Positions 1 through 36,729 of a DNA stretch of 36,729 nucleotides are shown in pieces (the first letter of the stretch is position 1; every line of letters starts with the position of its first letter). Source of the stretch: Gemmatimonadaceae bacterium (GTDB lineage: Bacteria > Gemmatimonadota > Gemmatimonadetes > Gemmatimonadales > Gemmatimonadaceae); NCBI GenBank assembly GCA_025928335.1, contig JAICJQ010000018.1, forward strand, positions 1-36,729. Direction: 5' to 3'. A program made the translations under genes and the position numbers. The notes under the pieces are model-generated. The model saw only the letters and a program-made list of their open reading frames with translations. It was not told the DNA's origin and searched no databases.

Positions 1-27
1 AACCGAGATCACCATCCGACCGCCGCC

Positions 28-798
28 CTAGGGTCGGCGCGGCTCCGCTCCGGAACGCGTCCACATCACGATGACGCCGCACCCTGCACCAGTGCCGGCG
101 AACTCGCCGGGCACGTCGGACGGCCCGGAATACACCTCGAGGCCAACGATGTCGCGGATGGGCGTCGTCGGGCCGAACATGTTGTCGACGCGCCCGTCGA
201 CGACGAATTGCGGAGGGCAGTTCTTCGGGGCGCGGACCATGTGGATGTGACACCACTCATTGCCGTTGCATGTCATCTCGACGCCACGCATCCCGCGCGT
301 CGCGTCGGCGAGTGACGCCGCGCCGCTGCGCTTGATCTGCTCGTCAGTGAGATACTGTCCACGCCCGGTGATGCGCCGGCGGTTGAAGTCGGTGAGCCGA
401 TAGTTCGATGCCTGAGGTTCGGCATTCACCCGAACGGCGGGGAGCTCGCGCGGTTCCGTCTTCACGTCGCTCGAGTCCAGCTGAATAGTCAGTCGCACAA
501 GCTCGTTCGATGCCGCGGCGACAGTCACCTCGAGCGGCTTGTAGGGGAAGCTGCGCACGAGGATGCGGGTCGAGCCCACCGGGAAGACCTCAAACCGAAA
601 GCGCCCGGCCGAATCGGTAACGACGGCTCGGCTCGATCCAACGATGGAAACGTTCGCGCCGGCGACAGACGTCGAGGACGCGCGGTCGACAACGCGTCCG
701 CTGAGCGCGGCGGGGGTTTGCGCCACCGCGCCCTTGAGCGCCAGGGCGAGCGCGGCGAGCCATCTGGGAGGCATGCGTGTGAGGGTGGGAAAACCCAT
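28..798 (-). CDS. Secreted carboxypeptidase-regulatory-like / TonB plug-like protein without a barrel
   Basis: A 256-residue exported protein. Residues 1-26 look like a signal peptide (hydrophobic WLAALALALKG, then AVAQ). Residues about 29-110 resemble the carboxypeptidase-regulatory-like beta-sandwich found at the N terminus of SusC/TonB receptors (LSGRVVD, then VAGANVSI). Residues about 150-250 resemble a TonB plug, with a VVDGR motif and a final I-V-M-W strand, but the chain stops where a beta-barrel would begin. Four cysteines lie in the plug-like part (CNGNEWC, NCPP, GAGCG) and may form disulfides. It diverges from the susC-like gene across a 378-nt gap. The start at 798 is used; an ATG at 774 would also leave a signal peptide, and neither has a clear ribosome site. 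The exact function is unknown. Confidence 0.75.
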   Translation of the reverse strand: MGFPTLTRMPPRWLAALALALKGAVAQTPAALSGRVVDRASSTSVAGANVSIVGSSRAVVTDSAGRFRFEVFPVGSTRILVRSFPYKPLEVTVAAASNELVRLTIQLDSSDVKTEPRELPAVRVNAEPQASNYRLTDFNRRRITGRGQYLTDEQIKRSGAASLADATRGMRGVEMTCNGNEWCHIHMVRAPKNCPPQFVVDGRVDNMFGPTTPIRDIVGLEVYSGPSDVPGEFAGTGAGCGVIVMWTRSGAEPRRP

Positions 799-1176
799 GC
801 GCGTGAGCAGTTAGAGCCCGTCCAACCTTACGAAGGCGATGGCGGGGGTGCCAGTTCCATTCCGCGCATGCGGCCGGCCATCGATGTGGCGAAACCGCGA
901 ATGCGGGGGTTGGTAATGTGTCGGGGCTGAGTGGGCTTTGAGATTGGATAAAATGTCCACTACGTAGCCGTTGAACGGCTTGGGACGGGTTTGAGCCGCC
1001 CGGAGTCTTGACACCGCTCGCGAACCATCATCATATCCCCGAGTCGCTTCGGGGGAGCGGCAGACACAAGGCTGGACTTGCTGTGCGGCAGAGGCGCTGT
1101 CGTCGATCGACGGAGGTCGACTCTTTCGAGTTTTCTCAGGTCGAAGTCGTCGTCCATCTCTCACGCGAGGTCGGTC
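799..1176. other. Divergent intergenic region (378 nt)
   Basis: No convincing gene is seen here. It separates the minus-strand plug protein from the plus-strand SusC gene and so should hold promoters for both. It contains a TTGACA hexamer at 1008-1013 (listed separately) and a TAAAAT hexamer at 949-954 preceded by GG. The TAAAAT could be a second -10 element, but it lacks a good -35. The plus frame stays open from a TTG at 1078, yet the 33 extra residues before the ATG at 1177 are Ser/Arg-rich and would push the signal peptide inward, so this is treated as leader rather than coding. Confidence 0.6.
1008..1037 (+). promoter_or_regulatory. Candidate sigma-70-type promoter for susC/susD
   Basis: A perfect TTGACA at 1008-1013 is followed after 17-18 nt by TCATAT or CATATC (1031-1037), a weak -10. 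The distance to the chosen start at 1177 leaves a leader of about 130 nt. The -35 match is seen; promoter function is inferred. Confidence 0.35.
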
Positions 1177-4100
1177 ATGCTTGGTTCATGGCTCCGCCTG
1201 ACGTTCCCCAAACGCGCGGCGCTGACGGCGCTCGTCGCATTCGCCGCCAACGTCGCCTCGGCACAAAACGTCGTATTCAGCGGGAAGGTCACGTCTGAGG
1301 GCGGGCAACCGCTTGCCGGCGCGAACGTCGGCATCACAGAGTTGGGCGTGGGGACTGTCGCGTCGACGGACGGTAAATACTCCTTCACGGTGGACCAGGC
1401 GCGACTGCGCGGCCGCACCCTGAACGTGACGGCGCGATTCATCGGGTACAAACCGAAGCGCCTTCCCGTGACGATCAGCGGGAACCGCGTCGATCACGAC
1501 TTCGTGCTCGATCGCGATGTGCTGAACCTCGAAGAAGTCGTCGTCACGGGAACGAGCGCGGCGACGGAGCAAAAGAAGACGGCGTTCACGGTGAACGTCG
1601 TCGACAACACACAAATCAAGGAAGCGCCGGCCGTCTCGCCGATCGCTTCGCTCGAGGGGAAGATTCCGGGCGCGCAGGTGATCACGCAGTCCGGTCAACC
1701 GGGCGGCGAGCCGGCCATTCGACTCCGTTCGGCGACCAGCCTCACGGGACGCACCGATCCGCTGATCATCGTCGACGGCGTGATCACAAACCTCGGCATG
1801 GCCGACATCAACTCCGAGGACATCGAGCGAGTCGAAGTGGTGAAGGGCGCGGCGGCGAGCTCGCTCTACGGGTCGAACGCGGCGAACGGCGTCGTGCAGA
1901 TCTTCACGAAGCGCGGCGCGAACATCGCCGAGGGGCAGACGATTTTCTCGACGCGACATGAGTACGGCCGCAACGACCTGCCGAACATCGTGCCGGGCAA
2001 CCAGCACCACAACTATCAAGTCACGACGAGCGGCGGCTCGGTTCAGTATTTGTTGAACGACAACGGTGACCGTCAGGACGCGCCGGACAAGATCGCCGAC
2101 CGCCCGTATCCCGTGTACTACGATCAATTCAATCTCATCTTCAAGCCGGGCGACTTCCTTACGGACTACGTCTCCGCCGGCCAGCGTCGGGGCAGCACGA
2201 ATTTCAACGTCTCGTTCCAAAACACCCACGAGTCAGGCGTCGTCAAGCAGCTGAACGGCTTCCAGCGCGAAAATTTCCGCATCAACGTCGACCAGGCGTT
2301 GACGGAGAAGATCGATCTGGGCGTCGGTGCGTTCTACGGCCGATCGACAGCGGATCAGGGCGAAAACGTCTTCCCGTGGTTCGGGCTCCGCTTCCTCGAG
2401 CCGGACATCAAGATCGATTCGACGGACGCGAAGGGGAATTACATCGCGGCGATCAATCGGCCGCCGCTGTCCGGAAACGTGTCGAACCCGCTCTACGTGA
2501 CGCAGCAGGACAAGAACTCGAACGACCGCGACCGCTTCACCGGCACGTTCAAGGGTACGTACCGGATGCTCAACTGGCTGACGGCCGACGCCAACGTCGG
2601 CTACGACGTTGCCAATCAGACGAACAAGGCGTTTTCGCCACTCGGATTCACGTCGTCGAGCGGGATCAAGGGAAGCGGTTCGCTGAACGAGCAGTCGGAC
2701 AACGATCGGTCGTACAATCTCGGCGCGACGCTGACGTCGGTGCGCGACTTCACGAGCGCCATCCACAACACGACGAAGGTCGCGTGGACGTACGAGGATC
2801 AAACGAACCAGTTCGTCGGCGCGTACGCGCCCTCCCTGTCCGTGGTGCAGGTGACTGAGTTCGCCGCCGCGGCCCAGAGCGCGGACAATCCGGTTCAGCC
2901 GCGGTCGATCACGCAACAGATTCGCGCGAACAATTATTTCGCCGTCACGACGTTCGACGTGAAAGACCGGTACATCATCGACGGCTTGGTTCGCCGAGAT
3001 CAGTCGTCATTGTTCGGCGCCGACGAGCGGTCGGCCACCTATCACCGCATCTCCGGCGCGTATCGCGTCACGCAGGACTTCCACCTGCCGAAGATCGACG
3101 AGCTCAAACTCCGCGCGTCGGTCGGCACTGCGGGCCTGCGCCCGCCGTTCGAGGCGCAGTACGAGACCTATGCGCTCGTCGGCGGCAACCCGGAAAAGGT
3201 CACGCTCGGCAATCGCAATCTGAAACCCGCTTTCTCGAAGGAGACCGAGCTGGGTTTCAACGTCAACTTCCTCACCAATTACACCTTCGAGTACTCGTAC
3301 TCGGCGCGGTCGACGTCCGACCAGATCATGCAGGTCCCGCTGTCGTCGGCCACGGGTTACAAGTTCCAGTGGCAGAACGCGGCGACGCTCGACGGACACA
3401 CCCACGAATTCGCGCTTGGCGCCGTTCTCCTGAGCAAAGCCGACTATTTCTGGCGCGTCAACCTCACGGCGGACCGCTCACGCGCCAGTGTGACCGATCT
3501 CAAGGTGCCGGCGTTCTTCATCGGCCCCGACGCCAACACCGCGATGTTCCATATCGCGAAGGGCGAGCAACTCGGCACGATCTACGGCGTGCGCTGGATC
3601 AGGAGCGAGTCGCAGCTCGAGGAAACGATCAAAGCCGGCGGCCTAACGGGTACGGCGGCCGATTACGTGCAGAACGAGGAAGGCTTCTATGTCTCGAAGG
3701 ACGCGTATCACACGGTCGACGAGAAGCCGCTCAAGTCCGTCAAGTGCACCAACGCCGACTGCACCACGTCGTCGATCAACCAGGTGATCGGCGATGTGAA
3801 TCCGGACTTCAACTTCGGTTTGTCGAGCAACGCGCAATGGAAGGCGTTCACCTTCAGTGGCGTCCTCACGTGGGTGAAGGGCGGCAACATCTACAACATG
3901 ACGCGCCAGTGGCCGTTCAACGAGCTGCGCGACACGGTGATCGATCAGAGCCACAAGCCGGCGGCGACGGCGGCGAATGGCGGTCCGTGCCCGGATCTGA
4001 CCGTCGACGCGCACTGCCCGTACTCGACCGGCAAGAAGCCGACGACGTACTACAGCGTCTTCTACGACGGCCTGAATCCCGGCGACTACTTCGTGGAGAA

Positions 4101-4365
4101 TGGAACGTTCCTGCGCATCCGCGAGCTCGCCGTGAACTGGCAGCTGCCGGCGAAATGGATCGAGAAGATGCCGGGCAACTTCCACACGGCGCGCTTCGGC
4201 ATCGTCGGGCGCAACCTGTGGACGAGCACCAAGTACAGCGGCTACAACCCCGACGTTTCGGGCGTCACCGGCAACGGCGGCGGCAACCCGTTCGTGTATC
4301 GCGTCGACTACTTCCAGTACCCCGCATTTCGCACGTTCACCGGCATGTTCGAGCTCGGCTTCTAA
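1177..4365 (+). CDS. SusC/RagA-family TonB-linked outer membrane receptor
   Basis: An outer-membrane TonB-dependent transporter of 1062 residues, which would import a ligand captured by its SusD partner. The ATG at 1177 is chosen because it starts a clean signal peptide (MLGSWLRLTFPKR, a hydrophobic stretch, ASAQN) and has GAGG at about 1166-1169 upstream. Residues about 32-115 are the carboxypeptidase-regulatory-like domain (FSGKVTSEGGQPLAGANVGI). LEEVVVTGT near 118 is the usual junction to the plug. The plug (about 130-245) shows LIIVDGV, then IERVEVVKG and SSLYGSNAANGVVQI, typical of the SusC/RagA family. The rest is an aromatic-rich barrel ending in Phe. The gene is followed after 30 nt by the susD-like gene. 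The substrate cannot be read from sequence. Confidence 0.93.
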   Translation: MLGSWLRLTFPKRAALTALVAFAANVASAQNVVFSGKVTSEGGQPLAGANVGITELGVGTVASTDGKYSFTVDQARLRGRTLNVTARFIGYKPKRLPVTISGNRVDHDFVLDRDVLNLEEVVVTGTSAATEQKKTAFTVNVVDNTQIKEAPAVSPIASLEGKIPGAQVITQSGQPGGEPAIRLRSATSLTGRTDPLIIVDGVITNLGMADINSEDIERVEVVKGAAASSLYGSNAANGVVQIFTKRGANIAEGQTIFSTRHEYGRNDLPNIVPGNQHHNYQVTTSGGSVQYLLNDNGDRQDAPDKIADRPYPVYYDQFNLIFKPGDFLTDYVSAGQRRGSTNFNVSFQNTHESGVVKQLNGFQRENFRINVDQALTEKIDLGVGAFYGRSTADQGENVFPWFGLRFLEPDIKIDSTDAKGNYIAAINRPPLSGNVSNPLYVTQQDKNSNDRDRFTGTFKGTYRMLNWLTADANVGYDVANQTNKAFSPLGFTSSSGIKGSGSLNEQSDNDRSYNLGATLTSVRDFTSAIHNTTKVAWTYEDQTNQFVGAYAPSLSVVQVTEFAAAAQSADNPVQPRSITQQIRANNYFAVTTFDVKDRYIIDGLVRRDQSSLFGADERSATYHRISGAYRVTQDFHLPKIDELKLRASVGTAGLRPPFEAQYETYALVGGNPEKVTLGNRNLKPAFSKETELGFNVNFLTNYTFEYSYSARSTSDQIMQVPLSSATGYKFQWQNAATLDGHTHEFALGAVLLSKADYFWRVNLTADRSRASVTDLKVPAFFIGPDANTAMFHIAKGEQLGTIYGVRWIRSESQLEETIKAGGLTGTAADYVQNEEGFYVSKDAYHTVDEKPLKSVKCTNADCTTSSINQVIGDVNPDFNFGLSSNAQWKAFTFSGVLTWVKGGNIYNMTRQWPFNELRDTVIDQSHKPAATAANGGPCPDLTVDAHCPYSTGKKPTTYYSVFYDGLNPGDYFVENGTFLRIRELAVNWQLPAKWIEKMPGNFHTARFGIVGRNLWTSTKYSGYNPDVSGVTGNGGGNPFVYRVDYFQYPAFRTFTGMFELGF

Positions 4366-4395
4366 CGACGTCGCCATCCTACGGAGACTGAAACG

Positions 4396-6174
4396 ATGAA
4401 CTCGAGACGAATCGGTCAGGGAATGGCAGCGGCGGTGCTCATCACGAGCGCGGCATGTCATTCGCTCGACATTCAAAATCCGAATGCGCCCGACAACAAG
4501 CGCATCTTGTCCGATCCCGACGCCGTAGAAGCGGTAGCGGCGGGCGCGATCCGCACCTGGTTCAACGCGTACGAGACAAATCGCGGCGCGGGTCCGCTGA
4601 CGACGGCGGCACGCTCGATGAGTGCATCGTGGAACAACGACCACATGCGCTTCTATTCCAGTGTCGACAATCCGGGCAACCCGGCGACGACCGGCTATTC
4701 GCCGACGGCGACGTGGTATCGCTCCAATGAAGGCTATTGGGCGAACGATCCGACGCGTCCCGAGCGCGTGGAGATCGAGTCCTACTGGGTTGGCGGCGAG
4801 GACGAATGCTGCGTCGGCAACTCGTGGCCGGGCTTCTTCGCCGGTCTCTCGTCGGCGAACGACGCGCTTGGCGCGATCCGAAACAGCAAGATCGTCATCC
4901 GCACGGCGGGGGATACGAAGCGGGCGGAAACGATCGCGGAACTGGGGCGCGGGCTCGCGCTGATGGGCATCGCCCTGAACTACGACAAGGGCTACATCAT
5001 CGACGAGAACACCGATCTGTCCAATCTCAGTTATTCCGATCGCAAGGCGATGCGGAATGCGGCAATCGACGCGTTGAAGCAAGTGATGACCGATGCCGGC
5101 GCGAACTCGTTCACGACCGACGCGAAGTGGACGAACGGTCGGTCCTACTCGAGCGGCCAGATCAAACAGTTGGCGGCAACGCTCGCGGCGATGACGATGG
5201 CGTACTACCCGCGTGACGCGACGGAAATGGCCGCGGTTCCCTGGGATTCGGTTGCCAGCTTCGCATCACAGGGTATTTCGAGTGGTGCACGCTTCGACTT
5301 CGAAGTCGTGACCGACGGTTGTGCTTCCTGGTGCCCGGATCACCTGGTGTGGTTCGACGAGGTCGGCAGCGGACGTATCAACACCCGCATCGCCCACTTG
5401 CTGGACCCGGCGACGCAAGCCGACCCCTGGCCCCTGACGGGCAATCCGCAGCCGCACTCGGTCGACGCTCGGCTCGGCGACGGGACCTTCGGTGACGGGA
5501 CGCTCTCCGGCGGGTCGGCGACAGTCGCGAAAGACGCGGGCGCGGGCACCGACTTCGCGTGGGGACCAGCCGCGATCATGCGGCCGGACCGCGGCGCGTA
5601 CCATCAGTCGAACATCGCGTTGATCCGATTCGATCGAACGGGGACCGAAGCGGGAACCGGCATCGCGTATGGGTATGGTCCGGTCATCGCCATCTCGGCC
5701 ACACAAAACGATCTGATCTGGGCCGAAGCGCTCCTTCGCAAATCGTCGCCGGACGTGGCGAAGGCGACGCAACTCGTGAACCTGACGCGGGTCGGACGCG
5801 GTCATCTCGCGGCTGCAGGTGGTGAAGCCGTCGGCGCCGACACGGACGGACCGTGCATGTCGACCGGTGTCACCTATCGCGCCGGGACCTCGTGCTCGCT
5901 CTGGGCGAAGTTGCTCTACGAGAAGGAAATCGAGTTGCTTGGTCTCGGGGCCTCCCCGTTCTACGAGCAGCGTCGGTTGCCCTTCATCACGACGTGCACG
6001 GCGCCGATCGCGCTGCCAAAACCGGGCGACGTGACGTGCAACGGCAAGCACGTGGCTGGCCTGCTCCCCGGAACGCCGCGCGAAATGCCGGTCCCGGCGA
6101 AAGAACTGCAGGTACGAGGTGACGCACTGTACACGTTCGGCGGCGCCGGAGCGGCGAAGTCGCCAACGCCGTGA
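4396..6174 (+). CDS. SusD/RagB-family nutrient-binding outer membrane lipoprotein
   Basis: The partner of the upstream SusC-like receptor, 592 residues, expected on the cell surface as the lid that binds ligand. ACGGAGA at 4381-4387 supports the ATG at 4396. The N terminus has a short charged start, a hydrophobic core and a Cys in SAAC (about residue 21), a slightly weak lipobox, followed by LDIQNPNAPD, a typical opening for this family. The C-terminal part has the conserved TPR-like elements: IWAEALLRK, a VNLTRVGRG turn and LYEKEIELLGLGASPFYEQRR, which correspond to SusD motifs close to the SusC interface. Six or more cysteines are present (DECCVG, DGCASWC), possibly disulfides. It is co-directional with susC and ends before a strong palindrome. 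Confidence 0.9.
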   Translation: MNSRRIGQGMAAAVLITSAACHSLDIQNPNAPDNKRILSDPDAVEAVAAGAIRTWFNAYETNRGAGPLTTAARSMSASWNNDHMRFYSSVDNPGNPATTGYSPTATWYRSNEGYWANDPTRPERVEIESYWVGGEDECCVGNSWPGFFAGLSSANDALGAIRNSKIVIRTAGDTKRAETIAELGRGLALMGIALNYDKGYIIDENTDLSNLSYSDRKAMRNAAIDALKQVMTDAGANSFTTDAKWTNGRSYSSGQIKQLAATLAAMTMAYYPRDATEMAAVPWDSVASFASQGISSGARFDFEVVTDGCASWCPDHLVWFDEVGSGRINTRIAHLLDPATQADPWPLTGNPQPHSVDARLGDGTFGDGTLSGGSATVAKDAGAGTDFAWGPAAIMRPDRGAYHQSNIALIRFDRTGTEAGTGIAYGYGPVIAISATQNDLIWAEALLRKSSPDVAKATQLVNLTRVGRGHLAAAGGEAVGADTDGPCMSTGVTYRAGTSCSLWAKLLYEKEIELLGLGASPFYEQRRLPFITTCTAPIALPKPGDVTCNGKHVAGLLPGTPREMPVPAKELQVRGDALYTFGGAGAAKSPTP

Positions 6175-6196
6175 CGTGAAATTCCGATGACAACTG

Positions 6197-6240
6197 AAAG
6201 GCGGAGCGGAGCTCGAGCTCCGCTCCGCCTTTCGCTTTGA
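6197..6240 (+). terminator. Perfect 36-bp palindrome, likely terminator or attenuator after susD
   Basis: Positions 6197-6214 are exactly the reverse complement of 6215-6232, giving an 18-bp stem around CTCGAG. The stem ends in AAA/TTT and is followed by TTCGCTTTGAG. It lies 22 nt behind the susD stop and 20 nt before the next start. The T-run is interrupted, so it could be a terminator, an attenuator or an mRNA-stabilising hairpin. Confidence 0.7.
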
Positions 6241-6252
6241 GGAGGAGCATCA

Positions 6253-6765
6253 ATGCGTGAATTCCGCGCGCTGGGGGTTCTCGCGATCGTCGCGGGTGGT
6301 GCGTGTGCGTCGAGTTCGAACTCGACGTCTGCATCCTCGACTCCGGACACGGGTCCGGCGCGATGGACGGCAACCTTCAAACAGACGCAGGGCGCTTCGA
6401 CCGCGGCGATAATTCCCGGACAGATGGGGAGCGGCAGCGCGTACGGATCCATCACCGTGACGTCGCAGGAAACAACGCCACCGCTCACCCGCGTCGAGGT
6501 TTCGGTGAACGCGCCGTTGCCGACGGGTACCCAGGTCGGGTGGGCGATCTTTCCGGGCGGTTGTGGTGCGCCCTCATTGCCAGTCGCCGGCCCGCACGAG
6601 TTTCCCACGATCGAGATTGGCGGAAACAGCAACGGTTCGGTGCGTGCGTCGTTCCGTCTGGCGTTGGATCCGAAGGCGACGTACCACGCGAACGTCTACT
6701 GGGCGTCTCAGGTCAGTGATCTGAACAACGTCATGATGTGTGCGAATCTCGCGCGGGCGAGATAG
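6253..6765 (+). CDS. Small secreted lipoprotein of unknown function
   Basis: A 170-residue protein with a strong ribosome site (GAGGAGGAG, 6239-6247) before the ATG at 6253. The N terminus is MREFRALGVLAIVAGGACAS: a hydrophobic signal and GGAC lipobox with Cys18 as the lipidation site, then a Ser/Thr/Asn-rich linker. The remainder looks like one beta-sandwich domain, with a GTQVGWAIFPGGCG segment and a late Cys in MMCANL that may pair with it. No family is recognised. Its place directly behind susC/susD suggests an accessory surface lipoprotein of the uptake locus, but the intervening palindrome means it may be separately or only partly co-expressed. Confidence 0.75.
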   Translation: MREFRALGVLAIVAGGACASSSNSTSASSTPDTGPARWTATFKQTQGASTAAIIPGQMGSGSAYGSITVTSQETTPPLTRVEVSVNAPLPTGTQVGWAIFPGGCGAPSLPVAGPHEFPTIEIGGNSNGSVRASFRLALDPKATYHANVYWASQVSDLNNVMMCANLARAR

Positions 6766-6766
6766 C

Positions 6767-6813
6767 AGGACCTACCGTCCTTGCCTGACCACCGGGTGTG
6801 GAGAGTAGGTCCT
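6767..6813. terminator. Inverted repeat between convergent genes
   Basis: AGGACCTAC at 6767-6775 is complementary to GTAGGTCCT at 6805-6813, giving a 9-bp stem with a 29-nt loop, between the lipoprotein (+) and the DUF4097 gene (-). It could act as a bidirectional terminator, but it has no clear T-run. Confidence 0.35.
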
Positions 6814-6847
6814 TCGCTTCGCTCAGGCTGACAACGCCACCAGCTGA

Positions 6848-7648
6848 TCAGCGCCGCCTTACCGACACGCCGCCGTTCGTCGTGGTGAGGCGGATCGGTG
6901 CGCCGCCGGCGCCGAGTTGAGTCGAGACGCGCCGACCGATCGAGCCCTGGACGCGAATGGGGAAGCCGACGTCGAGACCGCCGTTTTGCGTCGAGGCGTC
7001 AAGCTGGGCGGAGTAGTTCGTCGGAACCGTGACGTGAACGCCACCGTTCGTCGTGATGAGCTCGAGACCGCCGCCGCGCCAGCCGTCACCGCTCAGGTCG
7101 ACCGTGATGCCGCCATTGACCGTCGTGCCCCGGATATCGCCGTCGACGTCGGTGAGAGAAATTCCGCCGTTCTGCGTCTCGAGCTCCATCTTCGACTGCA
7201 CGCCGTCCACGGAAAGGCCACCGTTGCTGCCGTTCAGCGTGAGGTTTGTGTGGCGGGGGACGAAGACTTCGTAGCTCACTGACCAGGACGAATTCCGATC
7301 GAGGTCGCGCGGGCCGTCGGCGCGAACCTGTCCGCCCGTGGTCGAAAGGGTGACCTGCTTTGCGATCGCCTGGGCGTCAGACTGGCTCTCGCTTTGAGCC
7401 TGGATCATCGCCGTGACGTGAACCTCGGCCTTATCCCACCCGTGCACCGTGATCCCACCGTTTTGACGGCCGTCGACGTTGAGCGCCGCAGTTACGGGGA
7501 CAGAGAGCTCGCGGACGTCGCAAAAGCGCTCGTTGTCGCGCGAACCGTTGCGTTCGCAGTTGTCGAGAAAACGCTGGGCGCGGGTGTTCTGTGCACTGAG
7601 CGTGGCTGCGGCAAGCGGCAGGAGGCCGAGAATGACGACACGGCGCAT
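6848..7648 (-). CDS. DUF4097-type exported beta-repeat protein
   Basis: A 266-residue exported protein. The ATG at 7648 is preferred because GAGGGTACC lies just upstream and it begins a clean signal peptide (MRRVVILGLLPLAAATLSAQ); an upstream GTG at 7729 would add 27 unlikely residues. The mature part contains at least seven NGG[ILV] turns (QNGGITV, SNGGLSV, QNGGISL, VNGGITV, TNGGVHV, QNGGLDV, TNGGVSV) spaced by about 20-30 residues. This is the signature of DUF4097 proteins, which are thought to fold as a right-handed beta-helix. An early Cys pair (NCERN, FCDVR) is present. It diverges from the sugar dehydrogenase gene across 205 nt. The cellular role is unknown. Confidence 0.85.
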   Translation of the reverse strand: MRRVVILGLLPLAAATLSAQNTRAQRFLDNCERNGSRDNERFCDVRELSVPVTAALNVDGRQNGGITVHGWDKAEVHVTAMIQAQSESQSDAQAIAKQVTLSTTGGQVRADGPRDLDRNSSWSVSYEVFVPRHTNLTLNGSNGGLSVDGVQSKMELETQNGGISLTDVDGDIRGTTVNGGITVDLSGDGWRGGGLELITTNGGVHVTVPTNYSAQLDASTQNGGLDVGFPIRVQGSIGRRVSTQLGAGGAPIRLTTTNGGVSVRRR

Positions 7649-7853
7649 GGTACCCTCGGGGCTGGATGACGCGCGTAACGGCAGGATCGCTAGTCTAGAC
7701 AGGCGCAGACGAGGAATGGTTGGAAGCACTCTGGCGGATATATTCTCCGAAGCTTTGCCGAAACCGGCCAGAACGAGACGGATTCGGCGTTAGACTTCGG
7801 CGGCGCGCGCGATGCGCCGGGAAGTCCCCCCTGAACATCACTCAGAGGATGGA

Positions 7854-9131
7854 ATGATGCGTCGTTTCCTCAGCGTATCGACCCTGCTGCTGGCGCTTGC
7901 CCCCGCCGTGGCGGGCGGCCAAAAGCCATCGGCGAAGTGCGACGCGGACAACGCCGGGCTCAAGCTTCCGGCGGGCTTCTGTGCGATTGTTTTTGCCGAT
8001 TCGGTCGCTGGTGCGCGGCACATCTGGGTGTCGCCCGCGGGCGACGTTTTCGTCTCGTCACAGGGGCAGAACAACGCCGGCGGCATCTGGGGTCTCCGCG
8101 ACGCGAATGGCGACGGCAGAGCCGACGTCCGCACGAAGTTCGCGAGCGGATTCCGGTCCTCCGAAGTGACGATGTTCGACGGATACCTCTATACGGAGAC
8201 CTTTACCGCGATCCTGCGCTATCCGTACAAAGCCGGGTCGCTCGAGGCCGCGGGAAAGGCTGACACCGTCGTCGAAGGGCTGCCGGCCGGCGGCCACTTC
8301 AACAAGACGTTCACGATCGACAAGGGCGGCGCTCTGTACGTCAACATCGGTTCCGGTAGCAACTCCTGCCAGGAGAAGGATCGTGGCAAGGAGGTGCCCG
8401 GCAAGAATCCTTGTCCGGAGCTCGAGCGGCGCGCCGGTATTTGGAAGTGGGATGCACGAAAGCTGCACCAGACCTATGCGAATTCGGTCCACTTCGCGAC
8501 CGGCATCAGGAACGCTGTCGGGATCGCCATGCATCCGCAGACCAACAGGCTCTGGGCAACCCAGCACGGTCGTGATCAGCTCGGCGGTGAGGAGACCGGT
8601 GGCAACTGGCCCAACAGTGCGCACTACAACGCCGAAAATCCGGCGGAAGAATTGTTGCAGGTGAATCAGGGTGACGATTTCGGCTGGCCGTACTGCTATT
8701 TCTCGGTGGACGAACATCGTCTCGTCCTTGCGCCGGAATACGGCGGTGACGGCAGGAAACTGGGGGACTGTGCGAAGAAGAAGGAGCCCGTGGCCACATT
8801 CCCGGCGCACTGGGCGCCGAACGGGCTGATGTTTTATACGGGCTCCACGTTCCCGGCGCGCTACCGGAACGGCGCGTTCATCGCGTTTCACGGATCGTGG
8901 AATCGGGCGCCGGAAGAGCAGGCTGGGTTCAACGTCGTATTCCAGCCGCTCAACGGTGACAAAGCGTCTGGAGCGTACGAGGTATTCGCCGACGGCTTTG
9001 CATTGAATCGTGTTGGACGTGGCAGCGGCAATCACCGTCCGACTGGTTTGGGACAGGGACCGGACGGATCGCTGTACGTTGCCGACGACGCGCTCGGGCG
9101 GATTTATAAGATCGTGTACACGGGGATGTGA
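7854..9131 (+). CDS. Secreted PQQ-dependent sugar dehydrogenase-like (sorbosone/glucose dehydrogenase) beta-propeller
   Basis: A periplasmic six-bladed propeller oxidoreductase family protein of about 425 residues. AGAGGATGGA (7844-7853) precedes two adjacent ATGs (7854, 7857), and the signal peptide runs to about AVAGGQ. Family hallmarks seen are HIWVSPAGDVFVSS, GGHFNKTFTIDKGGALYVNIGSG, GIRNAVGIAMHPQTNRLW, WATQHGRDQL, GDDFGWPYCY, WAPNGLMFYTG, IAFHGSWNR and RPTGLGQGPDGSLYVADDALGRIYKI. The His in the QHGRD region matches the position used as catalytic base in soluble glucose dehydrogenase. Several Cys (CDADN, GFCAIV, NSCQE, NPCPEL, YCYF, GDCAKK) suggest disulfides. PQQ dependence and substrate are family inferences, and no PQQ synthesis genes are in view. 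Confidence 0.88.
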   Translation: MMRRFLSVSTLLLALAPAVAGGQKPSAKCDADNAGLKLPAGFCAIVFADSVAGARHIWVSPAGDVFVSSQGQNNAGGIWGLRDANGDGRADVRTKFASGFRSSEVTMFDGYLYTETFTAILRYPYKAGSLEAAGKADTVVEGLPAGGHFNKTFTIDKGGALYVNIGSGSNSCQEKDRGKEVPGKNPCPELERRAGIWKWDARKLHQTYANSVHFATGIRNAVGIAMHPQTNRLWATQHGRDQLGGEETGGNWPNSAHYNAENPAEELLQVNQGDDFGWPYCYFSVDEHRLVLAPEYGGDGRKLGDCAKKKEPVATFPAHWAPNGLMFYTGSTFPARYRNGAFIAFHGSWNRAPEEQAGFNVVFQPLNGDKASGAYEVFADGFALNRVGRGSGNHRPTGLGQGPDGSLYVADDALGRIYKIVYTGM

Positions 9132-9181
9132 CGACTGGATGTTTTTGAAGTTTCTCAGTGATGGATCCGAGGAAACAACTG

Positions 9182-10324
9182 ATGGCTAGCAATCGACTGC
9201 AAGAGCTTCACGACGCCGGCGTTTCGATTTGGCTCGACTTTATCGAGCGGAAAATGCTGCGCAATGGCGATCTCGATCGGCGGATTCGCGAGGATTGTCT
9301 GACGGGGATGACGTCGAACCCGACGATCTTCGAGAAGGCGCTCGCCGAGGGCAACACGTATGACGACCAGATCCGGTCCGTCGGCGGAGACTTCACGGCG
9401 ATGGAGCTCTTCGAGCTGATCGCGACGACCGATGTGCGCGACGCGTGCGACCATTTCCGCGGTGTGTACGACGAAGCGACCGGGTACGACGGCTACGTCT
9501 CCATCGAGGTGTCGCCGGGCGCGGCGAACGATGCGCAGGCGACGATTGCCGAGGCCACGCGTCTCTGGGCGACGGTCGATCGCCCGAACGCGTTCGTCAA
9601 GGTGCCAGGCACCGCCGAGGGCGCGAAGGCCGTGAGGCAGCTCATCGCGAACGGCATCAACATCAACATCACGCTGCTCTTCGCGATCGATGCCTACCGG
9701 GCGGTGATCGACGCCTACATGGCGGGGCTCGAGGCTCGCATCGCTGCCGGAAAGGACATCACGCACGTCCATTCCGTGGCGAGCTTCTTCGTGAGTCGCG
9801 TGGATACCGAAGTCGACAAGCGGCTCGACGCGGCGATCAAGGACGATCCGAGCCGCAAGCAGGAGCTCGACCAACTGCGCGGCAAGGCGGCGATTGCGAA
9901 CGCGAAGCTCGCGTACCGTCTCTTCCAGAACGAGATCGCGTCGCCACGCTGGAAGAAACTGGCGGAACAGGGCGCGAGCGTGCAGCGGCCGCTATGGGCG
10001 AGCACGAGCACCAAGAACCCGGCGTACCGCGACGTGATGTACGTCGAGCAGCTGATCGGACCCGACTCGGTGAACACGATGCCGCCCCAGACCATCGAGG
10101 CGTTTCGCGATCACGGCGTCGTGAAGCGCACCGTGGACGCCGGGGTCGACGAGGCGCAGCAGTTGATCGAAACGCTCCGACGCGAGGGAATCTCGATCGA
10201 CTCGGTGACGGACAAGTTGCTGACCGACGGCATCGCCAGCTTCCAAAAGTCGTTCGATGAGCTGATCGGCGGTCTTCAGAAAAAGACCAAAGCGCTGGGG
10301 AAGGAGCTGGTCGAGAGCCACTAA
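9182..10324 (+). CDS. tal: Transaldolase
   Basis: A cytosolic pentose-phosphate enzyme that moves a dihydroxyacetone unit between sugar phosphates. The ATG at 9182 is chosen because GAGGA (9169-9173) lies 8 nt upstream; GTG/ATG at 9158/9161 lie before that site. The 380-residue length fits the longer transaldolase type of actinobacteria and cyanobacteria rather than the 316-residue E. coli form. Recognisable elements are GVSIWLDFIER, LTGMTSNPTIFEKA, GYVSIEVSP, NAFVKVPGT with the Schiff-base lysine, and ININITLLFAIDAY, then VASFFVSRVDTEVDKRL. It is the first gene of a run of central-carbon genes on the same strand; pyruvate kinase follows after 33 nt. Confidence 0.95.
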   Translation: MASNRLQELHDAGVSIWLDFIERKMLRNGDLDRRIREDCLTGMTSNPTIFEKALAEGNTYDDQIRSVGGDFTAMELFELIATTDVRDACDHFRGVYDEATGYDGYVSIEVSPGAANDAQATIAEATRLWATVDRPNAFVKVPGTAEGAKAVRQLIANGININITLLFAIDAYRAVIDAYMAGLEARIAAGKDITHVHSVASFFVSRVDTEVDKRLDAAIKDDPSRKQELDQLRGKAAIANAKLAYRLFQNEIASPRWKKLAEQGASVQRPLWASTSTKNPAYRDVMYVEQLIGPDSVNTMPPQTIEAFRDHGVVKRTVDAGVDEAQQLIETLRREGISIDSVTDKLLTDGIASFQKSFDELIGGLQKKTKALGKELVESH

Positions 10325-10357
10325 CGATAAACGCCTCTCTCCCTTCACCGAACTTCC

Positions 10358-11761
10358 TTGCATTACTGTCGAACAAAAATCGTCTGCACGTTAGGTCCCG
10401 CCACCGCGACGCGCGAAGCGATCAGATCGCTCGTCGACGCGGGGCTGAACGTTGCCCGAATCAACTTCTCGCACAGCACGCACGAGCAGCACGCTGAAAC
10501 GATCGCCATGGTCCGGTCCGTGGCCGAGTCGTGCGGACGCCCGATTGCGATCCTCGGGGACCTGCAAGGTCCAAAGATCCGCATCGGCGATCTCTCAACA
10601 TCTCGCGAGCTCGCGGACGGCAGCGACATCGTCCTGATTCCCGAGGGATTGGAGCGGGGTGATGAGGTGCCCGTCACATACGAGAAGCTCGCCGATGACG
10701 TGCATGTCGGCGACCGGCTGCTCATCAACGACGGGCTGATCGACCTGATCGTGCTCGAGGTCGAGAAACCGCGCGTCGTCGCCCGCGTGCTCCACGGCGG
10801 CGAAATGAGCAGCCACAAAGGCATCAACCTGCCCGGCATTCAGGTTTCTGCGCCCTCGATCACGGCAAAGGATCGCGAGGACATCGCGTTTGCCGTGGAG
10901 CAGGATCTCGAGTATCTCGCGCTCAGCTTCGTCCGCCGGGCACAGGATATCGCCGAGCTGCGCGCGATGATTCCGAAATCGATGCTCATCGTCGCCAAGA
11001 TCGAAAAGGATTCGGCGCTGGCGAACATCGAATCCATCGTCAGCACGTCTGACGGCGTGATGGTGGCACGAGGCGACCTGGGTGTCGAATTACCGTTCGA
11101 GGAGGTGCCCTATGCGCAAAAACGGATCATCGGCCTGTGCAATAGGCTGGGCCGCCCGGTAATCACGGCGACGCAGATGCTCGAGTCCATGATCACGCAT
11201 CCGCGGCCGACGCGCGCCGAAGCCAGCGACGTCGCCAACGCGATTCTGGACGGCACGGACGCCGTGATGCTCTCGGCCGAGACCGCGGCAGGCCAGTACC
11301 CACGATTGGCCGTCGAGGCGATGAGCCGGATCATTTCCGAGATCGAGAGCAAGCCGCAGCATTGGCAACGCGAGGACCGGCGTCGGTTGGAGCAGGCCGT
11401 ATCCACCGAGTTCGCAATCGCCGCGGCAAGTAGCGCGGCGGTGCAAATGCTCAACGCGCCGGTGCTGATCGTGTTCACCAAGAGCGGCTTCAGCGCGCGC
11501 ATCGTGGCGTCGCATCGTCCGAGCGTCCCAATTCTCGTCCTGACCGACGTACCGCGGACGTACCGCCAGCTGGCGATGGTCTGGGGTGTGGTCCCCGAGC
11601 TCGTCCCGCACTGCAACACCTACGACGAGATGGTTCGCCTCGCGCTCGCCGCCGTCGAGAAGCGTGGACTGGCACGATCCGGAGACCGCGTCGTCGTCAC
11701 CGCCGGCGTCCCGTTCGACGTCCCCGGAACCACGAATCTGCTGAAGGTCGAGACCGTGTAA
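10358..11761 (+). CDS. pyk: Pyruvate kinase
   Basis: Last step of glycolysis (phosphoenolpyruvate plus ADP to pyruvate plus ATP), 467 residues, close to the usual bacterial length. The family start RTKIVCTLGPA is intact. Further motifs are RINFSHST, GDLQGPKIRIG, LIVAKIEKDSAL with the catalytic lysine, VMVARGDLGVELP, and ATQMLESMI with RPTRAEASDVANA. The C-terminal regulatory domain runs from about residue 340. The only possible start is a TTG at 10358: an in-frame stop lies at 10328-10330, and no ATG or GTG precedes the conserved RTKIV. No Shine-Dalgarno site is visible. The stop overlaps the next start by one base (TAATG at 11759-11763), so translation is probably coupled. Confidence 0.95.
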   Translation: MHYCRTKIVCTLGPATATREAIRSLVDAGLNVARINFSHSTHEQHAETIAMVRSVAESCGRPIAILGDLQGPKIRIGDLSTSRELADGSDIVLIPEGLERGDEVPVTYEKLADDVHVGDRLLINDGLIDLIVLEVEKPRVVARVLHGGEMSSHKGINLPGIQVSAPSITAKDREDIAFAVEQDLEYLALSFVRRAQDIAELRAMIPKSMLIVAKIEKDSALANIESIVSTSDGVMVARGDLGVELPFEEVPYAQKRIIGLCNRLGRPVITATQMLESMITHPRPTRAEASDVANAILDGTDAVMLSAETAAGQYPRLAVEAMSRIISEIESKPQHWQREDRRRLEQAVSTEFAIAAASSAAVQMLNAPVLIVFTKSGFSARIVASHRPSVPILVLTDVPRTYRQLAMVWGVVPELVPHCNTYDEMVRLALAAVEKRGLARSGDRVVVTAGVPFDVPGTTNLLKVETV

Positions 11762-12540
11762 TGAAGCTGACCTTCCTCGGCACCGGAACGAGCTTCGGAG
11801 TGCCGAAGATCGGTTGCCATTGTGAGGTCTGCCGGTCGCCCGATCCGCGCGACAAGCGAACGCGTGTCGGGGCAGTGGTGGAGAGCAACAGAGGAACGCG
11901 GCTCCTCATCGACACGCCGCCCGAGCTTCGGCTCCAACTGATCGCGGCTGGCATCGATCGTGTGGACGCCGTGGCGTTCACCCACCAGCATGCCGATCAC
12001 ACCCACGGGATCGACGACCTCCGCGCGATTACGACGAATCGCGAGGCGCCGATGCCGATCTACGGGCCGGCCGATACGATACGCGACCTCGAGCACAAGT
12101 TTCGATACATTTTCGACACCAAAATGCGGCCCCTTCCTGGAACGTCGAAGCCGGAGGGGACGGCGCACATCGTCGAACCGGGACAGGCTTTCGACATCGC
12201 GGACATGCACGTCATTCCGGTCAGCGTTCCCCACGGTGCTGTCACAGTCTTTGCATATCGCATCGGGCCGCTCGCCTACGTCACCGACGCCAAGTCGCTG
12301 CCGCCGGCGGCGCTCGACGTACTGCGCGGCGCCAACGTGCTCGTGATCAACGCGCTGTTTCGAACGGAGCATCCGACACATCTCAGCATCCCCGAGGCGG
12401 TGAGCGCGGCCCGCGAAATCGGCGCCGAGCGGACGTACCTGACGCATCTCACACACGACAACCTGCACGCGGATCTCGAGGCGGAGCTGCCTCGTGGCGT
12501 GATGCCGGCGTTCGATGGCCTGACCGTTCGCCTTGATTGA
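11761..12540 (+). CDS. MBL-fold metal-dependent hydrolase (PhnP-like)
   Basis: A 259-residue metallo-beta-lactamase-fold hydrolase. The opening MKLTFLGTGTSFGVPKIGC followed by CHCEVC is typical of the PhnP-like subgroup, in which the cysteines bind a structural zinc. The active site HxHxDH appears as THQHADHTHGID at about residues 76-87; further ligands are likely the His in SVPHGAV, the Asp in YVTDAKS and the His in YLTHLTHD. PhnP is a cyclic phosphodiesterase of phosphonate breakdown, but no phn genes are present. Here the gene is fused by a one-base stop/start overlap to pyk and followed 4 nt later by pgi, so a housekeeping phosphodiesterase role is more likely. The substrate is unknown. 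Confidence 0.88.
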   Translation: MKLTFLGTGTSFGVPKIGCHCEVCRSPDPRDKRTRVGAVVESNRGTRLLIDTPPELRLQLIAAGIDRVDAVAFTHQHADHTHGIDDLRAITTNREAPMPIYGPADTIRDLEHKFRYIFDTKMRPLPGTSKPEGTAHIVEPGQAFDIADMHVIPVSVPHGAVTVFAYRIGPLAYVTDAKSLPPAALDVLRGANVLVINALFRTEHPTHLSIPEAVSAAREIGAERTYLTHLTHDNLHADLEAELPRGVMPAFDGLTVRLD

Positions 12541-12544
12541 TCCC

Positions 12545-13936
12545 ATGACAATTTCGCTCGACTACTCGAACATGATGGGCGACATCGTCGCCGGCGGCGT
12601 GTCCGCGGACGATTGGCGCGGGGCAACGAACAACTTCTCGACGGTTCGCGCCGGTTTCGAGCGGCGCCGCGCCGCCGGTGAGCTCGGGTTTCTCTCGCTT
12701 CCGACCGACGCGTTGCTCCACCGGCAATCGACCGATTTCGCGGCGCGGGTTCGCGGCCGCTTCGACGACGTCGTGGTGCTCGGCATCGGCGGCTCGGCGC
12801 TCGGACCGATCGCGCTTCGCACGGCGCTGCTCGCTCCAGCGTGGAATTCGCTCTCCAACGAGCAGCGCGGCGGACAACCGCGTCTTCACGTTCTCGACAA
12901 CGTCGATCCGCATACGATCGGCGCGTTGCTCGGCCGACTGTCGTTGGAGCGGTCGCTGTTCGTCGTGATCTCGAAGTCGGGCGGGACCGCCGAGACGATG
13001 GCGCAGTACCTGGTCGTGCGCGAACGACTGACGGCTGCAACGAAGGACGCGAAGGAACATCTCGTCTTCGTGACCGATCCGGCGAAGGGTGCGCTGCGTG
13101 AGATTGCGAAGGCGGAGCGCATTCCAGCCCTCGATATCCCGCCTGCCGTTGGCGGTCGGTTCAGCGTGCTCACACCGGTCGGGGTTTTACCCGCGGCGCT
13201 CGTCGGCATCGATACCAAAGCGCTGCTAGCCGGAGCGGCGGAGCTAGCCGGCAAGTGCGCCGGCACCGAGCTCACATCGAACCCGGCGGGGCTCTTCGCC
13301 ACACTCGAATATCTCGCTGACACAAAACTCGGGCGCCACATCCACGTGTTGATGCCGTACGCGGACCCGTTGCGAGACCTGGCCGATTGGTATGTGCAGC
13401 TGTGGGCGGAAAGTTTGGGAAAGCATCGCTCGCCCGCTGATGGCGGCGTCGGCCCGACTCCATTCGGGGCGCTCGGCGCGACCGATCAGCACAGCAAAGT
13501 CCAGCTCTTCATGGAAGGGCCGCCGGACAAAACGGTGACGTTCATTGCCGTCCGCGAGCTCGGGTCCGACATCGTCATTCCGCGGTTACATTCCGACGTG
13601 AAGGAGCTCGGCTATCTTGGCGGGCATCGCCTTGGCGAACTGCTCTCGATCGAGCAACGGGCCACGGCCGGCGCGTTGGCGCGCCGGGGCCGGCCCAACA
13701 TGACAATTCACATCGATCGCGTGGATGCCCATCATTTGGGCGCGTTATTCATGCTCCTCGAGATCGCGACGATCTACGCCGGGGAACTGTACGGCGTAAA
13801 CCCGCTCGACCAACCAGGGGTCGAGCTGGGCAAGCAGTTCACCTACGCGATGTTGGGCCGGGCGGACGCAGAGCAGGCCCGACAGGAATGGAACCTGCTT
13901 CCAAAACCGGACGCCCGTTACAGTTGGGGGAGCTAG
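12545..13936 (+). CDS. pgi: Glucose-6-phosphate isomerase
   Basis: Interconverts glucose-6-phosphate and fructose-6-phosphate. The protein is 463 residues, the shorter bacterial type. Sugar-phosphate-binding motifs are LGIGGSALGP, FVVISKSGGTAETM and FVTDPAKG. Later elements are GGRFSVLTPVG, VLMPYADPL and WAESLGK, then the conserved QHSKVQLFMEGP with its catalytic-region His, and VNPLDQPGVELGK near the end. The ATG at 12545 is chosen, since the TTG at 12533 would overlap the MBL gene; there is no good Shine-Dalgarno site, which suggests coupling to the gene just before. It lies between pyk and the aldolase gene. Confidence 0.95.
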   Translation: MTISLDYSNMMGDIVAGGVSADDWRGATNNFSTVRAGFERRRAAGELGFLSLPTDALLHRQSTDFAARVRGRFDDVVVLGIGGSALGPIALRTALLAPAWNSLSNEQRGGQPRLHVLDNVDPHTIGALLGRLSLERSLFVVISKSGGTAETMAQYLVVRERLTAATKDAKEHLVFVTDPAKGALREIAKAERIPALDIPPAVGGRFSVLTPVGVLPAALVGIDTKALLAGAAELAGKCAGTELTSNPAGLFATLEYLADTKLGRHIHVLMPYADPLRDLADWYVQLWAESLGKHRSPADGGVGPTPFGALGATDQHSKVQLFMEGPPDKTVTFIAVRELGSDIVIPRLHSDVKELGYLGGHRLGELLSIEQRATAGALARRGRPNMTIHIDRVDAHHLGALFMLLEIATIYAGELYGVNPLDQPGVELGKQFTYAMLGRADAEQARQEWNLLPKPDARYSWGS

Positions 13937-13988
13937 GGGGGCGGGGAGCCGTTGCGCGTTCGCCGGGATGACGGCAAGGTAGGGCAGG

Positions 13989-14016
13989 AGGCAGCCTCCA
14001 TTGGGGGACGCTGCCT
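13989..14016 (+). repeat. Short hairpin upstream of the aldolase gene
   Basis: AGGCAGC (13989-13995) and GCTGCCT (14010-14016) are perfect reverse complements, and inner CTCC/GGGG can extend the stem. It sits 25 nt before the aldolase start, in the longest gap of the carbon cluster. There is no T-run, so an mRNA leader hairpin is more likely than a terminator. Confidence 0.35.
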
Positions 14017-14041
14017 GAGACCATGGACCCCTGAAGGCTCA

Positions 14042-15448
14042 ATGGACAAGATCGAAACTCTGAACTCGCTGTTCGGCGGAAATGTTGTCGTGCGCGACGG
14101 TAAGGTCTCCGTGTCGAATCCCGCTGCCCTCGCCGGGCCGGCGATGGACCGTCTCGTGGACGCCGCTGTGTTTGCGGAGCAGGACGAACGGGACCATGCA
14201 CGCTGGTTGATCTGGGAAATCGGTCAAGAGGTCGGTGTTCGAGCCGCGTCGATTCACGACCTCTACATGGCCCGCGGCCGCGGCGAGACGCACGGATTCA
14301 CCGTGCCGGCGATCAACGTCCGGGGGATGGCCTACGACACCGCACGTTCGATATTCCGAACGGCGATCAAGCTGAACGCCGGTGCGTTCATTCTGGAGAT
14401 CGCCCGCTCGGAGATCGCGTACACCGATCAGCGGCCGGGTGAGTATGTCGCGGTCATGTTGGGAGCGGCGCTGCGTGAGGGCTTCCGCGGCCCCGTGTTC
14501 ATCCAGGGCGATCACTTTCAGGTGAACGCAAAGAAGTTCGCCGCCGACGCGAAGACCGAAGTGGACGCCGTGAAGGCGTTGGCGCGCGAAGCGATCGCGG
14601 CCGGCTTCTACAACATCGATATCGACACGTCGACGCTCGTCGACATCTCGAAGCCGACGCTGGACGAACAGCAGGAGCTCAACTTCACGGTGGGGATCGA
14701 CATCCTGTCCGAAGTGCGGGCGCACGAGCCGCCGGGGATAACAATTTCAGTGGGCGGAGAGATCGGGGAGGTCGGCACGCAAAACAGCACGGTCGAAGAG
14801 CTGCGCGCCTACATGGATGGTTTCAATCGGAACCTGCCGCGCGGCGCGGCCGGCTTGTCGAAGATCAGCGTGCAGTCGGGGACCTCGCACGGCGGCGTCG
14901 TGCTGCCGGACGGTTCGATCGCCGATGTAAAGCTCGACCTCGACACGCTGGAGCGATTGTCGAAGGTCGCACGCGACGAGTATGGCTTGGCTGGTGCCGT
15001 GCAGCATGGCGCATCGACGCTTCCTGATACGGCATTCCACAATTTCCCAAAGCGGGAGACGGCGGAGATTCATCTCGCGACGAATTTCCAGAACATGATG
15101 TACGATCATCTTCCGGCCGAGCTGCGGTCGAAGATCTACGAGTGGCTTCGTGAGAACGCGAAGGACGAACGGAAGGCCTCGGATTCCGACGAGCAGTTCT
15201 TTTACAAGACTCGGAAGAAGGCCCTCGGACCGTTCAAGCGGCAGATGTGGGACCTCCCCGCGAACGTCAAGGCGACGTTGGCTGCAGCCTACGACGAAAA
15301 GTTCACGTTTTTGTTCAATCAGTTGGCGATCGGTAACACCGCCGCTATCGTGTCGAGATTCGTGAAAGTCCAGCCCGTTCGACGGCAGGATCCGTCCGAA
15401 GCCGCGGGCGTTGCCGCGGCGCCCGACGACGCCGACCTGAGCGACTAA
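14042..15448 (+). CDS. fba: Class II fructose-bisphosphate aldolase, long form
   Basis: Predicted zinc-dependent aldolase of glycolysis/gluconeogenesis. The ATG at 14042 has GAAGG about 8 nt upstream. Class II signatures are GFTVPAINVRG, FIQGDHFQVN (a metal-ligand His region), NIDIDTSTLVD, VGGEIGEVGTQNST, SVQSGTSHGG and AVQHGASTLPDTAF. At 468 residues it is well over the usual 280-360. The extra length comes from an N-terminal extension of about 70 residues and from the region after the conserved core (residues about 340-468), which ends in an Ala/Asp-rich tail. A tagatose-bisphosphate-type substrate cannot be excluded, but the pgi/pyk/tal context favours fructose-1,6-bisphosphate. Confidence 0.87.
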   Translation: MDKIETLNSLFGGNVVVRDGKVSVSNPAALAGPAMDRLVDAAVFAEQDERDHARWLIWEIGQEVGVRAASIHDLYMARGRGETHGFTVPAINVRGMAYDTARSIFRTAIKLNAGAFILEIARSEIAYTDQRPGEYVAVMLGAALREGFRGPVFIQGDHFQVNAKKFAADAKTEVDAVKALAREAIAAGFYNIDIDTSTLVDISKPTLDEQQELNFTVGIDILSEVRAHEPPGITISVGGEIGEVGTQNSTVEELRAYMDGFNRNLPRGAAGLSKISVQSGTSHGGVVLPDGSIADVKLDLDTLERLSKVARDEYGLAGAVQHGASTLPDTAFHNFPKRETAEIHLATNFQNMMYDHLPAELRSKIYEWLRENAKDERKASDSDEQFFYKTRKKALGPFKRQMWDLPANVKATLAAAYDEKFTFLFNQLAIGNTAAIVSRFVKVQPVRRQDPSEAAGVAAAPDDADLSD

Positions 15449-15460
15449 GCGAGGTAGGAC

Positions 15461-16087
15461 GTGAGCTTGCCGGTGAGCAGCGCCGCCCGCTCGAGTGTTG
15501 AAGCCCTGTGGCTGGAGACGCTCGGCACCCTTTGCGATCGCGTCGCACACGAGGTCAAGGGTGCGCTGAACGGTGTCGTGGTGAACATCGAGGTCGTGCG
15601 GTCGCGGAGCGGAAAGCCGGACGTCGCCGGAGCCTCGCTCCATCAATTTGCCGAATCGGCGGCGGGCCAGCTTGATGCGGTGATCGCGATGACCGAAGCG
15701 ATGCTCATGCTGACGCGGCCGCCGCGGAGGCCGCTCAACCTTGCTCAGACGGCCCGAAACGTCGAGGCGCTGATCGGCGCGGCGGCTCGGGCCGATGACA
15801 AGCGGGTAGAGATGCGAGGGATCGTAGACGCGCTCGGGTCCACTTCGGCGGACGCGGATGTCGCGAGGCTGGTGATTGGCGCGGCGTTCATCGCCGCAGT
15901 GGATGCATCGTCGGCCGTCGTGTGCAGTGGGACGCACGCCGCGGACGCCGCCGTGCTCGGCTGGGACTGTGAGGGGACTGAGGGTGCATCCCCTTCGATC
16001 GATTCGGCGGTGCTCTCGCTCGCGGCCTCGGAGGGCATCGAAGTCCAAGGTGACGGTTCGAGGCTGTCCATTACCTTTCCTCGGTGA
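15461..16087 (+). CDS. Histidine-kinase-like phosphotransfer protein with degenerate ATPase domain
   Basis: A 208-residue cytosolic protein starting at GTG 15461 after GAGGTAGG. Residues about 14-95 look like a two-helix dimerisation/phosphotransfer hairpin with an H-box-like segment VAHEVKGALNGVVVNIEVV (His30). The C-terminal part ends like a kinase ATPase domain (VLSLAASEGIEVQ, then LSITFPR). However, the asparagines of the N box are replaced (ARLVIGAAFIAAVDA), no glycine-rich G boxes are seen, and the domain is short. This architecture recalls ChpT or Spo0B phosphotransferases rather than an active kinase. It has no sensor domain or membrane segment. It lies 21 nt before an NtrC-type regulator, its likely partner. 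Confidence 0.65.
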   Translation: MSLPVSSAARSSVEALWLETLGTLCDRVAHEVKGALNGVVVNIEVVRSRSGKPDVAGASLHQFAESAAGQLDAVIAMTEAMLMLTRPPRRPLNLAQTARNVEALIGAAARADDKRVEMRGIVDALGSTSADADVARLVIGAAFIAAVDASSAVVCSGTHAADAAVLGWDCEGTEGASPSIDSAVLSLAASEGIEVQGDGSRLSITFPR

Positions 16088-16108
16088 TCCGAGGCTGACA
16101 GAGAGCGC

Positions 16109-17593
16109 ATGAAGCACGAAAAAGCCAAAATTCTCATTGCCGACGACGAACAGGCCATCACGGCCGGACTGAGCGCAATTCTCGCCGACGAGGGCTACGC
16201 GATCGACATCGCCCCCGACGGACAGAAGGCGCTCGAACGGCTCAGCGAGGACCGCTACGGCGTGATCCTGGCCGATCTCAAAATGCCGAAGCTGGACGGC
16301 TTGAGCCTGCTTCGAGAGCTCCAGTCCAAGCAGATCCCCACCGAGTGCATCATCATCACCGGCCAGGCGACGGTCGACTCGGCCGTGCAGGCGATGCAGC
16401 AGGGTGCGTACGACTACATCGAGAAGCCGCTCAACGCCGACAAGTTGAATCGCCTCAAAGCGCTCATTCCGAAGGCGCTCGAGAAGTTCAACGTGCAGCA
16501 GAAGAATCGCGAGCTGACGTCACGCCTCGAGGGGCTGACGCATTACGGCGAGCTTACCGGACAATCGGAAGCGATGCGCAGCGTCTACCAGATCATCGAC
16601 GCCGTCGCGCCGTCGAACGCGAGCGTGCTGATTCTCGGGGAGTCGGGAACGGGAAAAGAACTGGTCGCGCGCGCGGTGCACTCGAAGAGCGAACGGTCGA
16701 AGGGGCCGTTCTTCGCCCTCAACTGCGCGGCGCTGCCGAAAGAAATCCTCGAGAACGAGTTGTTCGGCCACGAGAAGGGTGCATTTACGGGTTCGACCAA
16801 CGAGAAGCCGGGTGCGTTCGAGATGGCGAGCGGCGGAACGATCTTTCTCGACGAAGTGGCCGAGATGTCGCCGGACATTCAGGTCAAGCTTTTGCGCGCG
16901 CTCGAGACCAGGCAGGTTCGGCGGTTGGGCGGCAAGAAGGAAATCTCCGTCGACATTCGCATCGTCGCGGCGACCAACAAGGATTTGCAAAAAGCGATCG
17001 CCGAAACCGAGCTGCGCGAGGACCTGTATTATCGCTTGGCGGTCGTCGAGATCGTCCTGCCGCCGCTGCGCGAGCGGACCGACGACATCAAGCTCCTCGC
17101 GGACGAATTCCTTCAGCGCTATGCGGGTCAAAACGGCAAACAGATCACTGATTTCGAGGCCGCGGCCTGGGATTGGATTCTCTCGTACCATTGGCCGGGG
17201 AACGTCCGCGAGTTGAAGAATGCCGTCGAGCGGTCCGTCATCATGGCGCGCGGAGAAACGATCAGCGTGACTGACATCATGCCGCGCCACCTGCGCGCGG
17301 CCGGAGAAGTTCCTACGTCGGTTACGATCCAAGTCGGGTCGTCGGTCCACGACGCGCGGCGGCAGCTCACGCTGCGCACCCTCGCCTCGACCGGCGGCGA
17401 TCTTGTTCGGACTGCCAAGCTCCTCGGCACGTCAGTGGACGAGGTTCGCCGCGATGTGCTGGGACTGCTCGACGGCGTTCCGGCGGATGGAGGGGGCGAG
17501 GAGTTGAGCAATGGAAAGCACCCGGCGGCTGACGTCCTACCGACGGCTCGACCAGCGGCTCCGCCGAAAAAGCCGTTACCCAAAAAGCGATAA
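16109..17593 (+). CDS. NtrC-family sigma-54-dependent response regulator
   Basis: A 494-residue transcription activator in three parts. The receiver domain (about 5-120) has the acidic pair D12/D13, phosphoacceptor D56 (ILADLKMPKLDG) and a KP pair in YIEKPL. The AAA+ domain (about 148-385) has Walker A GESGTGKE, the sigma-54 contact loop as GAFTGS, Walker B GGTIFLDEVAE, and R-finger region LREDLYYRL with WPGNVREL. The C-terminal Fis-like helix-turn-helix (about 415-460) has TLASTGGDLVRTAKLLGTS. A Pro/Lys-rich tail follows. The last position of the sigma-54 loop is Ser instead of the usual Ala. The upstream phosphotransferase-like gene is the probable phosphate donor. Targets are unknown. Confidence 0.93.
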   Translation: MKHEKAKILIADDEQAITAGLSAILADEGYAIDIAPDGQKALERLSEDRYGVILADLKMPKLDGLSLLRELQSKQIPTECIIITGQATVDSAVQAMQQGAYDYIEKPLNADKLNRLKALIPKALEKFNVQQKNRELTSRLEGLTHYGELTGQSEAMRSVYQIIDAVAPSNASVLILGESGTGKELVARAVHSKSERSKGPFFALNCAALPKEILENELFGHEKGAFTGSTNEKPGAFEMASGGTIFLDEVAEMSPDIQVKLLRALETRQVRRLGGKKEISVDIRIVAATNKDLQKAIAETELREDLYYRLAVVEIVLPPLRERTDDIKLLADEFLQRYAGQNGKQITDFEAAAWDWILSYHWPGNVRELKNAVERSVIMARGETISVTDIMPRHLRAAGEVPTSVTIQVGSSVHDARRQLTLRTLASTGGDLVRTAKLLGTSVDEVRRDVLGLLDGVPADGGGEELSNGKHPAADVLPTARPAAPPKKPLPKKR

Positions 17594-17610
17594 CGATGAG
17601 GAAGGGAAAC

Positions 17611-18072
17611 ATGTCTCGCTACGATTTTGACGACGATGATCGCTATGTCGTGATCGAGAACCACTCGGCGGGCGTGGGGCCTTTTCTCGTCGGCCTCGCC
17701 GTCGGGACGGGACTCGCGCTGCTCTTTGCGCCGCGCTCCGGCGAGGCGACGCGACGCGACATCAAGCGTCGCGCCATGCGCGTGCGGCGCGCGGCCGAGC
17801 AAGTCGCGACCGACGTCGCCGACACGGTTTCCGACTCCTTCAACGATGCTCGGCGACGCGTCGAGGAAAAGATCGACGCCGCGCGGGAGGCCGTCGACAT
17901 GAAGCGGCAGCAGGTCCAGCGCGCCATGGAGGCGGGTCGGGCCGCGGCGCGTGAAGCGCGAAGCGAGTTGGAGCAGCGACTCGCCGAGACGAAGGCGGCC
18001 TACAACGCCGGCGTTGCCGTGGCCCGCAATGGGCGGACGCTCGACGAGGATTCGGACGCCGCCGAGGGGTAG
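17611..18072 (+). CDS. YtxH-domain membrane-anchored protein
   Basis: A 153-residue protein of the YtxH group. The ATG at 17611 is chosen because GAGGAAGGGA lies just upstream; an earlier in-frame ATG at 17596 falls before that site. An acidic N terminus (DFDDDDRY) leads into one hydrophobic segment with the family pattern FLVGLAVGTGLALLFAPRSG, followed by a long charged Ala/Arg/Glu-rich helix, probably coiled coil (residues about 55-135). The family is often stress-related, but its biochemical role is unknown. It lies 17 nt after the sigma-54 regulator and 33 nt before the YihY gene, on the same strand. Confidence 0.85.
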   Translation: MSRYDFDDDDRYVVIENHSAGVGPFLVGLAVGTGLALLFAPRSGEATRRDIKRRAMRVRRAAEQVATDVADTVSDSFNDARRRVEEKIDAAREAVDMKRQQVQRAMEAGRAAAREARSELEQRLAETKAAYNAGVAVARNGRTLDEDSDAAEG

Positions 18073-18105
18073 TCCGCTCTGGATCCTCGCACGACACTTC
18101 CGCGC

Positions 18106-19008
18106 ATGGCCCAGCGCCCCTTCTACGTCAGTTTCGGCTGGACCCTGCGCGACTACGCGAAGCGCGTCTGGGACAACAGCGGCGAGGATAATGTCCTCTT
18201 CCTCGCCGGGGGGATCGCGTTCAACATCATCCTCGCCGCGCTGCCGTTCATCCTTCTCCTCGCCACCGTCGTGACGTGGATCGTGCCGCATCTCTATGGC
18301 GGCTCGATCAACTCGACGGAACAGGTGGCTCAGTTCATCGACCGGCTGCTTCCGGCGCACTCCGAGGTGGATTCCCCGTACCACAAGGTGGTCAACGATC
18401 TCCTCAAGGCGCGGAGCCAGATCGGCACATACAGCGCTATCGGCTTCATATGGTTTTCGACGCGTCTTTTCGGCTCGTTGCGTACGGTGCTGGCGAGCGT
18501 GTTCGACATCGAAAGCGAACGCGGCATCATCGCCGGCAAGATCTTCGACGTGAAGATCACGATCGTGTCCACGCTGCTCTTTGTCGCCAGCGTGACGGTG
18601 ACGACGTACGTCGGTCTCGCGTCGCACGCGCTGGTGCAGATCGGGCTGCGCAACGACGCGATCAGCAGCGTCGATTACTACGTTGGACGTGTCCTCGGTT
18701 TCATTTTCATCGCGCTGATGTTTTTCGCGCTGTACAAGTACTTGCCCATTCGCCGCGTGGCGGCGAAGGCAGCGTGGGTTGCCGCGGCATTCACGAGCGT
18801 GTGCTTCGAGGCGGCGCGAACGGCGTTCAGGTATTACACCGAGACCTTCAATCCCGCGTCGCTGTACACTGGGACACTGACGGCTCTCATCGTGGTGATC
18901 GTCTGGTGCTACTATGCCGCGTTGATTTTCATCCTCGGCGGCGAGGTCGGGCAGGTGTTCGAGCTGCGGCGCGTGCGGAAGCGGCAGCGTGAGGTGTTGA
19001 CGGACTGA
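18106..19008 (+). CDS. YihY/BrkB-family integral membrane protein
   Basis: A 300-residue inner-membrane protein. Predicted membrane segments include NVLFLAGGIAFNIILAALPF with the next hydrophobic stretch (residues about 28-62), and others near 140-170, 190-215, 225-245 and 255-285. The family pattern is seen in GGIAFNIILAALPF, IGFIWFSTRLFGSLRTVL, ASVFDIE and the late YTGTLTALIVVIVWCYY with ILGGEVGQVFE. The family was once called ribonuclease BN in error; its transport or envelope role is not settled. The start has no strong ribosome site. A perfect octamer array begins just after the stop. Confidence 0.88.
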   Translation: MAQRPFYVSFGWTLRDYAKRVWDNSGEDNVLFLAGGIAFNIILAALPFILLLATVVTWIVPHLYGGSINSTEQVAQFIDRLLPAHSEVDSPYHKVVNDLLKARSQIGTYSAIGFIWFSTRLFGSLRTVLASVFDIESERGIIAGKIFDVKITIVSTLLFVASVTVTTYVGLASHALVQIGLRNDAISSVDYYVGRVLGFIFIALMFFALYKYLPIRRVAAKAAWVAAAFTSVCFEAARTAFRYYTETFNPASLYTGTLTALIVVIVWCYYAALIFILGGEVGQVFELRRVRKRQREVLTD

Positions 19009-19014
19009 CTTGGG

Positions 19015-19054
19015 CGGCTCGGCGGCTCGGCGGCTCGGCGGCTCGGCGGCGGGG
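19015..19054 (+). repeat. Octamer tandem array (CGGCTCGG x4 plus degenerate unit)
   Basis: Four identical CGGCTCGG units (19015-19046) are followed by CGGCGGGG. The array begins 7 nt after the YihY stop. It belongs to the same sequence class as the arrays at 27051 and 19444. Confidence 0.85.
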
Positions 19055-19096
19055 GTTTGCACGAGCTCGTCGCGTAGAAGTGGCCTGGCTGGCCCG

Positions 19097-19125
19097 GCAG
19101 TTGCCTTTAGAGGGCAAGCAACTGC
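19097..19125 (+). promoter_or_regulatory. Leader hairpin before the small lipoprotein gene
   Basis: GCAGTTGC (19097-19104) pairs with GCAACTGC (19118-19125). An overlapping alternative, TTGCC/GGCAA (19101-19105 and 19113-19117), could form instead. It lies 18 nt before the ATG at 19143. Seen as sequence; regulatory function is inferred only. Confidence 0.35.
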
Positions 19126-19142
19126 TACTTCGAGGCCCTAAC

Positions 19143-19430
19143 ATGCACACCACGCAGACGATGAGAACATTGGCATTTGGCGCGGCGGCAGCGATCGCGC
19201 TTGCCACCGGCGCTTGCACCCGAACGGACAACGGAGACGTCGTGGTGAAGCGACCCGAGGTCTCCGTGAAAACGACCGAGGACACGATGCGGGTGCCGAC
19301 CGTCACCACTCGCACTGACACGATCAACACGCCGGTCGTCGGCACGCAGACCGAGACACTGGTCGTCAAAAAGCCGGTCGTCGGGACGAAGAAGACTCAG
19401 GTTCAGGTCCCGGTGGTGAAGAAGCCGTAA
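19143..19430 (+). CDS. Small Val/Thr/Lys-rich lipoprotein
   Basis: A 95-residue protein. The ATG at 19143 gives a signal peptide with hydrophobic FGAAAAIALATG and a lipobox ending at Cys25 in TGACTR. The mature region is a low-complexity, beta-prone string of near-repeats built on V-V, K-P and V-G-T: VVVKRPEV, NTPVVGTQTE, VVKKPVVGTKK and VPVVKKP. No known domain is recognised. The pattern could be a surface-exposed or peptidoglycan-associated strand repeat. The gene is flanked by an upstream hairpin and, 13 nt after its stop, by an octamer array, so it is probably transcribed alone. Confidence 0.65.
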   Translation: MHTTQTMRTLAFGAAAAIALATGACTRTDNGDVVVKRPEVSVKTTEDTMRVPTVTTRTDTINTPVVGTQTETLVVKKPVVGTKKTQVQVPVVKKP

Positions 19431-19443
19431 CCTCGAATCGCGC

Positions 19444-19475
19444 GTCGCCCGTCGCCCCGTCGCTCCGTCGGCGCC
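19444..19475 (-). repeat. Degenerate octamer array (GGGCGACG class, minus orientation)
   Basis: On the plus strand the units read GTCGCCC, GTCGCCCC, GTCGCTCC, GTCGGCGCC. The reverse complement gives GGGGCGAC-type units, close to the GGGCGACT register of the array at 27051. It lies just behind the lipoprotein stop and just before the threonine aldolase start. Confidence 0.55.
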
Positions 19476-19486
19476 ATATTCGTCTC

Positions 19487-20512
19487 ATGGCGATCGACCT
19501 TCGAAGCGACACGGTGACGAAGCCGTCGCAGGCAATGCGCGCGGCGATGGCGGATGCGGAAGTCGGCGACGACGAACGCGACGGCGACCCGACGACTCGG
19601 CGCCTCGAGGAACGCGTTGCTTCCTTGCTCGGCAAGGAAGCATCGCTGTTCTTTCCCAGCGGAACGATGGCGAACCAGGCCGCCGTGTGGGTCCACAGCG
19701 AGCGTGGGACGGAGGTGTTGGCCGACGTCGATGCACACATCGTCCACAGCGAGATCGCCGGCATCGCGGCGTTGAGCGGGGCCCAGGTCCTCGCCGTCAA
19801 TCCAACCAACACCGTCATGAGTGCGGCCGATCTGCGCTGCACGTTTCGTCCGCGCTCGCGGTACTATCCCGCCCCGAGTCTGGTGTGCGTCGAGAACACG
19901 CATAATGGCGCGGGAGGTCGTATCGCCACGCTCGACGAGCTCCGCGCCGTGCGCATGGCGGCGGCGGAGCAGGGGCTTCCGGTCCATATGGATGGCGCGC
20001 GCTTGTGGAACGCGAGCGTGGCGACCGGAATCTCGCTCGCCGAGATCTCGGAGCACGCAGACACCGTGATGGTCGCGTTTTCGAAAGGACTCGGTGCGCC
20101 GGTCGGCGCGGCGGTCGCCGGGACGCGTGCGCAGATCGAGCGTGCCTGGACGGCGCGCAAGCTGTTTGGGGGAGCGATGCGGCAGTCGGGGATCGTCGCC
20201 GCGGCGGCGCTCTACGGCGTCGACCATAACATCGGCCGGCTCGAGGAAGATCACGAAAACGCACGCACCATTGCTCGGATCGTCGGCGATGCGGGTGGCG
20301 CCACCGTCGTCCCGCCGCAAACGAACATCGTGATGGTCGATCTGCCACCGGGAATCAACTCCGCGACCGTCGCGGCGCGCGCGCGCGAGGATGACATCTG
20401 GCTTTCCGAATGGACGTCAACGCGGATCCGCATGGTGACTCACCTGGATGCGAGCGCCGAGGATTGCCGCCACGCGGCCGAGACACTGCGGCGCATCCTG
20501 TCAAACGCCTAA
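19487..20512 (+). CDS. ltaE: Low-specificity L-threonine aldolase
   Basis: A PLP enzyme that splits L-threonine (or allo-threonine) into glycine and acetaldehyde. It has 341 residues, the normal length. Family motifs are IDLRSDTVTKPS at the N terminus, DERDGDPTTRRLEE, FFPSGTMANQAA, VCVENTHNGAGG, PVHMDGARLWNAS and the PLP-lysine segment VAFSKGLGAPVGA. The C terminus has TNIVMVDLP and STRIRMVTHLD. The ATG at 19487 lacks a clear Shine-Dalgarno site. It is followed after 51 nt by a threonine dehydratase gene, so two threonine-degrading routes lie side by side. Confidence 0.94.
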   Translation: MAIDLRSDTVTKPSQAMRAAMADAEVGDDERDGDPTTRRLEERVASLLGKEASLFFPSGTMANQAAVWVHSERGTEVLADVDAHIVHSEIAGIAALSGAQVLAVNPTNTVMSAADLRCTFRPRSRYYPAPSLVCVENTHNGAGGRIATLDELRAVRMAAAEQGLPVHMDGARLWNASVATGISLAEISEHADTVMVAFSKGLGAPVGAAVAGTRAQIERAWTARKLFGGAMRQSGIVAAAALYGVDHNIGRLEEDHENARTIARIVGDAGGATVVPPQTNIVMVDLPPGINSATVAARAREDDIWLSEWTSTRIRMVTHLDASAEDCRHAAETLRRILSNA

Positions 20513-20563
20513 GTTTTTTTCCGGTGGTTGCCGCGCCCTGGGCAGGCGCGTAACGTCAGCGTC

Positions 20564-21523
20564 ATGTTGACTTTGACCACAAAAGACTTCGTCGAGACGC
20601 GCGAGCGCATCGCGCCGCACATCAAGCGCACGCCGCTGCTCACCTCGCGCCAGCTGAGCGAGGCGACCGGGTACGACATTCGGCTCAAGGCCGAGATGTT
20701 TCAGAATGTCGGGTCGTACAAAATTCGTGGCCCGCTGAACAAGTTCGCGCTGATGTCGGCGGAGGAGAAACGACGCGGCGTGGTTTGCTCATCGGCGGGG
20801 AATCACGCGCAGGGCGTGGCGCTGGCCGCGAAAATTCACGGGATTCGCGCTGTCGTCTGCATGGCGGAGAACGCGACCCCGGCCAAGATTGCCGCGACCA
20901 AGGGGTATGGCGCGGAGGTCGTTCTGCACGGCTCCATCTGGGATGAAGCGAACGAGAAGGCCAAGGAGTTGGTGCGCGACGAGGGGTTGACGTACGTCCA
21001 TCCCTTCGACGATGCGCAATTGATCGCGGGACAGGGCACGCTCGGCCTCGAGATCGTGCAGGACTGGCCCGAGGTGGACGCGGTCGTCGTGCCGATCGGC
21101 GGCGGCGGGTTGATCTCGGGCGTGTCGATGGCGGTGAAGAGCCACAATCCGAAGATACGCGTCATCGGCGTCGAATCGTCCGACGGTCCGGCGATGCAGC
21201 GCAGCGTCGCAGCCGGCAAGTTGGAGACGATCGACTGCCGAACGATCATCGATGGTCTACGCGTGCGTCGAGTGGGCGAGCTGAATCTCTCCGTCGTTCA
21301 GCGCTTCGTCGACGCGATCGTCACGCTACCGGATCGCGAGATTTTCGAGGCGATGATCTGGGTCATGGAGCGGTGCAAGCTGATGGTCGAGGGCGCGGCA
21401 GCGGCGCCGGTCGGCGCGTTGCTTCACGGGCTGGTGAAACTGCCGGCAGGATCGCGCGTTGTCGCGGTGCTTTCGGGCGGCAACCTCAATCTCGACCAAC
21501 TCCGCGGGCTGAATTGGAACTAG
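20564..21523 (+). CDS. Threonine ammonia-lyase (catabolic threonine/serine dehydratase)
   Basis: A PLP fold-type II enzyme that deaminates threonine to 2-oxobutyrate (and often serine to pyruvate). The PLP lysine is in VGSYKIRGP. The substrate loop SSAGNHAQGVA, the glycine-rich phosphate loop IGGGGLISG and the C-terminal VLSGGNLNLDQ are all present. At 319 residues it lacks the C-terminal ACT-like domain of biosynthetic IlvA, so it should be the catabolic TdcB-like form without isoleucine inhibition. The ATG at 20564 is chosen; a frame open from 20528 gives 12 unlikely extra residues. A GC-rich hairpin (CGCGCC/GGCGCG, 20532-20550) lies in the leader, with no clear ribosome site. Confidence 0.92.
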   Translation: MLTLTTKDFVETRERIAPHIKRTPLLTSRQLSEATGYDIRLKAEMFQNVGSYKIRGPLNKFALMSAEEKRRGVVCSSAGNHAQGVALAAKIHGIRAVVCMAENATPAKIAATKGYGAEVVLHGSIWDEANEKAKELVRDEGLTYVHPFDDAQLIAGQGTLGLEIVQDWPEVDAVVVPIGGGGLISGVSMAVKSHNPKIRVIGVESSDGPAMQRSVAAGKLETIDCRTIIDGLRVRRVGELNLSVVQRFVDAIVTLPDREIFEAMIWVMERCKLMVEGAAAAPVGALLHGLVKLPAGSRVVAVLSGGNLNLDQLRGLNWN

Positions 21524-21531
21524 GCGCGCGT

Positions 21532-22032
21532 TCAGTCCTCGAGTAGCACCGCGATTTTCTTCGGCGCGCGGCGGCGCCAGCCGTCGCGCAACAACTCCTC
21601 GATTTCATTCCAGGGCGGCTTTCGGTCCAGCCAGGCGCCGATCCAACCACTCGGTCCGACGTACGGCGGCTTGAAGTAGCGATCGGGTCGCGCCCGTACC
21701 ACGAAGTCCTGTTCGACACTGACCGAGAGAATCCACACGGCCGGGCGGTCGTCCCCGGCGTGGTGCGTTCCCGACGACGCATGCATGGCGAAGATCTTTC
21801 CGTTTACGCGGAAGGTCGGCTCGCCCCACGCTTCGACCTCGGTCGTCGCGGGCAACGCGAGACAGATTTGGCGCAGCCGTTCGACCGCGTCGCGAGACGG
21901 CGGGACCTTGATGGGATGTTTCCGCCGCGCCGCCTTCCCTTTGGCGACAGGCTTTTTCGCCGCAGGCTTTTTCGCGGCCGGCTTCTTCCAGCCAGTCTTT
22001 TTCGCTGTTGTTCCGACGCGCTTCACCGCCAT
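21532..22032 (-). CDS. MmcQ/YjbR-family protein with histone-like lysine/alanine N-terminal tail
   Basis: A 166-residue protein. The ATG at 22032 is fixed by a near-perfect ribosome site (GGGAGGAGG on the minus strand). Residues about 5-45 are a basic tail with repeated KKPAAKKP units like those of histone H1-type bacterial proteins. Residues about 48-166 are the MmcQ/YjbR (CyaY-like) fold: EAWGEPTFRVNGKIFAM, PAVWILSV, FVVRARPDRYFKPPYVG, WIGAWLD and IEELLRDGWRRRAPKK. The fold is often annotated as DNA-binding, and the tail would strengthen nucleic-acid binding; function is still inferred. It lies 14 nt after the conserved unknown gene on the same strand, probably one transcript. Confidence 0.87.
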   Translation of the reverse strand: MAVKRVGTTAKKTGWKKPAAKKPAAKKPVAKGKAARRKHPIKVPPSRDAVERLRQICLALPATTEVEAWGEPTFRVNGKIFAMHASSGTHHAGDDRPAVWILSVSVEQDFVVRARPDRYFKPPYVGPSGWIGAWLDRKPPWNEIEELLRDGWRRRAPKKIAVLLED

Positions 22033-22046
22033 TCGTCCTCCTCCCT

Positions 22047-22553
22047 TCAAATCTTGCGACTGTCGTACGCCCAGTGAAGCAGCGCTTGTCGTTGCCTCGG
22101 GCGGCAATCGAGGGCGCGCTTCGGGCACGCGTGGCGAATCTGAGCGACATGTCGCCGCATCGCCCGCCACCGCTTGATTTGCCGTTCGTCGTCGAGCGAA
22201 CGACGTCCCATGTAGTACCGGCAATACCACTGAAACCAGCCGCGCGGATCGTCGGGATAGATCCAGCCCTTCTTTCGCCAGACGGCGAGTCGCTGCGAGG
22301 CGTTGACCTTGAAAAAATTGAGGGTCGGATCGTGACGTTCCGTGCAGAGCTTCGCGTGGGTGAACCAGGAGCGTGGAAACTCCTCCCGACAGTCGGTCAT
22401 GTATCGGCCGCCGAACACGCCGAGCCGGAGCATTTCCGCCGGCGTCAACTCAGGCTCGAACCCCTCGTCGAAGGCCCGCCCGATCGGTTCCGTGCGGTAA
22501 TAAACGAACCCACGCTGCATGCGATCATTGACGACGATCCGAATGGACTTCAT
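22047..22553 (-). CDS. Conserved protein of unknown function (WFQWYCRYY motif)
   Basis: A 168-residue soluble protein beginning MKSIRIVVNDRMQRGFVYYR. It has a strong, family-like pattern: LTPAEMLRLGVFGGRYM, EFPRSWF, then DPRGWFQWYCRYYMGRR, DERQIKRWRAMRRHVAQI and near the end CRPRQRQALLHWAYDSR. Aromatic and Arg-rich blocks of this kind suggest a conserved domain occurring in many bacteria and some fungi, but no function is known to me. The ATG at 22553 is chosen; a TTG at 22571 would extend it by six residues. The start lies inside a 10-bp direct repeat (listed separately). The downstream neighbour is the MmcQ-type gene. Confidence 0.75.
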   Translation of the reverse strand: MKSIRIVVNDRMQRGFVYYRTEPIGRAFDEGFEPELTPAEMLRLGVFGGRYMTDCREEFPRSWFTHAKLCTERHDPTLNFFKVNASQRLAVWRKKGWIYPDDPRGWFQWYCRYYMGRRSLDDERQIKRWRAMRRHVAQIRHACPKRALDCRPRQRQALLHWAYDSRKI

Positions 22554-22568
22554 GAAGCGGACTTCATG
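22545..22568. repeat. Direct repeat spanning the start codon
   Basis: GGACTTCATG occurs at 22545-22554 and again at 22559-22568, a 14-bp spacing. On the minus strand this reads ATGAAGTCC twice, the first copy containing an out-of-frame ATG. It could be a local duplication or an operator-like pair. Confidence 0.5.
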
Positions 22569-22586
22569 CAATGAACCAGGGCTCGC

Positions 22587-22614
22587 TTGAACCGGTCGGT
22601 GAACCGCTTAACTT
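22587..22614 (+). promoter_or_regulatory. Candidate promoter of the SRP RNA gene
   Basis: TTGAAC (22587-22592), a 16-nt spacer and TAACTT (22609-22614) lie just upstream of the predicted 5' end of the SRP RNA at about 22620, the right distance for a start point. The match is moderate; the position relative to the RNA is the main support. Confidence 0.45.
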
Positions 22615-22619
22615 ACTTG

Positions 22620-22721
22620 GTGCCCCAGGTCCCGGAGGGCGTCAGCCTTCTAACTCCGTCAGGACCCCGAAGGTAGCAGCGGCATGAGGTGTCTGATGTT
22701 GCTTCGTCAGACCTGGGGTAC
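22620..22721 (+). ncRNA. ffs: Signal recognition particle RNA (4.5S-type, small)
   Basis: The RNA scaffold of SRP, which with Ffh targets nascent membrane proteins. The universally conserved domain IV is recognisable: GTCAGGACCCCGAAGGTAGC with the AGCAGC bulge side (about 22657-22682), closed by a tetraloop-like GAAG segment. The 5' end GTGCCCCAGGTC (22620-22631) pairs with the 3' end GACCTGGGGTAC (22710-22721, G-U allowed), giving a single hairpin RNA of about 102 nt, the Alu-less bacterial form. It is followed by a strong terminator and then dnaX, the same order (SRP RNA, dnaX, ybaB, recR) known from Bacillus subtilis. Confidence 0.93.
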
Positions 22722-22724
22722 TCA

Positions 22725-22769
22725 CGCGGGAGATGCGCTCGTCGGAGCGGCATCCCCGCGTTTTTCTTT
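22725..22769 (+). terminator. Rho-independent terminator of the SRP RNA gene
   Basis: CGCGGG (22725-22730) pairs with CCCGCG (22755-22760), and the stem continues inward with GATGC/GCATC and GCTC/GAGC around GTCG with small bulges. TTTTTCTTT follows immediately. It separates the small RNA from dnaX. Confidence 0.85.
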
Positions 22770-22838
22770 CAGGTGCGTGGCCGCGCATGTTTCGACGCGG
22801 TACATTGCCAGGCCGACTCTCGCGATCGCCCGCCGTTC

Positions 22839-24575
22839 ATGTCCCTCGCTCTCGCCCGCAAATATCGTCCGAAGCGCTTCGCCGACGTGGCCGTGCAGTC
22901 GCACGTCGCGTCGACGCTGAAGAGCGCGATCGCGCGCGGGCGGGTGGCCCACGGCTATCTGTTGTGCGGGCCGCGCGGTGTCGGGAAGACGACGCTCGCG
23001 CGCGTGCTCGCCATGGCATTGAATTGTGAGCGTAGGGGCGACGCTTCGCTCGACGGCGAACCGTGCGGGGACTGTACGTCTTGCCGACGCATCTGGAGCG
23101 GCGGAGCAAGCCTCGACGTCGTCGAGATCGACGCGGCGTCGAACCGCGGCGTCGACGACGCGCGCGAGCTCCGCGAACGTGCGATGTACGCGCCCTCCGG
23201 CGACGAGCGGTACAAAGTCTACATCGTCGACGAAGCGCACATGCTCACCCGCGAAGCGTGGAACGCGCTGCTCAAAATTCTCGAGGAGCCGCCGCCACGC
23301 GTCGTGTTCGTCTTCGCGACGACCGAGCCGCAAAAAATCGCGCAGTCCGCCGCTCCGGTGCTCAGCCGCCTGCAGCGCTTCGACTTCAAGCGAATCGGTC
23401 CGGCGGAGATTCGTGAGCGACTCTCGCGCGTGCTCGCCGACGAGAAGATCGCCGCGGAACCGGAGGCGCTCGCCGCCATTGGCCGCGCCGCCGACGGATC
23501 GATGCGCGACGCCTTGAGCATCACCGACCAGGTGTTGTCGATGGGCGACGGACGGATCACCGCCGAGCGGGTACGAGAAGCACTCGGGCTCGTCGCCGAA
23601 GACGAACTCATCGCAATTCTCGACATTATCGCTGACCGCCGGGCCGCCGATGTCTTCCCTCTGGTCGCGCGACTTGCCGAATCGGGAATCGACTTCTCCC
23701 TCTTTCTCACTGGCCTCGCGGATCTGCTCCGCGCGCAGTTGGCAATCGTTCTCGGCGGCGCAGCGACGGATGTCTCGGAACAAGCCCGGGCAGCGCTCGA
23801 GGCACGCCGTTCGCGCTTTGCCGCCGCCGATCTGCTGCGCATGCTGCAGTCGCTCGGTGAGCTCGAGCCACGCTTCCGAAAAAGTGGGCAGCAGCAGCTC
23901 TTGCTCGAAACGCTGCTCGTTCGATTTGCTTTGCTCGACCGTGCCGTCGAATTGGAAGATGTCCTCCGCTCGATCGGAAATTCGGGGGGCGGTCCGACGC
24001 CCCCGTCCGGTTCCGGAGGATCGAATGTCCGGAGAACCGCGAGCAGTGCGCCGCCTCCGATGGGCGATCCGGGTCCTTCGATACGACGAGATGCCCAAGC
24101 GGGACTTCGCACTGAAGGTTCGGCCGTTCGCGCGACACCGGCGCCTATGACCGACCCGCGGCCGCAAGCACGCGCCGAGCGCGAAAGCCTGGAGTTGGCG
24201 AGAGTCGTCGGTCGCTGGGACGATTTGGTCGAACGCGTGCGGGCGAATGGCAAGCCGATGCTGGCAACCGCGCTGATGCACTCGAGCGCCGTCGGCGTGA
24301 CCGCCGATGGCGTCCTGGCGATCGAGCTCGATGAGCCGAACGACATCTACGCCCACGCCATCACGACCGCTCGGGCTGACGTCGTTGCCGCGCTGGCCGA
24401 GTGGTTCGATGGCATCACCCGCGCCGATCTCAGACGGCATGACACGGCTCCGGCTGCACCGCCGAAACGCCTCACCGACGAGATGGTTCGCGCCGAGCGA
24501 ATCGCGTCGCTCAAGCGGCGGGACCCGGTCTTGAGCGCGGCCATCGACGCGCTCGATCTCGACGTCGCGGACTAG
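22839..24575 (+). CDS. dnaX: DNA polymerase III gamma/tau subunit
   Basis: The clamp-loader ATPase of the replicase, 578 residues. The ATG at 22839 starts the family sequence LARKYRPKRFADV; an upstream frame from 22689 would run into the SRP terminator. Walker A GPRGVGKT is at about 44-51, zinc cysteines are C63, C76, C79 and C82 (the CGDCTSC region), Walker B is IVDEAHML, and the sensor segment is VLSRLQRFDF. After about residue 360 a Pro/Gly/Ser-rich linker and a divergent tau-like C-terminal domain (about 480-578) follow. No clear slippery A-run for a short gamma form was seen. ybaB follows after 80 nt, then recR. Confidence 0.95.
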   Translation: MSLALARKYRPKRFADVAVQSHVASTLKSAIARGRVAHGYLLCGPRGVGKTTLARVLAMALNCERRGDASLDGEPCGDCTSCRRIWSGGASLDVVEIDAASNRGVDDARELRERAMYAPSGDERYKVYIVDEAHMLTREAWNALLKILEEPPPRVVFVFATTEPQKIAQSAAPVLSRLQRFDFKRIGPAEIRERLSRVLADEKIAAEPEALAAIGRAADGSMRDALSITDQVLSMGDGRITAERVREALGLVAEDELIAILDIIADRRAADVFPLVARLAESGIDFSLFLTGLADLLRAQLAIVLGGAATDVSEQARAALEARRSRFAAADLLRMLQSLGELEPRFRKSGQQQLLLETLLVRFALLDRAVELEDVLRSIGNSGGGPTPPSGSGGSNVRRTASSAPPPMGDPGPSIRRDAQAGLRTEGSAVRATPAPMTDPRPQARAERESLELARVVGRWDDLVERVRANGKPMLATALMHSSAVGVTADGVLAIELDEPNDIYAHAITTARADVVAALAEWFDGITRADLRRHDTAPAAPPKRLTDEMVRAERIASLKRRDPVLSAAIDALDLDVAD

Positions 24576-24655
24576 CCCGCGGCGCGCGACGCTCGATAGT
24601 TTTTGATCGGTGCACCAACGCGCCGAAAACGCCATTCGCCCCCGCCATCGGTCCG

Positions 24656-24973
24656 ATGCCCGATTTCTTGAAGATCATGCAGCAAGCGAAGGACATGCAG
24701 GATCGCTTTCAGAAGGTCCAGGAGGAGCTACAGCAGCTCAGCGTTTCCGGATCGGCCGGCGGCGGGATGGTGACGGCTGAAGTGAACGGCACCGGCCAGA
24801 TCAAGAAGATCAAGCTCGACGCGAGCGTGGTGAATCCCGCCGACATCGAGATGCTCGAGGACCTCGTGGTCGTCGCCGTGGCCGACGCTCAACAGAAGGC
24901 CCAGACAGCGGCCCAGGAGCACATGGGCAAGGTCACGGGCGGGCTCTCTCTCCCGTTCAAGCTGCCTTTCTGA
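24656..24973 (+). CDS. ybaB: YbaB/EbfC nucleoid-associated protein
   Basis: A small homodimeric DNA-binding protein of 105 residues. The N-terminal helix MPDFLKIMQQAKDMQDRFQKV is the expected amphipathic arm, followed by VSGSAGGGMVTAEVNGTGQI and the strand IKKIKLDASVV, then the second helical arm DLVVVAVADAQQKAQ and a C terminus of GLSLPFKLPF. It lies between dnaX and recR, the classical position; recR starts 11 nt after its stop. In other bacteria the family tracks with RecR/RecF-dependent recombination, but its exact role is unsettled. Confidence 0.95.
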   Translation: MPDFLKIMQQAKDMQDRFQKVQEELQQLSVSGSAGGGMVTAEVNGTGQIKKIKLDASVVNPADIEMLEDLVVVAVADAQQKAQTAAQEHMGKVTGGLSLPFKLPF

Positions 24974-24983
24974 CCACGGCGTC

Positions 24984-25589
24984 ATGTCGGCGATCGAGGA
25001 TCTGGCGACCGAGCTGTCGCGCCTCCCGGGGATCGGCCGAAAGACCGCCCTGCGGCTGACGTATCATTTGTTGCGGCAACCCGTCGACCAGAGCCGCCGG
25101 CTGGCCCACGCCCTGCTCACGCTCGGCGAGCGCGTGCGCCCATGCGCGCGATGCTTCAACCTCACGGAGGATGACGTGTGCTCCATCTGCCGCGACCCGC
25201 GCCGGGATGCGACGACGATTTGTGTCGTGGAGCAGGCGTCGGACATTGGGGCGATCGAGCGCGCCGGTGAATTCCGTGGCTTGTACCACGTCCTCGGGGG
25301 CCGCCTGTCGCCGCTCGACGGCGTCGGGCCGGCCGACCTCACGATCGGGCCTCTGGTGGACCGAGTGGGTGCGGGGGCGCCGGCTGGTGGGCTGGAAGTG
25401 CGCGAGGTAATCCTTGCGACCAACCCGAGCCTCGAGGGCGAGGCGACCGCCCTTTACGTCCAGGGCCAACTGGTTCCCCAGGGAGTGAGTGTCACGCGGA
25501 TCGCCCGGGGGCTGCCGGTGGGGGGTGATTTGGAATACGCAGATGGCGTGACGATCGCCCAGGCGCTCGCGGCACGGCGGTCCATGTGA
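24984..25589 (+). CDS. recR: Recombination protein RecR
   Basis: Part of the RecFOR pathway that loads RecA on gapped DNA, 201 residues. The helix-hairpin-helix is LSRLPGIGRKTALRLTYHLL near the N terminus. The C4 zinc finger follows as CARCF and CSIC. The Toprim domain has TTICVVEQASDIGAIE, FRGLYHVLGGRLSPLDG and EVILATNPSLEGEATALY. The C terminus has TRIARGLPVGGDLEYAD, the Walker-like family segment. The stop overlaps the next start by 4 nt, indicating translational coupling to the small membrane protein downstream. Confidence 0.96.
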   Translation: MSAIEDLATELSRLPGIGRKTALRLTYHLLRQPVDQSRRLAHALLTLGERVRPCARCFNLTEDDVCSICRDPRRDATTICVVEQASDIGAIERAGEFRGLYHVLGGRLSPLDGVGPADLTIGPLVDRVGAGAPAGGLEVREVILATNPSLEGEATALYVQGQLVPQGVSVTRIARGLPVGGDLEYADGVTIAQALAARRSM

Positions 25590-25861
25590 GTACGAGAATT
25601 CACCGGACGGCGGTGACGGCTGGCTTCCTTGGCGGTCTAGTACTGGGGGCCGTCGTCTGGAGTACGCAGATCCGGCGGTCGCGCCGCGAGTTGTTCAGCA
25701 AGAATCCCGTTCGGCGTCTCGCCGCGTTGGGGTATCTTGGCGGACAACCGGGGCTCGAAACGGCTCGCATCCTCACTGACTACATCGGCTGGGAACGCGA
25801 CGTGACGCTCAAGCGTCGCGCGCAGAGGCTCCTACGCCGAATGCACGCCACCTTCGACTAG
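25586..25861 (+). CDS. Small membrane-anchored protein of unknown function
   Basis: A 91-residue protein starting at GTG 25586 inside the recR stop (GTGA overlap). One N-terminal hydrophobic segment (VTAGFLGGLVLGAVVWST) is followed by a very basic cytoplasmic part with Arg/Lys clusters (RRSRRELFSKNPVRRL, LKRRAQRLLRRMHATF). The middle (RRLAALGYLGGQPGLETARILTDYI) resembles a HEAT-like helix pair, but this is only an impression. Topology suggests N-out or N-in with the basic region in the cytosol. Coupling to recR and the following mglB gene, 13 nt downstream, places it in the same transcript. No family is recognised. Confidence 0.6.
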   Translation: MSTRIHRTAVTAGFLGGLVLGAVVWSTQIRRSRRELFSKNPVRRLAALGYLGGQPGLETARILTDYIGWERDVTLKRRAQRLLRRMHATFD

Positions 25862-25874
25862 GAACCAGAAGCAC

Positions 25875-26360
25875 ATGCCCGTGAGCGCGTCCAGTTGGTC
25901 GTTTACCGAAGACGATTTTGGCGCGATCACGAAGGCGTTGGAGCGGTTCCTCGCGGACTGTAACGCGCGGTGTGCGCTGCTCGTGGACCGCACCGGCCAG
26001 CTCGTCGCGACGGTGGGACAGCGCCCCGACTTCGATCCGACCGCGTTCGCGACGCTCACCGCCGCCGATTTCAGCGCCAACGACCAACTCGCGAAGCTGG
26101 TCGGCGAGAATGATTTCAGCTCACTCTTTCACCAAGGTGAAAAGGAGTCGATGTACCTCGCGGACGTCGCGCGCCGCGTCATCCTCGTCGTGTTGTTCGA
26201 CAGCCGGACGACGCTCGGCCTCGTTCGAATCAAGATGCGACAGACCGTCGTCGAGCTCACCCAATTGTTCGAGATCGTGTTCGCCCGCGGCGGCAGCGCC
26301 GAAGCGGTGCCGAACATTCTCGCTGGGGCGGACGACGAAATCGACAAGCTGTTTCAGTAG
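25875..26360 (+). CDS. mglB: Roadblock/LC7 protein, MglB-like GTPase regulator
   Basis: A 161-residue roadblock-domain protein, the expected GAP/effector partner of the MglA GTPase encoded next. Typical roadblock elements are an N-terminal helix ([17 protein letters not shown]), the strand [15 protein letters not shown], the helix [17 protein letters not shown] and paired strands ([22 protein letters not shown]). The C-terminal extension ([11 protein letters not shown] through DDEIDKLF) is like the MglB tail that contacts MglA in Myxococcus and Thermus. mglA starts 11 nt downstream with a GGAGA ribosome site. In those organisms the pair sets cell polarity for motility; here the output is unknown. 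Confidence 0.87.
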
Positions 26361-26371
26361 GAGACACAGCC

Positions 26372-27049
26372 ATGTCGATGATCAACTACGCCTCGCGCGA
26401 GATCAATTGCAAAATCGTGTATTACGGTCCGGGGCTCGGCGGCAAGACCACGAACCTCGAGCACGTGTACGGCAAGGTGCAGCCGGACACCCGCGGCAAG
26501 CTCATTTCACTGGCGACGGAAACGGAGCGCACGCTCTTCTTCGATTTCCTGCCGGTGGATCTGGGGACGATCCGCGGCTTCAAGACACGGTTCCACCTCT
26601 ACACCGTGCCGGGACAGGTCTACTACAACGCCAGCCGCAAGCTGATTCTGAAGGGCGTGGACGGCATCGTTTTCGTCGGTGACTCGCAGGTCGAGCGGAT
26701 GGAGGCGAACCAGGAGGCCATGCAGAACCTGTACGACAACATGGCCGAATACGGGTACGATCTCACGACCATGCCGTTCGTCATTCAGTACAACAAGCGC
26801 GATCTGCCCAACGCGGCGTCGATTCGTGAACTCCAAGCGTCGCTCAATCCCGGCTGGGAAGTCACCGAGTCGACGCGTATGCGCCCTCTGGCGGACCCTG
26901 CCCACCCCGGCGAACGGCTGATCGAACAGCTACCCACGGGCGAATGGATCGAACGGGCGCCATACTTGGAAGCCGTCGCGGTGAGCGGCGAAGGCGTCTT
27001 CGAGACCCTCAGGGCGGTCAGCAAGCTCGTTCTGAAGTCACTGGCGTAG
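26372..27049 (+). CDS. mglA: MglA-type small Ras-like GTPase
   Basis: A bacterial Ras-superfamily GTPase of 225 residues. P-loop GPGLGGKT lies at 19-26 with [15 protein letters not shown] before it, as in Myxococcus MglA. Switch II region is [18 protein letters not shown], and NKRD is the guanine-specificity motif in [10 protein letters not shown]. The last motif is SGEGVFETL. Compared with the roughly 195-residue Myxococcus protein, about 30-33 residues are inserted after NKRD, between ASLNP and PYLEAVAV, carrying [15 protein letters not shown] and PTGEWIERA. Its GAP-like partner lies just upstream. An octamer array begins immediately after the stop. Confidence 0.93.
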
Positions 27050-27050
27050 G

Positions 27051-27090
27051 CGACTGGGCGACTGGGCGGCTGGGCGACTCGGCGGCGGCG
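27051..27090 (+). repeat. Octamer tandem array (CGACTGGG class)
   Basis: Units CGACTGGG, CGACTGGG, CGGCTGGG, CGACTCGG, CGGCGGCG lie directly behind the mglA stop. The register and the ending in CGGCGG match the array behind the YihY gene at 19015. Confidence 0.8.
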
Positions 27091-27177
27091 CTGCCGTGTC
27101 TCGTGCCGTCATCTCATGTTAGCTTCTGGCTAGACGCTTATGCGCAGCCAGCTCGACCGTCGCGAACGCCTCGCGCC

Positions 27178-27810
27178 ATGAACCTTCCGAATGCTTTGAC
27201 CGTCGGGCGGATCGTTGTTACGCCGCTGATCGCCGTCCTTCCGTTCTCGAGTTCGTGGGGACTTCGCCTTGCGGCGTTTGTCCTGTTCACACTCGCCGCG
27301 ATCACGGACTACGTCGATGGACGATTGGCGCGTTCGCGAAAGGAAGAGACGGATCTCGGCAGACTGCTCGATCCTCTTGCGGACAAGGCGCTGCTCCTGG
27401 GGACGTTCGTTCCCATGTATCTGCTCGCGAACGATTTTCCATTCGAGACACCCTGGGGCCGCGTCGGACTGCCCTTTTGGATTATCGCGGTCGTTTTGGG
27501 GCGCGAGCTGTTCATGACCGTCTTCCGGCAAATGGCGGCGCGGCGTGGCGTCGTCATCGCGGCAATCGGGGCGGCGAAGTGGAAGACGGGGTTCCAGTTG
27601 ATCTGGCAAGGCTCGGCGTACTTCTGGTTCTGGGCCGCAACGCTCGCCGTCGCGCGACAGTGGAACAATGACGCGTGGCACGACTTTGCGCTGTTCAACG
27701 GTACGGTCGGCACGATCATGATGACGGCGGCGGTCGTCCTCACGATCTACTCGCTGGTGCTCTATCTGCGAAGTTTCGGAAGCGTCTTCGCCGCGTCGCC
27801 ATCGAAGTGA
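27178..27810 (+). CDS. pgsA: CDP-diacylglycerol-glycerol-3-phosphate 3-phosphatidyltransferase
   Basis: An inner-membrane CDP-alcohol phosphotransferase of 210 residues that makes phosphatidylglycerol phosphate. The ATG at 27178 gives the family start MNLPNALTVGRI. The signature DG-x2-AR-x8-G-x3-D-x3-D is complete in VDGRLARS, then DLGRLLDPLADK. Several hydrophobic segments surround it (LRLAAFVLFTLAAIT, LLLGTFVPMYLLA, IIAVVLGREL, YFWFWAATLAV, a C-terminal one). The stop overlaps the cinA GTG start by 3 bases, so the two are probably translationally coupled. Another CDP-alcohol transferase substrate is possible but less likely. Confidence 0.9.
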   Translation: MNLPNALTVGRIVVTPLIAVLPFSSSWGLRLAAFVLFTLAAITDYVDGRLARSRKEETDLGRLLDPLADKALLLGTFVPMYLLANDFPFETPWGRVGLPFWIIAVVLGRELFMTVFRQMAARRGVVIAAIGAAKWKTGFQLIWQGSAYFWFWAATLAVARQWNNDAWHDFALFNGTVGTIMMTAAVVLTIYSLVLYLRSFGSVFAASPSK

Positions 27811-29114
27811 GCGCACTCGCGAACAGCAATCGCGCGACGACCGTCGAAGTCATTACGATCGGTGACGAGTTGCTGCTTGGTTTCACCATCGATACGAACG
27901 CCGCTCATCTGGCGCGGGCGCTCGCGTCGATCGGCGTTCACATCGCGCGGCGGACAACCGTCGGCGACAACGCGGCGGCGATCGCGCGTGCTGTCGCGGA
28001 AGCCCTCGAACGAAGTCAGGGCGTGATCACGACGGGCGGTCTCGGTCCGACATCTGACGATCTGACGAAGCCGGCCATCGCATCACTGTTCGGTCGCGAG
28101 ATGATACTCGACGAGGCGCATCTGGCGTGGATGGAGGAGCGTTGGCGACGGCGCTTCAATCGCCCGCTCCCGACGACGAATCGTGCGCAGGCGATGCTTC
28201 CAGCAGGCGCCGTAAAGCTCGACAATCATCACGGATCGGCGCCCGGGATTTGGCTCGAGGATGAGCGCGGGCGGTGGGTCGCCATGCTCCCAGGCGTGCC
28301 GCGCGAGATGCGAGGCATGCTCGCCGACACGCTCTTGCCGCGCGTCCAGGCACGCGTTGCCGCGAGCACCGTCGTGCGTTCGCTCACGATTCGCACAACT
28401 GGTGTCGCGGAGTCGTTGCTTGCCGAGCGGATCGAACGGACGGAAAGCGAAACGGGGTCGCTGAACGTTGTTCTCGCGTATCTGCCATCGATCTCGGGCG
28501 TCGACCTGCGGCTGACTGTTCGCGACGTACCGCCACAAGCAGCCGACCAGGCGCTGACCGAAGCGGCCGCGCGGCTCCGTCGGACGGTCGGTGAGTGGAT
28601 TTACGGCGAAGGCGACGACGATCTCGCCGCCATCGTGCTCGATCTTTGCCGCTCGCGAGGATTGACGATCGGTGTCGCCGAGAGCTGCACCGGCGGCCTG
28701 CTCGGCGCGCGACTTACCGCGATCAGCGGTTCGAGCGACGTGGTGCTCGGCGGTGTGATCGCATACCACAATGACGTGAAAGGAAGCCGACTCGGCGTCG
28801 ATGAACGCGCGTTGCGCGAGCACGGCGCGGTCAGCGAGGAAGTCGTGCGGCAGATGGCGCGCGGTGCCCGCGAGGCCACTGGAGCGCGCGTCGGACTGTC
28901 GATCACCGGCATCGCTGGGCCGACGGGCGGCACGCCGGAAAAGCCTGTCGGAACTGTCTGGATCGGCACTGATATCGACGGCGAGGTCGAAGCCCGGTTG
29001 CTTCGGCTGTGGGGCGACCGTTACGAGATTCGCGAGCGAGCGGCGCAGTGGACGCTGGAGTTCCTGCGTAGCCGTCTCACTGAGGTCGCCGCGCTGCCGG
29101 AAAGGCAGGCGTAG
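27807..29114 (+). CDS. cinA: CinA-family nicotinamide-nucleotide amidase / damage-inducible protein
   Basis: A 435-residue two-domain protein. The GTG at 27807, overlapping the pgsA stop, is chosen; the frame open from 27675 lies inside pgsA. The N-terminal MoCF-like (COG1058, ADP-ribose pyrophosphatase-type) domain has VITIGDELLLGFTIDTN, VITTGGLGPTSDD and MLPGVPREMRGM. The C-terminal PncC domain, from about residue 285, has VAESCTGGLLGARLTAISG with the catalytic Ser, VLGGVIAYHNDVK and SITGIAGPTGG. The PncC domain deamidates nicotinamide mononucleotide in NAD recycling. Early work linked the gene to competence; nothing here indicates it. It is followed by grpE after 47 nt. Confidence 0.93.
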   Translation: MSALANSNRATTVEVITIGDELLLGFTIDTNAAHLARALASIGVHIARRTTVGDNAAAIARAVAEALERSQGVITTGGLGPTSDDLTKPAIASLFGREMILDEAHLAWMEERWRRRFNRPLPTTNRAQAMLPAGAVKLDNHHGSAPGIWLEDERGRWVAMLPGVPREMRGMLADTLLPRVQARVAASTVVRSLTIRTTGVAESLLAERIERTESETGSLNVVLAYLPSISGVDLRLTVRDVPPQAADQALTEAAARLRRTVGEWIYGEGDDDLAAIVLDLCRSRGLTIGVAESCTGGLLGARLTAISGSSDVVLGGVIAYHNDVKGSRLGVDERALREHGAVSEEVVRQMARGAREATGARVGLSITGIAGPTGGTPEKPVGTVWIGTDIDGEVEARLLRLWGDRYEIRERAAQWTLEFLRSRLTEVAALPERQA

Positions 29115-29161
29115 AGGGCATAGCCGTTGCACCCCACCCCGGGCATGACCAACATTCAGCG

Positions 29162-29743
29162 ATGAAGAAGCGCCACGATAACAACGAGTACGACGAACGG
29201 TCGGGAACCGCCGAGCCACCGGCGCCGGAGCCGGACGCCACGGGCGTCGACGGTACCGACGCGACCGATGTCATCGATGACGGGGTCGCCGCCGGCGGGC
29301 TGTCGCAGCGCCTCGCCGAGGAGCAGGACCGCTATCTGCGCCTCGCGGCCGAGTACGACAACTACCGCAAGCGGACGACGCGAGAGCGCGGCGAGCTGAC
29401 CTCCCGTGCGCAGGCGGAGCTCGTCAAGCAACTGATCGATGGTCTGGACGATCTTGCGCGGTTCGCGCACGTGGATCCGGCAACGACCGACGCGGTCACG
29501 GTCGTGCAAGGCGTCGAGATGGTCGAGAAGAAGCTCCTCAAGTCGCTGTCGAGCGCCGGCCTCGAAGTCATCGATCCGATCAATCAGACGTTCGATCCGA
29601 CCGTGCATGAAGCTGTTGCCACCGAGCCGGCGCTCTCGCCGGAAGACGACCACGTCGTCTCTCGAGTCTATCAGGCGGGCTATCGATTCGGCGGGCAGCT
29701 GCTGCGACCGGCTCGTGTCGTCGTGAAGCAGTGGAACGGCTGA
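29162..29743 (+). CDS. grpE: Nucleotide exchange factor GrpE
   Basis: The exchange factor for DnaK, 193 residues. An acidic, disordered N terminus with Pro/Asp-rich sequence leads into the long dimerisation helix ([21 protein letters not shown], then [17 protein letters not shown]). The family beta domain follows, with [22 protein letters not shown] and the end segment [20 protein letters not shown]. The ATG at 29162 has no strong ribosome site. dnaJ starts 16 nt after its stop. Neither dnaK nor hrcA lies here, and no CIRCE inverted repeat is seen upstream, so heat regulation may be by another means. Confidence 0.94.
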
Positions 29744-29759
29744 GCACGTACTGACTGAT

Positions 29760-30902
29760 ATGGCTCAGACGAAGGACTACTACTCGGTCCTCGGAGTTCC
29801 GGCGTCAGCGACGCAAGACGAGATCAAAAAGCAGTACCGTAAGCTCGCCGCGAAACACCACCCCGACAAAAATCCCAACGATCCGAAAGCCGCCGAGCGC
29901 TTCAAGGAGATCTCGGAGGCCTATCAGGTGCTGGGGGACTCCGACAAGCGGAAGCAGTACGATCAGATGCGCCAGCTCGGCGCGTTTGGTGGCTTCGGCG
30001 GAGGCGCGGGGCCGCGCCGTGGACCACCACCCGGCGCTGGAGCGCCCTTCGGCGGCAATGCGCAATCCTTTCGCTTCGAGGACCTGGGCGACGTCGGTCT
30101 CGGTGGACTCGGCGACCTTTTCAGTTCGATGTTCGGTGGCGGCGCTGCCGGTGGGCGCGGCGCGCGATCACGCGGACCGGAGCGAGGACAGGACGTCGAG
30201 TCGCAGCTGTCTATTCCGTTCCGGACGGCAGCACTGGGCGGCAAAGTGCCGATCGAGCTCGAGGTGAACGAGGAGTGCTCAACATGCCACGGTTCCGGCG
30301 CCGCGCCGGGGGCGAAGATATCGACCTGTCCGGAGTGTCAGGGGCGCGGCACGATTTCGTTCGGCCAAGGCGGGTTCGCCGTTCAGCGTCCGTGCCCGAT
30401 GTGTCTCGGCAAGGGCACGGTGCCGAGCGAGCGATGCCCGACCTGTGGCGGCTCTGGCGAAGTTCGCTCGAAGAAGAAGGTAATGATCACCGTTCCCGAA
30501 GGTGTCGACAGCGGAACGAAGATTCGTCTCAAAGGGCAGGGCGCGCGCGGCAATCGCAGCGGTCCGCCGGGCGACTTGCTGATCACCTTTCAAGTCGAGC
30601 CCGACCGGTTCTTCCGGCGTGAAGGATTGGACGTCGTCGCCCCCGTGCCGATCAACATCGCGCAGGCGACGCTCGGGTCGAAGATCAACGTCAAGACGCT
30701 GGATGGAAAGAAAGTCACGATCAAGATTCCGCCGGGCACGGCGAATGGAAAACGCTTTCGCGTTCGCGGTCAGGGGATCAAGCGTGACGATCAGCGCGGC
30801 GACTTGATCGTCGAGGTGCAGGTTCGGGTGCCGGAGAAGCTCACCGAGGAGCAGGAAAAGGCGATGAAAGAATTCGCGGAAGCTTCCGGCATGAAGTACT
30901 GA
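29760..30902 (+). CDS. dnaJ: Co-chaperone DnaJ (type I)
   Basis: A DnaK co-chaperone of 380 residues. The J domain (1-70) has [21 protein letters not shown] and the HPD motif in KHHPDKNP. A Gly/Phe-rich region (about 75-140) follows. The zinc domain has four CxxCxGxG repeats ([32 protein letters not shown]). The C-terminal substrate domains include [19 protein letters not shown]. All four zinc repeats make this a full type I DnaJ rather than a CbpA. The gene is paired with grpE and ends 13 nt before the left arm of the inverted-repeat element. Confidence 0.96.
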
Positions 30903-30915
30903 CTGCGCAGTTCGG

Positions 30916-30985
30916 ACCGCGCGGCTGCCAGAGAGCGCGGCTGCCGAAGGGCGCGGCTCCCAAACAACGCGGCTGCCGAACAACG
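30916..30985 (+). repeat. Left arm of the inverted repeat: four 16-bp tandem units
   Basis: Units start at 30919, 30935, 30951 and 30967: GCGCGGCTGCCAGAGA, GCGCGGCTGCCGAAGG, GCGCGGCTCCCAAACA, ACGCGGCTGCCGAACA. The core GCGGCT is constant. The arm begins 14 nt after the dnaJ stop. Confidence 0.9.
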
Positions 30986-31014
30986 AATGCGCTACCGACG
31001 AGGACGACGCAGAA

Positions 31015-31410
31015 TCAAGTCCCGCCGGAGTTCCGGCTATGTTCGGCCGCGGAACGTGGCTCGGCCACGTAGTTTTCACGAAGCAGTGATGAAAGCATCC
31101 TGATGATCGTCACGAGACGATTGCGTAATCGCCAATAGTCGACGCTGCTGATTCGATTCGTTTCGTAATTCGCTCGTAGGTGACGAATCGTCTCTTCCGC
31201 TTCCCCGCGGGCCACACGTAGCGAATGTTCGCGTTCTCGCCCGGGGCCGCGCCCAAATCCTTCTGCGATATTGGCAGCGATAGACTGCGCTGATCGCCTG
31301 AGCTGCTGAATGTAAATCAAACGCCGAGCATTCGAGTCGATGAGGCGATTGATTTCATCCGCTACCGAGTCCGCCGCGTCGAGTACGGCGAGGTTGCGAT
31401 GATTTGTCAT
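31015..31410 (-). CDS. Four-helix-bundle protein (S23 / 23S-rRNA intervening-sequence family)
   Basis: A 131-residue protein of the four-helix-bundle family first known from open frames in 23S rRNA intervening sequences and related to Avd of diversity-generating retroelements. The family core is clear: helix 1 (LDAADSVADEINRLID), helix 2 (LIYIQQLRRSAQSIAANIAEGFGR), helix 3 (LRVARGEAEETIRHLRAN), helix 4 (YWRLRNRLVTIIRMLSSLL). Helix 2 holds the diagnostic SIAANIAEGFGR. The C-terminal tail (AEPRSAAEHSRNSGG) is low-complexity and overlaps a DNA hairpin. Base composition is lower than the surroundings (59 of 120 bases are G or C in 31081-31200), a sign of separate origin. No reverse transcriptase or rRNA lies nearby. 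Molecular function is unknown. Confidence 0.88.
   Translation of the reverse strand: MTNHRNLAVLDAADSVADEINRLIDSNARRLIYIQQLRRSAQSIAANIAEGFGRGPGREREHSLRVARGEAEETIRHLRANYETNRISSVDYWRLRNRLVTIIRMLSSLLRENYVAEPRSAAEHSRNSGGT
31054..31070. repeat. Short perfect hairpin in the 3' end of the four-helix-bundle gene
   Basis: ACGTGGC (31054-31060) and GCCACGT (31064-31070) form a 7-bp stem with a 3-nt loop within the low-complexity C-terminal codons. Confidence 0.6.
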
Positions 31411-31494
31411 TCCCCAGCCTACCGGATGGTCAGGGAACGGACCTCACCGAAAGCACGCCCTCAGTACCGGCGCCTTCCTCGTGTAAAGCGTCTG

Positions 31495-31564
31495 CGTCGT
31501 TCGGCAGCCGCGTGGTTTGGGAGCCGCGCCTTTCGGCAGCCGCGCCCTCTGGCAGCCGCGCGGT
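31495..31564 (-). repeat. Right arm of the inverted repeat: four 16-bp tandem units
   Basis: Read on the minus strand it shows the same four units in the same order as the left arm, with four substitutions and no gaps. It ends 25 nt before the mnmA stop codon. Confidence 0.9.
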
Positions 31565-31588
31565 TCGGTTTGCGTACTTCAGCAATCT

Positions 31589-32689
31589 CTAAGCAGCGCG
31601 AACTGGCAACTGTCTCTTCCCGCTCTCGATCACTCCTCCGCCGAGCACTCGCTCTCCGTCGTATAGCACCAGCGACTGCCCGGGCGTAATCGCCGCCACT
31701 GGCTCGTCCAGCGCGAGCTCGATTTCATCGCGGTCCAACCGAACGATCAGGGCGCTGACTGTGGGCGCGCGATGGCGAACCTGGACGTCAACCGTCGACC
31801 CAACGAAAGGCGCGTCGACCAGCCAGTTCATGTGACGCGCCGTGAGGCCGCGGCCGAGCAACTCCGCGCGCGGACCAATCACGACCGCCCGATCCGCCGG
31901 TCGAATGCCGACCACAAACATCGGCTCGCGGAATCCGCCCGGTAGGCCGCGCCGCTGACCGATCGTGAACCGCGCGTGCCCGTCGTGCGCTCCGACGACC
32001 GTCCCATCCGAGAGGAGGAACGGGCCGGCGGCGAGTGAAGAGGCATCGGGGCCAAGTCGCTGGCGAATCACCTTCGTGTGATCGCCGTCCGGCACGAAGC
32101 AGATATCCTGGCTCTCGCGCTTCTCGGCGACGACTTCGAGCCCGAGGCGGTGGGCGACAGCTCGCGTTTCGGACTTGGTCTGCGCGCCGACCGGAAGAAT
32201 CATGCGATCGAGCACGCGGCGGTCGATTCCCCAAAGGAAGTACGACTGATCCTTCGCGTGGTCCAGCCCGCGATGCAGCGTGCTGTCGACGACCCGCGCG
32301 TAATGGCCCGTCGCAATCCACCGCGCGTCGATTGTGTCGGCCTTGGCGACCAGGTCGCGGAACTTCGTGAACGTGTTACAACGAACGCACGGAATCGGCG
32401 TGCGGCCTTCGGCATACTCGCGAACGAAGTCATCGACGACGTCGCGCCCGAATGCGCTCTCCAAATTCAGCACATAGTGCGGGATCCCGAGCGCGTGGCA
32501 AACGCGCCTGGCGTCGTTGACGGAGTCGAGCGAGCAGCACGGGCGGTCGGGAAGATCGCCGTCATGGCAGAACAGCTTCATCGTCGCGCCGACGACGTCG
32601 TACCCCTGCTCGACGAGCAGCGCGGCGGCGACGGAGGAATCAACTCCGCCGGACATAGCGACCAACACGCGCTCGCCGTGCATCGTCAT
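31589..32689 (-). CDS. mnmA: tRNA-specific 2-thiouridylase MnmA
   Basis: Thiolates U34 of Lys, Glu and Gln tRNAs, 366 residues. The PP-loop for ATP is SGGVDSS at 13-19. The nucleophilic cysteine is in CVRCN (C104 by position) and the persulfide cysteine in QDICFVPDG (C197). ATGHYARV and KDQSYFLWGI are typical tRNA/adenylate elements, and the C-terminal beta-barrel follows from about 250. The start ATG at 32689 shares one base with the stop of the upstream cysteine desulfurase (TGATG), so the sulfur donor and acceptor are translationally coupled. It converges on dnaJ with the inverted-repeat element between. Confidence 0.95.
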   Translation of the reverse strand: MTMHGERVLVAMSGGVDSSVAAALLVEQGYDVVGATMKLFCHDGDLPDRPCCSLDSVNDARRVCHALGIPHYVLNLESAFGRDVVDDFVREYAEGRTPIPCVRCNTFTKFRDLVAKADTIDARWIATGHYARVVDSTLHRGLDHAKDQSYFLWGIDRRVLDRMILPVGAQTKSETRAVAHRLGLEVVAEKRESQDICFVPDGDHTKVIRQRLGPDASSLAAGPFLLSDGTVVGAHDGHARFTIGQRRGLPGGFREPMFVVGIRPADRAVVIGPRAELLGRGLTARHMNWLVDAPFVGSTVDVQVRHRAPTVSALIVRLDRDEIELALDEPVAAITPGQSLVLYDGERVLGGGVIESGKRQLPVRAA

Positions 32690-33858
32690 CAGTCCGCGGC
32701 TGCGGCCGCGTTGGCGCCGCGCACCTTGGCGATGAGTGCGGGATAGACCTCGACGACTCGATCGACGGCGGCCTCGGTGGTCAGCGCACCGACGCTCATC
32801 CGGATCGCGGCCGACGCGAGCTCGTTCGAGACGCCGATCGCGCTGAGCACGTGCGACGGCGATACGCTTCCGCTCTGACAGGCCGATCCCGCCGAGCAGC
32901 CGATGCCGCGCAGGTCGAGCGCCATGAGCATCGACTCGCTGTCCGTGCCAGGGACGGAGACATTAACGATGTGCGGCGCGCGGGGACCGCCGCGCCCATG
33001 GACGACCGCGTCGGGCACGCGCGCGAGAATTCCCGCCTCGAGCCGGTCACGCAACCGCTCGAGCTGCAGCCAGTGTGCCTCACGTTCCGCGACCGCCAAC
33101 TCCGCGGCCCGGGCAAAGCCGACGGCCGCCGCAACGTTCTCGGTCCCCGGCCTGCGTCCACGATCCTGCGTCCCGCCGTGAAAGAGCGGCTCGATGACCA
33201 GACCGCGTCGAATGAATACGGCACCGATCCCCTTCGGGGCGCCGATCTTGTGGCCCGACACGGTGAGGACATCGAACGGGACCGTCGACGCGTCGATCGC
33301 CACATTTCCGAACGCCTGCACGGCGTCGGTATGAAACAGCGCACCAACGCTCTTCGCATGGCGAGCGAGATCATCGATCGGCTGGATCGTTCCGATCTCG
33401 TTATTGACCCACATGACCGAAGCGATCGCCGTGTCGTTTCGAACGACGTCGTTGAACGACGAGAGGTCGACCGCGCCGGTGTCGCGCATCGCCGTGAAGC
33501 GCTCTTGGGCCCCTTCCTTTGCGGCCTGATGGACCGCGCCAAGCACCGCCTTGTGCTCGATGGGAGTGGTTACAACCGCGCGGCGCCCGCTGCCACTCAG
33601 CGCTCGCCAGGCGCCAAGAATGGCGATGTTATCGGCCTCGGTGCCGCCGGAGGTGAAGCAGATCTCGTCGGACCGGGCGCCCAGACAATGAGCGACGCGC
33701 TCGCGCGCCTCGTCGAGGGCTGTTCGTGCGTCTCGCCCCCACCGGTGGGCGCTGGACGGGTTGCCGAAGCGGGGTCCATAGAAGGGAACCATCGCATCGA
33801 GCACCTCTTGCCGAACCGGTGTCGTGGCAGCGTGGTCGAGATAGATAGGTTCAGGCAT
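32689..33858 (-). CDS. Cysteine desulfurase (IscS/NifS family)
   Basis: A PLP enzyme that moves sulfur from cysteine onto its own cysteine, 389 residues. Family motifs are IYLDHAATTPV at the start, TSGGTEADN, the PLP-lysine segment SGHKIGAPKGIGA (K204) and RPGTENVAAAVG. The active-site loop is GCSAGSACQSG, in which C327 is the expected persulfide carrier; a second Cys (C321) sits close by. The long loop and GSACQSG form place it in the group I (NifS/IscS) type. The gene overlaps mnmA, so tRNA thiolation is the likeliest use. No iscU, hscA or fdx lies nearby, so Fe-S assembly is less supported. Confidence 0.94.
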   Translation of the reverse strand: MPEPIYLDHAATTPVRQEVLDAMVPFYGPRFGNPSSAHRWGRDARTALDEARERVAHCLGARSDEICFTSGGTEADNIAILGAWRALSGSGRRAVVTTPIEHKAVLGAVHQAAKEGAQERFTAMRDTGAVDLSSFNDVVRNDTAIASVMWVNNEIGTIQPIDDLARHAKSVGALFHTDAVQAFGNVAIDASTVPFDVLTVSGHKIGAPKGIGAVFIRRGLVIEPLFHGGTQDRGRRPGTENVAAAVGFARAAELAVAEREAHWLQLERLRDRLEAGILARVPDAVVHGRGGPRAPHIVNVSVPGTDSESMLMALDLRGIGCSAGSACQSGSVSPSHVLSAIGVSNELASAAIRMSVGALTTEAAVDRVVEVYPALIAKVRGANAAAAAD

Positions 33859-33890
33859 AGCAACAATATACAGCGTTTCTGCTCACGACG

Positions 33891-34649
33891 CTAAGGCGCC
33901 CCGGGCGGCTTCTTGACGCCGAAAAAACGGCTGCGTACCTCCCAGAGCTTCGGAAAAAACCGCTGGTCGACGGTACGCATCAGATAGCGCGATCCGAGGG
34001 TCCCGCCCGTGCCCCCGGTCTGCGGTCCTATGATACGCTCGACCAGCTGAACATGCTTGAACCGCCACTGGGCGAACTGCTGCTCGTATTCCAGAAGGGC
34101 TTCGGCAAGGAAGAACAAAAGCCCAGGACCGGGGCCGAGATACAAGTCTTCGAGCTTGGCGCCCGCCCCATCGAGCACCCGGAGGAAGAGCTCCTGAAGC
34201 GTCGGACGCCCGAGCGCGCGCTGAACGAGCGGCGGGATCGGTCCACGCTCTTCCAGCGCATGCATGAAGTGGTCGTCGCGCAACCCGGACGCAGCCTCGA
34301 TCGCGCGAAACTGGATGCTCTGCGATCCGCTCGATGTGCCGAGAAAGGTGCGAAACTGCGCGAAGTGCTGCGGCGGCAACGCGCTGAGCGACGACAGTTG
34401 CTCGGAAACGATCCGCATCAGCGTGTTCACGCGCTGCACGCGCCAGAGCGCCTGACCGACCTCACGCGCCTCCAAGGCGGCGACGAGACCGTCGAGGTCG
34501 TGCAGGATCGCCTTGAACCACAGTTCGCTCGCCTGGTGCACGACGATGAAGAGCAGCTCGTCCGGATGCTCCGGCTGCGACCGGGGGCGCTGGAGCGCGA
34601 GAAGCGCGTCGAGCGACAAGTAGGTGCCGTACGTGACCTCGTCGCTCAA
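33891..34649 (-). CDS. kynA: Tryptophan 2,3-dioxygenase
   Basis: A heme enzyme opening the indole ring of tryptophan to N-formylkynurenine, 252 residues, a little short. VTYGTYLSLDALLALQ opens the protein. DELLFIVVHQASELWFKAIL holds F34 and H38, matching the substrate-pocket Phe and His of the Xanthomonas enzyme. QFRAIE follows with the carboxylate-binding Arg. The proximal heme His is H199 in WRFKHVQLVERIIG, and GTGGTLGSRYL is the conserved loop. The segment usually written SGFQS reads SGSQS here (Ser109). Its start lies 4 nt inside the end of the upstream BshB1-like gene. No kynureninase or classical formamidase is visible. Confidence 0.92.
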   Translation of the reverse strand: MSDEVTYGTYLSLDALLALQRPRSQPEHPDELLFIVVHQASELWFKAILHDLDGLVAALEAREVGQALWRVQRVNTLMRIVSEQLSSLSALPPQHFAQFRTFLGTSSGSQSIQFRAIEAASGLRDDHFMHALEERGPIPPLVQRALGRPTLQELFLRVLDGAGAKLEDLYLGPGPGLLFFLAEALLEYEQQFAQWRFKHVQLVERIIGPQTGGTGGTLGSRYLMRTVDQRFFPKLWEVRSRFFGVKKPPGAP

Positions 34650-35365
34650 AAGGTCGACACCTCGAGTGAAAGCACGTCGTCCACCGCCATCACCTCGGTC
34701 GTGAAATACGGCTCGCCATATCGTTTCCGAATGAGCGTTCCATAATACGCTGCGTAGTGCCGCACGACATCCTCGAGCGGTTCACCGTTCGGATACACCT
34801 CGCCGGCCTGCTGAAGCCCCTCGAATTGCGAACGGTAACAGCGTATCGCCTCCAGTTTGAGCTCGAACACCTGGGAGATATCGACGACGAACGTCGGCCG
34901 GACCGGGTCGTGCCGGTAGGTCAGGCAGTGCAGAATCTTGAACGGCCGATGTTTGGGCAAATCCGGTGCGAGCTTCGCGAGTCCGGACACGAACGACGCG
35001 TCCCGAACCAACTGTGCCGTGACGTGGTGGTCGGGGTGCCGGCCCTCGAGCGCCGGCGCGATGACCACGCGCGGCTGGAGCCGCCGAAGCACCCGCGCCA
35101 GCTTCTCTCGCGACGCCGGATCGTTCACGATAGCGGCATCGGGCAGCCCGAGATTCTCGCGCACGCTGACACCCAACGTCTTCGCGGCCTGTTCCGCTTC
35201 AGCGGCGCGGACCTCGGCGGTCCCACGCGTCCCAAGCTCGCCCGCGGTGAGGTCGAGAATGCCGGTTCGGTATCCAGCGCGCGCCGCCTTGGCGAGCGTA
35301 CCGCCACACAACAGCTCGACATCGTCGCGGTGCGCGGCGATGGCGAGGAGGTCGACGTTTGTCAT
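34646..35365 (-). CDS. bshB1: PIG-L/BshB1-type N-acetylglucosaminyl deacetylase
   Basis: A zinc-dependent deacetylase of the LmbE/PIG-L family, 239 residues, most like BshB1 of bacillithiol synthesis, which removes acetyl from GlcNAc-malate. AHRDDVE at 11-17 is the first metal motif (normally AHPDD; Pro is replaced by Arg13), DLTAGELGTRGT is the BshB1-type second block, and EGRHPDHH (His110, His113, His114) supplies the third ligand and substrate site. RENLGLPDAAI is also characteristic. The gene overlaps the tryptophan dioxygenase start by 4 nt (34646-34649). bshA and bshC are not in view, so bacillithiol synthesis rests on family similarity; a role as amidase toward another substrate remains open. 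Confidence 0.83.
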   Translation of the reverse strand: MTNVDLLAIAAHRDDVELLCGGTLAKAARAGYRTGILDLTAGELGTRGTAEVRAAEAEQAAKTLGVSVRENLGLPDAAIVNDPASREKLARVLRRLQPRVVIAPALEGRHPDHHVTAQLVRDASFVSGLAKLAPDLPKHRPFKILHCLTYRHDPVRPTFVVDISQVFELKLEAIRCYRSQFEGLQQAGEVYPNGEPLEDVVRHYAAYYGTLIRKRYGEPYFTTEVMAVDDVLSLEVSTF

Positions 35366-35422
35366 GCGGTAGAAGGTAGTGGCCCGGGGAACGGCGGGAG
35401 CAGCGTCGCGCGGCGGCCCGTG

Positions 35423-36697
35423 CTACTCGTAACGGAGCGCCGCGACCGGATCGAGTCTCGCTGCGCGGACCGCCGGAAGCATCCCGAAGATCACGCCGGT
35501 CACCGCGCTCGCGGCGAGTGCGGAGACGATCGAGGACAGCGGCGTCGACGCTGGAATCGACGGCCACACCGTACGCACGAGCACCGTCGTTCCGAACCCA
35601 AGCACGAGACCGACCGCCGCGCCGAACGCGGTGAGCGTCACGGCCTCGACGAGGAATTGCCAGAGGATCGTCAGCCGCGTCGCGCCGAGCGCTTTGCGGA
35701 CGCCGATCTCTCGCGTACGCTCCGTGACGGAAATCATCATGATCGCGATGACGCCGATACCGCCGACCAGCAACCCGACCGATGAAAGGGCGAGGCCAAC
35801 CACGAAGAACGTGCCGAAGAGTTTGTTGTACGTCTCGAGCAGCTTGTCCTGCGTCACGACCGCGAAGTTGGTCCGGTCGCGTGGCCGAAGCCCGCGGTGA
35901 GCGCGGAGAAACGCCGTGACTTCGTCGGTCGCGTCCGTGACGTTCACGCCGTCTCGTGGCCGCACGATCAGGTTGTTGCCGCGCACCCAGAGGTTCATGT
36001 GGCGACGACCGGTCTCGAGCGGCACAATGGCTTTGGGCGAATCGCCTCCGCCGGCCGACGTCGGAGTGCCCATCGGACTCGCGGTGTAGTGATAGAGCCC
36101 GATGACCTGGAACGGATGGCCGTCGATCGTGATCATCTTGTCGATCGGATCGGAATCACCGAATAGCGACTGCGCGAGCTTGTCGTTCACGATCACGACT
36201 TGCGCGGCGGTATTGTACTCCGCCAGCGTGAAACTGCGGCCCGGGAAAATGTCGCCCCCGTCCACGTCGGTCCAATTCGTCGAGTAATACTCGACCCCGG
36301 CGCTGAGCGACCGATCCTTGTACTTGAAGGTGTTCCCGCCGGCAACGTGCTGTGTGACCGCGTAGATCGACGACAGCGACGCGATGCCACTGGCTTCATC
36401 GTTCGTGATCGCCGGGTTCCGACGCTCGGGACAGGAGCTTGGGTCGCTGGGATCGCAACTCTGGAAGGGCGTCAGGGGCCGGCGATAGACGAAGAAAGAA
36501 TTCGGGCCGGCGGCGGCGACATCCCGCGCGAACGATTCGTTCACGCCCCGCACGACGGACGACAGCGCGACCACGACGAAGACGCCAACCGCGACGCCGA
36601 GGATCGTCAGTGCCGCGCGGCCTTTGTTGGCGCGGATCGACTCGAGCGCGATCGAGACCCCTTCGACGGCGTGGAGAAAAACGGCGAAGAATTTCAT
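35423..36697 (-). CDS. ABC transporter permease, MacB/FtsX type
   Basis: A 424-residue inner-membrane permease. Residues about 1-22 are a basic/amphipathic start (VEGVSIALESIRANKGRAAL), followed by a first membrane segment (TILGVAVGVFVVVALSSVV), then a large periplasmic MacB_PCD domain (about 50-280), then three C-terminal membrane segments in the FtsX domain (VVGLALSSVGLLVGGIGVIA, LTAFGAAVGLVLGFGTTVLV, ALAASAVTGVIFGMLPAV). The family sequence RTREIGVRKALGATR and the final RAARLDPVAALRYE are clear. Start ATG at 36697 overlaps the stop of the upstream permease (ATGA), so the two are coupled. The ATP-binding subunit probably lies beyond the window. Substrate unknown. Confidence 0.92.
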   Translation of the reverse strand: MKFFAVFLHAVEGVSIALESIRANKGRAALTILGVAVGVFVVVALSSVVRGVNESFARDVAAAGPNSFFVYRRPLTPFQSCDPSDPSSCPERRNPAITNDEASGIASLSSIYAVTQHVAGGNTFKYKDRSLSAGVEYYSTNWTDVDGGDIFPGRSFTLAEYNTAAQVVIVNDKLAQSLFGDSDPIDKMITIDGHPFQVIGLYHYTASPMGTPTSAGGGDSPKAIVPLETGRRHMNLWVRGNNLIVRPRDGVNVTDATDEVTAFLRAHRGLRPRDRTNFAVVTQDKLLETYNKLFGTFFVVGLALSSVGLLVGGIGVIAIMMISVTERTREIGVRKALGATRLTILWQFLVEAVTLTAFGAAVGLVLGFGTTVLVRTVWPSIPASTPLSSIVSALAASAVTGVIFGMLPAVRAARLDPVAALRYE

Positions 36698-36729
36698 GTC
36701 TCGTGACGCAGCGCCTCGATCGGGTCGAG
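36694..36729 (-). CDS. C-terminal end of another ABC transporter permease (partial)
   Basis: Only the last 11 codons are in the window. They read LDPIEALRHET then TGA, which is the usual C-terminal end of MacB/FtsX permeases (compare LDPVAALRYE of the following gene). The stop overlaps the next permease start by 4 nt. Two tandem permease genes of this type usually form a multi-subunit or duplicated MacB-like exporter. Confidence 0.75.
   Translation of the reverse strand, partial: LDPIEALRHET

Follow-up and report, generated by a model that had tools for sequence, protein, structure and literature searches.

The locus between dnaJ and mnmA in a Gemmatimonadaceae genome raises the question of how a gene of the S23 family, the family of the 23S rRNA intervening-sequence protein (IVP), came to lie between long inverted arms outside any rRNA gene. 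To address this question, we analyzed the window, i.e. the whole stretch of 36,729 nucleotides (positions 1 to 36,729 of contig JAICJQ010000018.1), together with other genomes. The source genome (G000) is a MAG of 4.52 Mb that is 79% complete. Our results lead us to assign a probability of roughly 70% to the reading that the unit is a copy of a small mobile element, consisting of an S23/IVP gene between inverted tandem-repeat arrays, in which S23 itself has a part. That the unit is mobile appears highly probable from sequence comparison, which is all that this inference rests on.

The unit spans 669 bp and consists of a left arm (30906-31010), an S23 gene on the minus strand (31015-31410, 131 aa) and a right arm (31470-31574). 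It is placed between the convergent genes dnaJ (29760-30902, plus strand), whose stop lies 3 nt ahead of the left arm, and mnmA (31589-32689, minus strand). Each arm is 105 nt long, 459 nt separate the two, and 88 of the 105 positions pair. A first-pass annotation of this DNA had described arms of 70 bp matching at 66 positions, with weaker pairing further inward to 95 bp, up to 4 bp short of the enclosed stop codon. These numbers are right: we recovered the 66 matches in the best 70-nt stretch, starting at 30916, and confirmed the 4-nt spacing for the left arm. Both arms are built as tandem arrays of a 16-nt unit, as detected by TRF, with about four copies at 30919-30985 on the left (rows 30919-30977 and 30920-30985) and 4.7 copies at 31494-31568 on the right. 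The strict arm score (+1/-2/-4) of the unit was 58, and 20 dinucleotide shuffles reached at most 11. Minus-strand RNA of 30906-31574 was predicted to fold at -360.8 kcal/mol, compared with a mean of -274.1 for 20 shuffles (z -16.4). Rfam gave no match within the unit at gathering score and no rRNA anywhere in the window. The unit has one trait of a 23S rRNA intervening sequence (IVS), an S23 reading frame between inverted complementary ends, but not the expected location in an rRNA gene, since it sits between dnaJ and mnmA.

The enclosed protein scored 69.8 bits against PF05635 (23S_rRNA_IVP; curated cut-off 33.8, E 2.8e-19) and 72.4 bits against TIGR02436 (curated cut-off 24, E 3.2e-20), which bears out its earlier assignment to the S23/IVS family. 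PF05635 was the sole Pfam family matched by the gene, and no Y1 (RAYT) transposase domain was found in it. The AlphaFold2 model of the monomer, a four-helix bundle, had a pLDDT of 91.2, and the 10 top rows of a Foldseek search were all chains of 2RLD or 2GSC, i.e. both solved S23 structures. The S23 protein of Xanthomonas campestris is a pentamer, according to the part of PMC4990558 available to us. As had been noted from the letters alone, the gene is lower in GC than its neighbours (56.3%, versus 63.5% for dnaJ and 65.8% for mnmA). The dN/dS ratio was 0.06-0.23 in 10 of 12 S23 pairs, with dS saturated in two; as judged from these ratios, the S23 protein is under purifying selection.

Among the matches listed, PF05635 occurred in 48 of 59 relatives, at up to 12 matches per genome, and was missing from all 14 control genomes. 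Arms with a strict score of at least 18 were found at 57 of 86 S23 sites of relatives (80 sites drawn among the matches listed), 26 of 78 sites bacteria-wide (from the best 80 of 579), 7 of 16 sites on plasmids (16 records retrieved out of 27) and 17 of 22 sites found by searching with the window protein. The remaining 29 of 86 and 52 of 78 sites fell below the threshold, none of 30 PIN genes reached it, and shuffled sequences across this test reached at most 15. The bacteria-wide set of 80 includes 6 Gemmatimonadetes loci, which contribute one of its 26 armed sites, and L165 and L209 are one site. Three Nostocales plasmid sites and one Azospirillum site, described below, were scored as misses because the annotated or chosen reading frames extend into the array; when re-measured, the strict scores were 27, 17 and 21 for the trio and 21 for the Azospirillum site. 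A looser scoring (+1/-1/-2), by which 58 of 86 S23 sites and none of 30 PIN genes reached at least 27, was dropped in favor of the strict one; the loose score depends on composition, because it gave 601 pairs on 800 kb with the GC-rich genome G020 strongly represented. Two S23 genes without arms (L086 in G001 and L099 in G004) were seen by eye at a shared rng-rplU place, with a ribonuclease G-like gene before and an L21-like gene after; these are possibly settled copies.

A lag identity of at least 0.75 was found in 54 of 172 arms of relatives, 34 of these with a period of 7, 14 or 21, and in 37 of 156 arms bacteria-wide, 35 of these with such a period, but in none of 60 arms at PIN genes. Heptamers were the commonest arm repeat, and purines made up over half of the arm upstream of the S23 gene in 85 of 91 loose-score rows; both this count and the tree labels used below are based on loose scores. 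We also compared S23 genes with other genes having gaps of at least 60 nt on both sides. In this intergenic control, which is limited by few control genes and crude gene calls, 34 of 44 and 5 of 12 S23 genes reached a loose score of at least 27, compared with 0 of 9 and 0 of 19 of the others.

Evidence for joint movement of gene and arms came from plasmids. The S23 genes on plasmids of Aulosira, Trichormus and Nostoc (L284, L286 and L290) are 79-83% identical and have similar heptamer arms. DNA homology among the three spans -37/-40 to +12/+14 of the gene and stops within the outer portion of the arms. Beyond it the flanks show no relation, save one 76-nt match of 71% far downstream in one pair. 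By the extent of this homology, gene and arms are shown to be able to move together. Inspection by eye of the window unit and of this trio revealed neither a target-site duplication nor a fixed terminal sequence. Other plasmid units are placed between cas6 and cas4, between nrdB and nrdA, and beside a TraM-like gene. On plasmid AZO_p2 of Azospirillum lipoferum, a unit with heptamer arms lies inside 23S rRNA (LSU rRNA by Rfam). The proposal of the first-pass annotation, that an IVS-type element is set between protein genes, is supported, and the Azospirillum insertion shares the plan. Some chromosomal S23 sites are old, with homologous flanks conserved between genera. As read from their flanking genes, units occupy gaps between convergent genes, gaps inside cas and other operons, and 23S rRNA. 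Among three cyanobacterial plasmids (L276, L285 and L281), the S23 gene is located between cas6 and cas4 in two, the cas units named above, and between cas10 and cmr3 in the third, there with weak arms (strict score 14). A figure legend in PMC10910872, a source available only in part, places 23S rRNA IVP among CRISPR-linked proteins, and units between cas genes could contribute to this association.

Next to joint movement, the length of the repeat ties arms to gene. In a tree of 88 S23 proteins whose genes have arms, of which 81 rows pass strict scoring, the clade of the window protein (15 rows, SH-aLRT 95) has 15-17-nt units in 14 rows, the exception being L298 with a period of 7. A 3-row clade (SH-aLRT 100) has 13-nt units throughout, and a 4-row clade of a Gemmatirosa genome (SH-aLRT 97) has units of 14, 14, 14 and 15 nt, the last at L135, a row that fails strict scoring. 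The remaining rows mostly have 7, as do 56 of the 88 rows overall. Parsimony required 11 changes of repeat length on this tree, compared with a mean of 24.7 and a minimum of 18 for shuffled labels (0 of 500 as low). When rows fetched by the window protein were left out, 9 changes were required versus 15.5 (0 of 500), and with strict rows only, 11 versus 23.4 (0 of 500). Judged by the tree, repeat length is shown to be a clade-level trait of the S23 protein, with a repeat sequence that drifts. The simplest reading would be that gene and arms are inherited together, slippage holding the length as the sequence drifts. Sequence-specific pairing of the S23 protein with its repeat found no support, as arm sequence and protein identity were not correlated in a Mantel test (0.041; 256 of 999 permutations as high).

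This independence of arm sequence from the protein is one of the points in favor of a different explanation, in which the arrays are made locally, by slippage and quasi-palindrome correction, at hairpins or terminators between genes, with the S23 genes as surviving passengers. Arrays also exist without S23 and around other genes. On 400 kb of G023, from two contigs known to have S23, there were 3 inverted pairs, each of them around an S23 gene. On 400 kb of G020, where 4 of the 20 stretches had been chosen to cover S23 genes, 4 of 15 inverted pairs enclose one. Among pairs of these two genomes scoring at least 28, 7 of 12 enclose S23; the others enclose LOR, YebC, TonB_C and PDDEXK_3 genes, with one unidentified. 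The S23-free genome G029 has one inverted pair, with a score of 71. Inverted arms were also found at 13 of 29 PDDEXK_3 genes of relatives (L370-L399), and S23 is therefore not unique in its arm plan.

The repeats at the dnaJ-mnmA site vary by genome as well, as local slippage would have it. Other genomes gave 29 mnmA loci (L057-L085), 12 of which have dnaJ alongside in the fetched stretch, and we read the gaps of these 12 by eye. The unit of the window was absent in all 12. There was almost no gap in four (L059, L062, L074 and L075), a single tandem array in L077, an inverted pair of short-repeat arrays without an enclosed gene in L057 and L063, inverted arrays enclosing unrelated reading frames in L061 and L064, and other sequence without evident arrays in L071 and L072. 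In L066, a different S23 gene (34% identity) lies between arrays of another repeat. On this reading of the gaps, the site is a place of recurring arrays. Local slippage alone does not account for the tracking of S23 clade by repeat length, nor for arms that travelled with the gene in the Nostocales plasmids. Array density is a further argument against it. There were 39 arrays in 51,031 bp beside S23 genes versus 11 in 354,399 bp farther off at the same loci, and bacteria-wide 34 in 46,804 bp near S23 genes versus 13 in 314,452 bp farther off, whereas PIN genes had none in 18,000 bp near and 8 in 67,384 bp far. We therefore consider this explanation unlikely, though it cannot be set aside.

The mobile element with an S23 gene, our preferred reading, is also supported by dispersed repeats in the source genome. 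Of 10 PF05635 matches in G000, 8 are above the cut-off; arms of at least 18 (strict) were found at 6 of 7 scored S23 genes, and the eighth, at a contig end (C126), scored 17 on a short stretch. A whole-genome search with the arm, as the first-pass annotation had suggested, revealed its repeat on six other contigs (C220, C153, C138, C268, C28 and C65), as inverted pairs or lone arrays, and also on a seventh (C99). None of the six contigs has a PF05635 match. Beyond this genome, 17 solo arrays were found in stretches of G010, G011, G024 and G035, and none in those of G005, G009 and G023. A 12-mer was shared with S23 flanks of the same genome by 13 of the 17, compared with 7 of 510 comparisons with other genomes (Fisher p 5e-18; the comparisons are not all independent), and the other 4 matched no S23 flank among those compared. 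On the evidence of these shared 12-mers, gene-less arrays with the repeats of the arms are shown to be dispersed in several of the same genomes. We also counted 2 arrays in 399 kb from 6 genomes without S23 versus 17 in 800 kb from 7 genomes rich in it (p 0.024), a contrast that is weak because it is uneven, three of the latter having none. Tandem-array arms, a repeat length that tracks the protein clade and dispersed gene-less arrays go beyond what the first-pass annotation had proposed.

Gene-less copies and inverted ends would also be expected of a MITE-like unit that is moved by a transposase encoded elsewhere, with S23 as cargo or helper, and the copies on C138 and C153 indeed have a common core (80% over about 221 bp). 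However, repeat sequences vary from copy to copy even in one genome, including between the S23 genes of G000, unlike the ends recognized by a transposase, and the lack of a visible target duplication, which was judged by eye and not systematically, also speaks against this explanation. We regard it as improbable, although a transposase acting in trans remains possible.

A retroelement, in which S23 would act like the Avd protein of diversity-generating retroelements and pass the hairpin RNA to a reverse transcriptase, is very improbable. In its favor, PF05635 resembles Avd according to the available part of PMC10053308, and Avd is likewise a four-helix bundle; Avd (4DWL) came after the S23 chains in the Foldseek search, with 4DWL and 8UB7 as weak matches (E 0.17), and a hairpin RNA is predicted here too. 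However, RVT_1 was found in only 12 of 59 genomes and was absent from G000 (79% complete), G009, G010, G011, G020, G023 and G035, each of which has 8-12 PF05635 matches. Reverse transcriptase as a requirement was ruled out by this absence from several S23-rich genomes, and an RVT_1-type enzyme seems not to be needed.

An ordinary gene, fixed in place and accompanied by a stem-loop of terminator type, is suggested by the position between two convergent stops and by some short copies of the repeat pair that surround a terminator-like hairpin (by eye). This explanation is scarcely credible and is refuted as a full account because the unit is absent in sister genomes, while a terminator side effect is not excluded. 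The first-pass annotation would have accepted such a gene if the arms occurred only here and the unit were conserved in position across the phylum, which fails because the arm repeat recurs and 12 genomes lack the unit. From these genomes it also follows that the unit is not ancestral at the site as it stands. In addition, S23 relatives at 60% identity are located elsewhere (C86 in G004 and C7:40139 in G005, where mnmA sits at C57 and C7:212453, respectively), and the repeats are dispersed.

Our interpretation is a mobile, transposase-less repeat system whose gene is S23; its mechanism, including RNase III cutting, is inferred. The arms may fold into a long hairpin, either in RNA, where RNase III would cut it as in known IVSs, or in DNA that becomes single-stranded during replication. 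Putatively a pentameric ring by homology with 2GSC, the S23 protein might bind the hairpin of the repeat. Host replication or repair could then copy units and arrays to new sites, via the hairpin or template switching, without an enzyme of the element's own. Slippage and arm-to-arm correction may preserve the length of the repeat and the mirror symmetry of the arms despite changes in sequence. Copying through a DNA hairpin with S23 as binding factor is a tentative proposal, well below even odds, for which there are no expression or binding data.

In REP/REPIN systems with a RAYT transposase, short repeats scattered over a genome match the ends that surround a low-copy gene. The system described here likewise has dispersed repeats that match the ends of a gene-bearing unit in the same genome, but S23 forms a four-helix bundle and is no Y1 transposase, and each locus has its own sequence in the tandem arrays of its arms. 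Among the closest known systems are the 23S rRNA IVSs, e.g. that of Coxiella burnetii. As described in the accessible portion of PMC4990558, its 23S IVS has an S23 reading frame between complementary ends, a 28-bp stem, and tandem heptamers (GACAGAT) upstream of the frame, two or three by strain, and it is cut by RNase III. Heptamers thus occur both in this IVS and in the arms of the Azospirillum IVS, and by analogy the Coxiella heptamers and RNase III cutting would fit the same unit inside rRNA. The window unit differs in lying between protein genes, in its arms of about 105 nt made of a 16-nt repeat and in its dispersed gene-less repeats; RNase III cutting, demonstrated for IVSs, is only inferred for it. 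According to the discussion in PMC4990558, IVSs have been known for a long time, but there is no agreement on their function or on how they move.

The heptamer repeats of bacteria present a second puzzle. Those of cyanobacteria are the STRR repeats. Heptamers have been described in Xanthomonas (GGGAATC) and Nostoc (GGGGA(C/T)T) (PMC4692102, in part) and in Beggiatoaceae (TAACTGA; PMC4679880). Heptanucleotides are reported to rank first in abundance among the classes of long simple repeats in most genomes, and a guess about the polymerase footprint is the only explanation offered (PMC4679880). Like our arrays, these are intergenic, degenerate and in some cases inverted, but here the arrays bracket S23 genes and repeat length is tied to S23 clade. 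The available portions of PMC4692102 and PMC4679880 contain no mention of S23 or four helix, and among the matches listed in the open-access literature (subscription journals were outside the scope) nothing linked S23 genes with inverted heptamer arrays. We put forward, as a conjecture only slightly short of even odds, that orphan S23 genes, 23S rRNA IVSs and many unexplained heptamer repeats form one bacteria-wide, S23-driven, transposase-free family, in which the repeat length (7, 13, 14 or 15-17 nt) would be determined by the S23 clade and hairpins of inverted arrays would spread, with PDDEXK_3 genes maybe a second system in parallel. Joint movement, clade-specific repeat length and shared solo arrays would connect the IVS and heptamer puzzles and make both testable. 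If true, this would add a mobile element without a recognized transposase or reverse transcriptase.

Several further observations were made. The PDDEXK_3 loci, whose genes we take to be GxxExxY-type, are dispersed, with up to 9 matches per genome, and some of their arms are cacagag-like, with a repeat period that is not firm. PDDEXK_3 was rejected as a necessary partner of S23: G009, G011, G023 and G035 have 8-12 PF05635 matches and, among the matches listed, no PDDEXK_3. Another recurrent array site is yebC, where inverted arrays of differing repeats were seen at L011 (C268 of G000) and L364 (G020). At L135 (G020), the repeat array enters the S23 reading frame and appears as a repetitive C-terminal tail. 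A 23S rRNA match was not found in the incomplete source MAG. Within the window, an octamer array (GGCGACTG, 4.5 copies, 27049-27084) lies directly after a stop codon, with no partner seen, and another (GGCGGCTC, 19005-19060), also directly after a stop codon, has 12-mers in common with the S23 arm of C126. Finally, the window carries a bacterial small SRP RNA (RF00169) at 22624-22720.
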